Shown here in pieces: positions 1 through 49,393 of a stretch of DNA of 49,393 bases (within the stretch, counting starts at the first letter, position 1; each line of letters starts with the position of its first letter). The position numbers and the translations under genes are program-made. Origin of the DNA: Clostridiales bacterium (GTDB lineage Bacteria; Bacillota; Clostridia; Oscillospirales; CAG-272). Under the pieces are notes generated by a model. The model was not told where the DNA came from and searched no databases. It saw only the letters and a list, made by a program, of their open reading frames with translations. Where the stretch lies: positions 1 to 49,393 of the forward strand of contig DURE01000007.1 of assembly GCA_012837425.1 (NCBI GenBank). The letters are read 5' to 3'.

Positions 1-107
1 GAGAGCAACAACAGCTCAGAGCGGCGTGAGGTGGCACCGCTGTCTGCTCCTGTCAAGGCAACGGCTGATGCCTCCCCTGCGGCGGTCTTGACAGTACCAG
101 CCATCTG
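1..107 (+). promoter_or_regulatory. possible T-box riboswitch tail, truncated at window edge
   Basis: Bases 17-42 read CAGAGCGGC followed by GAGGTGGCACCGCTG. This resembles the conserved T-box antiterminator region (AGAG-GG ... GGTGGNACCGCG). Just downstream is an inverted repeat, CTGTCAAG at about 52-59 and CTTGACAG at about 100-107, which could be the competing terminator stem. No U-tract follows it and no plus-strand gene follows, since the next sequence is the 3' end of a broken minus-strand gene. It may be the remnant of a leader whose gene was lost. The specifier loop would lie outside the window, so the amino acid cannot be told. Confidence 0.35.
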
Positions 108-129
108 TGCTTGATGGGGAGAAAGAGGC

Positions 130-457
130 TTAAGCAGCCTCCTGCACAATGTGCCTAAAGGAATTTATACACAATTTCGGACTTGACATCAGGTTTGTGT
201 AGCTTATCTCGGTCATCTCTCCCTTATCGTTATAGCTCACGACGGCAAAGTCGACCGATCCGTTGTTGGGGTAATAAGCAAGTCCCACATACAAATAACC
301 GCGGTCGTCAACCGCAAGGCCCTTGGGATGCCCGCTTTCCGTCGGCCTGGGCGTGTATGTAGGCGCCAATCGGAACAGCGGTCTCAAGGTCAAACATATT
401 TACGGCCGAGGTTCCACCAAGCAGGGCTGCGGCCGCGGGTTTTAGTGTCTGTTTCAT
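130..457 (-). pseudogene. broken beta-propeller-like gene fragment
   Basis: An ATG at 457 has a good ribosome binding site (AGAGGG, 5 bases upstream) and opens a frame reading MKQTLKPAAAALLGGTSAVN and then a segment ending IGAYI. Around 345-360 the sense switches to another frame, which reads PRPTESGHPKGLAVDDRGYL and continues through YPNNGSVDFAVVSYNDKGE to a stop at 130. The GHPKGLAVDDRGYLYVG stretch looks like one blade of an NHL/SMP-30-type beta-propeller. Such proteins are normally several hundred residues long, but this reading ends after about 108. A frameshift plus loss of the 3' part is the simplest explanation. The last residues (after NLMSSPK) look unrelated to a propeller and may be sequence read past the break. 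Function unknown. Confidence 0.55.
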
Positions 458-580
458 GGCAACCCTCTTTTCTGTTAGTTTTATGCCTCTATTTAATGCC
501 TCTGCTTACATAATAGCACAACCGCATCCGTATTAATTTTCCTCGCCTGCGGGATGAGTTGCCCGAATTTTTCATGGGAG

Positions 581-1123
581 TTATTTAGCCTTATCAGCAT
601 AATACTCGTGACGCAGAATCGCATAATTGAGCTTGTCAAATTTCTGGCCATTGAGATAAACCGACTCGCGCTCACGGCCTTCAAGCCGAAAACCGCATTT
701 CTGCAGCAGCTTCTGGGCGCCGATGTTGTTCTCAAGCGTGTCGGCATAAATGCGCTCCATGCCCAGATATTCAAATCCGTATTTTAGCATCAGCCTTGTG
801 GCCTGCTCGCCGTAGCTCCTTGAGCGGTTGGTCAGCTTGGCAATAGTCAGCCCTATCGAGCACTTGCGGTTGACCCGGTCTATGTTCTGCAGCGCGATAT
901 CGCCGATGACCCGTTTGTCGTTGAGGAATATACCAAGGCGCACGTTTACCCTGCCCTGCAGCCTCTTAATCTCCTCGAACCATTCAAGCGCCCCCTCGTC
1001 GGAAAGCCCCAGCCTCAGCTCCTCGGCCGGATTGTCAAAGTCGTATTCATAGTCCTTCCAGAGGGTGACGCAGTGCTCGCGTGTCAGCGTGTCAAGATAT
1101 ATGTCCTTTGCCTGCAGCCTCAT
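581..1123 (-). CDS. GNAT family N-acetyltransferase (RimJ/RimL type)
   Basis: A 180-residue GNAT-fold acyltransferase, which transfers an acyl group (usually acetyl) from CoA to an amine. The acetyl-CoA-binding part is seen in SYGEQATRLMLKYGF (the R/Q-x-x-G-x-A-type loop and helix), then GMERIYADTLENNIGAQKLL and KCGFRLEGRERE, the usual end of the RimL/SpeG subgroup. I place the start at the ATG at 1123 (protein begins MRLQAKDI). GGAGG lies 7-8 bases before it, whereas an ATG five codons upstream has no binding site of its own. The gene follows polA on the same strand after about 86 bases and may be read with it. The substrate cannot be told; ribosomal proteins, polyamines or small molecules are all possible for this group. 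Confidence 0.85.
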   Translation of the reverse strand: MRLQAKDIYLDTLTREHCVTLWKDYEYDFDNPAEELRLGLSDEGALEWFEEIKRLQGRVNVRLGIFLNDKRVIGDIALQNIDRVNRKCSIGLTIAKLTNRSRSYGEQATRLMLKYGFEYLGMERIYADTLENNIGAQKLLQKCGFRLEGRERESVYLNGQKFDKLNYAILRHEYYADKAK

Positions 1124-1209
1124 TAGAGCATCCTCCATTCGTATGCTTTGTTTTTTAGCTTATATACCTCACACCGGCAGAGCCGGTTTTACCGTCACAA
1201 TTCCCTGAC

Positions 1210-3723
1210 TTACTTGCAGTCATACCAGGTAGCCCCGCTGTTTACATCGACCAAAAGCGGCACACGGAAGGTCGCCGCCCGCTCCATTTCCTCGCGCAGT
1301 ATCTGCCGGGCCGCCGCAGCGCAGCTTTTGTGAGCCTCGATTAAGAGCTCGTCGTGAACCTGCAGTATCAACCGGGCGTCAATCCCGCACTCCCGGAGCC
1401 TTTTGTGAACGTTTATCATGGCGATTTTTATAATGTCGGCCGCCGAGCCCTGTATCGGGCTGTTCATCGCCACCCGCTCACCGAAGGAGCGCAGGTTGCG
1501 GTTCTGAGCCTTCAGCTCGGGGATATAGCGCCGCCGGCCGAACATTGTGGTGACATACCCGTCCTCATATGCTTTTTTTATTGTGTTTTTCAGGTAGGCG
1601 TCAATCTTCGGGTAGCTGGCAAGATAGCTCTCGATATACCGCTTTGCGGCGGCTACCGATATGCCGAGATCCTGCGAGAGCGAATACTCGCCGATGCCGT
1701 ACATGATACCAAAGTTGACCGCCTTGGCCCGTTTTCGCAGCTCGGGCGTCACCTCGGCGGGGCTGACCCCGAAGACTATTGCCGCCGTGCTGGTGTGGAT
1801 GTCGGCGCCCGAAAGAAAATCCCTTATCATGTTTTCGTCGGCCGATATATTGGCGAGAAGCCGCAGCTCAATCTGTGAATAGTCGGCGTCGATCAAAAGA
1901 TACTCCCTGCTCTCGGGCACGAAAAAGCGGCGCAGCTCGCGCCCGAGTTCGGTGCGCACCGGAATGTTCTGCAGATTCGGCTCGGTTGAGGACAGCCGGC
2001 CGGTTGCGGTTCCGGTCTGCCTGAAGTTGGTGTGCACCCGTGAGCTGCAGTCGGCCTCTCTGAGCAGGCCGTCGACATATGTGCTTTTCAGCTTGGTCAC
2101 CTTGCGGTAATCAAGAATTTCGTCAATTATCGGGTATCCGCGGAGCTTTTCGAGCACCTCAGCGTTGGTTGAAAGGCCGGTTTTGGTCCGCTTTGAGTGG
2201 GGAAGCCCCAAGCGCACAAAGAGAATCTCGGAGAGCTGCTTGGGCGAGTTGATATTGAATTGCCCGCCGGCATAATAATAAATCCGCTCCTCAAGCTCGC
2301 GTGCCGCCATATCGAGCTGCCTGCCGTAGTCGCGTATGCCGTCACAGTCGATTTTAAATCCGGCCAGCTCCATATCGGCCAGCACCCCAGCCAGCGGCAT
2401 TTCTATCTTGTGCAGAAGCCCCGCCTGTCCGCTCTCCTCTGCTGCCCGCTCAAGCACTCCGGCCAGCCTCCAGATGTATACCGGCATCGGTACGCTCTCA
2501 TCAAAATTTGAGCCGAGGTATTCGATAACCAGCCGCGGAATCTCAAAGCTGCTGTCCCCCGAGTTGACGACATAGGCCGCCAGCATGACATCAAGCGCGC
2601 AGCCGCGCCAGTGGCAGCCTAGTTTTGAGAGGGATTTATAGAGCTTCTTGCAGTCATGGCAAATGACCTGCCGACCCGAGAGCAGCTCCAAAAGCGGCGC
2701 TATGTCCCCTTTGTACCCGTATAGCTTCACACCATCATATATCACAAATTCGGAATTGTTCTCTGTAAAATCAAGGGCTATCTTTTCGGATGTGATGTCG
2801 CACAGCCTGTCGGCGCTGATTTCTAAGATTTCGGGTATCTCCTCGGCCACAGCTATTTGCCCGTCAAGGCCGAAGCGCCTGATAAACCCGGCAAACTCCA
2901 GCCGTGTAAACAGCACCTTTGCACGCTCGCGGTCGATGCCTTTGCAGGAGTAGTCAGAAAACCTTATCTCAAGCGGCACGAGGCGGTTTATCTCGGCCAG
3001 CCGACGCGAGACCGTCGCCGACTCCCGGCCCGAGACGAGTTTGTTCTTTACGGACGGCGTCAGCGCGGCGGCCTCGAGCTTTTCATAAAGGTCGTCAAGC
3101 GAGCCGAACTCGGAAATAAGTTTCAGCGCGGTTTTCTCGCCGATGCCCGGCACCCCGGGGATGTTGTCCGAGCTGTCGCCCATGAGCGCCTTGACGTCGA
3201 CAAACTGCCCGGGGCTAATCCCGTATGTTTCAATGAATTTCCCGGTGTCATATTTCACCGTCCCGCTGTTGGTCTCAAGCAGCACGGTGGTATTTCCGTC
3301 GATAAGCTGCAGCGAGTCGCGGTCGCCGGTTACTATATATGTCTCAATTCCGCCCGCCTCTTCCGCCGCCCGCGCAACCGTGCCGAGTATGTCGTCGGCT
3401 TCATAGCCTGCAAGGCTCAGCGGCGCATACCCGAGAATTTCGGCGCACTCTTTTGCAATGTCAAACTGCGCGGCCAGTTCGTCGGGCATCGGGCGGCGCC
3501 CGGCCTTGTATTTATCGTAAAATTCGTGCCTGAAGGTCGGCTCCCTCAGGTCATAGGCGATAACGCAATAATCGGGATTTAAGGCTTCAAGGTGCTTGGC
3601 GAGAATATTCACGGTCCCGTATACAGCGTTGGTCGGCAGCCCGTCCGAGGTGGACAGCGGCCTTATCCCGTAGAACGCGCGGTTGATTATGCTGTTCCCG
3701 TCAACCGCCAGCAGCTTTTTCAT
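1210..3723 (-). CDS. polA: DNA polymerase I
   Basis: Fills gaps and removes RNA primers during replication and repair. Domain order is complete. The N-terminal 5'-3' exonuclease (about 1-290) has AVDGNSIINRAFYG, VTGDRDSLQLI, GDSSDNIPGVPGIGEKTA. A middle domain (about 300-460) follows, then the family A polymerase with motif A DADYSQIELRLLA, motif B RKRAKAVNFGIMYGIGEYSL and motif C LQVHDELL. The 3'-5' proofreading domain looks degenerate: the usual D-x-E of Exo I reads LDFTEN, and Exo II reads HDCKKLYKS without the expected Asn/Asp pair. It is therefore probably inactive, as in Bacillus and Thermus enzymes. Length of about 837 residues is slightly short for the family. The start at 3723 is preferred over 3729 because AGAGG is then 7 bases upstream. 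It has its own promoter. Confidence 0.97.
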   Translation of the reverse strand: MKKLLAVDGNSIINRAFYGIRPLSTSDGLPTNAVYGTVNILAKHLEALNPDYCVIAYDLREPTFRHEFYDKYKAGRRPMPDELAAQFDIAKECAEILGYAPLSLAGYEADDILGTVARAAEEAGGIETYIVTGDRDSLQLIDGNTTVLLETNSGTVKYDTGKFIETYGISPGQFVDVKALMGDSSDNIPGVPGIGEKTALKLISEFGSLDDLYEKLEAAALTPSVKNKLVSGRESATVSRRLAEINRLVPLEIRFSDYSCKGIDRERAKVLFTRLEFAGFIRRFGLDGQIAVAEEIPEILEISADRLCDITSEKIALDFTENNSEFVIYDGVKLYGYKGDIAPLLELLSGRQVICHDCKKLYKSLSKLGCHWRGCALDVMLAAYVVNSGDSSFEIPRLVIEYLGSNFDESVPMPVYIWRLAGVLERAAEESGQAGLLHKIEMPLAGVLADMELAGFKIDCDGIRDYGRQLDMAARELEERIYYYAGGQFNINSPKQLSEILFVRLGLPHSKRTKTGLSTNAEVLEKLRGYPIIDEILDYRKVTKLKSTYVDGLLREADCSSRVHTNFRQTGTATGRLSSTEPNLQNIPVRTELGRELRRFFVPESREYLLIDADYSQIELRLLANISADENMIRDFLSGADIHTSTAAIVFGVSPAEVTPELRKRAKAVNFGIMYGIGEYSLSQDLGISVAAAKRYIESYLASYPKIDAYLKNTIKKAYEDGYVTTMFGRRRYIPELKAQNRNLRSFGERVAMNSPIQGSAADIIKIAMINVHKRLRECGIDARLILQVHDELLIEAHKSCAAAARQILREEMERAATFRVPLLVDVNSGATWYDCK

Positions 3724-3755
3724 TTTCATACCTCTTGTATTTTCACTTCATTGAC

Positions 3756-3785
3756 AGTATACCATTTTTTAGCCGGGAATGTCAA
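3756..3785 (-). promoter_or_regulatory. sigma-A promoter of polA
   Basis: On the minus strand, TTGACA (3785-3780) and TATACT (3761-3756) are separated by 18 bases, about 33 bases ahead of the polA start codon. This is a near-consensus promoter giving a short leader. Confidence 0.8.
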
Positions 3786-3957
3786 GCGGATAAATGGATC
3801 AGGCCGGCAGGCGTATAAAAAACCGACACGGGGCGGTTTTTGGGTTAATATATTTAACTTACGGTTAATATAATTACCGCTTTTGCGCGTTTATCTTCGG
3901 ACTTGTTACATCAAGGCGGATGTATAGCCGATATAATACGATGGCGCGACAAAGAAC

Positions 3958-4161
3958 TTGCGGCAGCGAAAGCCTGTTCGTTCAGAGCTTGCCATAAATG
4001 ACTGCTTTGTACGCGAATATCTGGTGAAGAGGTACGGCACCGAAGACTTATTGGGATGGCTGCTCGATTGGTTATCGGACACAAATCAAAAAGAATATGC
4101 AGAGCTTAGGAAGAATTCTGATTTTATTGCAGTTCTCAATAAGTATAAGGTAACACAATAA
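3958..4161 (+). CDS. small hypothetical protein
   Basis: A 67-residue frame opening with TTG, reading ...AINDCFVREYLVKRYGTEDL and ending NSDFIAVLNKYKVTQ. I recognise no family. In favour of a real gene: protein-like composition with an amphipathic helical pattern, and a strong terminator 7 bases after the stop. Against: no clear ribosome binding site, a TTG start, and an ATG at 3941 lying in a different frame (it reads ARQR, echoing RQRKPVR in this frame). That suggests a frameshift near the start or a decayed gene. A TATAAT at 3932-3937 could be its -10 box, but no -35 box sits at the right distance. Confidence 0.4.
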   Translation: MRQRKPVRSELAINDCFVREYLVKRYGTEDLLGWLLDWLSDTNQKEYAELRKNSDFIAVLNKYKVTQ

Positions 4162-4167
4162 TTAAAG

Positions 4168-4213
4168 GGTGTCCTCGGTCAACGGCCGGGGACACCTGTA
4201 AATAAATTTTTTG
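4168..4213 (+). terminator. rho-independent terminator
   Basis: GGTGTCC (4168-4174) pairs with GGACACC (4190-4196) around a short loop with an inner pairing. It is followed by an A/T-rich stretch ending in TTTTTT. It closes the small gene at 3958. Confidence 0.8.
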
Positions 4214-4254
4214 AAGGCGCACCTCAGGTGCGGGTTAAGTAAGAGGTGATAAGT

Positions 4255-4281
4255 AAAAATCCGAAGACAAAAGTCTTCGGA
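4255..4281 (-). terminator. terminator of the tRNA-Thr/tRNA-Tyr operon
   Basis: CCGAAGAC (4261-4268) and GTCTTCGG (4273-4280) form an 8-bp stem with an AAAA loop (TTTT on the minus strand). On the minus strand it is followed by ATTTTT, so it terminates the tRNA transcript just past tRNA-Tyr. Confidence 0.85.
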
Positions 4282-4285
4282 TTTT

Positions 4286-4370
4286 TGGTGGGGGAAGGTG
4301 GATTCGAACCACCGAAGTCGGTGACAACAGATTTACAGTCTGCCCCCTTTGGCCGCTCGGGAATTCCCCC
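4286..4370 (-). tRNA. tRNA-Tyr (anticodon GTA)
   Basis: On the minus strand the acceptor GGGGGAA pairs with TTCCCCC ahead of an encoded ACCA end. The anticodon arm reads GACTGTAAATC, giving anticodon GTA. The long variable arm of a class II tRNA (TTGTCACCGACTTCGGTG region) and the T-arm GGTTCGAATCC are present. It lies 3 bases downstream of tRNA-Thr and is co-transcribed with it. Confidence 0.96.
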
Positions 4371-4373
4371 GTA

Positions 4374-4448
4374 TGGAGCTGGTGAACGGAGTCGAACCAT
4401 CAACCTGCTGATTACAAATCAGCTGCTCTGCCATTGAGCCACACCAGC
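4374..4448 (-). tRNA. tRNA-Thr (anticodon TGT)
   Basis: On the minus strand the acceptor GCTGGTG pairs with CACCAGC, followed by an encoded TCCA end. The D-arm is GGCTCAATGGCAGAGC, the anticodon arm CTGATTTGTAATCAG gives anticodon TGT, and the T-arm is GGTTCGACTCC. It is first in a two-tRNA transcript. Confidence 0.96.
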
Positions 4449-4541
4449 ATAATCAATGTGCCCCGTCAAACGCCGCCGGTCTTGGGCGGTTTTCGGCCGG
4501 AGCAGTAAAAGCAACCCGAGCCGATCTACACAGCAGGCATC

Positions 4542-4570
4542 ATTATAACACACACGTCCTTTATTGTCAA
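4542..4570 (-). promoter_or_regulatory. consensus sigma-A promoter of the tRNA operon
   Basis: On the minus strand a perfect TTGACA (4570-4565), a 17-base spacer and a perfect TATAAT (4547-4542) lie about 94 bases upstream of tRNA-Thr. This fits a strong stable-RNA promoter. Confidence 0.9.
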
Positions 4571-4623
4571 TATCTTTTCCCGAAAAAATATTGGTTTGTC
4601 AAGCGGTTTTTCGTTTTTTGCGC

Positions 4624-4651
4624 TTTACACAACCAAAATTTGCTGTATAAT
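4624..4651 (+). promoter_or_regulatory. sigma-A promoter of the lipoprotein gene
   Basis: TTTACA (4624-4629), a 16-base spacer and TATAAT (4646-4651). The predicted leader is about 100 bases and G+C-rich, with possible hairpins (GCCGCTGGCCGGGTGGC region). Confidence 0.7.
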
Positions 4652-4756
4652 ATATTACAGATACCGCCACGGCCTGCAGCGCCCGCACCGGGCCTTTGCC
4701 GCTGGCCGGGTGGCCCTTTCGGGTAGACTCATTATACGCTTTGAGAGGCAGTAATC

Positions 4757-5422
4757 ATGCTAAAACGAACAACTGCAGTTTTGTGCTTTCTGGCTGCTTT
4801 TCTGGGGCTTTCCTCTTGCGCGTTTTTCGGCCGGTATACCGAGGTTAAGAGCGACGAATACGCCTGCCGGCTTTACGGATGCAGAATCCTGCGCAGGATT
4901 GAGGTTGTCGCAGACGAACGCACCGTCGCCGTGCTCAGGGTCGGCGACGCGCGCGCCGACCTGCAAAACTGCAACTTTGAGCTGGTCGACCTGAACTTCG
5001 ACGGACACGACGACTTTCGTTTTATCTCGTCACAGCAAAGTGAGGACACAAAATACCGCTGCTGGCTCTGGAACCCCGCAACCAAAACGCTGAGCACCGA
5101 CAGCACGCTCAACTCGCTGCTCTCCCCTGCCATCAATTTTGAAACCAAAACCATCTCGGCACCCTACCGGACCTATACCACAGAGCCCGCGGTCGGAACC
5201 GAGCCCGAGACCTATATCAGCGAGGTCGGGGTTCTCACATACCAGTGGCGACAAGGCCGGCTTACCCCGATAAAAAAGGAATGCCGAACCTATTATTCCG
5301 AGACCGAAATATATTGCGTTGCAACCTGGGACATAAATACCGAGGGTGAGCTTGAGCCCACCATCGAGCGCTGGCTGACCCCCGAGCAATACAGGCGGGC
5401 CGGGTACCAGCCATTTGACTGA
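4757..5422 (+). CDS. putative lipoprotein with a calcium-loop-like motif
   Basis: A 221-residue protein with a lipoprotein signal peptide: MLKRTTAVLCFLAAFLGLSS then Cys21, lipobox LSSC. It would be anchored to the outer face of the membrane. After an N-terminal region it carries VDLNFDGHDDFRF (about 76-88). This fits the D-x-N-x-D-G-x-x-D calcium loop seen in EF-hand, dockerin and FG-GAP-like segments, and it resembles secreted proteins that report a stored value (the LVDLNFDGHDD pattern). No catalytic motif is recognised. The start has GAGAGG about 8 bases upstream. It has its own promoter and stands alone between the tRNA operon and another single gene. Function unknown. Confidence 0.75.
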   Translation: MLKRTTAVLCFLAAFLGLSSCAFFGRYTEVKSDEYACRLYGCRILRRIEVVADERTVAVLRVGDARADLQNCNFELVDLNFDGHDDFRFISSQQSEDTKYRCWLWNPATKTLSTDSTLNSLLSPAINFETKTISAPYRTYTTEPAVGTEPETYISEVGVLTYQWRQGRLTPIKKECRTYYSETEIYCVATWDINTEGELEPTIERWLTPEQYRRAGYQPFD

Positions 5423-5506
5423 CAGTCAGGCCGGTTTGCTCAGCGGCACCTGAAATGTCCGGATTTGGCGCGCGGCAAAATATCACGAAAAGCAACCAAC
5501 TGTATC

Positions 5507-5535
5507 TTGACATTAGCGTTTTGCGGGTGTATAAT
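5507..5535 (+). promoter_or_regulatory. consensus sigma-A promoter
   Basis: TTGACA (5507-5512), 17-base spacer, TATAAT (5530-5535), about 98 bases ahead of the membrane protein gene at 5634. Confidence 0.88.
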
Positions 5536-5633
5536 TGCGCTAAACAAAGCAGTCTTTTCCCTTCATGGCATTTTTCGCGGGTGCTGAATCGCCCCGTACA
5601 GTTTAACCGATACCAAAATGAAAGGCAGCTCAA

Positions 5634-6338
5634 ATGAAAGCTCAGAAAAAACTCGAAGCGTTCTTTTTCCGCAATGATTCCCTGTATGTATTTGGCGGAG
5701 CCTTGCTTGTGGTAGCTTTGTTTTGCGTGTGGATTGCATTTTCCTACCACGCGTATTTTTTGTACTTTTTCGGGTCGGTAGCAGCCCCCGCGGGGCTGGT
5801 CCTATTCATCGCCGGCAGCGTCGGACAGGTCGCTCCCGAGGACATAGACAAAATTGTATCAGACAAACTCTGGGAGTTTGACAATGAGCTGCTTGAGGAT
5901 GTCCGGCTTGCCAAACGCATGTCAAAGCGCGTCAGGCCCGCGAGTATTGCACAGTACGACTACGAGGGCAAAGACCTTAAGTCCAAAAAGTGTAAGGATG
6001 GCTGGCGCACGTCACAGTATACCGCGGTTAAGATTTTCTTTCTTAAGGACGCGCTGAAATTTATCCGCAAAACCGTCTCGGTACTCAATGACGACCCCGA
6101 ATACAACAGCACTGAAGTTGCCGAATATCCGTATTCCGAGCTTGCCGGGGCCGAAATTATCCGCGACACGGTCAAACTTCAGAGCATGAAGCACACATAT
6201 ACAGTCAGGCGCGCGCGGCTCAAACTGACCACTACCGACGGCAGGACAGTCCTTTTGGTTCAGGTCGGCGACGATGTCGATTCCGACGCGCTTGCTGACA
6301 ACATAAATAAGCTTATCAGCGGCAGGTATTCGGGTTGA
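5634..6338 (+). CDS. membrane protein of unknown function
   Basis: A 234-residue protein with two hydrophobic segments near the N terminus (about 17-40, GGALLVVALFCVWIAFSYHA, and 43-63, FFGSVAAPAGLVLFIAGSVG). A soluble cytoplasmic or surface domain of about 170 residues follows, rich in charged residues, with a beta-strand-like end (RLKLTTTDGRTVLLVQVGDD). I recognise no family. A single-gene transcript is likely, since it has its own strong promoter and a strong terminator directly after the stop. The C-terminal part could be a PH-like or lipid-contacting domain given the strand pattern, but this is only a guess from composition. Confidence 0.75.
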   Translation: MKAQKKLEAFFFRNDSLYVFGGALLVVALFCVWIAFSYHAYFLYFFGSVAAPAGLVLFIAGSVGQVAPEDIDKIVSDKLWEFDNELLEDVRLAKRMSKRVRPASIAQYDYEGKDLKSKKCKDGWRTSQYTAVKIFFLKDALKFIRKTVSVLNDDPEYNSTEVAEYPYSELAGAEIIRDTVKLQSMKHTYTVRRARLKLTTTDGRTVLLVQVGDDVDSDALADNINKLISGRYSG

Positions 6339-6343
6339 TATAA

Positions 6344-6380
6344 AACCGGGCGGCGAAACTAAGCCGCCCGGTTAGTTTTA
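6344..6380 (+). terminator. rho-independent terminator
   Basis: AACCGGGCGGC (6344-6354) and GCCGCCCGGTT (6363-6373) form an 11-bp stem with an 8-base loop, followed by AGTTTTA. It ends the 5634 gene 5 bases after its stop codon. Confidence 0.9.
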
Positions 6381-6427
6381 TCACATATAAGCACAGCGCA
6401 AAATTACACAAAAGGAACAAGAAACCA

Positions 6428-7249
6428 ATGGAGACGGTATATGCCCCGAATGGCGTCGTATATCTGAAATCCGGACTGATCCCCTGCACTCACGGCTTTG
6501 CAACCCGTGTCGGCGGCATTAGCCGGGTCAGGCACACAGCCTCGCTTAACCTTGCCTTTGGCCGGGGAGACAACGAGGCGACGGTGCTGCAGAATCTTGA
6601 GCTGTTCGGCAAGGCCGCTGGGTTTGACCCGCAGAGCGTCATATCGCTGCGCCAGGTTCACTCCTCTTGCGTCCGCACAGTCACCGCCTCAGACAGGGGG
6701 CTGGGTTACTACATCCAAAGCGACTTCTGCTGCGACGGATATGTGACCGACGACCCGCGCGTAACACTCGGTGTGAAAACCGCAGACTGCGTACCGGTCC
6801 TGCTCTGCGCTCTCGACAGCGGCGGCAGGCCATTCGTCGTCGCCGCGATTCACGCCGGCTGGCGCGGAACCCTGGCAAAAATTGCCGAAAACGGTGTTGG
6901 TGCGATGATTAGGCTAGGCGTCCGTCCCGAGCAGATTTTTGCCGCTATTGGTCCGGCTATCGGGCAGTGCTGCTTTGAAATTGACGCAAGCCTGAAGGAC
7001 GAGTTTTTCGCTAAATTTGGAGAGGAGGTCTGCTCCGAATTTATCCGCCCCTCGGAGAGGAGCCCCCGAAAGTGGCACGCCGACCTGAAGAGGCTGAATG
7101 CCAACCTGCTTCACGCCTGCGGTGTCCCCGCCGGCAACATCGACATCTCATGCGCCTGCACCTGCTGCAACCCCGAATTATTCTACTCCCACCGGCGGGA
7201 CCGGGAGAGACGCGGGACCATGCTATCGGTGATAAACCTGACGACTTGA
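6428..7249 (+). CDS. pgeF: peptidoglycan editing factor PgeF / polyphenol oxidase family
   Basis: Member of the YfiH/PgeF (laccase-domain) family, zinc proteins with purine nucleoside phosphorylase and deaminase activity or a role in cell-wall precursor editing. The metal-site pattern is complete: His in SLRQVHSS (about residue 78), Cys in VKTADCVPVLL (about 121), His in AAIHAGWRGT (about 141), and the late Cys-rich CACTCCNPELFYSHRRD that closes this family. The length of 273 residues is normal. A weak AAAAGGA lies about 10 bases before the ATG. It is a single gene with a terminator upstream and a hairpin region downstream. The cellular role in Clostridia is inferred from the family only. Confidence 0.93.
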   Translation: METVYAPNGVVYLKSGLIPCTHGFATRVGGISRVRHTASLNLAFGRGDNEATVLQNLELFGKAAGFDPQSVISLRQVHSSCVRTVTASDRGLGYYIQSDFCCDGYVTDDPRVTLGVKTADCVPVLLCALDSGGRPFVVAAIHAGWRGTLAKIAENGVGAMIRLGVRPEQIFAAIGPAIGQCCFEIDASLKDEFFAKFGEEVCSEFIRPSERSPRKWHADLKRLNANLLHACGVPAGNIDISCACTCCNPELFYSHRRDRERRGTMLSVINLTT

Positions 7250-7481
7250 GGTATAATGAGCGCGCTTGGACTTCTTGAAAGAAGTTTCTTCCAACCTAGT
7301 TATTAGTTAGAAAATAGACACTAGTAGATGCGAGGGATACGAGAGTACGTTGACACCGGAGCGCGCCGGGTTAGCGCGCCCTAAAATAGATTAAAGGCGC
7401 GGCGGGCGCCGCAGTTTTTATATAACGAAAACGCCGTCCGCGGAGCCGAAAGGCTGACGTGGACGGCGCAAATTTATCTGG
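7250..7481. other. non-coding gap with hairpins
   Basis: No convincing gene. It holds a partial ACTTCTT...AAGAAGT palindrome at about 7269-7290 (see the repeat family finding), a GC-rich GCGCGCC / GGCGCG pairing at about 7357-7380, and GCGGC-GGGC-GCCGC followed by AGTTTTTAT at about 7399-7420. The last could terminate pgeF on the plus strand. Confidence 0.5.
7432..7468 (-). terminator. terminator-like hairpin behind the decayed SBP gene
   Basis: CGCCGTCC (7432-7439) pairs with GGACGGCG (7461-7468). On the minus strand the stem is followed by TTTTCGTTATATAAAAA. It sits just beyond the stop of the pseudogene at 7482 and is probably its original terminator. Confidence 0.6.
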
Positions 7482-7910
7482 TCAGTTATTGAATGCGTCG
7501 ACAAGTTTTTCGACCAAACTGCCAAATACCTTCGACTGGGCTTTCGCGATTGTCGTCCATGATGCGGCGTTTCCGTATACCGCTCCCTCGGATAGGTACT
7601 ATTCCAAACTCAAGGTCCTCATTATCTGAAACGTAATAGCCTGACGCGCACGATCCATCCAGAAGAGCGATTTGCCCTCGGCAAAGTATACATAGGTATT
7701 ATTCAATGTAATCATTATGCCGTTGCTGCCGGCCTAGAGGAAGGTGTTGACCTTCTGCAGCAGGTTCTATATCATTTCACTGTTGAAGCTCTCGGATACT
7801 TTGAGGGTGTTGCCGGTATTGTCGACGGTTTTAATTCCGGTATCCCAGAAAATTGCATCGGAATGCAGCTTATACGCGTAGAAGCCGAAGCGGTCGCCCT
7901 CGTCCAGATT
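7482..7910 (-). pseudogene. decayed extracellular solute-binding protein gene (3' half)
   Basis: The minus strand reads GDRFGFYAYKLHSDAIFWD, SESFNSEMI, a TAG stop, NLLQKVNTFL, another TAG, NNTYVYFAEGKSLFWMDRAR and then a frameshift. The next frame holds SDNEDLEFGIVPI, and the first frame resumes after a third stop with AKAQSKVFGSLVEKLVDAFN and TGA at 7484-7482. The order of features matches the C-terminal half of the intact solute-binding lipoprotein at 28065 in this window: SDRYGLTGWGTE, FKEDRALFCD, ESDYGILPEP. The 5' half, with signal peptide, is missing. It is therefore a degraded paralogue or relative of family 1 ABC solute-binding proteins. Confidence 0.75.
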
Positions 7911-7970
7911 TTTTTATTTATTTGAGCTAAATCTGCCGGGTTACCCTAACATTTTGTGTAGAGCATAATA

Positions 7971-7994
7971 ACAGGGCTTGAAAAGCAGCCCCGT
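7971..7994 (-). terminator. terminator of serC-serA
   Basis: On the minus strand ACGGGGCT and AGCCCTGT form an 8-bp stem (one G-U pair) with a GCTTTTCA-type loop, then TATTATG. It lies 6 bases after the serA stop codon. The U-tract is short, so the strength is uncertain. Confidence 0.55.
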
Positions 7995-7999
7995 TGTCT

Positions 8000-9160
8000 T
8001 TATATAACCCTTACCCTTGTAACCTCGGGTATCGCGCCGATTTTTTCAATCACGCTCTCGGGCACTTTGGCGCTCACATCGACCATCGTGTAGGCATTGT
8101 CGCCCTTTGACTTGTTTATCATATTCTCGATATTGATATGATGCTCGGAAAGGGCGGTCGTAATCTGCGAGATGAGCGTAGGAACATTGGCATGGAATAT
8201 GCAGATCCGGGTTTCGCCGCTCTGAGGCATGCTTACGTTCGGGAAGTTTACGCTGTTTGTGATGTTTCCGAAGCTCAGATAATCGTCAAGCTCGGCTGCG
8301 GCCATGACCGCACAGTTGTCCTCGGATTCCTCTGTTGACGCGCCGAGATGCGGAATGGTGACCACCCCGTCGACTCCGACCAGCTCGTCTGTCGGAAAGT
8401 CGGTTACATACGCACCCACCTTGCCGGCTACCAGCGCTTCAATAATATCCCTGTCGTTTACAAGGTCGGCGCGGGCGAGGTTGATTATGCGCACACCGTC
8501 CTTCATTTCGGCAATGGTCTTGGCGTTTATCATGTTCTTGGTCTCAGCAGTCGCCGGGACGTGAAGCGTGATATAGTCGGCTTCCTTGTAGATCTCCTCA
8601 TATGACTTCGCCTTTTTGACATTTCTCGACAGGCTCCAGGCGCCCTCAACCGTCAGATAGGGGTCAAAGCCGATTACGTTCATCCCCAGGTGGGTGGCGG
8701 TGCTTGCCACCATGCCGCCGATAGCCCCAAGCCCGATAACACCGAGAGTTTTTCCGTTAACCTCGCAGCCGGCGAACTTCGACTTGCCGGCCTCAACCGC
8801 CTTGGCGACCCCCGTGATGCCCTTTAGGGTTTTCACCCATTCGATACCGTCTACAATCTTGCGGGAGGCCAGCATCAGGGCGCAGATGGCCAGCTCCTTG
8901 ACGCCGTTGGCATTGGCGCCCGGCGTGTTGAAAACGACGATTCCCTCTTTGGTGCAGCGCTCGACAGGGATATTGTTCACACCCGCGCCACAGCGCGCGA
9001 TTGCCAGCAGGCTTTTGTCGAAAACCATGTCATGCATAACCGCCGAGCGGACCATTATTGCATCGGGATTTTCTACATCGGCGCCTACATTGTAGAACGC
9101 GGGGTCGAGCGCGTCGGTGCCGATCTTTGAAATCTTATTGAGCAGCTTTATTTTTTTCAT
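8000..9160 (-). CDS. serA: D-3-phosphoglycerate dehydrogenase
   Basis: First enzyme of serine synthesis: 3-phosphoglycerate plus NAD gives 3-phosphohydroxypyruvate. 386 residues. The Rossmann fold is seen at LGVIGLGAIGGMVAS (about 149-163), with ARCGAGVNNIPVERC earlier. The catalytic Arg is in IINLARADLV and the His in TIPHLGAST. The acidic catalytic position reads FPTDE, where E. coli SerA has FPTEP. A single C-terminal ACT domain (ETRICIFHANVPTLISQITT to the end, about 70 residues) may bind serine for feedback control. This is the short Firmicutes-type SerA. It starts 11 bases after serC and forms an operon with it. The order serC-serA and the absence of serB nearby are usual. Confidence 0.95.
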   Translation of the reverse strand: MKKIKLLNKISKIGTDALDPAFYNVGADVENPDAIMVRSAVMHDMVFDKSLLAIARCGAGVNNIPVERCTKEGIVVFNTPGANANGVKELAICALMLASRKIVDGIEWVKTLKGITGVAKAVEAGKSKFAGCEVNGKTLGVIGLGAIGGMVASTATHLGMNVIGFDPYLTVEGAWSLSRNVKKAKSYEEIYKEADYITLHVPATAETKNMINAKTIAEMKDGVRIINLARADLVNDRDIIEALVAGKVGAYVTDFPTDELVGVDGVVTIPHLGASTEESEDNCAVMAAAELDDYLSFGNITNSVNFPNVSMPQSGETRICIFHANVPTLISQITTALSEHHINIENMINKSKGDNAYTMVDVSAKVPESVIEKIGAIPEVTRVRVI

Positions 9161-9171
9161 GTCATGTCTCC

Positions 9172-10257
9172 TTATTTGGGATTCTTAGCGGTAAAATCGG
9201 CCATGAAGGCGACCAGCTTCTCAATGCCTTCGCGTGGCATTGCGTTGTATATAGAGGCTCTCATGCCTCCTACTGAGCGGTGGCCTTTGAGGTTTTTAAG
9301 TCCGGCCTCGGCGGCCTCTTTGGCAAACTTCTTGTCGAGGTCGGGATTGCCGGTGACAAAGGTCACATTCATCATTGAGCGCGACTCGGGCTTGACCGGG
9401 GCAATGTAGTAGTCCTGGTTGTCCAGATAATCGTAAAGGATTTTGGCCTTTTCCTCATTGATTATCTTCATAGCCTCAAGCCCGCCGAGCGAGAGCAGCC
9501 ACTCGTAAACCAGCTTGGCCATATAAATACCGTAGCAGGGCGGCGTGTTGTACATCGAACCATTGTCGGCCATGACCTTCCAGTCAAGCATGGTCGGGGT
9601 AAAGGGCAGCGCATTGCCCAAAAGGTCCTCGCGGACGATGACGACAGTAAGGCCTGCGGGCGCCATATTCTTCTGCGCCCCGGCGTAAATCACGCCGAAC
9701 TTCGAGACATCAAGCGGTTCCGAGAGAATGAAGGACGACACATCTGCGACCAGCGGTATGTCGCCGGTATCGGGTATATAATCAAACTTGGTCCCGTAAA
9801 TTGTGTTGTTGAAGCAGATGTGGACATACGAGGCGTCGGGGCGGAAGGCGCTCCGCTCAACCTTTGGAACATAGGTAAAGTTATCGGCCTTGCTGCTGGC
9901 GGCTATTGCAATATCGCCGTATTTGAGAGCTTCCTGATAGGCCTTGTTTGAGAACTGTCCTGAGATTATATAATCGGCCTTGCCGGTGCGACCTATCAAA
10001 TTGAGAGGAACCGCCGCAAACTGTGTTGAGGCGCCACCCTGAAGGAATAGGATTTTGTAGTTGTCCGGCACGTTCATGAGCTGACGGAGCAGCTTCTCGG
10101 CCTCAAAGATTATGGCTTCGTATTCGGGCGAGCGATGTGACATTTCCATAACCGACATGCCGGAGGTGCCGTAACACACCAGCTCGGCCGCCGCCTTTTC
10201 GAGTACCGGCAGCGGAAGCATCGAAGGACCCGCTGAAAAATTGTAGACTCTGTTCAT
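9172..10257 (-). CDS. serC: phosphoserine aminotransferase
   Basis: PLP enzyme converting 3-phosphohydroxypyruvate and glutamate to phosphoserine and 2-oxoglutarate, the second step of serine synthesis. 361 residues, the normal length. Family signatures: the opening YNFSAGPSMLPLPVLEKA, YGTSGMSVMEMSHRSPEY, LFLQGGASTQFAAVP, the PLP-lysine segment GVIYAGAQKNMAPAGLT (Lys at about 196), and the end GHRSVGGMRASIYNAMP. It is the first gene of the serC-serA operon. A consensus promoter and a palindrome at the predicted transcript start suggest repressor control. Confidence 0.97.
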   Translation of the reverse strand: MNRVYNFSAGPSMLPLPVLEKAAAELVCYGTSGMSVMEMSHRSPEYEAIIFEAEKLLRQLMNVPDNYKILFLQGGASTQFAAVPLNLIGRTGKADYIISGQFSNKAYQEALKYGDIAIAASSKADNFTYVPKVERSAFRPDASYVHICFNNTIYGTKFDYIPDTGDIPLVADVSSFILSEPLDVSKFGVIYAGAQKNMAPAGLTVVIVREDLLGNALPFTPTMLDWKVMADNGSMYNTPPCYGIYMAKLVYEWLLSLGGLEAMKIINEEKAKILYDYLDNQDYYIAPVKPESRSMMNVTFVTGNPDLDKKFAKEAAEAGLKNLKGHRSVGGMRASIYNAMPREGIEKLVAFMADFTAKNPK

Positions 10258-10289
10258 GATTTTTCTCCCACAAAAAGATTGTCAAAGTT

Positions 10290-10306
10290 TTAACACATCG
10301 TGTTAA
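10290..10306. promoter_or_regulatory. operator-like palindrome at the serC start site
   Basis: TTAACAC-ATC-GTGTTAA, two perfect 7-base arms around 3 bases. It begins about where transcription should start from the serC promoter (TSS expected near 10309), so a bound protein would block initiation or clearance. The cognate regulator is not identified in the window. Confidence 0.65.
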
Positions 10307-10315
10307 TTGTTATAC

Positions 10316-10344
10316 ATTATATACCCTTTAGACCTTTGCGTCAA
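10316..10344 (-). promoter_or_regulatory. sigma-A promoter of serC-serA
   Basis: On the minus strand TTGACG (10344-10339), 17-base spacer, TATAAT (10321-10316), about 60 bases ahead of the serC ATG. Confidence 0.85.
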
Positions 10345-10613
10345 TGGTCTTTTTGAAAAATCCCGCAAAACCGAGAATTTTCTGCTAATCCAACATCTAT
10401 GGCACCGGTCGTATATTATAAATTATGCAATTTCCCGGTAACCTGACTGCATGGGTATGCAATAATTATGAATATTCGGGATGCTCAAACGCCAAAAAAT
10501 CAACTTGGTGTTTCTTCGGATTCATCTCATTTTCATGCCATAGACAGCGGCCATCAGTGGCTGCTGTGGCAGCCCTGCTCGTGGTATGCTCGGCTGCTCG
10601 ATGCTCCTGACAG
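10345..10613. other. non-coding gap
   Basis: Between the serC promoter and the palindrome at 10614 I see no supportable gene on either strand. Short open frames lack ribosome binding sites and protein-like composition. Confidence 0.4.
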
Positions 10614-10646
10614 GCCCGGGGAACTTCTTGAGGAAGTCCCCCGGGC
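10614..10646. repeat. long intergenic palindrome, ACTTCTTGA family
   Basis: GCCCGGGGAACTTC (10614-10627) pairs with GAAGTCCCCCGGGC (10633-10646) with one mismatch. It lies 14 bases past the stop of the DUF1667 gene and may act as its terminator or mRNA 3' stabiliser, though no U-tract follows. The core resembles palindromes at 20595, 26327 and 46516. Confidence 0.75.
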
Positions 10647-10659
10647 TCACTCGCAAGCA

Positions 10660-11013
10660 TCAGGCATTCGCGGTTGCTATGATGTCCGAGCCGGTGCCGA
10701 GAATATTAGGAATTATCACGTCGCCTACTTTGGCGTCTCTTGGCGCCTCGGCGCGGTTTATTGCCTTCATGCACTCAAACATCAGGCCGCGCGGCACAGG
10801 TTTGTCGGTCCTGACCGGAAGCAGACCGCCGCCCTTTATTCTGACTGTGGTGGTCAGCATCCGCGTCGGCGAGATGCACTCTGCCCGCGCGTACTCCTCG
10901 CCGCGCCGGCAGGCCTGCCCGGTCATTTTTATTATTTCTTTTGTGGCCTCGTTATATTCGACGCTGATTTCACAGCCCTTCGGGCAGACAATGCAAATAA
11001 GTTTTCTGTTCAT
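10660..11013 (-). CDS. DUF1667 protein (flavoprotein partner)
   Basis: 117 residues. It carries four cysteines: ICIVCPKGCEISV near the N terminus and GQACRRGEEYA, then the conserved LTTTVRIKGGGLLPVRTDKPVPRG. This is the DUF1667 pattern, a small protein usually encoded directly after GlpA-like and pyridine-nucleotide-type flavoproteins. The cysteines could bind a metal or an Fe-S cluster. The start at 11013 is chosen because AGGGGTG lies about 5 bases upstream and the longer frame overlaps the preceding gene. It is the last gene of a three-gene operon, 19 bases after the flavoprotein. Confidence 0.88.
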   Translation of the reverse strand: MNRKLICIVCPKGCEISVEYNEATKEIIKMTGQACRRGEEYARAECISPTRMLTTTVRIKGGGLLPVRTDKPVPRGLMFECMKAINRAEAPRDAKVGDVIIPNILGTGSDIIATANA

Positions 11014-11032
11014 ATCATCACCCCTGTCCGGA

Positions 11033-12298
11033 CTACTTGTCCTCCTCAAGCCCAATTCTGATTGTATCTCCGGTAATGCTCTCGATAAGCGAAGCGGGGA
11101 GGGTTATGGTCTCCATCTCACCGGGAGCCAGCTTGATTTTCTTGCGCCTGAGCAGCTTGCGCTCGCCCTCATATATGCCAACCGTGGCATTTTTGTAGAT
11201 ATTGCTCACCCTGTAATAGAGGGTCACATCCCCTTCTCCGGCAATGTACTGAGGCACGGTATATCTCACCCGACCGTCGGTCTGAATGCGGATGCGCCGC
11301 TCCGGTTTTATTTTTCCCATAAGATAATCGACCGCGGCACGTCCGGCGATAGCGCCCTCATCGGCCGCAAAGTCGGCCAGGTCATGGACATGCAGCACAT
11401 TCCCGCAGGCAAAGATGCCCTCGGACGAAGTCTGGCGGAACTCGTCGACCTCGGCGCCCCCGGTCATGCGGTCAAGCACTACATCTGCCGACTTTGACAG
11501 CTCGTTCTCGGGGATAAGCCCGACCGAGAGAAGCAGCGTGTCGCACTGGATAAATTTCTTGGTAGACTCTATAGGCCTTCTCTGCGCGTCGACCTCGGCA
11601 ATAGTGACACCGGTCAGGCGCGCGCGTCCGTGAAGCTTAACCACCGTATGGCTGAGCAGCAGCGGTATATCAAAGTCGTTAAGGCACTGCTCGATATTCC
11701 GAATCAACCCGCCCGAGTAGGGCATAATCTCACAGACCGCCTTGACTACCGCTCCCTCAAGCGTCATTCTGCGGGCCATGATAAGGCCGATGTCACCCGA
11801 GCCGAGTATTACCACTTCCCTGCCCGGCATATATCCGTGCATGTTTACATATTTCTGGGCCGTGCCGGCCGAGAATATCCCCGACGGCCTTGTGCCCGGA
11901 ATGTTGAGCGCACCCTTCGCGCGCTCGCGGCAGCCCATGGCAAGGATTATAGCGCCGGCCTCTATGGTGTATATTCCCTCCTGTTCGTTAATCACGGTCA
12001 CCACACGCTGTGGCGTGATGTCGAGCACCATGGTGCTCAGCTTGATTTCTATCCCGCGATCCCTTACCTGCTGCTCAAACCTGTAGGCAAACTCGGGCCC
12101 GGTCAGCTCCTCCTTGAAGGTATGCAGGCCAAAACCGTTGTGGATGCACTGGCGGAGAATCCCCCCCGGCGCGCTGTCGCGCTCGATAATCAGAATATCG
12201 CGAATGCCGTGGTCATATGCCGCCACAGCTGCGCTCATGCCGGCCGGGCCTGCACCGATAATGACAAGGGCCCGCTTTGTATTATTTATCTCAGACAT
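11033..12298 (-). CDS. NAD(P)/FAD-dependent oxidoreductase (GlpB-position flavoprotein)
   Basis: 421 residues. FAD-binding Rossmann motif ALVIIGAGPAGMSAAVAAY (about 10-28). A second nucleotide site is at REVVILGSGDIGLIMARR, and the late FAD motif is near SSEGIFACGNVLHVHDLAD. The family signature CIHNGFGLHTFKEELTGPE, with a Cys near the N terminus, places it with the flavoproteins found beside GlpA-like dehydrogenases. It probably passes electrons from the GlpA-like subunit to NAD(P) or an acceptor. The start codon overlaps the stop of the upstream gene (TAATG), so translation is coupled. The C-terminal 80 residues form a beta-rich domain. Confidence 0.88.
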   Translation of the reverse strand: MSEINNTKRALVIIGAGPAGMSAAVAAYDHGIRDILIIERDSAPGGILRQCIHNGFGLHTFKEELTGPEFAYRFEQQVRDRGIEIKLSTMVLDITPQRVVTVINEQEGIYTIEAGAIILAMGCRERAKGALNIPGTRPSGIFSAGTAQKYVNMHGYMPGREVVILGSGDIGLIMARRMTLEGAVVKAVCEIMPYSGGLIRNIEQCLNDFDIPLLLSHTVVKLHGRARLTGVTIAEVDAQRRPIESTKKFIQCDTLLLSVGLIPENELSKSADVVLDRMTGGAEVDEFRQTSSEGIFACGNVLHVHDLADFAADEGAIAGRAAVDYLMGKIKPERRIRIQTDGRVRYTVPQYIAGEGDVTLYYRVSNIYKNATVGIYEGERKLLRRKKIKLAPGEMETITLPASLIESITGDTIRIGLEEDK

Positions 12299-13719
12299 TA
12301 TCTTTCCTCCTTGGTTTTGCCGATCAGAATATAGGAGTCTCCGCCTGATTTGGTGACCTCTTCGAGCCTTATGCCGAGTTCGCGTGCTAGGATTTCCAGC
12401 ACCGACGGCGAGCAGAAGCCCCCCTGGCAGCGCCCCATGCCGGCCCGCGTACGGCGCTTCACGCCGTCAAGGTCGCGGGCACCTGGGTTCATCCTGATGG
12501 CATCGACTATCTCGCCCTCGCTTATCCCCTCGCAGCGGCAGATTATTCTGCCGTACTTGCTGTTCTGCTTGACCAGTTTGTTGCGCTCGTCCGGGCTCAT
12601 GTCGCTGAGGGCATGGCAGGGCTTGCGATTTGGATTGAAATTATCATTCGGTATAAGCTCAAGTCCCATTTCGGCCAGCCGGTCTCTCACATACCCGGCA
12701 ATTGCCGGTGCGGCCGAGAGCCCCGGGCTGCCGATGCGCATAAGATTCACGCACTTCTCACCCGGCTCTATTATAAAATCGTCGTCCACCGAGCGCAGCC
12801 CGGCAAATGAGGTTATAACCTTCCAGTATGGAATATCCTTTACGGTTTTTCTGGTTTTCTCGAGTATTTCGTTGATGCCCTCGGGGGTCATTGAAGTGTC
12901 GTCCCTGTCCTCTCTTTCAATGGAGGTAGGGCCGAGCAAAAGGTTTCCGTGCACCGTCGGGGTGACAAGTATGCCCTTGCCGTGCTTTGTCGGGGTGGGG
13001 AATATGGTGTGCCGCACAAATCCGGCACACTCGCGGTCAAGCAGCATGTACTCGCCCGACCTTACAGTGCGCTGCAGGTCTAAGCCGCCGGTGTAGGTGC
13101 AGACCTCGCCGGCATGAAGTCCGGCAGAGTTGATGTAATATCTTGATGAAATTTCCCCGTTTGGCGATATAAGCTCATATCCCCTGTCACATGGCCGGAT
13201 TCCGGTAACCTTGAAATTACGAAATAGTTCAGCGCCGTTGTCCATTGCGTTTCCAATCGCGGCGACGGTAAGCTCATACGGACAGGTAATAGCGCTGGTC
13301 GGGGCGTAGAGCGCGCAGGATATGTTGTCGCTGAGATTCGGCTCCATTGCCCGCAGCTCCTCGCCGCAGACAATACGCAGTCCGCAGACGCCGTTTTTTT
13401 TGCCGCGCTCTAGCAGCTCGTTGAGTATCTCCCGCTCGTCCTCGGTGCCGGCTACAAGCGCTCCGATGCGTTTGTACTCAACTCCGAGCTCGGCGCACAG
13501 CCCCTCGAACATCTCTGAACCGCGCACATTCAGCAGTGCCTTCAGGGTTCCGGGTTTTGCGTCATGCCCGGCGTGCACAATGGCGCTGTTGGCCTTTGAC
13601 GCCCCCATCGACACGTCACTTTCTTTTTCAAGAATGCAAATTTTGAGCCGGTATTTTGACAGCTCACGTGCAATAAGCCCGCCGACGACGCCGGCGCCTA
13701 TTATCGCAACATCGTACAT
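12298..13719 (-). CDS. GlpA-like FAD-dependent dehydrogenase with C-terminal [2Fe-2S]-type domain
   Basis: 473 residues from the chosen start. N-terminal FAD motif MYDVAIIGAGVVGGLIAREL, a DAO-type fold with ASKANSAIVHAGHDAKPGT and a conserved RSGEYMLLDRE segment, then PSPGLSAAPAIA-like RIGSPGLSAAPAIAGYVRD. The C terminus carries a BFD-like Cys cluster: IICRCEGISEGEIVDAI and GMGRCQGGFCSPSVLEIL. The arrangement matches anaerobic glycerol-3-phosphate dehydrogenase GlpA and related 2-hydroxyacid dehydrogenases. I chose 13719 because GAGGT precedes it and because an ATG at 13815 would lie inside the -35 box. It is first in the operon with the flavoprotein and DUF1667. No glpK or glpF is nearby, so the substrate is not proven. 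Confidence 0.88.
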   Translation of the reverse strand: MYDVAIIGAGVVGGLIARELSKYRLKICILEKESDVSMGASKANSAIVHAGHDAKPGTLKALLNVRGSEMFEGLCAELGVEYKRIGALVAGTEDEREILNELLERGKKNGVCGLRIVCGEELRAMEPNLSDNISCALYAPTSAITCPYELTVAAIGNAMDNGAELFRNFKVTGIRPCDRGYELISPNGEISSRYYINSAGLHAGEVCTYTGGLDLQRTVRSGEYMLLDRECAGFVRHTIFPTPTKHGKGILVTPTVHGNLLLGPTSIEREDRDDTSMTPEGINEILEKTRKTVKDIPYWKVITSFAGLRSVDDDFIIEPGEKCVNLMRIGSPGLSAAPAIAGYVRDRLAEMGLELIPNDNFNPNRKPCHALSDMSPDERNKLVKQNSKYGRIICRCEGISEGEIVDAIRMNPGARDLDGVKRRTRAGMGRCQGGFCSPSVLEILARELGIRLEEVTKSGGDSYILIGKTKEER

Positions 13720-13786
13720 GTTTACCTCAACCATACCTTCTATAATTATATTGCCCCCGTTCATGCCGGGGCGGATTTCCGGGCAT

Positions 13787-13815
13787 ATTGTAACATTATA
13801 AAAATGATATGTCAA
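13787..13815 (-). promoter_or_regulatory. sigma-A promoter of the GlpA-like operon
   Basis: On the minus strand TTGACA (13815-13810), 17-base spacer, TACAAT (13792-13787). The start site is expected near 13780, leaving a leader of about 60 bases that includes a CCCCGGCATGAACGGGG hairpin. Confidence 0.85.
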
Positions 13816-14047
13816 GCGTTTTGAAAGTTTTGAAAATTTAGGTCAAATTCAGACAAATATTCTGCATATTGCATTCTCCCGCAAATCCTGTTCTTATTGT
13901 TTCTGTCAGTTTGCCGGACGATTCTGTTTTTTTTACATATCCGCCACCCTTCCTGGTGTCAAAAACAGTTGTGCGGTACCCGGCCGGCCGCCGGACAACA
14001 CACAGGCCGGAGCATTTTCAGAAGCGAGGATTGCAAGTTGCCCCCGC

Positions 14048-14091
14048 AAAAAACCGCCAAAGTCACCTGTGCTGGTGTCTTTGGCGGTTTT
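14048..14091 (-). terminator. terminator of gdhA
   Basis: AAAACCGCCAAAG (14050-14062) and CTTTGGCGGTTTT (14079-14091) form a 13-bp stem. On the minus strand it runs into TTTTTT. It lies 10 bases after the gdhA stop. Confidence 0.93.
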
Positions 14092-14100
14092 CAGCCCGGC

Positions 14101-15435
14101 TCAGCAGGCTCCATGTGCCGTCATAGCGCTTACAACCTTCTCAAACCCGGTGATATTGGCGCCGGCAACATAGTTGCCCTCCATGCCGTACTTTGCGGCC
14201 GCGGCCTCTATGTTGTGGTAGATATTGACCATAATGTCTTTGAGCTTTGCGTCAACCTCCTCGAAGGACCAGGAGAGCCTGCCGCTGTTCTGCGACATCT
14301 CAAGCCCGCTGACCGCAACGCCGCCGGCGTTTGAGGCCTTTCCGGGAACAAAGAGTACCCCCCTCTCCTGCAGATACTTTGTAGCCTCAATGGAGGTGGG
14401 CATGTTTGCGCCCTCTACCACCGCCAAAGCGCCGTTTGCCGCCAGTGTCCTGGCATCGTCGAGCAGCAATTCGTTCTGAGTGGCGCAGGGCAGCGCGACA
14501 TCGCACTTGACTCCCCACACGCCGCGGCCCTCATGATACTCGGCCGACGGTCGATATTCAATGTATTCGGAAATACGTCCGCGCCGCACTTCCTTGATTT
14601 CCTTGACGGCGGCAAGGTCAACCCCCTTCGGGTCGTAAATCCAGCCGTTTGAGTCGCTCATGGTAACAACAAGAGCGCCGAGCTGCATGGCCTTCTCGGC
14701 CGCGTGTATTGCGACGTTGCCGGCGCCCGATATAGCCACCGTCCTGCCAGCAAAGCTCATGCCGTGGCAGCGGAACAGTTCCTCGGTAATGTAGAGCAAG
14801 CCGTAGCCTGTCGCCTCTTTTCTGGCTAGCGAACCGCCGTAGGCCAGGCCCTTGCCGGTCAGCACTCCCTCAAAGCTCCCCTTTATGCGCTTGAACTGAC
14901 CGAACATGTACCCGACTTCCCGCGCCCCGACGCCTATATCTCCGGCCGGAACGTCAACATCGGCACCGATATACTTATAAAGCTCGGTCATAAAAGACTG
15001 GCAGAATGACATGATTTCGCGCTCTGATTTGCCCTTGGGGTCAAAATCCGAGCCGCCCTTGCCCCCTCCCATCGGCAGGCCGGTCAGCGAGTTTTTGAAG
15101 GTCTGCTCAAAGCCCAGGAATTTTATAACGCTCAGGGTTACCGAAGGATGGAACCTGATCCCTCCCTTATAGGGGCCGATTGAGTTGTTGAACTGGACAC
15201 GGTAGCCGGTATTCACGCGGATATTTCCGGCGTCGTCGACCCACGGCACGCGAAAGATAATCTGGCGGTCAGGCTCGACCAACCTTTCAAGCACCGCCTC
15301 TTTTTTGTAAAAATCCTCGTTCTTCAGGATAACAGGCTCAAGTGTCTCGAGCACTTCCCTCACCGCTTGAAGGAATTCGGGCTGATATGAATATTTCCGG
15401 TTTACATCAGCCAGCACGTCTGACAGGTAGCTCAT
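14101..15435 (-). CDS. gdhA: glutamate dehydrogenase (NADP type, hexameric)
   Basis: Interconverts glutamate and 2-oxoglutarate plus ammonia, usually assimilating ammonia in this subgroup. About 444 residues. Signatures: FRVPWVDDAGNIRVNTGYRV, GPYKGGIRFHPSVTLSVIKF, the catalytic Lys segment TGLPMGGGKGGSDFDPKGKS, VDVPAGDIGVGAREVGYMFG, the Rossmann motif VAISGAGNVAIHAAEKA, and the end AYVAGANITGF-like NYVAGANITGFEKV. I use the ATG at 15435 (MSYLSDVLAD). An ATG at 15462 would be only about 3 bases from the expected transcript start. AAGGAG lies about 11 bases ahead of 15435. It is a single gene with its own promoter and terminator. Confidence 0.96.
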   Translation of the reverse strand: MSYLSDVLADVNRKYSYQPEFLQAVREVLETLEPVILKNEDFYKKEAVLERLVEPDRQIIFRVPWVDDAGNIRVNTGYRVQFNNSIGPYKGGIRFHPSVTLSVIKFLGFEQTFKNSLTGLPMGGGKGGSDFDPKGKSEREIMSFCQSFMTELYKYIGADVDVPAGDIGVGAREVGYMFGQFKRIKGSFEGVLTGKGLAYGGSLARKEATGYGLLYITEELFRCHGMSFAGRTVAISGAGNVAIHAAEKAMQLGALVVTMSDSNGWIYDPKGVDLAAVKEIKEVRRGRISEYIEYRPSAEYHEGRGVWGVKCDVALPCATQNELLLDDARTLAANGALAVVEGANMPTSIEATKYLQERGVLFVPGKASNAGGVAVSGLEMSQNSGRLSWSFEEVDAKLKDIMVNIYHNIEAAAAKYGMEGNYVAGANITGFEKVVSAMTAHGAC

Positions 15436-15456
15436 TTTTATTCTTACTCCTTTTTG

Positions 15457-15471
15457 CAACATGTGTTAAGC
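15457..15471. promoter_or_regulatory. possible operator at the gdhA start site
   Basis: On the minus strand CTTAACACATGTTGC covers the expected start site. It contains TTAACA and a near-symmetrical TGTT-GC half. It shares the TTAACAC half-site with the perfect palindrome at serC (10290-10306), but the spacing between halves differs, so a shared regulator is only a possibility. Confidence 0.35.
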
Positions 15472-15500
15472 ATAATATCATGTAAGTGTTATTTTGTCAA
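15472..15500 (-). promoter_or_regulatory. sigma-A promoter of gdhA
   Basis: On the minus strand TTGACA (15500-15495), 17-base spacer, TATTAT (15477-15472). Confidence 0.85.
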
Positions 15501-15564
15501 TAAAATTTATCAAATTTCTTGAATAATTGCAAGTATCACAAGCAACGCCTGCATGAAGTTTTTC

Positions 15565-15593
15565 TTGACATTATTGACCTTATGTGTTATGAT
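15565..15593 (+). promoter_or_regulatory. sigma-A promoter of rimO-pgsA
   Basis: TTGACA (15565-15570), 17-base spacer, TATGAT (15588-15593). Its position rules out the longer open frame that begins at 15519 and supports the rimO start at 15669. Confidence 0.85.
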
Positions 15594-15668
15594 GATACAG
15601 GCAGTTTTTTTGCTGCCGCAATCTTGAGTCCCCGGCACTCCCGGCCCGGAACAAGGAACACAAAAACA

Positions 15669-17033
15669 ATGAGAATCGGATTTATCTCTCTCGGCTGTCC
15701 AAAAAACCGGATTGACACCGAGATTATGCTTCACGAGGTTTTGTCGGCAGGTTATGAGGTAACCCCCGACGAAACCGAAGCCGACATAGTGGTAATTAAC
15801 ACCTGCGCGTTTGTCGAGGACGCCAAGCGCGAGTCTATAGACAACATTCTCGATGTCGCCATGCTCAAGGAGAACCGGAGACTGAAAGGAATAATTGTAA
15901 CCGGCTGTCTTTCCGAGCGTTACCGTGACCGAATATTCGACGAGTTACCCGAGGTTGACGCCCTACTCGGCGTCGGCAGCATACACAATATCGTCAGGGC
16001 TATAGATGCTGTATCCGCTCAAAGCAAGCGCGAGCCAAAGCTAAAATACTCCTCATTCGAGAGCTGCGACAGCACAGGGCTCGGCGGCGACCGGATTCTG
16101 ACCACCCCCGACCATTGGGCATATCTGAAGGTTGCTGAGGGCTGCGACAACCGCTGCGCCTACTGTGCCATCCCGTATATCCGCGGCCCCTTCCGCTCGC
16201 GGCCCATGGAGGACATAATAAAGGAAGCAAAGGAGCTTGAGGCGCTCGGGGTGCGAGAGTTAAGTCTTGTAGCCCAGGACACCACGCGATACGGGCTTGA
16301 CCTCTACGGCAAGCCGGCGCTGCCGACGCTTCTGCGCGCCTTATCCGAGAAGACCTCCATCCCCTGGATACGGCTGCTCTACTGCTACCCCGACCTTGTC
16401 ACAGACGAGCTTGTTGACGAGCTGCGCGACAACCCGAGAGTTCTTAAATATATTGACCTACCGATCCAGCACATATCCGACCGGGTACTCTCGTCGATGA
16501 ACCGCCGCGGCGGCAGCGCGGCTGTACGCAATTCTATTGCAAAACTCCGCGAAAAAATCCCCAGCATCGTACTGCGCACCACCTTTATAACCGGATTCCC
16601 GGGGGAGACCGAGGAGGACTTTGCCGGGCTCTGTGAATTTGTCAAAGAGACAAAATTCGACCGCGCCGGCGTATTTCCCTTTTCCCGCGAGGAGGACACC
16701 CCGGCATACAATTTTCCCGGCCAAATTGACGACAAGACAAAACAGGACCGCGTCAACACCCTCATGGAGTTGCAGCAAAAAATCAGCCGGGAGCGAAATC
16801 GGTCCATGATAGGAAAAACCCTCACCGTGCTGTGCGAGGGTTATGACGAGGTCGGTGGCATCCACTATGGCAGGAGCGAGGCCGACGCGCCCGAGATAGA
16901 CGGCTTTGTGTTTTTCCATGCCGACAAAAGGATAAAACCCGGCAGCTTTGTCAGGGTAACCGTGACCGAAGTGCTTGATTATGACCTTGTCGGCAGAGCC
17001 GGGGCACCGCAATCGAAAGGAGACACGGTATGA
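15669..17033 (+). CDS. rimO: ribosomal protein S12 methylthiotransferase RimO
   Basis: Radical-SAM enzyme that methylthiolates an Asp of ribosomal protein S12. 454 residues in the usual three-part layout. The N-terminal UPF0004 domain has FISLGCPKNRIDTEIML and further Cys in VINTCAFVEDAKRESID and VTGCLSERY for one 4Fe-4S cluster. The radical-SAM core has CDNRCAYCAIPYIRGPFRSR (CxxxCxxC). The C-terminal TRAM domain runs from about 390. S12-type specificity is inferred from the LGCPKN and RGPFRSRP segments typical of RimO rather than MiaB. AAGGAA precedes the start. It overlaps pgsA by 4 bases (ATGA), so translation is coupled. Confidence 0.95.
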   Translation: MRIGFISLGCPKNRIDTEIMLHEVLSAGYEVTPDETEADIVVINTCAFVEDAKRESIDNILDVAMLKENRRLKGIIVTGCLSERYRDRIFDELPEVDALLGVGSIHNIVRAIDAVSAQSKREPKLKYSSFESCDSTGLGGDRILTTPDHWAYLKVAEGCDNRCAYCAIPYIRGPFRSRPMEDIIKEAKELEALGVRELSLVAQDTTRYGLDLYGKPALPTLLRALSEKTSIPWIRLLYCYPDLVTDELVDELRDNPRVLKYIDLPIQHISDRVLSSMNRRGGSAAVRNSIAKLREKIPSIVLRTTFITGFPGETEEDFAGLCEFVKETKFDRAGVFPFSREEDTPAYNFPGQIDDKTKQDRVNTLMELQQKISRERNRSMIGKTLTVLCEGYDEVGGIHYGRSEADAPEIDGFVFFHADKRIKPGSFVRVTVTEVLDYDLVGRAGAPQSKGDTV

Positions 17034-17647
17034 ATCTTCCGAACAAACTCACAACCGCGCGGATAGTTATGATTCCGGCTCTGATTGCGGTTATTATGCT
17101 GTCCGACTTTCTGATTCCCCGGAATGTCGGCTATGTCACGGCGGCAATTCTTTTTGTTGCAACCTCACTTACCGATTATTATGACGGGAAAATCGCCCGC
17201 AAGCGCAATATTGTGACCAACTTCGGCAAGTTCCTTGACCCGCTGGCCGACAAGCTGCTGATAATAGGAACTATGCTGGCCCTCCTATATAAGAATAAGG
17301 GAAATATAATCAGGCCATATCTGTTTTGGGCGCTGCTGGTCGTGGTCTTCCGCGAGCTGATGGTCACGGGGCTGCGGCTCATAGCGGTCAAATCCAGCGG
17401 CGAGGTAATAGCGGCCAACAAACTCGGCAAGGCCAAGACCGTGACCCAGATTGTCTGCATAATGACCGTGTTGCTTGAGCCGGTGCTCCAGGATATAATT
17501 GAGTTTTTCCTGCGAGACAGCGACACCGGGTATTTTCTGCACGACATATTCCCGCTGTCGCTTGCCTCTATTGCCGTCATGACCTTTTTCACAGTCCTGT
17601 CCGGGGTTGTGTATGTAGTCAGGCACAGGCGCTACCTAAAACAGTAA
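17030..17647 (+). CDS. pgsA: CDP-diacylglycerol--glycerol-3-phosphate 3-phosphatidyltransferase
   Basis: Integral membrane enzyme making phosphatidylglycerol phosphate, the first committed step to phosphatidylglycerol and cardiolipin. 205 residues with several membrane segments. It carries the CDP-alcohol phosphatidyltransferase signature D-x2-DG-x2-AR-x8-G-x3-D-x3-D as DYYDGKIARKRNIVTNFG followed by KFLDPLADK (about 48-74). NLPNKLTTARIVMIP at the N terminus is typical for PgsA. The start codon overlaps the rimO stop. The rimO-pgsA pair is common in Clostridia, where recA often follows, but here recA is 20 kb away. Confidence 0.94.
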   Translation: MNLPNKLTTARIVMIPALIAVIMLSDFLIPRNVGYVTAAILFVATSLTDYYDGKIARKRNIVTNFGKFLDPLADKLLIIGTMLALLYKNKGNIIRPYLFWALLVVVFRELMVTGLRLIAVKSSGEVIAANKLGKAKTVTQIVCIMTVLLEPVLQDIIEFFLRDSDTGYFLHDIFPLSLASIAVMTFFTVLSGVVYVVRHRRYLKQ

Positions 17648-17770
17648 TCAGGTTAACTCCCATTCGGGCAGATAATCGACGGTGTCGTCGAAATCGCCCG
17701 AGTCGGTTATAATATCCCTTCCCAGAATAGGGATTATCAGCATGCCCGGGGCTTCGTACTCTTTTTTCAT
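17648..17770 (-). CDS. small peptide gene (40 residues), unnamed Clostridia type
   Basis: Starts MKKEYEAPGMLIIPILG, continues RDIITDSGDFDDTVDY and ends LPEWELT, stop at 17650-17648. The start is well supported by GGGAGGG 7 bases before the ATG. It lies 56 bases after the 854-residue GLUG-repeat protein on the same strand, so it is probably the second gene of that transcript. The pattern (MKK-Y-x-P, a hydrophobic core, then D-x-I-T-x-SG and an acidic tail) is one I recall from unnamed short peptides near secreted repeat proteins in gut Clostridia. I know of no proven role. It is too short for default gene calling and abuts the end of convergent pgsA without overlap. Confidence 0.65.
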   Translation of the reverse strand: MKKEYEAPGMLIIPILGRDIITDSGDFDDTVDYLPEWELT

Positions 17771-17826
17771 CGATGTACCCTCCCTGTTTTTTTAGTCTGA
17801 AAGATTAAGCTTTCGGGCTTTTTTCT

Positions 17827-20391
17827 TTATGCGGGGTAAATGCCGATGCTTACATTGCCAAAGACGGTTATTGTGTAGTGCCCCGACAAATCCTTTTGCG
17901 CCAGCTCGCCGTTGACAATCACCACAGGGTCATTCTGCCCATTTGTATCCACCGAAAAGCAAAGGACGCTGCCGTACCTGGCCTCTCCGATTCCGCCGCT
18001 GAGGATATTCAGCGCATATCCAGACATATTTGAAACCGACACACTATAGCTTGTCAGAAACCCGTCAAGGACCTCGCGTGCGGCCGGCCGGTAGCGGCTG
18101 TACTCGCCGCCCGGCAACAGGTAAATATACCCCTCGGTCTGGTTTTCAGTCGGGCTTACATCGCAGAGCGCCCTGTATGCCACCTGCTCGATGCTGCGAG
18201 AGTTGGCTGTTGGCGAATAATGCGAGAAAACATAATAGTCAACCCCGCCCGACGTGTATTTAATATATGAGACCGCCGAGAACTCGCGCCGGTATGCCGC
18301 GGGCGTAAGATTGACAAGCGCGGCATTGACTGTAGCTCCGCCGTCAGTGCCGAGAACTATCCCCCGCTCGGCGGGTATGTTGACATAATACAGACCGTCG
18401 GGATTGGTATTCTGCGACAAATCGGTAAAATTGTACTGGACAAATCCGGCACCGTGAAGCCCGTTTATGTCTAACTTTTCAATGCGATATGTTGTAATGT
18501 AGTCGGTCGGGACAATCAGGGTTCCGAAAGAGGGCTCGGTGCCGGCGTCAGAGAGGCTACCGGCATATTCGATGTCACCGGCTGAAATCTGCGAGGTGAA
18601 TCTTATCCCGCTTGTGCTGTTGAGCCGAACCGACGCTCCATGAAGCATCTGAATTATAAGCTCCCGGTTGCCGAAATGCAGCTCCCCGCCCTCCGAGCAG
18701 CCGTTGACAAATACTTGCCCGTGCGCTTTGTTTGTGGTGGGGCAGGGGTCGGGGGTGGTGGTGTCAATGTTCTGCCGGAAAACCTCGCTGGCGAGAGTTT
18801 TGTTCATCCTGTAGGCAAGCCCGCCCGACACAAGCTCGTCGTGTGAGAAGTAAAATTCCTCCATAAACGGTTGCTCTTCATTATTCTGGTAGGCAAAACA
18901 GTCGGCATAACCTTCGGGAAAAAAGTTGTTTTCAATGTGCGTGCTTGTGCTTTTGTTCCACAGAACGGCGCAGGTCGGGTTTGCTGCGGTCTCGCAGGCA
19001 AGCAGGCCGCCAAAGGCATAGCAGCCCCTTACAACAACCTTGTCCGAATAACAATACCCGAGCAACCCCGCAGCACAGGTTGTCGCCGTTACATCTCCGC
19101 CGGCATTAAAGCAGTATTCGATATAGGGATACTGGTCGGATTTCGTAACATACCCGACAATTCCGCCGGCTACGCCATTAGCGGTCGAAATATTGCCATA
19201 ATTCCCCGAGCAGGTAATCCTGGCGCAGATAAAGTCGCCCGACGCGCTGCAATGGCCGACAATTCCTCCGGCATTGCTTGACACCGAGCTTATGTCGGCA
19301 TAATTGTAGCAATACTCAATATCGCACTGCACCACAGAGGCAGTGTCGCCCCTGACATACCCGACGATTCCGCCAGCCTGCCGGCTAGCCGATACGCTTC
19401 CGCGGTTTTCACATTCTGAAATCTCGGGCACGCCGCCGTCGGCCTTGCCCAATATCCCGCCGGCAATAACGCCTGTCGACCCCGGCGCCCCGGATATGCT
19501 CCCGCTGTTTGTGCAAAGCCGCACCGACATGCCGGCTGTGATGTACCCGACAATCCCGCCGGCCTGTCCCGAAGCGGTCGAAACCAGAGCCCTGTTCTCG
19601 CAGTTGATTATCATCCTGCGAAAATCGTTATTCGTCTTTTTTCCCCCGTCAACCTGCCCGACAATACCGCCGGCGCTGCCGCCGCACGAGATGACTGTTC
19701 CTGTGTTAAGACAGCCCTCGGCACGTATGCCCTTGCCTAAGGAACTGCCGCAAATACCCCCGGCGTCGAGGTCTCCGGCCACCTCGCCGGCATTCACACA
19801 GGCTAAGAAAAGTAAGGTTATTCCCCCCTCAACTCTGCCGACCATCCCCCCAGCATACCCAAAGTCACCGGTAGCCTGAAGATTTCGGTTATTTCGGCAG
19901 TTATGAAAACTTATTTCGGTTTCGGTGGAATCCCCGAATATCACCGCAGAACCCGCAATTCCCCCGGCGGGCCCGTCGGCAAAGACGTCGACATACAATT
20001 CTATATCCGAAAATTCAGCGCCGCCCGAAATACTGCAGGCCACTGCCCCCGCGCCGCCCGGGTATGCCGCGCACTCCTCTCCGACACTGCCCTCAATCCA
20101 GACATTTTTCAGCTTCCCCGAAAACCGGGCAAACATAGGCACACCCAAGAGCGTCACGGTATGTCCGCCACCGTCGAGTGTGCCGCAAAACGCCATATCT
20201 CCGCTCTCCCATGGGCTAGTAAGCGTTATATCCTGCGACAGGCAATAAACCCCGTTATGCGACATACCGAGAAAATCATCTTCGCTGTCAATACATATGG
20301 GAGGCGCCGTTTCCTGCGCGGTTATTGACAAAAAACAGCCAAGTGACAAAACAAGCAGGAGAAAAACCAAGGATGCGGGAAGTTTTTTCAT
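17827..20391 (-). CDS. large secreted GLUG-type repeat protein
   Basis: 854 residues with a signal peptide (MKKLPASLVFLLLVLSLGCF, cleavage probably after ITAQ). From about 60 to 500 there are about ten imperfect repeats centred on AGGIVGY/AGGIVGQ followed by a Cys-containing strand (ECENRGSV, YCYNYADIS, RLCTNSGSI), the GLUG-like right-handed beta-helix pattern. From about 565 a distinct C-terminal domain follows: NSTSGIRFTSQISAG, FGTLIVPTDYITTY, FSAVSYIKYTSGG, SRSIEQVAYRAL. This recurs as a tail domain in clostridial secreted proteins. Role unknown; adhesion or polysaccharide contact is only a guess. AAGGAGG lies about 12 bases before the start. It is followed by a small peptide gene. Confidence 0.88.
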   Translation of the reverse strand: MKKLPASLVFLLLVLSLGCFLSITAQETAPPICIDSEDDFLGMSHNGVYCLSQDITLTSPWESGDMAFCGTLDGGGHTVTLLGVPMFARFSGKLKNVWIEGSVGEECAAYPGGAGAVACSISGGAEFSDIELYVDVFADGPAGGIAGSAVIFGDSTETEISFHNCRNNRNLQATGDFGYAGGMVGRVEGGITLLFLACVNAGEVAGDLDAGGICGSSLGKGIRAEGCLNTGTVISCGGSAGGIVGQVDGGKKTNNDFRRMIINCENRALVSTASGQAGGIVGYITAGMSVRLCTNSGSISGAPGSTGVIAGGILGKADGGVPEISECENRGSVSASRQAGGIVGYVRGDTASVVQCDIEYCYNYADISSVSSNAGGIVGHCSASGDFICARITCSGNYGNISTANGVAGGIVGYVTKSDQYPYIEYCFNAGGDVTATTCAAGLLGYCYSDKVVVRGCYAFGGLLACETAANPTCAVLWNKSTSTHIENNFFPEGYADCFAYQNNEEQPFMEEFYFSHDELVSGGLAYRMNKTLASEVFRQNIDTTTPDPCPTTNKAHGQVFVNGCSEGGELHFGNRELIIQMLHGASVRLNSTSGIRFTSQISAGDIEYAGSLSDAGTEPSFGTLIVPTDYITTYRIEKLDINGLHGAGFVQYNFTDLSQNTNPDGLYYVNIPAERGIVLGTDGGATVNAALVNLTPAAYRREFSAVSYIKYTSGGVDYYVFSHYSPTANSRSIEQVAYRALCDVSPTENQTEGYIYLLPGGEYSRYRPAAREVLDGFLTSYSVSVSNMSGYALNILSGGIGEARYGSVLCFSVDTNGQNDPVVIVNGELAQKDLSGHYTITVFGNVSIGIYPA

Positions 20392-20425
20392 ATTTCAGGC
20401 ATACCTCCTTTACTTTGGTATTATA

Positions 20426-20454
20426 ATTATATATTGTTTGTCATATTTTGTCAA
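20426..20454 (-). promoter_or_regulatory. consensus sigma-A promoter of the GLUG-repeat gene
   Basis: On the minus strand TTGACA (20454-20449), 17-base spacer, TATAAT (20431-20426). Confidence 0.88.
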
Positions 20455-20594
20455 GACATTTGTGAATTTGTCGTTGATATTTTTTGCAGGGCACGACACC
20501 CGGCGCTCCGCACGTCCACGCTCCTACCCCAAATCAGCCAGTTTGCTTTTTCAAAAAAGTTTTAAGCGGGGTGTGGAGCACGCAACTCATAACA

Positions 20595-20628
20595 GCGGGG
20601 GAAACTTCTTTCAAGAAGTTTCCCCCGC
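20595..20628. repeat. perfect long palindrome behind trpS
   Basis: GCGGGGGAAACTTCTT (20595-20610), a 2-base centre, then its exact reverse complement (20613-20628): 16-bp arms. It is 26 bases past the trpS stop and may be its terminator or a 3' stabilising hairpin, though no U-tract follows on the minus strand. Same family as 10614, 26327 and 46516. Confidence 0.85.
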
Positions 20629-20654
20629 GCGCATCTATTGTTCTTATTTTCGGG

Positions 20655-21653
20655 TTATATCAGCACCAGCCCGAGCTTCTTTTTCACCTTAGCCAGCGTC
20701 CGGGCGGCGCAGGCCGCCGCCGCCCCGGCCCCCTTTTTCATCATGTTCTCAAGGTAGGCTTTGTCGGCCATAAGCCGCCTGAACTCGGCCTGCACCGGCG
20801 ACAGCGCGTCGGCCACAGTCTCACCGACCGCAAGTTTGAAGTCGCCGTAGCCCCGCCCGGCAAAATCGCGCTCAATCGCGGCAAAATCCAGACCGGTAAA
20901 GCAGGAGTATATCGTCATGAGGTTGTTGATACCGTCCTTGCCCGGCGCGAATTTTACACAGGTGTCCGAATCGGTCACCGCACGTTTGAACTTGCGGACT
21001 ATAGTGTCACGGTCGTCGAGCAGGTAGATTACGGCGTTGGGGTTAGGGTCGGATTTATCCATTTTTCTGGTCGGCTCGGCCAGCGACTTGATTCTCGCCC
21101 CGCTCTGCGAGATTATTGGCTCGGGTATTGTGAAGGTGTCGGGGTATATATGGTTGAACCTTACGGCCACATCCCTGCAGAGCTCTACATGCTGTTTCTG
21201 GTCCTCGCCCACCGGCACTACGTCGGTCTGGTAAAGCAGAATATCCGCCGCCATCAGGGTCGGATATGTAAACAGACCGGCGTTGATATTGTCGGCATGT
21301 TTGGCGCTTTTTTCCTTGAACTGGGTCATGCGCGAGAGCTCGCCGAACATGGTAAAACAGTTGAGAATCCAGGCAAGCTCGGAGTGCGCCGACACATGCG
21401 ATTGGACGAAAAGCGTATTCTTTTCGGGGTCAAGACCGCAGGCTATATAAAGCGCCAGCGTCTCGTATGTGCAGCGGCGCAGCTCGGCCGACACCTGCCG
21501 CACCGTCAGTGCGTGCTGGTCTACCACACAGTAAAAGCATTTATAGTTTTCTGAATATGTCGGGAAATACTTGATTGCCCCGAGATAGTTCCCTATCGTC
21601 AGGTTTCCGCTCGGCTGTATGCCCGAAAATGAGACCGGTTTTTCCTTTGGCAT
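20655..21653 (-). CDS. trpS: tryptophanyl-tRNA synthetase
   Basis: Charges tRNA-Trp in the cytoplasm. 332 residues, the usual length for this class Ic enzyme. The HIGH-type site reads PSGNLTIGNYLGA (about 14-26), and the KMSKS-type loop reads RKMDKSD (about 200). Trp and ATP pocket segments CFYCVVDQHALT, YPTLMAADILLYQTDVVPVG and EDQKQHVELCRD are all present. It lies 18 bases after yitT. No T-box leader is seen directly ahead, so control must come from an upstream promoter of the aminotransferase-yitT-trpS run or be constitutive. Confidence 0.97.
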   Translation of the reverse strand: MPKEKPVSFSGIQPSGNLTIGNYLGAIKYFPTYSENYKCFYCVVDQHALTVRQVSAELRRCTYETLALYIACGLDPEKNTLFVQSHVSAHSELAWILNCFTMFGELSRMTQFKEKSAKHADNINAGLFTYPTLMAADILLYQTDVVPVGEDQKQHVELCRDVAVRFNHIYPDTFTIPEPIISQSGARIKSLAEPTRKMDKSDPNPNAVIYLLDDRDTIVRKFKRAVTDSDTCVKFAPGKDGINNLMTIYSCFTGLDFAAIERDFAGRGYGDFKLAVGETVADALSPVQAEFRRLMADKAYLENMMKKGAGAAAACAARTLAKVKKKLGLVLI

Positions 21654-21671
21654 AGTTTCGTCCTTTCTTTA

Positions 21672-22577
21672 TCAGAAATCCATTGATTTATAGTTTTTAA
21701 ATCCCTCTCCGAATATCTCCTGCGCGCTGCTGACAATCATGAACGCCATTTCGTCAATCTCGGTCACAATGGCGCGGATTTTCGGGAAAACCTGTTTGCG
21801 GGAGGCGCACATGAGCACTTTTTTGTTCTTTCTTGTGTAGGCTCCCTCGCCCTCAAGGAAGGTGACCCCGACATCAAGCTGCCGCATCAGCCTGTCGGCG
21901 ATTTCCTCGGGCCTGTCGCTGATGATATATACAAGCTTTGCGCCGTCCGGCCCGTAGAGCACAAGGTCAAGCACGCGGCTGCTGACTACGAGCACCACCG
22001 CAGAATAAAGCGCCAGCTCGATATTCCTGAACACTATGGCCGAGGCCGCGATAATGATCGAGTCGACTATGAGAAAGATGCTGCTTGTCTTCATGTGCCT
22101 GTATTTTATCCGTATGATTTTTATCAGTATATCCGACCCGCCGGTCGTGCCGCCTGCCAGGAAAACCAAACCCAGCCCCACCGCAACCAGCGCCCCGCCA
22201 ACAAGCGAGGCCAAAAGCAGGTCGTCGGTCAGCGGCAGGTAGGCCGCAAAGCAAGACGAAAAAAAGTTCATGGCCAGCGAGGAGAGCAGCGTTGCGTATA
22301 CGGTATAGAATATAAAGTTCCGTCCGAACTTCCAGAATCCCAATGCGAAGAGCGGAATATTGAGCACTATAATGACCGTACCGGTTTGCACCCAGCTTAC
22401 AAGGTGGCTTATAATTATGGAAATACCGGTTACCCCGCCGGCCATAAGCCTGTTGGGGTCAAGGAAAAACGCTATCGCCGCCGCGTAGATAATGCTCCCG
22501 ACGCTCATCAGCAAAAACTGCCGCAAAAGCAGCTTTCTTTTCAGTTTTGTGATAACCGCAGCCAACATTTCACTCAC
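21672..22577 (-). CDS. YitT family membrane protein
   Basis: 301 residues. Five to six membrane segments in the first two thirds: SVGSIIYAAAIAFFLDP, AGGVTGISIIISHLV, TVIIVLNIPLFALGFW, the glycine-rich GGALVAVGLGLVFLAGGTTGGSDI, and ELALYSAVVLVVSSRVL. A cytoplasmic DUF2179 domain follows (KLVYIISDRPEEIADRLMRQL, VTFLEGEGAYTRKNKKVLMC). This is the YitT/DUF161 plus DUF2179 layout common in Bacillota, often several copies per genome. Transport activity is assumed but the substrate is unknown. It sits between an aminotransferase and trpS on the same strand. Confidence 0.92.
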   Translation of the reverse strand: MSEMLAAVITKLKRKLLLRQFLLMSVGSIIYAAAIAFFLDPNRLMAGGVTGISIIISHLVSWVQTGTVIIVLNIPLFALGFWKFGRNFIFYTVYATLLSSLAMNFFSSCFAAYLPLTDDLLLASLVGGALVAVGLGLVFLAGGTTGGSDILIKIIRIKYRHMKTSSIFLIVDSIIIAASAIVFRNIELALYSAVVLVVSSRVLDLVLYGPDGAKLVYIISDRPEEIADRLMRQLDVGVTFLEGEGAYTRKNKKVLMCASRKQVFPKIRAIVTEIDEMAFMIVSSAQEIFGEGFKNYKSMDF

Positions 22578-22621
22578 CGCCCCGCCGTCGTTGCCCGATA
22601 TTCAGCAGCCTTTTCAGCCCG

Positions 22622-23833
22622 TTATTCTAAAAACTCCATGGCCGTCTCCCCGAGCCGCCTTGTGCCTTCGATTATCTGCTCGTCAGTGGGCGTCGAATAG
22701 TTGAGCCTGAACGAGCCGGACGGCGCGTCTGCATTGCAGTTGAAGGTGGTGCCGGGGACCACCGCCACCTTTTTTTCCAGCGCATGCCGCACAAAGCCCA
22801 GCATATCGGCGCCCTCGGGTAGCGTGCACCAGACGAAAAGTCCGCCCTCGGGGCGCGTGAACTCAACCGGCGCGGTCAGGTGCCGCTCAAGGCCTTCAAT
22901 CATCAGAGCGCATTTGCGGCGGTATATGCCGCGGATTTTTTCGATATGCGCGTCGAGGTCGCACTCGGTCATAAACCTGTGGCAGAGCATCTGGAAAAAA
23001 ATATTTGTGTGGACATCCTCCGACTGCTTTGCGACCACCATTTTCTGCACTATCTCTTTTGGGGCGGTGACGTAGCCCACCCGCATTCCGGCCGACAGAA
23101 TTTTCGAAAATGACGAGCAGTAAATAACAAGCCCCTCGGTGTCCAGAGCCTTTATGGTCGGGACCTCGGCGCCCGAAAAGCGAAGCTCTCCATAGGGATT
23201 GTCCTCAAATATGATTATACCATATTTCTTGGCAATCTCATAGATTTTTATACGCTTCTCAAGTGAGGTGGTTATCCCGGTCGGGTTGTGGAAGGTGGGA
23301 ATCAGGTAAATCATGCGGGCGCGGGGGTTTTGCTTTATGGACTTCTCGAGCTTGTCGGTGTCAATACCGTCACCAAGCAGCGGCACACCAACCGGAACAG
23401 CCCCCAGCGAGCGGATGGCGTTAAGCCCGCCGATGAAGGTCGGGTTCTCGCAAATCACCGCGTCGCCCTCGTTGCAGAGCACCTTTACGGCAAGCTCAAT
23501 TCCCTGTTGTCCGCCCGAGACAATAATGGTCTGGTCGGTAAACCTGTCGCCCCGGCTCTCGGCGCACCCGATGCCGAATTTTTGCCGGATGCGCTCCCCG
23601 ACCGCCTCGCGCAGCGGCGGATAGCCCTCGGTGATGCTGTACTGCAACGCTGCTACCGCCTCGGTACTGAATATCTCTGCCGAGAGCCGCGCAAGCTCGG
23701 CTACCGGAAATGTCTCGGCTGCCGGATTTCCGGCGGCCAGCGAAATCATGCCGGGTACCGACATGGATTTGAAAATTTCGCGTATCGCGCTCGGTGCAAG
23801 GTTTGCAACCTTGTCTGAAAAATTATAGGTCAT
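22622..23833 (-). CDS. PLP-dependent aminotransferase (2-aminoadipate / MocR-like fold type I)
   Basis: 403 residues. Signatures: MISLAAGNPAAETFP, LQYSITEGYPPLREAVGER, TIIVSGGQQGIELAVKVL, PTFHNPTGITTS, FEDNPYGELRFSG, and the PLP-lysine in YCSSFSKILSAGMRVGYV (Lys at about 242). It belongs to the LysN/ARO8-like group that transaminates aromatic, branched or 2-aminoadipate-type substrates, with no DNA-binding domain attached. The substrate cannot be told. It is probably the first gene of a run continuing into yitT (44 bases) and trpS. Confidence 0.9.
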   Translation of the reverse strand: MTYNFSDKVANLAPSAIREIFKSMSVPGMISLAAGNPAAETFPVAELARLSAEIFSTEAVAALQYSITEGYPPLREAVGERIRQKFGIGCAESRGDRFTDQTIIVSGGQQGIELAVKVLCNEGDAVICENPTFIGGLNAIRSLGAVPVGVPLLGDGIDTDKLEKSIKQNPRARMIYLIPTFHNPTGITTSLEKRIKIYEIAKKYGIIIFEDNPYGELRFSGAEVPTIKALDTEGLVIYCSSFSKILSAGMRVGYVTAPKEIVQKMVVAKQSEDVHTNIFFQMLCHRFMTECDLDAHIEKIRGIYRRKCALMIEGLERHLTAPVEFTRPEGGLFVWCTLPEGADMLGFVRHALEKKVAVVPGTTFNCNADAPSGSFRLNYSTPTDEQIIEGTRRLGETAMEFLE

Positions 23834-23886
23834 ATATCTGAAATCTCCGGGTTGTATTGTGCGTTTTTCTTGAATTGTGACTCAAG

Positions 23887-25209
23887 TCAGCTGAACAGGT
23901 CGATTCCTCTTGAGGTCAGAAGCTCCTGAACCGCCGCCGCTCCGAGTGCGCGGGGGGTGGTTTTGCGCTGCGCGGCCAGCGCCGCGGCGGCGCCCGCCGC
24001 CTCCCCCATGGCTATACAAATTGCCATGACCCTATACGAGGCATGCGCCCGGTGGGTCCCCGATATGCAGCGCCCGGCGGTGAGCAGCCCCTCAATTCCG
24101 GCCGGGAGCATGGCCCCGTAGGGAATGTCATAGGGCTTTGCCGGTCGGGAGTGCCCCTCGGCCTGCCCGGCGCCCGCCGGGTTGTGTATGTCGATAAGAA
24201 ACCATGCCTTATGCACCACCGCGTCGGGGTGCCTCCTCCCCTCGACAACGTCGCTGTCGCATATAGTGTAGTCGCCCTTTATCCGGCGGGTCTCGCGCAC
24301 CCCGAGGACATATGCCGAGCTTTTCAGCTCGCAGCCCTCATACCCCGGAACATATTTTCTGAGGAACTCAAGACAGCGCAAGACCTGCTCGCGAAGTTCT
24401 ACCTCGGCTCGGCCAAGCTCAAGCGGGTCAAGCGTGTTGACGTCGTTGAGCTGGGTGGCGTTGACCGCCCGCTCGCCGGGTCGGCCGGTCCGGTGCAGCC
24501 TCACGATGGATACATTTCCGGGCAGCTCGCCGGCCGCCCACCTCTCACGGCAGAGCTCGCGGTATTCCTGACCCGAGGGGAGTTTTACCGGGTCGGAGCC
24601 GCCCCAGGCCGTAATCGCCCGGCTCTCGTCGACATTAGAGACCACAAACTCAATTGTAACCGGCTGCACCTTGCCGTCGCTCTCCCGACCTATGTTATAT
24701 TCAGCGCCGGTAAGGCAGGCGACCTGCCCGTCGCCGGTCGCGTCAATTGTTGCCCTGCCGCGTACCGCAAACATCCCGCCCGGCCCGGTGAGCACCAGCC
24801 CGGACACCCGGTTTCCCTCCATTATGACATCGCTGACGGTGGTACACAGCATAATTTCGGCGCCGCTTGCGGCGAGAAGCCGGGTCAGCCTGATTTTGGC
24901 CAACTCGGGGTCAACCGGCAACTCGCGCCCGTTGCGGGTAGTTATTACCGGCTGCCCGGGGCAATCCCCGGTCAGCAGCTCTGATATTTCATCATACATC
25001 GTGCCCGAAGACACCGACCCCAGGAGCGGACAGACGTGCCCGACCGTCAGGTTCCCGCCTATCACGCCGTGGCGCTCCACCAAAAGCGCGCTCACACCCT
25101 GCCGTGCCGCCGACACCGCTGCCGCAAGCCCGGCAGGACCTCCACCCGCGACTATGACGTCGTATTCACCGAGAACCGGGATTTCCCTTTTGTAGCTGAT
25201 TGATTCCAT
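23887..25209 (-). CDS. FAD-dependent oxidoreductase (FAD_oxidored family)
   Basis: 440 residues. N-terminal FAD motif YDVIVAGGGPAGLAAAVSAARQG (about 17-39), then LLVERHGVIGGNLTVGHVCP. Later TIDATGDGQVACLTGAEY, SAYVLGVRETRRIKGDY, and the C-terminal FAD contact PAGIEGLLTAGRCISGTHRAH. This is the PF12831-type group found in bacterial catabolic loci beside sugar or lignin-type degradation genes. The substrate is unknown. It is divergent from the AraC regulator at 25447 with about 240 bases between, and each has a consensus promoter, so AraC control is likely. A TTGACT/TATAAT promoter drives it. Confidence 0.88.
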   Translation of the reverse strand: MESISYKREIPVLGEYDVIVAGGGPAGLAAAVSAARQGVSALLVERHGVIGGNLTVGHVCPLLGSVSSGTMYDEISELLTGDCPGQPVITTRNGRELPVDPELAKIRLTRLLAASGAEIMLCTTVSDVIMEGNRVSGLVLTGPGGMFAVRGRATIDATGDGQVACLTGAEYNIGRESDGKVQPVTIEFVVSNVDESRAITAWGGSDPVKLPSGQEYRELCRERWAAGELPGNVSIVRLHRTGRPGERAVNATQLNDVNTLDPLELGRAEVELREQVLRCLEFLRKYVPGYEGCELKSSAYVLGVRETRRIKGDYTICDSDVVEGRRHPDAVVHKAWFLIDIHNPAGAGQAEGHSRPAKPYDIPYGAMLPAGIEGLLTAGRCISGTHRAHASYRVMAICIAMGEAAGAAAALAAQRKTTPRALGAAAVQELLTSRGIDLFS

Positions 25210-25240
25210 TTTTTATCCGCTCTGAAAAATAGTCAAGCAA

Positions 25241-25269
25241 ATTATACCACCCCGCGACCTCAAAGTCAA
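25241..25269 (-). promoter_or_regulatory. sigma-A promoter of the FAD oxidoreductase gene
   Basis: On the minus strand TTGACT (25269-25264), 17-base spacer, TATAAT (25246-25241). Confidence 0.82.
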
Positions 25270-25272
25270 CCG

Positions 25273-25318
25273 ACAAAGCGGCTTTGTGCCGTCACTCAGG
25301 GCAAAAAACAATTGTTTT
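25273..25318. promoter_or_regulatory. two palindromes in the divergent control region
   Basis: ACAAAG-CGG-CTTTGT (25273-25287) lies just upstream of the oxidoreductase -35 box. AAAACAATTGTTTT (25305-25318) is a perfect 14-base palindrome between the two promoters. Both are candidate binding sites for the neighbouring AraC protein or another regulator. Confidence 0.5.
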
Positions 25319-25372
25319 CTGTGTTTATTTAGCGGTTTTAGCCGCCCCCGCGAATTTTACGCTTTTAACGGC

Positions 25373-25401
25373 TTGACATTCGTACTATTTTATGACATAA
25401 T
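25373..25401 (+). promoter_or_regulatory. sigma-A promoter of the araC-type gene
   Basis: TTGACA (25373-25378), 17-base spacer, CATAAT (25396-25401), 46 bases before the start codon. Confidence 0.8.
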
Positions 25402-25446
25402 AAACCTACGGCATACACCATCGGCAATAAACATAAAGAGGAAAAG

Positions 25447-26292
25447 ATGATTAACTACTACGCCACCGAATTTATCCGCGAGGGTGACAACCTCGGCGTA
25501 TTCGAGCGGGTGCTGACATTGCGTAAGGAAGCACACACGCATGCATTTTACGCAATCTTATTTATGAGAGAGGGCAGCGGACTTCATGTAATCGACCAGA
25601 AAAGCTACGACATTGTCCCCGGCGGCGTCTTTTTCATAGACCGCTCTGTCCCCCATGCTCTGGAGCCCTTCGGGAAGCTGAAATACACCGAATTAATACT
25701 CACCCCAGAATTTTTCGGCAAGGACGGCGAGGGCGAAAACGCGCTGCGCCGGGTTTTCTATACCGACAGCGAATACCAACCCTCGGTCACCCTGAACCAG
25801 GACGAGCGCGAGGCTCTCGAGGCAATACTGCACTGCACCTCGCGCGAATGCGAGCGGCGCGCCGGGGATTTCAGAGCCATTCTCCGACTTTATATAGCCC
25901 TAATCGGCCAATACCTCGCCCGCGCCGTGGAGCGGGCGCGCAGCGAGCTGGCCAACCGCGACCCGGCCTATATCCTGTCGGTAACGCTGGAGTATGTGAA
26001 CAAGCACTTCACCGAAAATATCTCCCAGGAGGAGCTTGCAGGGCGCTTCGGATACAATTCGGCCTATTTCTCGCGCATGTTCAAAAAGCATATGGGCGAA
26101 AACCTCACCGATTATATAACCAAAAAGCGAATAGAGCTTGCCGCGCGGCTGCTGGTCGAAACCGACCTTTCAGCCGAGCAGGTCTCCGAGCGGGTAGGCT
26201 ACAAGAGCAAGCCCCAGTTCTACAACACCTTCACAAAATACATGAACACCACACCACGCCAGTACCGCATCGATGCCAAGCAAAAGACATAA
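25447..26292 (+). CDS. AraC family transcriptional regulator
   Basis: 281 residues. The N-terminal cupin-like sensor (about 20-110) shows HTHAFYAILFMREGSGLHVI and GGVFFIDRSVPHAL. A linker of helices precedes the C-terminal double helix-turn-helix (about 180-275): YVNKHFTENISQEELAGRFG, NSAYFSRMFKKHMGENLTDY, then LSAEQVSERVGYKSKPQFYN and the closing TPRQYR. It is probably an activator responding to a small ligand. AGAGGAAAAG precedes the ATG. The divergent FAD oxidoreductase is the most likely target. The URO-D-like gene downstream (convergent) and the solute-binding protein beyond may belong to the same regulon. Confidence 0.92.
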   Translation: MINYYATEFIREGDNLGVFERVLTLRKEAHTHAFYAILFMREGSGLHVIDQKSYDIVPGGVFFIDRSVPHALEPFGKLKYTELILTPEFFGKDGEGENALRRVFYTDSEYQPSVTLNQDEREALEAILHCTSRECERRAGDFRAILRLYIALIGQYLARAVERARSELANRDPAYILSVTLEYVNKHFTENISQEELAGRFGYNSAYFSRMFKKHMGENLTDYITKKRIELAARLLVETDLSAEQVSERVGYKSKPQFYNTFTKYMNTTPRQYRIDAKQKT

Positions 26293-26300
26293 TGATTTTT

Positions 26301-26360
26301 GCGGGGGCGCTGCTCCCACGCCCCCGCTCAAGGAACTTTTTTAAAAAAAAGCTCCTTGAG
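26301..26360 (+). repeat. twin hairpin element after the araC-type gene
   Basis: GCGGGGGCG (26301-26309) pairs with CGCCCCCGC (26319-26327). Directly after, CTCAAGGA with a following A/T core (26327-26340) pairs with TCCTTGAG (26353-26360). The element is 9 bases past the stop codon and probably ends the transcript. The same GC-hairpin plus CTTTTTT-AAAAAG palindrome order occurs after pnp (46452-46549). Confidence 0.75.
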
Positions 26361-26491
26361 AATCCCTCAAAAACTTCATAAAATAATATCGCTAATAAAG
26401 CAGCGTGGGCTCCATATCCCGCGCTCTGCTGCTACTTGCCCGTCGGCTGGCTTGAGGAAGGGCGCGGGGGATTCGCTTCTAAACAATAAAT

Positions 26492-26532
26492 ACAACCCTG
26501 AGCAGCGGAGTATTTCCGCCGCTCAGGGTTGT
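26492..26532 (-). terminator. terminator of the URO-D-like gene
   Basis: ACAACCCTGAGC (26492-26503) and GCTCAGGGTTGT (26521-26532) form a 12-bp stem. On the minus strand it is followed by ATTTATTGTTT. It lies 11 bases past the stop. Confidence 0.88.
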
Positions 26533-26542
26533 TCAACTGTAT

Positions 26543-27796
26543 TTATCTGCCCCACAGCCCCTCGATTTCATTCCGGATGATTTCCACGGCGCGCCGTATG
26601 CGCCAGGGCTCGCCGCACAGGGTATAGATGTCGCGCAGCGCAAACTCCAGCCTGCAGCCCCGCGCGGCCTCGAGCGTTTCCCTGATATGCCGGGTAAAGC
26701 CGTCCTCGTCGAACACACAGCCCACCCCGACATAATTCGGGCTTACTTTTCGGTGAAATATTATACCGCTGCCGGCCAGCCGCTCTCCCATTACCCGAAC
26801 GTCGCACCAAGGGGAGATACTGAGCTTTGAGAGCCCGTGAAGCTGGCTCACCCACTCCCAGACGCGGTCGACCGGCTCGCAGCAGCCGTAGGCCAGCCGG
26901 CCGAAGTGCCGGGCCATCTTCTGATAATACGGGAAGAAGAGCTCGCCGTACATCTCGGGGGAGACCACTATGGTCTCCTGCGAATCCATACCGAGCCAGA
27001 GGTCCTCGGTTCTGACTCTGCCCTCAAAACCGGCCGCCGGCAGCCTGTCGGTATATCCGTGTGTCGTAGGCCAGACATAGCAGGAGTTGTTGTTTAAGGT
27101 CAGGTAGCCGTTTGTCTCAAGAAATTTACAGTAGGCAAGGTAGTCGTCGGTCATCCGGCAGAGCAACTCGTCAAATTCTTCGGGATAGTCCATCATGTTA
27201 TAGCACATCTGTTCCATCCCCATCAGGTAGACCACCGAGCGGGTGAGCACGAACTTGGGATTAATCGGGCCTCGGCGTACCTGCAAAAGGTCTCCGAACA
27301 CCTCTTTTGCAAGTTCGACTTTCTCTTGCGTTTTTTGGGCATCGTAATACCATGTGGAGGGTTTGAGCTGCGGTAAATCCTCACCAAGATCCCCGATTTT
27401 ATGTATATACCGCCGCCCGGTGTCATCTCCCGACGAGCTTTTGCTGTGCACCGACTCAATTTTAATACCGAAATACTCAAAATCGGTAACCGGCGCAACG
27501 TCAAATACCGGTGACACCACCCTGTCGTCTCCTATATGCTCATGGTTGAGCACGTTGCGCAGCAGTGCCAGCTCAAATTCCCTCGCTTTCGGCGACTCGC
27601 AGACCAACGGTGGCAGAAGCTCCCGCTCAAAGCTGCTGGTCTCGGTGTTTATCATCGGGCGCCCGCCCGAAAGGTCGTTGTGCTCTCTCCAGAGCCCGGC
27701 GCGCTCGGCCATTACCGGTAGCGCCGCATATTCGGCCTGTCGTCCGGCAAGCGAGCGCAGGCGGTTTCTTTCTTTTTCCGTGAGCATTGCCGCCAT
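26543..27796 (-). CDS. uroporphyrinogen decarboxylase-like protein
   Basis: 417 residues from the chosen start. The fold is the URO-D/MtaA superfamily, recognised by FGRLAYGCCEPVDRVWEWVS near residue 310, KLSISPWCDVRVMGERLAGS, and the end GCRLEFALRDIYTLCGEP. The N-terminal part (PMINTETSSFEREL, FDVAPVTDFEYFGIKIESV) matches the catabolic subgroup in gut Firmicutes rather than heme-pathway HemE. No other heme genes are nearby. Members include cobalamin-dependent methyltransferases, but no corrinoid protein is encoded here. The start at 27796 has AAGGAGG 6 bases upstream. It faces the araC-type gene and is back to back with the solute-binding protein gene. Confidence 0.85.
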   Translation of the reverse strand: MAAMLTEKERNRLRSLAGRQAEYAALPVMAERAGLWREHNDLSGGRPMINTETSSFERELLPPLVCESPKAREFELALLRNVLNHEHIGDDRVVSPVFDVAPVTDFEYFGIKIESVHSKSSSGDDTGRRYIHKIGDLGEDLPQLKPSTWYYDAQKTQEKVELAKEVFGDLLQVRRGPINPKFVLTRSVVYLMGMEQMCYNMMDYPEEFDELLCRMTDDYLAYCKFLETNGYLTLNNNSCYVWPTTHGYTDRLPAAGFEGRVRTEDLWLGMDSQETIVVSPEMYGELFFPYYQKMARHFGRLAYGCCEPVDRVWEWVSQLHGLSKLSISPWCDVRVMGERLAGSGIIFHRKVSPNYVGVGCVFDEDGFTRHIRETLEAARGCRLEFALRDIYTLCGEPWRIRRAVEIIRNEIEGLWGR

Positions 27797-28064
27797 TTTG
27801 TTCCTCCTTGACAAGTATTCCAGCCCTGAAACAAGCCGGAGTCCGTTGTAATAAGTATTATATCACACAAGGCGTCCGAAGCACAACAACATACTTTGTA
27901 ATCTGAATATTCAAGAATGTCCACATATTAAAACAGGTTGGAAAACACACAAAAGACATTCTTGTGGTACTTAAAGATTCTGTACTATAATAAGATTGCA
28001 ACCGCTGTGAATGCCACGCCCTTTAGCGCCTGTAAAACGGTGTTGACGAAAGGAATCATGGTTT

Positions 28065-29537
28065 ATGAAGAAAATTATGATTTGGCTTTTAATTCTAGTT
28101 ACCCTTGCATCATCAGCAGCCTGCGGCGACCCGAAAGACGAAAAGACCGACGAGACGACCACCGCAGCCGGGGTGACCGACACATCGGCCGAGATCGAGA
28201 CCGAGACCGTATTCAAGGCCTTCGACACTCTTGAGCTGAAGAATTACGGCGGCTACGAGTTTGACATTCTTTACACCCAGACCGAGCGCTTCTACACCGA
28301 CTTTCACGCCCCCGAGCTCAACGGCGCGATACTCAACGACGCCATCTTTGAGCGTAACCTGAAGGTCGAGGAGGCTTTAGACGTTAAAATCAACATAAAG
28401 TGGCAGAGCTACAGTCAGGTCAATGCCGACCTTCAGACCCAGGTGCAGGCCGACAGCTACGACTATGACATGTACGGCGGCCACAAGACCTCGCTGACGC
28501 TCAGCTACAGCGGCTATCTCTATAATTTTTACAACATGGAGGATATAGACCTTAGCCAGGAATGGTGGGACCAGGACTGGCTTGCCAGCATGTCCTACGC
28601 CGACTCGATACACACCCTGGTCGGGGACATGTGCATCTCCCATCTCTTGCTCGTCCAGGCAATGACCTTCAACAAAAAGCTTTTCGACGACAACAGCCTC
28701 GAGTACCCTTACGAGCTTGTCCGCGAGAAGAAATGGACATACGACGCACTTTACAATTACATAAAGGATTACACCGCAGATGTAAACGGCGACGGGCAGA
28801 TAACCTGGGAGTCCGACCGCTACGGGCTCACCGGCTGGGGGACCGAATCGGGTTACTCCACCTTCTACGGCTCAGCCTTTTCGTTCATTACAAAAACCCC
28901 CGACGACAAATACAAAATGGAATTTAACGCCGAGCGCCTGACCGCCATAATGGATAAGGTGTTCAGTATCTGGTACACGGCAAATTCGTATTTCAACAAC
29001 ACCGGTTCGGGCTCGGAGCACCACAAGCCCTTTATGATTTTCAAGGAGGACCGCGCCCTATTCTGCGATGTGGCGCTCTGCAAGATAGGTTCCTTCCTCT
29101 CGGACATGGAGTCGGATTACGGCATCCTGCCCGAACCGATGTTTGACGAAAATCAAAAGGACTACAACTCCTACACCGGTTATTCAATCCCGCTTATAAT
29201 GGTGCCGGTCAACTGCCCCGACCCCGGGCGCACCGGAAAGGTCATGGAGGCGCTCTGCACGGCCTCATTTGACGACGTGGTGCCCGACATGTATGAGATA
29301 GTAACCATGGTAAAGAACGCACGCGACGCCGAGTCGAGCGAGATGATTCGAATAATCATACGCACCAAGGCCTTTGACCCGGCGCACTGGTATACAATCT
29401 CGGGCTATGGCACCTTCTCGCGCGACATAATAGCAACCGGCAACAAAAACTTCGCCTCCATGCTCAAAACTTATGAAAAGGTAGCAGAGAAGAATCTTGA
29501 GAGCATTATCAAGTCATACGAAGGAATGAAAAAATAA
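28065..29537 (+). CDS. extracellular solute-binding lipoprotein (ABC family 1)
   Basis: 490 residues with a lipoprotein signal: MKKIMIWLLILVTLASSAAC (Cys20), then an acidic Thr-rich linker (DETTTAAGVTDTSAEIETET). The mature part shows the family 1 layout: ELNGAILNDAIFERNLKVEE, YDYDMYGGHKTSLTL, AMTFNKKLFDDN, ESDRYGLTGWGTE, FKEDRALFCDVALCKIG, ESDYGILPEP. It should capture a sugar or related solute for an ABC importer, but no permease or ATPase gene adjoins it. Such orphan binding proteins are common in gut Clostridia. TATAAT at 27986-27991 with TTGTGG 18 bases upstream is a plausible promoter. A strong terminator follows. The pseudogene at 7482 is a decayed relative. Confidence 0.9.
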   Translation: MKKIMIWLLILVTLASSAACGDPKDEKTDETTTAAGVTDTSAEIETETVFKAFDTLELKNYGGYEFDILYTQTERFYTDFHAPELNGAILNDAIFERNLKVEEALDVKINIKWQSYSQVNADLQTQVQADSYDYDMYGGHKTSLTLSYSGYLYNFYNMEDIDLSQEWWDQDWLASMSYADSIHTLVGDMCISHLLLVQAMTFNKKLFDDNSLEYPYELVREKKWTYDALYNYIKDYTADVNGDGQITWESDRYGLTGWGTESGYSTFYGSAFSFITKTPDDKYKMEFNAERLTAIMDKVFSIWYTANSYFNNTGSGSEHHKPFMIFKEDRALFCDVALCKIGSFLSDMESDYGILPEPMFDENQKDYNSYTGYSIPLIMVPVNCPDPGRTGKVMEALCTASFDDVVPDMYEIVTMVKNARDAESSEMIRIIIRTKAFDPAHWYTISGYGTFSRDIIATGNKNFASMLKTYEKVAEKNLESIIKSYEGMKK

Positions 29538-29546
29538 CCAAGCCCA

Positions 29547-29586
29547 AACCCGGGGGCGCTTCATTTCGAAACGCCCCCGGGTTTTT
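29547..29586. terminator. bidirectional terminator
   Basis: AAACCCGGGGGCG and CGCCCCCGGGTTT form a 13-bp stem with TTTTT on the plus side. It lies between the convergent solute-binding protein gene and the glycosyltransferase gene and mainly serves the former. Confidence 0.88.
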
Positions 29587-29600
29587 CAGTCGCCGGCTAC

Positions 29601-30968
29601 TCACTGGTATCTGTCAAACCGGTCCTTGATGTTGCCGTACAGCTTTTTGACCCAGGTGTATATCTCGCCCGAGGCAGTCTTTGCCTCTCTGAACTGCTCG
29701 GCCACCTCGTCGCGGATATTTTCGCTGACAAGCCGTGCGCGGATGAGCGCCTTGTAGGTGCTGCCTATCATATCAATCATCCGGTCATATCTGACCCGCG
29801 GATGGTGGATTTTCCCGGCCTTGTGGTTTTCAAGCACCACCTGATACCTTGCCGCAGCGCGCGCGACGCTGTCCTCCCAGGAAATATAAAGGTCCTCGGC
29901 CGCCCGCTCTCCGAGCTGCCTGATTTTCTCACGGTCTGAATGCAGTGCGGTAAGCACGCGGGTCATATCCTCGGCATTCTCGGAGATAATAATCCCGTTT
30001 TGCCCGTCAATCACTCCCTCGGCCGAGCTGCTGTCCTCAACCAACACACTGGCGGTGCGGCAGGCAGCCGCCTCTTTTACCACCAGCGGGTTGTTGTCAA
30101 AGACCGACGGCAAAAGAAAGAGGTCGGCGCGGGTATAATAGGCCTTGAGCTCGTCGCGGTCATAGATGGGACCCGTGAAAATGCAGTCGCCAAAAAGCCC
30201 CTTTTCCTTTGAATAGGCCTTGACTTCCTCAAGGTCGTCGCCTTTGCCGACAATTATCATCCTGAAGCCCAGCCCCATGTCCTTGAGCCCGCAGAGGCCG
30301 TCGAGTATGATTTTAAGGCCCTTATACCACATTACCCGGCCGACGAACAAATAGACCGGAACATCTTCAGCAAGGCCGTATTTCTTATTGATTTTGTCGA
30401 TTATTTTGGGGTCAGCGGGCGTTTTGTCGATGTCAACGCCGTTGGGCATGACGATATAGCTGCCCTTGTATCCCAAACTGCGCAGGTTTTCACCCGCCCC
30501 GTTGTTGACCACCCAGACCTCGTCTGCAGCCTCTATGCTGCGTACAACCTCGCGTATGGCCGGCTCTTGGATGAACTTCAGCTTTAGTGCGCGCTTGATG
30601 TCTATATCAAATTTGGTGTGATAGGTAAACACCAGCGGCGCTCCGGTAATCGAGCGCAGCTCGCGGCAGAGAAAGTTTGAGGCCATCGGGCAATGGCTGT
30701 GAATTATATCGGATCCGAATGCCTCAAGCCTTTTCATTGCATCGTGGGAAAAGGGGAACCCCGTGCGATATCCCACCATCTTTATGGTGTTGAAACTCGT
30801 ATATCTAACTACCTCAAATGGGTAGTCGTCTACAACACCGGGATATTTCGGGGTTGCTACGATGGCGCTCCCGTACTTCTGCCCAATAATTGTGGCATAA
30901 TTGACCACAGTGTTGCTTACGCCGTCGAGCAGGGGCGGAAAGGAATCGTTAGCCAGGCATACTTTCAT
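29601..30968 (-). CDS. GT4 family glycosyltransferase
   Basis: 455 residues, GT-B fold. N-terminal acceptor half: CLANDSFPPLLDGVSNTVVN, IIHSHCPMASNFLCRELR, PLVFTYHTKFDIDI. The C-terminal NDP-sugar half has the E-x7-E type signature within LPSVFDNNPLVVKEAAACR, plus YLFVGRVMWYKGLKIILDGL and MIIVGKGDDLEEV. It resembles diacylglycerol glucosyl- or mannosyltransferases that build membrane glycolipids. The extended C-terminal helical tail (about 395-455) could be a membrane-surface contact. It lies 31 bases after the acyltransferase-like gene on the same strand and is probably co-transcribed. Acceptor and sugar are inferred, not shown. Confidence 0.9.
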   Translation of the reverse strand: MKVCLANDSFPPLLDGVSNTVVNYATIIGQKYGSAIVATPKYPGVVDDYPFEVVRYTSFNTIKMVGYRTGFPFSHDAMKRLEAFGSDIIHSHCPMASNFLCRELRSITGAPLVFTYHTKFDIDIKRALKLKFIQEPAIREVVRSIEAADEVWVVNNGAGENLRSLGYKGSYIVMPNGVDIDKTPADPKIIDKINKKYGLAEDVPVYLFVGRVMWYKGLKIILDGLCGLKDMGLGFRMIIVGKGDDLEEVKAYSKEKGLFGDCIFTGPIYDRDELKAYYTRADLFLLPSVFDNNPLVVKEAAACRTASVLVEDSSSAEGVIDGQNGIIISENAEDMTRVLTALHSDREKIRQLGERAAEDLYISWEDSVARAAARYQVVLENHKAGKIHHPRVRYDRMIDMIGSTYKALIRARLVSENIRDEVAEQFREAKTASGEIYTWVKKLYGNIKDRFDRYQ

Positions 30969-30999
30969 TTTTGACCGCTCCCTTTCAGCATTTTTTATT

Positions 31000-32145
31000 T
31001 CAGCTTCTCTCGGGTTTAGCTTCGATGTTTTTTATGAAGCATCTTCTCCTTTTATGCTGTACCGACTTGAAATACTTCCACTGCGCCTGAATCTTATGGT
31101 TGGTTTCGAGCATCGGCCCGGTCTCGGCATACTTTATGCCCATTTCGCGAACCCCTTTGAGCACATGGTCGAGTATTATGGCGTTGACGCCGATCCCGTT
31201 CAGCTTGGGATGAACCGCGATAAGGCAAAGGTCCATGGCGTCATTCTTGTGCAGCGCGCGAAGGACGTAATACCAGCCCAGCGGGAAGAGCCGGCCGCGG
31301 CATTTTTTTAGTGCGTCCTCCATTGCCGGCGCGGCAATGCCGAAGGCGACCATTTCGTTTTTTTCGTTCATAACAAAGCAGGTCAGCTGGGGGTTGATGA
31401 GCGGGCCGAACTTGCGGGCGTATCTCTTTATCTGCCGCTCGGTGAGCTCGACCGTACTGTAGAGGGGGGCATAGGCGATATTGAGCAGCCTGAAAACCTG
31501 CATTACATATTTGCCGTACTGGCTCTGGCGCCTGATGTCGGCAATATGCAGGTTCAGCCTTTTTATTACATAATTCGCCGTCTTTGATATCATGCCGAGG
31601 ATTTTTTCATCGTCGGGCGCCTCGATCCGACGCTCAACCCAGTCGACGTCCTTCGCGTATCCCAACCGGGTGAGGTGGTCGATATAATAAGGGTGATTGT
31701 AATAGGTAATAAACATGCTCTTGTGCTCAAATCCCTCGACAAGCATCCCCTCCCGGTCCATGTCGCAGAATCCGAGCGGACCGTGCACCTCGGTGCAGCC
31801 CTTCTCCCGGGCGTAGTTCTCGACCGCTGCAAAGAGCGCGCTCGACACCTCAAAGTCGTCGATAAAGTCAACCTGGGAGAAGCGCATGCGCTTGGTCTGC
31901 CACTTTTCGTTGGCGCGGTGATTCAGTATGGCCGCAATTCTCCCGACTATCTTTTTGTCCCTGTATGCGAGGTAACATTTGGCCTCGCAGTACTCAAATG
32001 CCGGGTTCCGTTTCGGGTTCCAGTCGGCCAAATCGTCGGCATAGAGCGACGGGATATATTGCTCGCAGTCGGCATAAAGCTTGTTCGGAAAATCCACGAA
32101 TTTTCTAAGTTGCCTTTTGGTCCTGACTTCTTTTACTTCTACCAT
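31000..32145 (-). CDS. GNAT-fold acyltransferase-like protein
   Basis: 381 residues, longer than an ordinary GNAT. The N-terminal half reads FVDFPNKLYADCEQYIPSLY, CEAKCYLAYRDKKIVGRIAA, and VHGPLGFCDMDREGMLVEGF. The C-terminal half has a GNAT-like CoA site, CLIAVHPKLNGIGVNAIILD, ending KYAETGPMLETNHKIQ. This matches a group of two-domain GNAT-like proteins widespread in Bacteroidota and Clostridia with no agreed function. Acyl transfer to a lipid or amine is possible. The start at 32145 has GAGGT upstream; the longer frame adds four residues from a TTG. It is the first gene before the GT4 glycosyltransferase, which hints at glycolipid or cell-surface work. Confidence 0.8.
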   Translation of the reverse strand: MVEVKEVRTKRQLRKFVDFPNKLYADCEQYIPSLYADDLADWNPKRNPAFEYCEAKCYLAYRDKKIVGRIAAILNHRANEKWQTKRMRFSQVDFIDDFEVSSALFAAVENYAREKGCTEVHGPLGFCDMDREGMLVEGFEHKSMFITYYNHPYYIDHLTRLGYAKDVDWVERRIEAPDDEKILGMISKTANYVIKRLNLHIADIRRQSQYGKYVMQVFRLLNIAYAPLYSTVELTERQIKRYARKFGPLINPQLTCFVMNEKNEMVAFGIAAPAMEDALKKCRGRLFPLGWYYVLRALHKNDAMDLCLIAVHPKLNGIGVNAIILDHVLKGVREMGIKYAETGPMLETNHKIQAQWKYFKSVQHKRRRCFIKNIEAKPERS

Positions 32146-32222
32146 TGCAAACCTCAATGTCGTAAACTTTAGTCTTTTCAGCTCTCCCGCGCCACGTCGG
32201 TCCCCCGAAAACGCCTGAGCAC

Positions 32223-32251
32223 ATTATACCATATAATTTGTTCCGCGTCAT
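32223..32251 (-). promoter_or_regulatory. promoter of the acyltransferase-glycosyltransferase pair
   Basis: On the minus strand TATAAT (32228-32223) is preceded 17 bases upstream by ATGACG, a weak -35 box. Confidence 0.6.
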
Positions 32252-32328
32252 CTGTTTTTTCATTTTACCCCCTTAAAAGTATAATTCGGGCGGATTCGAC
32301 CAATGCAAAAAATCCACCGGACGAAATA

Positions 32329-32357
32329 TTGAAATTTTGCCCGTGGTGTGGTACAAT
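32329..32357 (+). promoter_or_regulatory. sigma-A promoter of the MBL lipoprotein gene
   Basis: TTGAAA (32329-32334), 17-base spacer, TACAAT (32352-32357). The leader is about 120 bases and contains a perfect palindrome GCGGAACGTTCCGC (32458-32471) close to the ribosome binding site TTGGAGG. Confidence 0.75.
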
Positions 32358-32486
32358 TAACAGGACCCGGGGTTTGCTGTGGTATCGGGCAGACCGTGAC
32401 GCCCTGTAGCACAAAGCCGCTCTGATATTTTTTTCTGAGATTCAGAAGACCGCATTTGCGGAACGTTCCGCGTAATTGGAGGCACC

Positions 32487-34286
32487 ATGAAAAAATACTT
32501 ATTGATTCCGATTCTGATTCTGTTTATTATCCTCCCGGGCTGTGAGCTGCCCGACAATCCCGGCAAGAACACCGGCACATCGGATTTAACCGACACCTCC
32601 GGTGCCCTGACCACCCCGTCAACACAGGACGCTCTCGTCTTTTCTGACGGTGAAATACAATACAGGCTTGTCCGTCCCGATGACTGCTCCGAAGTCGAAA
32701 CCGCCCAGTACAAGGCCCTGCGCCAGGGGCTTGAAGCCCTCTCGGGCGGCTACCTCGCTATAACCACCGACGCCGAATATAAGGGGCATGAATACGACCC
32801 CTCAATACCCGAAATACTCATAGGTCAGGTATCCTACCCCGAGTGCCGCGAGCTGCTCTCGACGCTGGCATACAACGAATACGGCTTCGCGGTTGTCGGT
32901 AACAAGGTTGTTGTCACCGCCTGGTCGGTCGATGCGCTCTCCTCGGCGGTGTCAGCCTTTCTTGATTATGCTGAGAAAAATGTTGCCGGCGGCTCGCTGA
33001 CAATACCGGCCGGGTTTTGTCAGATAAAAACCAGCAAGGTTCCCAAGCTGGGCCCGCTTGAAGAGGTGCCCGTATTCCCTGGCGGGGAGCTTGAGGCTAT
33101 AACCGACTGCGCCGACGGCTTTACCCAGGTAACTATATCCAGGACCGACGAGGCAATGTTTGACGAGTACTGCACCCTGCTCGACAGCAGCGGCTACAGT
33201 CTCTACAGCGAAAATACAATGGCTGACGTCAGGTTTGTCACATACACAAAAGAGTCGAGTGCGGTCTATGCTTACTATGTTCCGCATTCAGAGTCCACAC
33301 GGATAATTGCTTTCTCGGGCGCGCTGCTGCCACCACTTGAGCGACCGGCTTATACCAAGGTCCGTGAATGCAGCGTCACGCTCTTCGGGCTTGAGGTCGG
33401 CGGGAACGCGGGCGGTCTGGGCTTTATGATGCAGCTTGAGGACGGGAGCTTTGTCATAGTCGACGGCGGGCACAACACCGCCGCCGAAGCCTCGCAGATT
33501 CACAAAAAAATGACCGAGCTTGCGCCCGACCCGTCGAATATCCTCATCCGCGCCTGGGTGATTACCCACGCGCACGGCGACCATTACGGCGCCTTCGTCA
33601 GGTTCGCCAATACATACAGCACGCTCAAAACAATAAAGATTGAGAGCTTTATCTTTAACTTCTGCGATACATACGAGCAAACCCGTTACATGAGCGACGG
33701 CACCCAGAGCTGTGCAAAGGTCCGCACCACAATAAAGACTTATTATCCCGAGGCTGATGTTTACAAATGCCTCACCGGGCAGGTATACCGCTTTCCGGGC
33801 GCCGACATGGAGATTCTCACCTGCATGTCGGACTTCATACCGAATGTTATCGGCCTAGAACTGCCCGACGCCGATCTTACCAAGGCCGACGGCAATATTC
33901 AGTCAATAGTCGTCCGCTTTATCACCACCGCCGATAAATCCCAGTCGGTGATGGTCACCGGCGATGTTTCAAAGGTCAATGTAGATGAGATGTGCGCAAG
34001 ATTCGGAGCGTACCTGAAAAGTGATATTATGACCGTCCCGCACCACGGCTGGAACGAGAACCGCTACCGCGCCCGCAACGGCACAATCCAGTTTTACACC
34101 CTGGTCGACCCCTCGGTTGTACTCTGGCCCGACGGTGTCGCCGCGCAGGCCAAAAAGCTGCGGTGGAACGGCGTCCCCGGCTCGGACTGGGAGGCGAATT
34201 ACTATCTACTCAATTCGCTGAGTGTCAAGCAGTGCATTGTCGCAGGGAGTACCACGGTTACATTGACGCTGCCGTATTACAAATAA
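32487..34286 (+). CDS. metallo-beta-lactamase-fold lipoprotein
   Basis: 599 residues with a lipoprotein signal (MKKYLLIPILILFIILPGC, lipobox LPGC, Cys19) and a Thr/Ser-rich linker. Residues about 50-290 form a domain of unknown kind (EIQYRLVRPDDCSEVE, IPEILIGQVSYPEC). A ComEC-like metallo-beta-lactamase domain follows: SFVIVDGGHNT, the metal motif ITHAHGDHYGAF (HxHxDH, about 358-369), MVTGDVSKVN (Asp ligand) and MTVPHHGWNEN (His ligand). All main metal ligands are kept, so hydrolase activity outside the membrane is likely. The substrate is unknown; the ComEC kinship suggests a phosphodiester. It is a single gene with its own promoter and terminator. Confidence 0.85.
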   Translation: MKKYLLIPILILFIILPGCELPDNPGKNTGTSDLTDTSGALTTPSTQDALVFSDGEIQYRLVRPDDCSEVETAQYKALRQGLEALSGGYLAITTDAEYKGHEYDPSIPEILIGQVSYPECRELLSTLAYNEYGFAVVGNKVVVTAWSVDALSSAVSAFLDYAEKNVAGGSLTIPAGFCQIKTSKVPKLGPLEEVPVFPGGELEAITDCADGFTQVTISRTDEAMFDEYCTLLDSSGYSLYSENTMADVRFVTYTKESSAVYAYYVPHSESTRIIAFSGALLPPLERPAYTKVRECSVTLFGLEVGGNAGGLGFMMQLEDGSFVIVDGGHNTAAEASQIHKKMTELAPDPSNILIRAWVITHAHGDHYGAFVRFANTYSTLKTIKIESFIFNFCDTYEQTRYMSDGTQSCAKVRTTIKTYYPEADVYKCLTGQVYRFPGADMEILTCMSDFIPNVIGLELPDADLTKADGNIQSIVVRFITTADKSQSVMVTGDVSKVNVDEMCARFGAYLKSDIMTVPHHGWNENRYRARNGTIQFYTLVDPSVVLWPDGVAAQAKKLRWNGVPGSDWEANYYLLNSLSVKQCIVAGSTTVTLTLPYYK

Positions 34287-34292
34287 TTTACC

Positions 34293-34321
34293 GCCGGGGG
34301 AGCTTTAAAAGTTCTCCCGGC
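34293..34321 (+). terminator. rho-independent terminator
   Basis: GCCGGGGGAG pairs imperfectly with TTCTCCCGGC (34293-34321) and is followed by TTCTTCTT. It ends the MBL lipoprotein transcript. Confidence 0.75.
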
Positions 34322-34404
34322 TTCTTCTTAAAAAATTGCAGGGTGCGCCGCTGCGGCGCGCCTTGCCCCGCGTCCCTCGTGTAAAAAATAATTAAATAAC
34401 CCTA

Positions 34405-34433
34405 TTGACAACTATCGGTGCTTGTGGTATGAT
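34405..34433 (+). promoter_or_regulatory. sigma-A promoter of the SPFH-RHH-ABC operon
   Basis: TTGACA (34405-34410), 17-base spacer, TATGAT (34428-34433). The start site is expected at about 34440, inside the first operator copy. Confidence 0.86.
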
Positions 34434-34435
34434 TA

Positions 34436-34454
34436 TGATATCACAATGATATCA
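34436..34454. promoter_or_regulatory. tandem TGATATCA operator
   Basis: Two identical 8-base palindromes TGATATCA at 34436-34443 and 34447-34454, centres 11 bases apart (about one helical turn), covering the transcript start. Spaced short palindromes on one DNA face are the usual targets of ribbon-helix-helix repressors (MetJ, Arc), and such a protein is encoded in this operon at 35478. Confidence 0.7.
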
Positions 34455-34473
34455 TTTTAATCAGGAGGTTTTT

Positions 34474-35469
34474 ATGGAAACAAAGAAACTGCAGCTTGAG
34501 GAGAAGCGGCCGAGGGCGCTGCCCGGCATGCCGATGATGATCCTCTTTATTCTGCTCTACCTCGCGGGTATCGCGGCCGTCGTTTACGGCGGCATTATGA
34601 TGGATGACAACGCGGCTTCTGTCACCGGAATAATAATCTTCGTTGCGGGCATGGTATATCTGTTTCTGGGCTGGATTCCCTTCATGGGACTCAAAATCCT
34701 AAAGCCCCAGGAGGCGATGGTGCTCACCCTTTTCGGGCGCTATATCGGCACCCTGCGCGAAGCGGGCTTTTACTATGTCAACCCCTTTGTATCCTCGGTA
34801 GCCCCGCCCGACGTCGATGTTTCAAGCGGAGTTATTGTAGCAAAACCCACAGCCATGAAGGTAAGTCAGTATCCGGTCAACCGCAAAATATCGCTCAAGG
34901 CGATAACTCTGAACAACGCCGCGCAGAAAATCAACGACCTGCTCGGCAACCCGGTTGAAATCAGCATTGTCGTCATCTGGCGGGTGGTCAACACCGTCAA
35001 GGCGGTCTTCAATGTCGACAACTACAAAGAGTACCTGTCGATTCAGGCCGACGCCGCGCTGCGCAACATAGTCCGCATGTATCCCTATGACGTGTCGTCC
35101 GAGGGCGACGAAAAATCGCTGCGTGGCTCAAGCCGGGAGGTATCCGACCGGATACGCGACGAGCTTCAGCAGAAGGTCGAAATTGCAGGCATTGAGATTG
35201 TTGAAACCCGGATTACCTATCTCGCCTACGCTCCCGAAATCGCCGCCGCGATGCTCCAGCGGCAGCAGGCGACAGCAATAATTGACGCGCGGAAAATGAT
35301 AGTCGACGGAGCGGTTGGGATGGTCGAGATGGCGCTTGCAAAGCTCAGCGAAAACAACATAGTAGTCCTTGACGACGAAAGAAAGGCGGCAATGGTCAGC
35401 AACCTTCTGGTTGTACTCTGCGGCAATCGTGACGCCCAGCCGGTTGTCAACAGCGGCTCGATATATTAA
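34474..35469 (+). CDS. SPFH domain (band 7/stomatin-like) membrane protein
   Basis: 331 residues. Two N-terminal membrane segments (about 20-42, [20 protein letters not shown], and 50-68, [16 protein letters not shown]) precede the SPFH domain. It shows [67 protein letters not shown] and the coiled-coil region [14 protein letters not shown]. Such proteins oligomerise in membrane microdomains. AGGAGG lies 7 bases before the ATG. It is the first gene of an operon with a ribbon-helix-helix protein 8 bases downstream, then an ABC transporter. The SPFH plus Arc-like pair is a recurring arrangement in Clostridia and Bacteroidota. Confidence 0.9.
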
Positions 35470-35477
35470 ACCGGCAG

Positions 35478-35702
35478 ATGATGACAATGGCTGATACATT
35501 AAAAAGAAGAAATGCCGAGACCGAAAAAAAGCAGATACCCCTGCGCCTTTCGCCTTCGTTGGTAAGCGAGCTGAGCGCCTGGGCTGCGGATGAGTTCCGC
35601 TCGCTGAACGGGCAGATTGAATATCTGCTCACCGAATGCGTCAAACAAAAACGACGGCGTCGCGACAACGGCAAAAAACCCGACGGCCTGCCTGGAGAAT
35701 AA
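35478..35702 (+). CDS. Arc-like ribbon-helix-helix protein
   Basis: 74 residues. The core [20 protein letters not shown] then [18 protein letters not shown] is a ribbon-helix-helix fold: a beta strand with alternating QIPLRL for DNA contact, then two helices with the conserved S-x-N-x-x-I-E. The C terminus is basic and disordered ([15 protein letters not shown]). The start is uncertain between ATGs at 35478, 35481 and 35487; the core begins later, so all give the same domain. It sits 8 bases after the SPFH gene and 18 bases before the ABC ATPase start. It is probably the operon's own repressor at the tandem TGATATCA sites. Confidence 0.88.
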
Positions 35703-35720
35703 TATAAAATGGAGAACAGC

Positions 35721-36641
35721 ATGGAAGAAATCCTGATAACCCACGGTCTCACCAAAAAATATCGCGCTGTCACCGCCCTTGACAATGTGAACCTGACGGT
35801 TTGCCGCGGCGACATATATGGTTTTGTCGGCGCCAACGGCGCCGGCAAAACCACGCTTATCCGCCTTGTTTGCGGGCTGGCATATCCGACCTCGGGCTCA
35901 TTTGAGCTTTTTGGCTCGCCCGACGGCTCGCCCGAAATCTCGGCGGCGCGGCGGCGCACCTCGGTAATAGTCGAGGCTCCGGCTTTATATAAGAATATGA
36001 CCGCCCGGGAAAACCTCTACATGCAATGCCGCATTCTCGGCACTGATACCCGCCGGGTCGACGAGTATCTGGAAATTGTCGGCCTGTCAAAGGTCGCCGC
36101 AACAAGCCACCGTGCCGGAAACTTTTCTCAGGGAATGCACCAGCGGCTCGGTATTGCCATGGCGCTCTGCGGCGACCCGGAATTTATGATTCTGGACGAG
36201 CCGCTAAACGGCCTTGACCCACAGGGAATTTTTGACGTAAGAAACCTTATTCTGAAGCTAAACCGGGAATCGGGGATAACCTTCCTGGTCTCAAGCCATA
36301 TTCTGAGCGAGCTGTCGCTCGTGGCCAACAAATACGGCTTCATCTCGGATGGGAAGCTGGTCAAGGAGATAACCGCCGACGAGCTGCACCGGCAATGCCG
36401 CAGGAGCATCGACATAGACCTGCATGACCCGGCAGCGGCCGGCGAATATCTCGCCGAACAGCTTGGCATCAAGGACTACACGCATGAGAACGGCACGCTG
36501 CGCATTTTTGACGATGTCGGTATCGGCCGGCTTGTCGCCGCGCTTGAAGCCGGCGGGTTCCCTGTGCTGAATATTATGAGCCGCGAGGAAAGTCTTGAGG
36601 ACTACTATCTTAAAGTTACGGGAGGCAGAACCGATGTCTGA
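35721..36641 (+). CDS. ABC transporter ATP-binding protein (BcrA/LolD-like export type)
   Basis: 306 residues. Walker A GANGAGKTTLIR (about 36-47), signature NFSQGMHQRLGIAMAL (about 134-149), Walker B FMILDEPLNGLDPQG, switch His in FLVSSHILSEL. The C-terminal extension of about 80 residues is typical of ABC-2 exporters for bacitracin, lantibiotics or similar. I chose the ATG at 35721 because GGAG is 6 bases upstream; an ATG at 35709 would add four residues. It overlaps the permease gene by 8 bases and forms one transporter with it. Confidence 0.92.
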   Translation: MEEILITHGLTKKYRAVTALDNVNLTVCRGDIYGFVGANGAGKTTLIRLVCGLAYPTSGSFELFGSPDGSPEISAARRRTSVIVEAPALYKNMTARENLYMQCRILGTDTRRVDEYLEIVGLSKVAATSHRAGNFSQGMHQRLGIAMALCGDPEFMILDEPLNGLDPQGIFDVRNLILKLNRESGITFLVSSHILSELSLVANKYGFISDGKLVKEITADELHRQCRRSIDIDLHDPAAAGEYLAEQLGIKDYTHENGTLRIFDDVGIGRLVAALEAGGFPVLNIMSREESLEDYYLKVTGGRTDV

Positions 36642-37434
36642 TTTGCTCAGAGCCGATTACTACCGGATAAAAAAGGATGTTATCCTTGTCATTTCGCTGA
36701 TTATAATCGCTTTTTTCGCCCTTTCTACCCCGGCGTTGTCTCTACTGCTCAAAAAGCTCTTAATAGACAGTATCGGCGAGCTTGACGGGATGAACCTTGG
36801 AATTTCATTCACCGGGAAATATGTCTTTGTGTCCTCCCTGTCGGTCTCAAACAATGTCGGCTTGATTCTGCCGGTGCTAATCGGCATTATTGTCTGCCGC
36901 GATTTTTCGTCCGGTACTGTCAGGAACAAAATTATCGCAGGCCACAGCAGGCTGCGCATTTACCTGAGTTCGCTCGTAACGGCGGCAAGTGTCGGCGCAG
37001 CTCTCTTTCTGATATATTCGCTGCTCATGCTCTCTTTCGGGAGCCTTTTGCTGGGCTACGGAAGCGCTTTCACTCTCAGCGAGTTTGTCTATGTTCTGAA
37101 AGTGTTGCTCATGGGGACACTGATGTACTCGGCACTCATGGCCTTTGCGGTCTTTTTTGCGGCAACCACGCGGCGTGTAGGCCTGACAATTGTACTGCAG
37201 ATAGCCATAGCAATGATTGTTTCCATACTCGGTACACTTCCAATGATGCTGCCCGACTGCCCTGAATGGCTCGAGTGGCTCAGCCGGCTCAACCCCTCCT
37301 ACCAGCTACTGCTTGCAACCTCAGACAAATTTTCAACCGACCTGTTTGTAACCTCGCTTCTCAGCTCGGTTGCGTATATTTCCATATCCGCCGCAGCCGG
37401 CTCGCTTATCTTCCGCCGGGCTGAACTTAAATGA
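36634..37434 (+). CDS. ABC-2 type permease
   Basis: 266 residues from the ATG at 36634 (MSDLLRADYYRIKKDV), with GGGAGG about 8 bases upstream. Six membrane segments: VILVISLIIIAFFALSTPAL, VGLILPVLIGIIVCRDF, SLVTAASVGAALFLIYSLLM, TLMYSALMAFAVFFAATTR, GLTIVLQIAIAMIVSILGTL, and a last one near the end. It carries the FSSGTVRNKIIAGHSR loop common to ABC-2 subunits such as BcrB or lantibiotic-immunity permeases. The substrate is unknown. Context with an SPFH protein and a repressor suggests an envelope-stress or self-protection exporter, which is inference. Confidence 0.9.
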   Translation: MSDLLRADYYRIKKDVILVISLIIIAFFALSTPALSLLLKKLLIDSIGELDGMNLGISFTGKYVFVSSLSVSNNVGLILPVLIGIIVCRDFSSGTVRNKIIAGHSRLRIYLSSLVTAASVGAALFLIYSLLMLSFGSLLLGYGSAFTLSEFVYVLKVLLMGTLMYSALMAFAVFFAATTRRVGLTIVLQIAIAMIVSILGTLPMMLPDCPEWLEWLSRLNPSYQLLLATSDKFSTDLFVTSLLSSVAYISISAAAGSLIFRRAELK

Positions 37435-37499
37435 ATTTGCGGGACTCCGCCCCGCACCCCGCAAATTCCCCCATTGCCGCCGTATCCCGGCCTTAAGGC

Positions 37500-37535
37500 A
37501 AGACCGTCGGGTCATGAGGACCCGGCGGTCTTTTG
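37500..37535 (+). terminator. terminator of the SPFH-RHH-ABC operon
   Basis: AAGACCGTCGGGTC pairs with GACCCGGCGGTCTT, followed by TTGTATT. It lies between the convergent ABC permease and recX genes. Confidence 0.85.
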
Positions 37536-37578
37536 TATTACAATTTTCGGCAATCCAGCTTATAACGCTTGATTTGTT

Positions 37579-38235
37579 CTATTCCGTGACATGCTCGCAC
37601 GCCAGTATCCGCAGCGCTTCCTTAATTTCCGAATAGGTATAACCATACCTGAGCATCGCTGCAAAAATCCGCTCAAGCGCCGGCTTTTCGGTCGGTACCT
37701 TCTCGCCGCACCTCTTTTTTATTATATCAGCGCAGCGCCGGCAATAATCAATTTCCTCAAGCATAACTTTTACACCCGCAATTGCCTCGTCGCCATAGCC
37801 CTTCTCATGCAGCATGGCAATAATGCGGCGGCTGCCGTAGCCTTTTCTCAGGCCGGCCCCGGCTATCGCCTCGGCGTCGGCAGACTCGTTGATATAGCCG
37901 CGGCGGTAAAGGTATTCAGCGGCGCGCCCGGCGGTGTCTGCCTCAATCCCGCGGCGCAGCAACTTCCGCTCAAGCGCGCGCTTTGAGTTCGGGCCGTATG
38001 AAAGCAGGCCGAGACCCTTTTTCACGGCGTCAAAAAGCGCCGCCGACTCTTCAAGCGCATCGTATTCAACCGGGGATATTTCCCCGCCCTGCCGAAGTTG
38101 CAGGTCATTCCAGTCTGATTGTAAAACTACAAATCGCTTTTTTTCGCTGTGAACCCCGTCGCAAAGCAAAAGTTCCACAGCCACACCGCCGTCTCCGAGC
38201 GGGGCGGTGCGCTCAATAATTATCTGGGGCATCAT
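37579..38235 (-). CDS. recX: RecX regulatory protein
   Basis: 218 residues. RecX modulates RecA filaments. Three-helix repeats typical of the family are seen: ALFDAVKKGLGLLSYGPNSK then ALERKLLRRGIEADTAGRAA, YLYRRGYINESADAEAIAGA, GLRKGYGSRRIIAMLHEKGY, and a last repeat AMLRYGYTYSEIKEAL. The start lies 4 bases after the recA stop, so it is co-transcribed and probably translationally coupled, the usual recA-recX arrangement. Confidence 0.93.
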   Translation of the reverse strand: MMPQIIIERTAPLGDGGVAVELLLCDGVHSEKKRFVVLQSDWNDLQLRQGGEISPVEYDALEESAALFDAVKKGLGLLSYGPNSKRALERKLLRRGIEADTAGRAAEYLYRRGYINESADAEAIAGAGLRKGYGSRRIIAMLHEKGYGDEAIAGVKVMLEEIDYCRRCADIIKKRCGEKVPTEKPALERIFAAMLRYGYTYSEIKEALRILACEHVTE

Positions 38236-38239
38236 CTGT

Positions 38240-39364
38240 TCACTCGTCGTTTTGCATCAGGCTGATATCAAATTCGTCCTCTTTTTCGACCACCTCAAAC
38301 TCGTCGAGCTCAAATTCATCCTCCATTGTCTTTGCCCGGTCGCACATGGCACGGATTTTCTCCTCAAGCTCGGCCATAAGCTCGGGGTTTTCTTCTATAT
38401 ATACTCTGACATTGTCCTTGCCCTGACCTAACCGCTCGCCCTCATATGAGAACCATGTGCCGCTCTTTTTGATGATGTCGAATTTTACGGCGTAATCAAG
38501 AATCTCCCCGGCACGCGATATTCCTTTGCCGTAAAGAATGTCAAATTCGGCGATGCGAAAGGGCGGCGCAACCTTGTTTTTCACTATTTTGCACCTGACG
38601 CGGTTGCCGTATATATCGGTTCCGCGCTTGAGCTGTTCGGTTTTGCGGACATCTATTCTTACCGATGCATAAAACTTCAGAGCCCGACCGCCGGTGGTGG
38701 TCTCGGAACTTCCGTAAACAACCCCTACCTTGTCGCGGAGCTGATTAATAAAAATCACAACGCAGTTGCTCTTTGAAATGACGGCCGATAACTTTCGCAA
38801 CGCCTGCGACATCAGCCTGGCCTGCACGCCTACCGACGAGGCGCCCATTTCTCCCTCGATTTCCTGACGCGGGACCAGTGCCGCTACAGAGTCTATTACT
38901 ATTATGTCCACTGCACCCGAACGCACAAGTGCCTCGGTGATTTCAAGCGCGTCGTCGCCGCAGTCGGGCTGCGAGACGAGCAGGTTGTTTATGTCCACCC
39001 CCAGCGCCTTGGCGTAAACCGGGTCGAGCGCATGCTCGGCGTCAATAAAGGCGGCCTCTCCCCCTTCTTTCTGCACCTCGGCAATAACGTGAAGCGCCAC
39101 CGTGGTTTTGCCCGAGGACTCGGGCCCGTAAATCTCGGTTATCCGCCCGCGGGGTAGCCCGCCGATTCCGAGCGCAAAGTCAAGGGCAATAGACCCGGTA
39201 CGCACGGCCTGAACCTCCATGCGGGCATTCTCGCCGAGCTTCATTATGGTCCCCCTGCCGTAATCCTTTTCAAGCTGGGCAATGGCGGTGTCAAGCGCCT
39301 TGCGCTTTTCTTCCCTATTAGCGCCGGGATTCGGCATCACCAGCTTTTTCTTGGCCTGCTTCAT
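38240..39364 (-). CDS. recA: recombinase RecA
   Basis: Central strand-exchange ATPase and SOS co-protease. 374 residues. Walker [19 protein letters not shown] (about 74-91), [19 protein letters not shown], Walker [16 protein letters not shown], loop regions [19 protein letters not shown] and [20 protein letters not shown], and [16 protein letters not shown]. The C-terminal tail is acidic ([19 protein letters not shown]), as in other RecA proteins where it restrains DNA binding. GGGGAG lies about 7 bases before the start. Its own promoter is upstream. No LexA-type box is evident there. recX follows. Confidence 0.98.
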
Positions 39365-39399
39365 TTGTCGGCTCCCCTGCCTTCCTGTCGTTTTATTAA

Positions 39400-39428
39400 A
39401 TTATACAGTAACCCTTCGGTCTTGTCAA
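39400..39428 (-). promoter_or_regulatory. consensus sigma-A promoter of recA-recX
   Basis: On the minus strand TTGACA (39428-39423), 17-base spacer, TATAAT (39405-39400). Confidence 0.88.
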
Positions 39429-39644
39429 TAGGTTTTGCAAAATTATTTTTCCATTTGAGGAATTATATCTGTGCTCTGCCCGAGGTTATTTTCAATGTTA
39501 TGTATTGATGCTTCCAATTTTGAAATTATTAATGCTCAGGGCCACCGGCTGACTTTGGGATGCTGCGGGCGGATATATCTGCCCCAACCGAGCTTCAGAC
39601 TTTAGGGCCCCTTGAGTGGGGAGCGAGGCAGCGTACCGCATAAC

Positions 39645-39681
39645 AAGGCTGCCGCAAATCCACCTGACTTGCGGCAGCCTT
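39645..39681 (-). terminator. terminator-like hairpin of ftsK
   Basis: AAGGCTGCCGCAA (39645-39657) and TTGCGGCAGCCTT (39669-39681) form a perfect 13-bp stem 3 bases after the ftsK stop. The minus-strand tail is GTTATG, so the U-tract is poor. The rest of the gap to the recA promoter (39429-39640) shows no gene. Confidence 0.75.
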
Positions 39682-39684
39682 CTC

Positions 39685-42450
39685 TCACACATCGTCATTG
39701 ATAAGTTTTTCCATGAACTGCTCTTTGGTAATCAGCACCCGCCGGGGCTTGTTTCCGTCGGCAGCGCTGACATATCCGAGCTGCTCCATTTGGTCGATAA
39801 TTTTCGCCGCCCGGCCGTAACCCACCTCAAGCCGGCGCTGCATCAGTGAGGTTGAGATCTTACCGGTTTCAATTGCCAGCTCTATAGCATCGCGCAGTTT
39901 CGGGTCAAACCCTTCCCCGCTGACCTCCCCGACATCGACTGTCCTACCGCTCTTTTTACCGCACTTGGCTGCCTCCTCTTCAATCCGCTTCAGGAACTCA
40001 TGGTCATACTCCGCGCCACTGTTGTGGGTCCTGATATAATCAATAATTCTCTCAACCTCAAGCTCGCCTACATAGGCGCCCTGCACCCGTATGGGTTTGG
40101 CCGCCCCTACCGGCGAGAACAGCATATCCCCCCGGCCAATGAGCTTTTCAGCTCCCGCCATGTCTATTATGGTGCGCGAGTCTATCTGGGAGGCGACCGT
40201 GAAGGCAATGCGTGACGGTATATTTGCCTTGATAAGGCCGGTAATGACATCGACCGACGGTCTCTGGGTGCCTATAATCAGGTGTATTCCGGCCGCTCTT
40301 GCCTTTTGCGCCAGACGGCATATGCAGGTCTCCACATCGTCGGGCGCGGTCATCATCAGGTCGGCAAGCTCGTCGATGATTATCACGATTCTGGGCATCG
40401 GCATAAGCTCGGGGTCTCCCTCGGCAATGCGGTTGTAGTTGGTTATATCGCGGACATTAAGGTCCTCAATCATTTCAAAACGCCGCTCCATCTCAGCCAC
40501 CGCAGTTGCAAGCACGCCGGCCGCCTTCTTCGGGTCGCTGACCACCGGGACATACAGGTGCGGCATATCCTTATATACATTGAATTCGACCTTTTTCGGG
40601 TCAACCAGAATCAGCTTCACCTCGTCGGGCCTGGCCTTGTAAAGAATGCTTATAATGATGCTGTTGAAGCAGACCGACTTGCCCATGCCGGTAGCGCCGG
40701 CAATGAGCAGGTGCGGCATTTTGTCGATGTTGAAGAATATAGGCTTGCCGGCCACGTCCTCGCCGAGACAGACCGCCAGCTTGCTCGGCGTTTCCTGAAA
40801 GGTTTTGGATTCTATCAGCGTTCTGAGGAAGACCGTCGCCTGGCTGCGGTTGGGAACCTCAACCCCCACCGCCGCCTTACCGGGTATCGGCGCCTCGATG
40901 CGCACTCCGGTGGTGGCAAGGCTGAGCGCAATGTCGTCGACAAGGTTAGCTATCGAGCGCACTCTGACGCCGGCGTCGGGTCTGAGCTCATATCGCGTGA
41001 TTGTCGGCCCTCGCGAGTAGGCAATATCCTTAATACGGACATTGAAGCTGTTTAAGGTGTCCATAAGCTTTTTGGCATTTTCGCGCAGCTCCTCGGAATA
41101 ATCGGCCTCCTTGGGTTTGGTTTCTTGTACCAGCAGGTCGAAAGGCGGGAAAATATATGTGGTGAGCTGCTTGGCCGCCGTTGTCTCCTCTTCGTCGTCA
41201 AGGTCGGAAATATCCTCGGTGTTGACAATGAGCCCCATATCGAGCTTCTGTATGTCCCGGTCGTCTTTTTGCTCGTCCGGCATATCGGTTGCGGCAGTGT
41301 CCGGCTCGCTGCGCAGCAGCTCGTCCAGGTCATTGTAATCGGCGTCACGCTCAAGCTCCTCTGTCAGCGCGCTCACCCCGCCCGACCTGATAGGATCTGT
41401 TATCCCGGTTTTTTGCCTTGTGTCAGGCGCCGACCCGGGGGCTGTCGGCTGTTCTGCCCGAGGCGGCGCGCCCTTCGCTTGGGCGGCGATTGGCTCGCCC
41501 TCCAGAGCGTTGAGCTGCGATACCTTTGATGTGTTTTCCCCGACTATGGTTTTGTGCCCCTCGGTAAAGACCGCATCAGCCGACAGGGCCGCGTCGCTGC
41601 TCCCGAGCACCGTATGGCGGCGACGCTTCTGCTCCTCTTTTTTAGCCTTCTTTTTCTCGCGCTCTGCCCGGCGGTCCTTCTTCTTGCCAGTGCACTTCCG
41701 TTCTGTATCGGTCTTGTCGGCATCCTCCTCGTCTCCTTCATCGCCTTCAGCCTCGGCTGCCATATGCCGGCGCCCGGCGCCCTCGTGGAGCTTCCTTGCA
41801 ATATAGAGCCTGATTCCGCGCGGCGTTGTGCCGAAAAGGAACATCAAAAGTATTGCAATCAAAGGAATAAGTATAATCAGCGAGCCGACAATGCCAAGCA
41901 CCGAGAAACTCAGCTCGCCCAAAAGGCCGCCTAGTACCCCACCGCCGATGAGGTTGACTCCGTCGCCCCACAGCCTGCCGACATTATAGCCGACACGCCC
42001 TGCGTCATTTATTGTTACGACATGCACCAACGAGGACACCGCAAGCATGATAAGAAAAGAGAGCGACAGCTTGAGGCCGACCAGCTGCATGTCGATATAC
42101 CGCCGCCAGAAAACCGCAAGGTTGAGCAGAATCAGCGGCAGAAGATATGCCGGCCAGCCGAGCAGCCCGCAAAAAACATCGTTAAGTATCCGGCCGGCCA
42201 CCCCCACTGCCCCGCTCACCCCGGCGGCGACGCAGACAAAGCAGGCCGTAAGGAAAAGGGTCAGTACCATGATAAGATAGGGCATGAGTTGGTGAATAAA
42301 GCCGGCTGAGGGCGGCGAGGCCGGCACCGCTTCCTTTATCGGCTCTCCCGAGCGCCGGCTGCGTGTCCCTTCAGCGGGCGGCAGCTGACCCCTGTTCCCC
42401 GGCCTTTTGGCCTTGAGCTTTTTATTTTCGTTTTTTTTATTCTCCGGCAT
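39685..42450 (-). CDS. ftsK: DNA translocase FtsK/SpoIIIE
   Basis: 921 residues. Pumps chromosomal DNA through the closing septum. After a basic N-terminal tail, four to five membrane segments (about 52-215) lead to a long charged linker rich in Lys/Glu and Ala (about 225-430). The motor follows: KAAVGVEVPNRSQATVFLR, Walker A LIAGATGMGKSVCFNSII, LILVDPKKVEFNVYKDMPHL, Walker B RIVIIIDELADLMM, HLIIGTQRPSVDVITGLIKA. The C-terminal gamma winged helix (DAIELAIETGKISTSLMQRR, VGYGRAAKIIDQMEQLGYV) reads polar sequences. FtsK and SpoIIIE cannot be told apart here. Confidence 0.95.
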   Translation of the reverse strand: MPENKKNENKKLKAKRPGNRGQLPPAEGTRSRRSGEPIKEAVPASPPSAGFIHQLMPYLIMVLTLFLTACFVCVAAGVSGAVGVAGRILNDVFCGLLGWPAYLLPLILLNLAVFWRRYIDMQLVGLKLSLSFLIMLAVSSLVHVVTINDAGRVGYNVGRLWGDGVNLIGGGVLGGLLGELSFSVLGIVGSLIILIPLIAILLMFLFGTTPRGIRLYIARKLHEGAGRRHMAAEAEGDEGDEEDADKTDTERKCTGKKKDRRAEREKKKAKKEEQKRRRHTVLGSSDAALSADAVFTEGHKTIVGENTSKVSQLNALEGEPIAAQAKGAPPRAEQPTAPGSAPDTRQKTGITDPIRSGGVSALTEELERDADYNDLDELLRSEPDTAATDMPDEQKDDRDIQKLDMGLIVNTEDISDLDDEEETTAAKQLTTYIFPPFDLLVQETKPKEADYSEELRENAKKLMDTLNSFNVRIKDIAYSRGPTITRYELRPDAGVRVRSIANLVDDIALSLATTGVRIEAPIPGKAAVGVEVPNRSQATVFLRTLIESKTFQETPSKLAVCLGEDVAGKPIFFNIDKMPHLLIAGATGMGKSVCFNSIIISILYKARPDEVKLILVDPKKVEFNVYKDMPHLYVPVVSDPKKAAGVLATAVAEMERRFEMIEDLNVRDITNYNRIAEGDPELMPMPRIVIIIDELADLMMTAPDDVETCICRLAQKARAAGIHLIIGTQRPSVDVITGLIKANIPSRIAFTVASQIDSRTIIDMAGAEKLIGRGDMLFSPVGAAKPIRVQGAYVGELEVERIIDYIRTHNSGAEYDHEFLKRIEEEAAKCGKKSGRTVDVGEVSGEGFDPKLRDAIELAIETGKISTSLMQRRLEVGYGRAAKIIDQMEQLGYVSAADGNKPRRVLITKEQFMEKLINDDV

Positions 42451-42649
42451 TTGTCCTCGGTATCCTTTCGCGCCCGAGCGCCGCCCAGCGGCTGCTCAAT
42501 TTATCGGTCTGAATCCCCCCCGGAAAATTCAGGCACTAGCATGCAAAGCAAGGTTTATTTGAAAATGCTCTCCAGCTCGCATGGCTGCGAATTATCCGGC
42601 GGTTTTGGGTAGATAATATGCTCAAGGGACAAATCCCTCAAACAGTATT

Positions 42650-42678
42650 ATTATATCATCGGGCACCTAATATTTCAA
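42650..42678 (-). promoter_or_regulatory. promoter of ftsK
   Basis: On the minus strand TTGAAA (42678-42673), 17-base spacer, TATAAT (42655-42650), about 200 bases ahead of the gene. Confidence 0.7.
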
Positions 42679-42745
42679 GTAAATTAACAGATTTTCCGAA
42701 TTATTACCCAGGGGCGGGCTACGAAAATCGACAGGAGGCATGAGT

Positions 42746-43117
42746 ATGCGCGAGCCGGCAAAATGTATTCTGCTGGCGGCTGTAGGCCTTGCTTCGGGGT
42801 TTGTCAACGGACTGCTCGGCGCCGGCGGTGGAATCATAGCTGTATATGCGCTGAGCAGGCTGCTCGGCAGACAGCTTGATGACAGCCGCGACGCCTTTTC
42901 AAACGCGCTGGCCGTGATGCTGCCGCTCTCGGCGATCTCGGCCGCCGGATATGCCCTGCGGGGTGCCCTCCCCGATACGATCGGGGTCCTTGTGATTCCG
43001 GCGGTGCTCGGCGGACTTTTGGGCGGCGCTCTGCTTTATCGGACCAAGGCGCGCTGGCTCAGAGTGCTTTTTTCGGTGATGGTTGTCTGGTCGGGGGTGT
43101 CGATGCTCGCCGGGTAG
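42746..43117 (+). CDS. half-size TauE/SafE family membrane protein (first of pair)
   Basis: 123 residues with about four membrane segments. GFVNGLLGAGGGIIAVYAL is the family's N-terminal glycine-rich motif, and PAVLGGLLGGALLYRTKARW with LFSVMVVWSGVSMLAG is the matching end of one repeat unit. Full TauE/SafE transporters have about 250 residues in two such repeats, so this is one half. The start at 42746 has AGGAGG 7 bases upstream; an ATG at 42740 is only 1 base from it. The partner half begins 36 bases downstream, and the two probably form a heteromeric anion (sulfite-type) exporter. Confidence 0.87.
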   Translation: MREPAKCILLAAVGLASGFVNGLLGAGGGIIAVYALSRLLGRQLDDSRDAFSNALAVMLPLSAISAAGYALRGALPDTIGVLVIPAVLGGLLGGALLYRTKARWLRVLFSVMVVWSGVSMLAG

Positions 43118-43153
43118 CCTGTGGATTTATGACTTAACCGGAGATGTTTATAG

Positions 43154-43555
43154 TTGATATTTGATGTCATTGTAGCTTTTGGAATTGCTCTGCTCTCGGG
43201 CATGGGGGTAGGCAGTGCCGGCCTGCTTGTCGCCTGGCTCACTGCCGCAGAGAAAATGCCTCAGCTTGCCGCTCAAGGGCTCAACCTTTATTTTTTCCTC
43301 TTTTCCTCCTCGGCTTCGCTGATGATTCACCTTCGGCGTCAAAGGATATTGTGGGGAGTGGTGCTTCTCATGGCCATGTTCGGCGCGCTCGGCGCACTTT
43401 TGGGAACCTGGATTGCTTCGCGGACAAATCCTCACCTGTTGCGCAAGCTCTTCGGGCTGATGTTGCTCGCCTCGGGCAGTATCTCGATGGCAAGGTCTCT
43501 CGGGCTTGTAGGTAAACCAAAACCCGCCACTAAAAAAACCAAAGTCGGCAGATAA
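43154..43555 (+). CDS. half-size TauE/SafE family membrane protein (second of pair)
   Basis: 133 residues with about four membrane segments. GIALLSGMGVGSAGLLVAWL is the second-half version of the TauE motif, and IHLRRQRILWGVVLLMAMFG plus LGTWIASRTNPHLLRKLFGL match the rest of the repeat. It starts with TTG at 43154, with GGAGATG about 7 bases upstream; an ATG inside that region is in another frame and stops at once. The C terminus is basic (KPKPATKKTKVGR). It is co-transcribed with the first half. Confidence 0.85.
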   Translation: MIFDVIVAFGIALLSGMGVGSAGLLVAWLTAAEKMPQLAAQGLNLYFFLFSSSASLMIHLRRQRILWGVVLLMAMFGALGALLGTWIASRTNPHLLRKLFGLMLLASGSISMARSLGLVGKPKPATKKTKVGR

Positions 43556-43652
43556 GCCTCAGCCGTGGCTGCCCCCAAAGCCGGAATGCCGGTCGGGTCA
43601 CCCATTTTCTCTTGAGCCTGTCCTGCCGGCGAGAAATAATTCAAAAATGCCC

Positions 43653-43681
43653 TTTACAAGACATAAAAGGTATGATATAAT
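43653..43681 (+). promoter_or_regulatory. sigma-A promoter of rpsO
   Basis: TTTACA (43653-43658), 17-base spacer, TATAAT (43676-43681), with a start site near 43688 and a leader of about 97 bases. Confidence 0.86.
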
Positions 43682-43705
43682 TAACTTCGCTAACATTGGC
43701 TCGGG

Positions 43706-43748
43706 TTCCGGATCAAACCGCCTGTCGCGGTACTTTCACCAACCGGAA
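43706..43748 (+). promoter_or_regulatory. structured rpsO leader, possible S15 autoregulatory RNA
   Basis: TTCCGG (43706-43711) pairs with CCGGAA (43743-43748), enclosing a second stem ACCGC (43717-43721) / GCGGT (43727-43731). Leaders of rpsO in several bacteria fold into structures that S15 binds to repress its own synthesis. The sequences differ between groups, so this assignment is by position and structure only. Confidence 0.5.
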
Positions 43749-43784
43749 TCTGTGTCAGTGCAAGAATTTTGAAAGGTGAAAAAA

Positions 43785-44048
43785 ATGACCAAAGCAGAAA
43801 AACAGGCAATTATTGCGGAATACGCCATGCATGAGGGAGACACGGGCTCACCCGAGGTACAGATAGCGCTGATTACAGCCCGCATCAAAAACCTCACCGA
43901 GCATCTTAAGGCAAACCCTAAAGACCATCACAGCCGCCGCGGGCTGCTGAAAATGGTCGGCCATAGGAGAAACCTGCTCAACTACCTTATAAAAACCGAT
44001 ATCGAACGCTACCGTTCAATAATCGAGAAGCTCAGCATCAGAAAGTAA
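43785..44048 (+). CDS. rpsO: 30S ribosomal protein S15
   Basis: 87 residues from the ATG at 43785 ([10 protein letters not shown]), with AAAGGTG 6 bases upstream; an in-frame GTG three codons earlier lies inside that site. It binds the central domain of 16S rRNA early in 30S assembly. Family signatures: [56 protein letters not shown]. It is upstream of pnp as in many bacteria. Confidence 0.98.
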
Positions 44049-44063
44049 CCTCAGTAATTGTTT

Positions 44064-44099
44064 GGAGTGACGAGCGGGATACTTCCGGCTCCTCACTCC
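44064..44099 (+). terminator. hairpin after rpsO
   Basis: GGAGTGA (44064-44070) and TCACTCC (44093-44099), with inner pairing, are followed by TAACTGTTATT. This could partly terminate between rpsO and pnp or mark an mRNA end. Confidence 0.6.
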
Positions 44100-44199
44100 T
44101 AACTGTTATTATCGGCCGGGCGGCGCCGGGCAGTATTTGCATCCGCCGGATACCGCGGGGCAGAAAATGCCGCCGGTATCGCTGAACATCATAAATATT

Positions 44200-44285
44200 G
44201 CATCTCTCACGACGGATTAGCAGTTAAATATGTGCCGCGCAGGGCTGTGCGGTGTGTATTTAAGTGCTAAACCTCCGTGAGATGC
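44200..44285 (+). promoter_or_regulatory. long pnp leader hairpin (probable processing site)
   Basis: GCATCTC at 44200 and GAGATGC ending at 44285 begin a long imperfect stem. It continues through TTAGCA / TGCTAA and TTAAATA / TATTTAA to an inner CCGC-GCAGGGCTGT-GCGG loop. It lies 42 bases before the pnp start. In E. coli a long stem at this place is cut by RNase III so that PNPase can repress its own mRNA. The position and form here are the same, while the sequence is not. Confidence 0.65.
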
Positions 44286-44326
44286 TATAAATAAATTATA
44301 TGTATTTTATGGAGGACATATTGTTT

Positions 44327-46441
44327 ATGTCGGAAAAAATCAGCTCGCAGATTCAGTTCAAAAACCACAGAACCTTCAACTACACGCTTGCCGGCAGGCC
44401 GCTTGTTGTCGAGTCGGGCAAACTTGCAGGGCAGGCAAACGGCTCTGTATTAATCCGTTACGGAGAGACCGCGGTGCTCTGTTGCGCCACAGCCTCCCCG
44501 AAGCCGCGCGAAGGCATTGATTTTCTGCCGCTGTCGGTTGACTATGAGGAAAAAATGTACGCGGCCGGAAAAATCCCCGGCGGATACCTCAGGAGAGAAG
44601 GGCGTCCTTCCGAAAAAGCCGTACTGGCCGCCCGCGTTATCGACCGCCCTATTCGCCCGCTCTTCCCAAAGGACCTGCGCAATGATGTCGTGCTCACGCT
44701 GACCGTAATGTCGGTAGACCCCGCGTGCCCGCCCGAAATTACCGCCATGATAGGCGCCTCGATTGCTCTGTCAATATCGGACATCCCCTGGAACGGCCCT
44801 GTCGGCGGTGTTCTGGTCGGTCTTGTTGACGGTAAAGTTATCATTAACCCCACCGATGAGGAACAAAAGAGGTCCGATCTGTCGCTCACCGTCGCGGCAA
44901 CCAGGAAAAAAATCGTGATGATTGAAGCCGGCGCGAGCGAAGTAGACGAGGCTACAATGTTCGACGCCATAATGTACGCCCACAAGGAAATCAAGGATTT
45001 ACTCAACTTCATTTATGCCATTGCCGACGAAATCGGCAAGCCTAAGTTCGAGTATCCCACCTGCGAGCTGGACCCCGAGGTGTTCGAGAAAATTTTCAGC
45101 TTCTGCGAGCAGGACGTGATGTTCGCCCTTGATACCGACGACAAAAACGTGCGGGAAGAGCGAATGCTGCCAATTGTCGACGGCATCCTTGAGAAATTCG
45201 GCGAGGAATATCCCGACCTGTCGGTGAAGCTGCCCGAGATAATTTATCAAATTCAGAAGAAGATTGTCCGCCGCTGGCTGCTGGTCGACAAAAAACGCGT
45301 CGACGGCCGCCGCATGGACGAAATCCGCCCACTCGGAGCCGAAGTAGCGCTGCTTCCGAGGACCCACGGCTCGGGACTCTTCACCAGAGGTCAAACCCAG
45401 GTTATCACCGCGGCCACGCTCGGCATGCTCTCCGAGGCGCAGATGCTCGACGGCATCGACAACGAGACCTCAAAGCGCTATATGCACCATTACAATATGC
45501 CGGGCTATTCGGTAGGAGAGGCAAAATCAAACCGCAGCCCCAGCCGGCGCGAAATAGGCCACGGTGCGCTGGCCGAGCGTGCGCTCCTGCCGGTGCTGCC
45601 CCCCGAGGAGAAGTTCCCTTATGCCATCCGCCTTGTATCCGACGTGGTTTCTTCAAATGGCTCCACCTCACAGGCCGCGGTCTGCGCCTCGACTCTGGCG
45701 CTGATGGATGCCGGAGTACCGATTAAGGCACCGGTCGCCGGAATCTCCTGCGGACTTATTACCGCCGAGGACGGAAGCTGGGACACCATTCTCGATATCC
45801 AGGGGGTTGAGGACTTCTTTGGCGACATGGACTTCAAGGTTGCCGGCACACATAAGGGCATCACCGCCATTCAGATGGACCTCAAAATAGACGGACTGAC
45901 CCCTGAAATCATAAAAAAAGCACTTGCAGAAACCCGCCGTGCCCGCAAATATATAATCGACGAAGTACTGCTTAAAGCCATTCCGGCACCCAGACCCGAG
46001 ATTTCAAAGTACGCGCCCAAGCTGACTACGCTGCATATTGACCCAGAGAAGATTCGCGACGTTATAGGAAAGGGCGGCTCGGTGATTCAGAAAATCGTGG
46101 CCGAGAGCGGTGCTAAAATCGACATCGAGGACGACGGAACGGTTATTATTGCCGCGGTCAACAGCGAGAGCGCCGAGCTGGCCAAGTCGGCCATCGAGGC
46201 TATTGTCTTTGAACCCGAGGTGGGCGCTATCTATACCGGCCGGGTCACAAGTATCAAGGAATTCGGCTGCTTTGTCGAATATGCTCCGGGCAAGGAGGGT
46301 ATGGTCCATATCTCCAAAATCGCCCCCCGCCGGATAGAAAAGGTGGAGGATGTCTTAAAGCTCGGGGACATCGTAAAGGTGAAATATATCGGTCTTGACA
46401 AAAAAGGCCGCATGGACTTCTCTATAAAAGACGCAAAGTAA
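44327..46441 (+). CDS. pnp: polyribonucleotide nucleotidyltransferase (PNPase)
   Basis: Phosphorolytic 3'-5' exoribonuclease of RNA decay. About 704 residues with the full layout. First RNase PH domain: YTLAGRPLVVESGKLAGQAN, FLPLSVDYEEKMYAAGKIPG. Helical linker, then the second, catalytic RNase PH domain: LPRTHGSGLFTRGQTQVI, NMPGYSVGEAKSNRSPSRRE, SSNGSTSQAAVCASTLALMD. KH domain DVIGKGGSVIQKIVAESGAK. S1 domain IYTGRVTSIKEFGCFVEYAP ending near residue 700. I use the ATG at 44327 (MSEKISS), which has GGAGG about 11 bases upstream. A TTG at 44321 with closer spacing is an alternative. Confidence 0.97.
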   Translation: MSEKISSQIQFKNHRTFNYTLAGRPLVVESGKLAGQANGSVLIRYGETAVLCCATASPKPREGIDFLPLSVDYEEKMYAAGKIPGGYLRREGRPSEKAVLAARVIDRPIRPLFPKDLRNDVVLTLTVMSVDPACPPEITAMIGASIALSISDIPWNGPVGGVLVGLVDGKVIINPTDEEQKRSDLSLTVAATRKKIVMIEAGASEVDEATMFDAIMYAHKEIKDLLNFIYAIADEIGKPKFEYPTCELDPEVFEKIFSFCEQDVMFALDTDDKNVREERMLPIVDGILEKFGEEYPDLSVKLPEIIYQIQKKIVRRWLLVDKKRVDGRRMDEIRPLGAEVALLPRTHGSGLFTRGQTQVITAATLGMLSEAQMLDGIDNETSKRYMHHYNMPGYSVGEAKSNRSPSRREIGHGALAERALLPVLPPEEKFPYAIRLVSDVVSSNGSTSQAAVCASTLALMDAGVPIKAPVAGISCGLITAEDGSWDTILDIQGVEDFFGDMDFKVAGTHKGITAIQMDLKIDGLTPEIIKKALAETRRARKYIIDEVLLKAIPAPRPEISKYAPKLTTLHIDPEKIRDVIGKGGSVIQKIVAESGAKIDIEDDGTVIIAAVNSESAELAKSAIEAIVFEPEVGAIYTGRVTSIKEFGCFVEYAPGKEGMVHISKIAPRRIEKVEDVLKLGDIVKVKYIGLDKKGRMDFSIKDAK

Positions 46442-46451
46442 GGGGAACGCG

Positions 46452-46610
46452 CGGGGGCTCCGCCCCCGAACCCCCTACATGGAAGCGCTACGGGGGCTCT
46501 GCCCCCGTACCCCCGCCAAAGGAAACTTTTTGAAAAAAGTTTCCTTTGGAAACCTTCAAAAACTTCAAAAATAGACCCTACTTTATGTGCCCGGCGCCCG
46601 CAAGCCGGGC
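46452..46610. repeat. cluster of four hairpins between pnp and the VanY-like gene
   Basis: CGGGGG-CTCCG-CCCCG type at 46452-46468 and 46491-46507 (near copies). Then a perfect palindrome CCAAAGGAAACTTTTT (46516-46531), a GA centre and its reverse complement (46534-46549). Last, GCCCGGC / GCCGGGC at 46589-46610. The palindrome probably ends the pnp transcript. The same order of a GC hairpin and an ACTTTTT-AAAAAGT palindrome occurs after the araC-type gene (26301-26360). Confidence 0.8.
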
Positions 46611-46620
46611 AAAGAGTCAC

Positions 46621-46673
46621 AGGCCCCTTGACTAACCGAAAAAAGCAAAACCGTTTTGAAGGGGTCAAGGGGG
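46621..46673 (+). promoter_or_regulatory. long hairpin ahead of the VanY-like gene
   Basis: CCCCTTGAC pairs with GTCAAGGGG over an A-rich loop (about 46623-46673), about 44 bases before the start. It may be part of the repeat cluster or a leader structure. No good promoter was found between it and pnp. Confidence 0.45.
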
Positions 46674-46716
46674 TTTTCATAAATCCCCCTGCCCCCCATC
46701 GAAAGGAGTAATGAAG

Positions 46717-47724
46717 ATGAACAGCCGCGAACCCGGACAATCTCCGCAAAAGCTCGGTTCAGGGCGTGCCGCCCGCCTGCGCCGAAAAAGAAGAAAGAGA
46801 CTCGCTCTGTTTGCCTCATTTGTGGTAATAATCCTTTTGATTGTGCTTGCCATAGTGCTACTGGCGCTCGAGATTGCCGACGCCTCGCAGAAGCTTAAAG
46901 ATAACAAGGATGACACCTCAGCCCCAAGCGGGACCGATACCACCGACCCGCTCTTGGACTATGTGCCGGCGAGCGGTACCTACAGTATCCATGAGGGTAC
47001 CTTGATTCTGGTCAACAAAACAAACGAATATGTTTTTCCCGCGGTGGATACGCACCTTGCCGACATGCGCTCCAGCCGCACGCAGAATAGCTCGGGCGAT
47101 TATTCCTACCAGTGTGATTACAACAAACGCCTTGATATAACGTCGCTTGCCGCCTTCAACAAAATGATGGACGCCTTTTTTGCCGCTACAGACAACCCCT
47201 ATGCGCTGGTCTCAGACGCCTACCGCTCCTATTCGGACCAGGAAGGCAAATCAATCCCGGCGGGGCACAGCGACCACCACACCGGTTATTTGGTGTCAAT
47301 CAAGTTTTACGACGACACTGGCATATACACCTCCGAGCATCCCAAATACGCCGACGCCTATGCATGGCTCGACTCGCATGCCGCACAATACGGCTTTGTC
47401 ATGCGTTATCCCCCGAACAAAACCCATATAACCGGGGTGAGCGATTATACTTACAGCTACAGATATGTCGGCCCGGCCCACGCCGCCTATATGAGCGCAA
47501 ACAACCTCTGCCTTGAGGAATATGTGGAACTGCTGAAAACCTCGTATCAGTTCGGCAGCGAGCACTTGAAAATCACCGACTCAAGCGGGGTGAATTACGA
47601 AGTCTATTACGTCCCTGCCACAGACGGCGCCGAAACCGAAATCAACGTTCCGGTCTCAAGCGGTGGCTTTGAGATTTCGGGCGACAACGAGGCCGGCTTT
47701 ATAGTAACTGTAACCTTGAAATAA
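46717..47724 (+). CDS. VanY-like (M15B) protein lacking its zinc ligands
   Basis: 335 residues: basic N terminus, one membrane segment (about 29-53), then an extracytoplasmic domain. LVSDAYRSYSDQEGKSIPAG then HSDHHTGYLV and ITGVSDYTYSYRYVGPAHA align with the D,D-carboxypeptidase motifs S-x-H-x2-G-x-A-x-D and E-x2-W-H-x-R-Y-V-G. The first His (about 187) is kept, but the Asp is Ser (about 194), the catalytic Glu is Tyr (about 244) and the last zinc His is Ser (about 247). It should therefore be inactive as a peptidase, perhaps a binding or scaffold protein for cell-wall peptides. AAAGGAG is 8 bases before the ATG at 46717. It lies 13 bases before the DHHW gene. Confidence 0.85.
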   Translation: MNSREPGQSPQKLGSGRAARLRRKRRKRLALFASFVVIILLIVLAIVLLALEIADASQKLKDNKDDTSAPSGTDTTDPLLDYVPASGTYSIHEGTLILVNKTNEYVFPAVDTHLADMRSSRTQNSSGDYSYQCDYNKRLDITSLAAFNKMMDAFFAATDNPYALVSDAYRSYSDQEGKSIPAGHSDHHTGYLVSIKFYDDTGIYTSEHPKYADAYAWLDSHAAQYGFVMRYPPNKTHITGVSDYTYSYRYVGPAHAAYMSANNLCLEEYVELLKTSYQFGSEHLKITDSSGVNYEVYYVPATDGAETEINVPVSSGGFEISGDNEAGFIVTVTLK

Positions 47725-47737
47725 AGGCAGACGCCGC

Positions 47738-48961
47738 ATGGCAAAAATTAATCCGGCCGATGAAGCCACCTCCCGTCATCTCAATATTCAGGCAAAAGCA
47801 GCCCCCAACACGCGCGCGGCCGACATGTTGCTTGTCATAATCTGCGCGGCAATTCTTGCGGGTTTCGGAATCTCCATCTGGGTTCTGCCCCACAAGGCCT
47901 TTTCTCCCGACGAAAACCGCACGCTCGCACAGTTTCCGGAATTCTCAATAAACTCGTTGACCGGCGGCAGATACACCGCTGCTGTCGGCAGCTTTTACGC
48001 CGACCAATTCCCCTTCCGGGAATATTTTGTCGGGCTTAAGGCGGTCTCTGAACTGGCGCAGCTCAAAATGCAGAATAATAATGTCATCCCCTGCGCCGGA
48101 GGAAATCTTGTCAAGCGGCTCGAATATCAGGATTATTCTAATGCAAAAAAGAATTTAGCGGCCCTTACTGAATTCCGCGACGCACTCGCACCTCTCGGAA
48201 TTCCGGTAATCCCGGCATTTGTGCCGCGCCCGGTCGACGTGCTGAACTCAATCCTCCCCCCGCTCTACGGCAGCGACAGGTCGGACAGAGTCTGGGAGGT
48301 GATAGCCGCCTCACAGGTCGGCGGGGTTGACCTGCTCACGCCGACAAGGTCGCTTGCCGGGCAGAGCGAGTATGTCTGGTACCGCACCGACCACCACTGG
48401 ACGACGCGCGGTGCATACGCCGCATATATTGAACTGGCCGAGGGCCTCGGGTACACTCCGAAGCCACTCTCGTTTTTTGAGATAACAAGGGTTTCGGACG
48501 AGTTCTACGGCACCATATGGTCAAGCTCGGGTATGAGGTGGACCCGACCCGACACCCTGGAGTTTTACCGCTATGCCGGGGATAGTGACTATACCGTCCG
48601 CAATATCCTGACCGGCGAGGAAATGCAGGGCTTCTATGAGCTGTCATATCTTGATACAAAGGACAAATACGCTGCCTTTCTCGGGGGCAACAGCGCGCAT
48701 GTCAGGGTCACGGGTAAGGGCGCCGACCGGCCGACACTGCTTTTGGTAAAGGACAGCTACGCAAACGCGCTTGTGCCCTTCCTTGCAATTCATTTTGACC
48801 TTGAGATAATTGACCTGCGCTCCTATACCGGCTCGGCGGGGGCGCTGGCAAAGGATACGGGGGCAGTGGCGGTTTTGATTCTATACGGCGCCGACATGAT
48901 TGCCTCGTCCGACGACCTGACCCTGCTCGGCTACGGGCTATCCGCGCTAAAAAATCAATAA
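47738..48961 (+). CDS. DHHW family (AlgX/SGNH-like) protein
   Basis: 407 residues with one N-terminal membrane segment (about 30-52, MLLVIICAAILAGFGISIWV). DENRTLAQFPEFSI and YADQFPFREYFVGLK are typical of the group. The name-giving motif is YRTDHHWTTRGAYAAY (about 220), and TLLLVKDSYANALVPFL carries the Ser block of the SGNH-like fold. Relatives help O-acetylate extracellular polysaccharides, usually beside an MBOAT acyltransferase, but none is present here. It directly follows the VanY-like gene with 13 bases between and no promoter, so the two are co-expressed. Confidence 0.9.
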   Translation: MAKINPADEATSRHLNIQAKAAPNTRAADMLLVIICAAILAGFGISIWVLPHKAFSPDENRTLAQFPEFSINSLTGGRYTAAVGSFYADQFPFREYFVGLKAVSELAQLKMQNNNVIPCAGGNLVKRLEYQDYSNAKKNLAALTEFRDALAPLGIPVIPAFVPRPVDVLNSILPPLYGSDRSDRVWEVIAASQVGGVDLLTPTRSLAGQSEYVWYRTDHHWTTRGAYAAYIELAEGLGYTPKPLSFFEITRVSDEFYGTIWSSSGMRWTRPDTLEFYRYAGDSDYTVRNILTGEEMQGFYELSYLDTKDKYAAFLGGNSAHVRVTGKGADRPTLLLVKDSYANALVPFLAIHFDLEIIDLRSYTGSAGALAKDTGAVAVLILYGADMIASSDDLTLLGYGLSALKNQ

Positions 48962-49006
48962 CCCGTATTATTGTACTTGTGGCGAGCAATAATAAATCCA
49001 AAGCAA

Positions 49007-49037
49007 GCGGCCAATGTGCCGCTGGCCGCAATTCTTT
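49007..49037 (+). terminator. rho-independent terminator
   Basis: GCGGCCA (49007-49013) and TGGCCGC (49023-49029), then AATTCTTT. It ends the VanY-like/DHHW transcript. Confidence 0.8.
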
Positions 49038-49070
49038 AGTAACCGCTACTTGCGGTATGGGGGTTATAGT

Positions 49071-49304
49071 ATGATGAAAACCAAGCTGAAAAAGAACGGG
49101 AAACTCTTCCGCATGTTCAAAAAGCCCTATGTGCAGAACCGCGTAACCTTCACCTCGCAGCTCTATCCCAACGCCAACACCTCAAAGCCGGCGCTCACCG
49201 CCGGAGCCTCGGGCAGCTTCAACATCCCGCTGCTTCCGCTTCTGGCATGGCTGGGCGCTATGACCGCGGTTTTTGTTGTGGTCTCCAAAATGAGGAGCCA
49301 TTAA
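49071..49304 (+). CDS. small membrane protein of unknown function
   Basis: 77 residues from the ATG at 49071 (MMKTKLKKNG). The longer frame from 49014 starts inside the terminator and is rejected. The N-terminal half is basic (KLKKNGKLFRMFKKPYVQ), and the C-terminal half holds one membrane segment (FNIPLLPLLAWLGAMTAVFV). A G-rich stretch (GGGGGTT) lies about 9 bases upstream as a weak binding site. A short hairpin ACCGC / GCGGT (49041-49055) precedes it. No family recognised. It may be a small accessory to the envelope genes before it. Confidence 0.5.
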   Translation: MMKTKLKKNGKLFRMFKKPYVQNRVTFTSQLYPNANTSKPALTAGASGSFNIPLLPLLAWLGAMTAVFVVVSKMRSH

Positions 49305-49393
49305 CCAAAGCCGAATAAATTCCATATAGCCTGCCCCTTTTCGCGACGCCTGAAAACCGTATTTTTCGATTATGTAAGGCGGCTGTCGCCGCC

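Follow-up and report, generated by a model that had tools for sequence, protein, structure and literature searches.

The window considered here, by which we mean the whole stretch of 49,393 nucleotides that was analysed, comes from a gut bacterium and carries a gene for a VanY-like protein whose active site appears to have been dismantled, followed closely by a gene of the DHHW family. VanY itself is a vancomycin-resistance enzyme. Since DHHW enzymes are believed to acetylate polysaccharides of the cell surface, the locus raises the question of what a carboxypeptidase without its catalytic residues might be kept for, and what, if anything, joins it to an O-acetyltransferase. All of the genes concerned are on the + strand, in the order rpsO, pnp, VanY-like gene, DHHW gene and a 96-aa open reading frame; rpsO and pnp are named here from their sequence. 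The features are as follows.

43776..44048, + strand, rpsO (S15), the conserved next-but-one 5' neighbour
44300..46441, + strand, pnp (polynucleotide phosphorylase), the conserved 5' neighbour that marks the gene place
46711..47724, + strand, predicted VanY-like pseudo-D,D-carboxypeptidase of M15B fold, 337 aa, from Pfam, NCBIfam and structure matches
47224..47241, + strand, codons of Arg172 to Gln177, kept, equivalent to SpLdcB Arg120/Gln125 by motif spacing
47269..47298, + strand, codons of Ser187 (kept) and His189 (kept zinc-ligand position) to Ser196 (zinc Asp lost)
47446..47457, + strand, codons of Tyr246 (catalytic Glu lost) to Ser249 (second zinc His lost)
47738..48961, + strand, DHHW protein (SGNH-type O-acetyltransferase, PatB1-like), 407 aa, with TDHHW, KDS and DLRS blocks
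49014..49304, + strand, small open reading frame, 96 aa, without a Pfam match

The VanY-like reading frame is complete, and its probable start is 46717 rather than 46711, since the former has the better AGGAG spacing and coincides with a near-invariant Met of the alignment. The Pfam VanY profile matches the product at 1.8e-13 and the NCBIfam model vanY_AFMPt (NF000472) at an E value of 1.1e-25, yet the score of 90.5 bits lies far below the curated cut-off of 425 bits. In profile and sequence comparisons the ectodomain (aa 82-336), its C-terminal part included, matches VanY_A and VanXYG, D,D-carboxypeptidases which, like VanY_B, belong to MEROPS family M15B. A hydrophobic, transmembrane-like stretch at aa 31-51 is predicted to hold the protein in the membrane with the ectodomain outside. 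An AlphaFold2 model built from a 50-row alignment (mean pLDDT 91) has the M15B fold, its best structural match being VanXYG (4f78; Z 26.6, rmsd 2.4, 230 residues aligned, aa 82-336), followed by LdcB, VanXYC and VanYB (Z 13-18) and by Hedgehog (Z ~9). The preliminary description had spoken of a clear D,D-carboxypeptidase fold in an intact, membrane-anchored protein, and the frame, the model and the predicted anchor agree with it.

The site itself is another matter. The first motif reads SDHHTGYLVSIKF in place of SxHxxxxxxD, the His being kept and the Asp replaced by Ser, and the second reads YTYSYRYVG where ExxH is expected, with Glu replaced by Tyr and His by Ser. The three zinc-ligand positions are accordingly occupied by H189, S196 and S249, and that of the catalytic Glu by Y246; the earlier count of three changed positions out of four (D to S, E to Y, H to S) was correct, and the first His alone remains. 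From these residues we infer that the protein could not hold a catalytic zinc in the manner usual for its family and that it has probably lost carboxypeptidase activity.

Whether the loss is peculiar to this genome was examined in 101 loci, comprising the window and 100 others fetched out of 124 candidate regions listed; a match had been found in 247 of 395 genomes, and the loci chosen represent mostly the high-scoring part of the matches listed. In 80 of the 101, pnp lies directly 5' on the same strand, which makes the VanY-like gene a positional orthologue. These 80 proteins comprise 16 with a full HDEH site, nine with a partial one (HNDH or HDDH) and 55 in which it is lost. The other 21 loci, with no pnp within 600 bp upstream, some by reason of a contig end, were left out of the tree; they include 13 full, 3 partial and 5 lost sites. 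In a tree of the 80 proteins built without the four site columns, a single branch sets 54 of the 55 lost proteins off from the rest, L111 standing apart. Support is 46 at the base of the lost group, which is weak, and 80 at an inner fork of 50 rows. A tree constraining all 55 together was not rejected (p-AU 0.116), and they may have a single origin. Thirteen genus codes are represented among the 54, seven among the 16 full proteins and two among the nine partial ones. The preliminary description had left it to orthologues to say whether ligand loss is conserved, and had named full-ligand orthologues in the same gene place as contrary evidence. The loss is indeed shared by 54 pnp-linked proteins; full-ligand orthologues do occur in the same place, in 16 of the 80, but in another part of the tree.

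L111 was excluded from the column statistics of the lost group (54 rows) and included in the counts of recognition residues and segment lengths (55 rows). Tyr occupies the catalytic Glu position in 44 of the 54 and Phe in 5; Asp replaces the Glu before the first His in 87%, Val243 is found in 78% and His190 in 89%. Thirty-four of the 54, the window's protein among them, retain the first zinc His. Elsewhere the replacements are various: H, S, F or Y at the first His, A, T, S, E or Q at the Asp, and A, C or Y at the second His. The segment from the recognition Gln to the SxH motif measures 3-16 residues in all 55 lost proteins (9 in the window's protein) versus 25 in 15 of the 16 full ones and 17 in the remaining one; in the partial proteins it is 15-16, with one of 32. 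Of 13 lost pairs, 12 yielded an estimate of dN/dS, and these lie at 0.07-0.22, three resting on saturated dS (>2); of six full pairs four yielded one, at 0.09-0.19, and the two partial pairs gave 0.08 and 0.15. An intact frame, purifying selection and conserved loss, the marks of a pseudoenzyme under selection, are thus all found. An order-wide search gave a match in 236 of 394 genomes; among the best 30 loci, which were inspected with about 1.5 kb of flank each, 20 lie outside the family, in four other families of the order, and all 20 have HDEH and no pnp match within that flank. The enzyme state is therefore most likely ancestral, and the pnp place and the site loss both seem to belong to this bacterial family. 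Taken together, the grouped loss, the purifying selection, the shortened segment and the nearly fixed Tyr lead us to regard the protein, on sequence grounds, as an old and maintained pseudo-carboxypeptidase.

Two features of individual relatives may be recorded here. The partial-site proteins (L082, L099, L100, L103, L106, L110, L112, L131 and L158) have conservative changes that leave the site half-way between full and lost; eight of them group with L111, and L158 stands apart. Furthermore, all nine lost proteins with Cys at 194, two residues before the former zinc Asp, also have Cys249 at the former second zinc His (L064, L065, L066, L070, L074, L075, L083, L109 and L115), and five more lost proteins have the latter Cys only. 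As the pairing is complete and the nine fall in two separate parts of the tree, this suggests that a disulfide may have taken the place of zinc in these relatives; the window's protein has no such pair.

What has been preserved is the half of the site that recognizes the substrate. According to the SpLdcB report (PMC4087270), the carboxylate of the peptide is bound in that enzyme by a salt bridge from Arg120, while the specificity for D-Ala is ascribed to Gln125 and Ser151. Motif spacing and an alignment with VanXYG and VanYB place Arg172, Gln177 and Ser187 at the equivalent positions, so that the D-Ala recognition residues are complete in the window's protein. The trio is complete in every one of the 16 full and nine partial proteins and in 52 of the 55 lost ones; at least one residue is missing from L138, L149 and L159, all of the lost group and two of them DHHW-linked. 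Because the Arg, Gln and Ser are kept while the zinc and catalytic half is gone, a protein that binds stem peptides without cutting them is the most likely interpretation, and the VanY-like pseudoenzyme probably does bind them. The wall-peptide-binding role first suggested for it gains support accordingly.

Compared with VanXYG (PDB 4f78/4muq), VanY_A and VanY_B, the protein shares the whole ectodomain fold including the VanXYG C-terminal domain, the three recognition residues and the GF..RYP and RYVG..HA scaffolds, whereas it lacks the zinc Asp, the second zinc His and the catalytic Glu; in the full-ligand orthologues the Gln-SxH segment is also longer, as described above. The LdcB/DacB L,D-carboxypeptidases (4ox3, 4ox5, 4d0y) resemble it in fold (Z 13-18) and in the residues contacting the stem peptide, but have the full zinc site. 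Pseudopeptidases as such are already well known. The Hedgehog N-terminal domain, which is of the same M15-like fold class, is held to be one in which the pseudo-active site serves for binding, a matter not finally settled, and it is the sole M15 entry in the accessible part of a review of pseudopeptidases (PMC11266112). Hedgehog differs in having kept its zinc ligands, and the present protein in being bacterial and wall-facing. In the literature on inactive VanY and M15 homologues, to the extent of its mainly open and partly accessible texts, we found no bacterial VanY pseudoenzyme family. The present proteins form a natural series, running within a single gene place across one bacterial family from full enzymes by way of half-changed ones to those with lost sites, with the recognition half kept, and so the function of a dead wall enzyme becomes directly testable.

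The DHHW reading frame begins 14 bp after the VanY-like stop codon and matches Pfam DHHW (PF14286) at 2.2e-29, with 103.3 bits against a gathering score of 25. Of the PatB1-family blocks, as defined in the available text of PMC9487903, the catalytic Ser of KDS and the Asp and His of TDHHW are present, and the DxRY block reads DLRS, the oxyanion Arg being kept and the Tyr replaced by Ser. The genome contains no second DHHW gene. In 16 of the 101 loci, spanning nine genus codes, a DHHW gene follows the VanY-like gene in the same orientation, with gaps of 5-72 bp in 13; in G105 the two are separated by one DUF1576 gene, bringing the genomes with the pair to 17. The pairing noted in the preliminary description is thus recurrent, but it is patchy, being found in 15 of the 80 pnp-linked loci and absent from 41 of the 55 lost proteins. 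The lost state occurs in 14 of 15 pnp-linked proteins with DHHW versus 41 of 65 without (Fisher p 0.03, kinship ignored), while a phylogeny-aware test of adjacency against loss had two usable pairs and no power. A strict coupling of the two was rejected: DHHW adjacency does not need ligand loss, since in L116/G174, which is not pnp-linked, the DHHW gene lies beside a full-ligand VanY gene, and in L158 beside a partial one. In a tree of DHHW proteins five changes of the label "beside VanY" have to be assumed, at least two of them forced by starred branches.

Downstream neighbours of the VanY-like gene vary among the loci and include DHHW proteins, Cthe_2159-type carbohydrate-binding lipoproteins, solute-binding-type lipoproteins and small proteins. 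VanY-like genes with a full or partial zinc site are often followed by a gene for a solute-binding-type lipoprotein (L111 and L142 being exceptions), and those with a lost site by one for a Cthe_2159-type lipoprotein (except in L146); such loci include L104, L117, L139, L071, L081 and others, one member of each set having been named by Pfam. Relatives of the 96-aa open reading frame (49014-49304) also follow the VanY-like/DHHW pair in L061, L062 and L086.

In Bacillus cereus the DHHW protein PatB1 works with the MBOAT protein PatA1. The present protein shares with PatB1 the KDS, D-x-R and TDHHW blocks, and its genome has an MBOAT with the shuttle motif; here, however, the MBOAT is not adjacent, and the DHHW gene has a pseudo-carboxypeptidase for its neighbour instead. 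There is no MBOAT gene next to the DHHW gene in the window, and in this local sense the earlier statement that the pair has no MBOAT partner stands. Genome-wide it must be rejected. Four MBOAT genes lie elsewhere in the same genome, one of them solo (C30:51358-52782), and the C-terminal FLYFRF of its product fits FXYXXF, given as the acyl-shuttle motif of MBOAT-SGNH systems in the accessible part of PMC12148441. DHHW relatives elsewhere are often directly 3' of an MBOAT. When the best DHHW and best MBOAT places were compared in 71 genomes (seven being uncounted for want of a listed DHHW place or an MBOAT match), they were adjacent in none of the 17 genomes with the VanY/DHHW pair versus 38 of the 47 others (Fisher p 2e-9, kinship ignored), a contrast that is in part inevitable, a single DHHW gene being scarcely able to occupy both places at once. 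Of the remaining nine pair-less genomes, eight have the two apart and one has them on the same contig but non-adjacent. The MBOAT neighbourhood itself was for this reason inspected in the 17 pair genomes. In 14, the window's genome included and one at a contig end, no DHHW-like gene lies within about 3 kb of the MBOAT; in G174 the MBOAT is 2.1 kb downstream of the DHHW gene, and in G075 and G171 the best MBOAT match adjoins another DHHW-like gene. Since orthologues of the solo MBOAT are found next to DHHW genes in other genomes, what the pair probably contributes is a wall-binding subunit for an MBOAT-SGNH O-acetyltransferase of a known kind. The solo MBOAT often has a comM-like Mg-chelatase gene before it and a cation-efflux gene behind it (L195-L201, L203, L209), one example of each neighbour having been named by Pfam.

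Our proposal, to which as a whole we would give an even chance, is that a dead carboxypeptidase binds wall peptide and serves as a subunit directing MBOAT-SGNH acetyl transfer. A D,D-carboxypeptidase of the VanY/VanXY/LdcB kind would have been inactivated anciently, to judge from its residue loss, and the membrane-held pseudoenzyme would bind the D-Ala end of nascent wall peptide without cleaving it. Its gene is probably co-expressed in this genome with that of the DHHW SGNH O-acetyltransferase, for which the solo MBOAT at C30 would most likely be the acetyl donor, and the pseudoenzyme may direct or license the acetylation of a surface polysaccharide at sites of exposed new peptidoglycan. The SGNH gene perhaps came to lie beside the pseudo-carboxypeptidase through repeated moves. 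Binding would be its central function and the association with DHHW one application of that function, because in relatives the pseudoenzyme adjoins other secreted proteins; a tight partnership is disfavoured by these neighbours, by the many lost proteins without DHHW and by the full enzyme of L116. The proposal suggests how surface-polymer O-acetylation might be tied to wall growth, and PMC12148441 treats as unanswered the question of which wall, new or mature and cross-linked, PatAB acts upon. A more specific form of it, in which the protein reads unprocessed, D-Ala-ended stem peptides and steers the MBOAT-SGNH system to new wall, with the site rebuilt by a disulfide in some relatives, we consider doubtful.

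The most serious alternative, which we would call a genuine if lesser possibility, is that the pseudo-VanY serves this bacterial family generally, in wall binding or regulation, and that the DHHW neighbour is an incidental passenger of a variable gene place. The varied downstream neighbours and the 41 lost proteins without DHHW favour this reading; it is less easily reconciled with an adjacency seen in nine genus codes, mostly at short gaps, with an MBOAT that mostly stands without DHHW in the pair genomes, and with the repeated neighbour changes in the DHHW tree. It is unlikely that the protein has remained an enzyme by means of another metal site or of a metal-free chemistry using Tyr246 and a second His, His190. 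The strong conservation of that Tyr and of His190 in the lost group does indicate a pocket under constraint, and the first zinc His persists in many of its members, the window's protein included; against this, the first His, Asp and second His have been replaced in many ways, the active-site segment is short in every lost protein, and one set has a Cys pair at the site instead. Quite unlikely, too, is a decoy or regulator that competes for stem peptides with the active VanY-like enzyme of the same genome: a full-ligand (HDEH) VanY protein is encoded at C59 and the pseudoenzyme has kept its D-Ala recognition residues, but the two genes are unlinked and nothing else points to such a relationship. 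Simple decay of a gene on its way out, which the lost catalytic residues might suggest, is rejected on the purifying selection in the lost pairs, and intact frames, a conserved fold and lineage-specific residues over 13 genus codes leave it scarcely credible.

Some minor observations concern the DNA around these genes. When 46380-49393 was scanned for promoters and terminators, the hits did not clearly exceed those in shuffled sequences. Between pnp and the VanY-like gene are two direct copies of a G/C-rich 24-mer (46452-46475 and 46491-46514), with no third one elsewhere in the window even when 3 mismatches are allowed, followed by a perfect palindrome with 16-bp arms (46516-46549). A similar palindrome is found at 20600-20623, and the pattern occurs at three places genome-wide versus zero for a reversed control pattern. 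Upstream of rpsO there are two tandem, half-size TauE/SafE reading frames on the + strand; that at 42740-43117 covers positions 124-237 of the profile, its second half, and that at 43154-43555 covers positions 3-113, its first half, so that the two halves look swapped.
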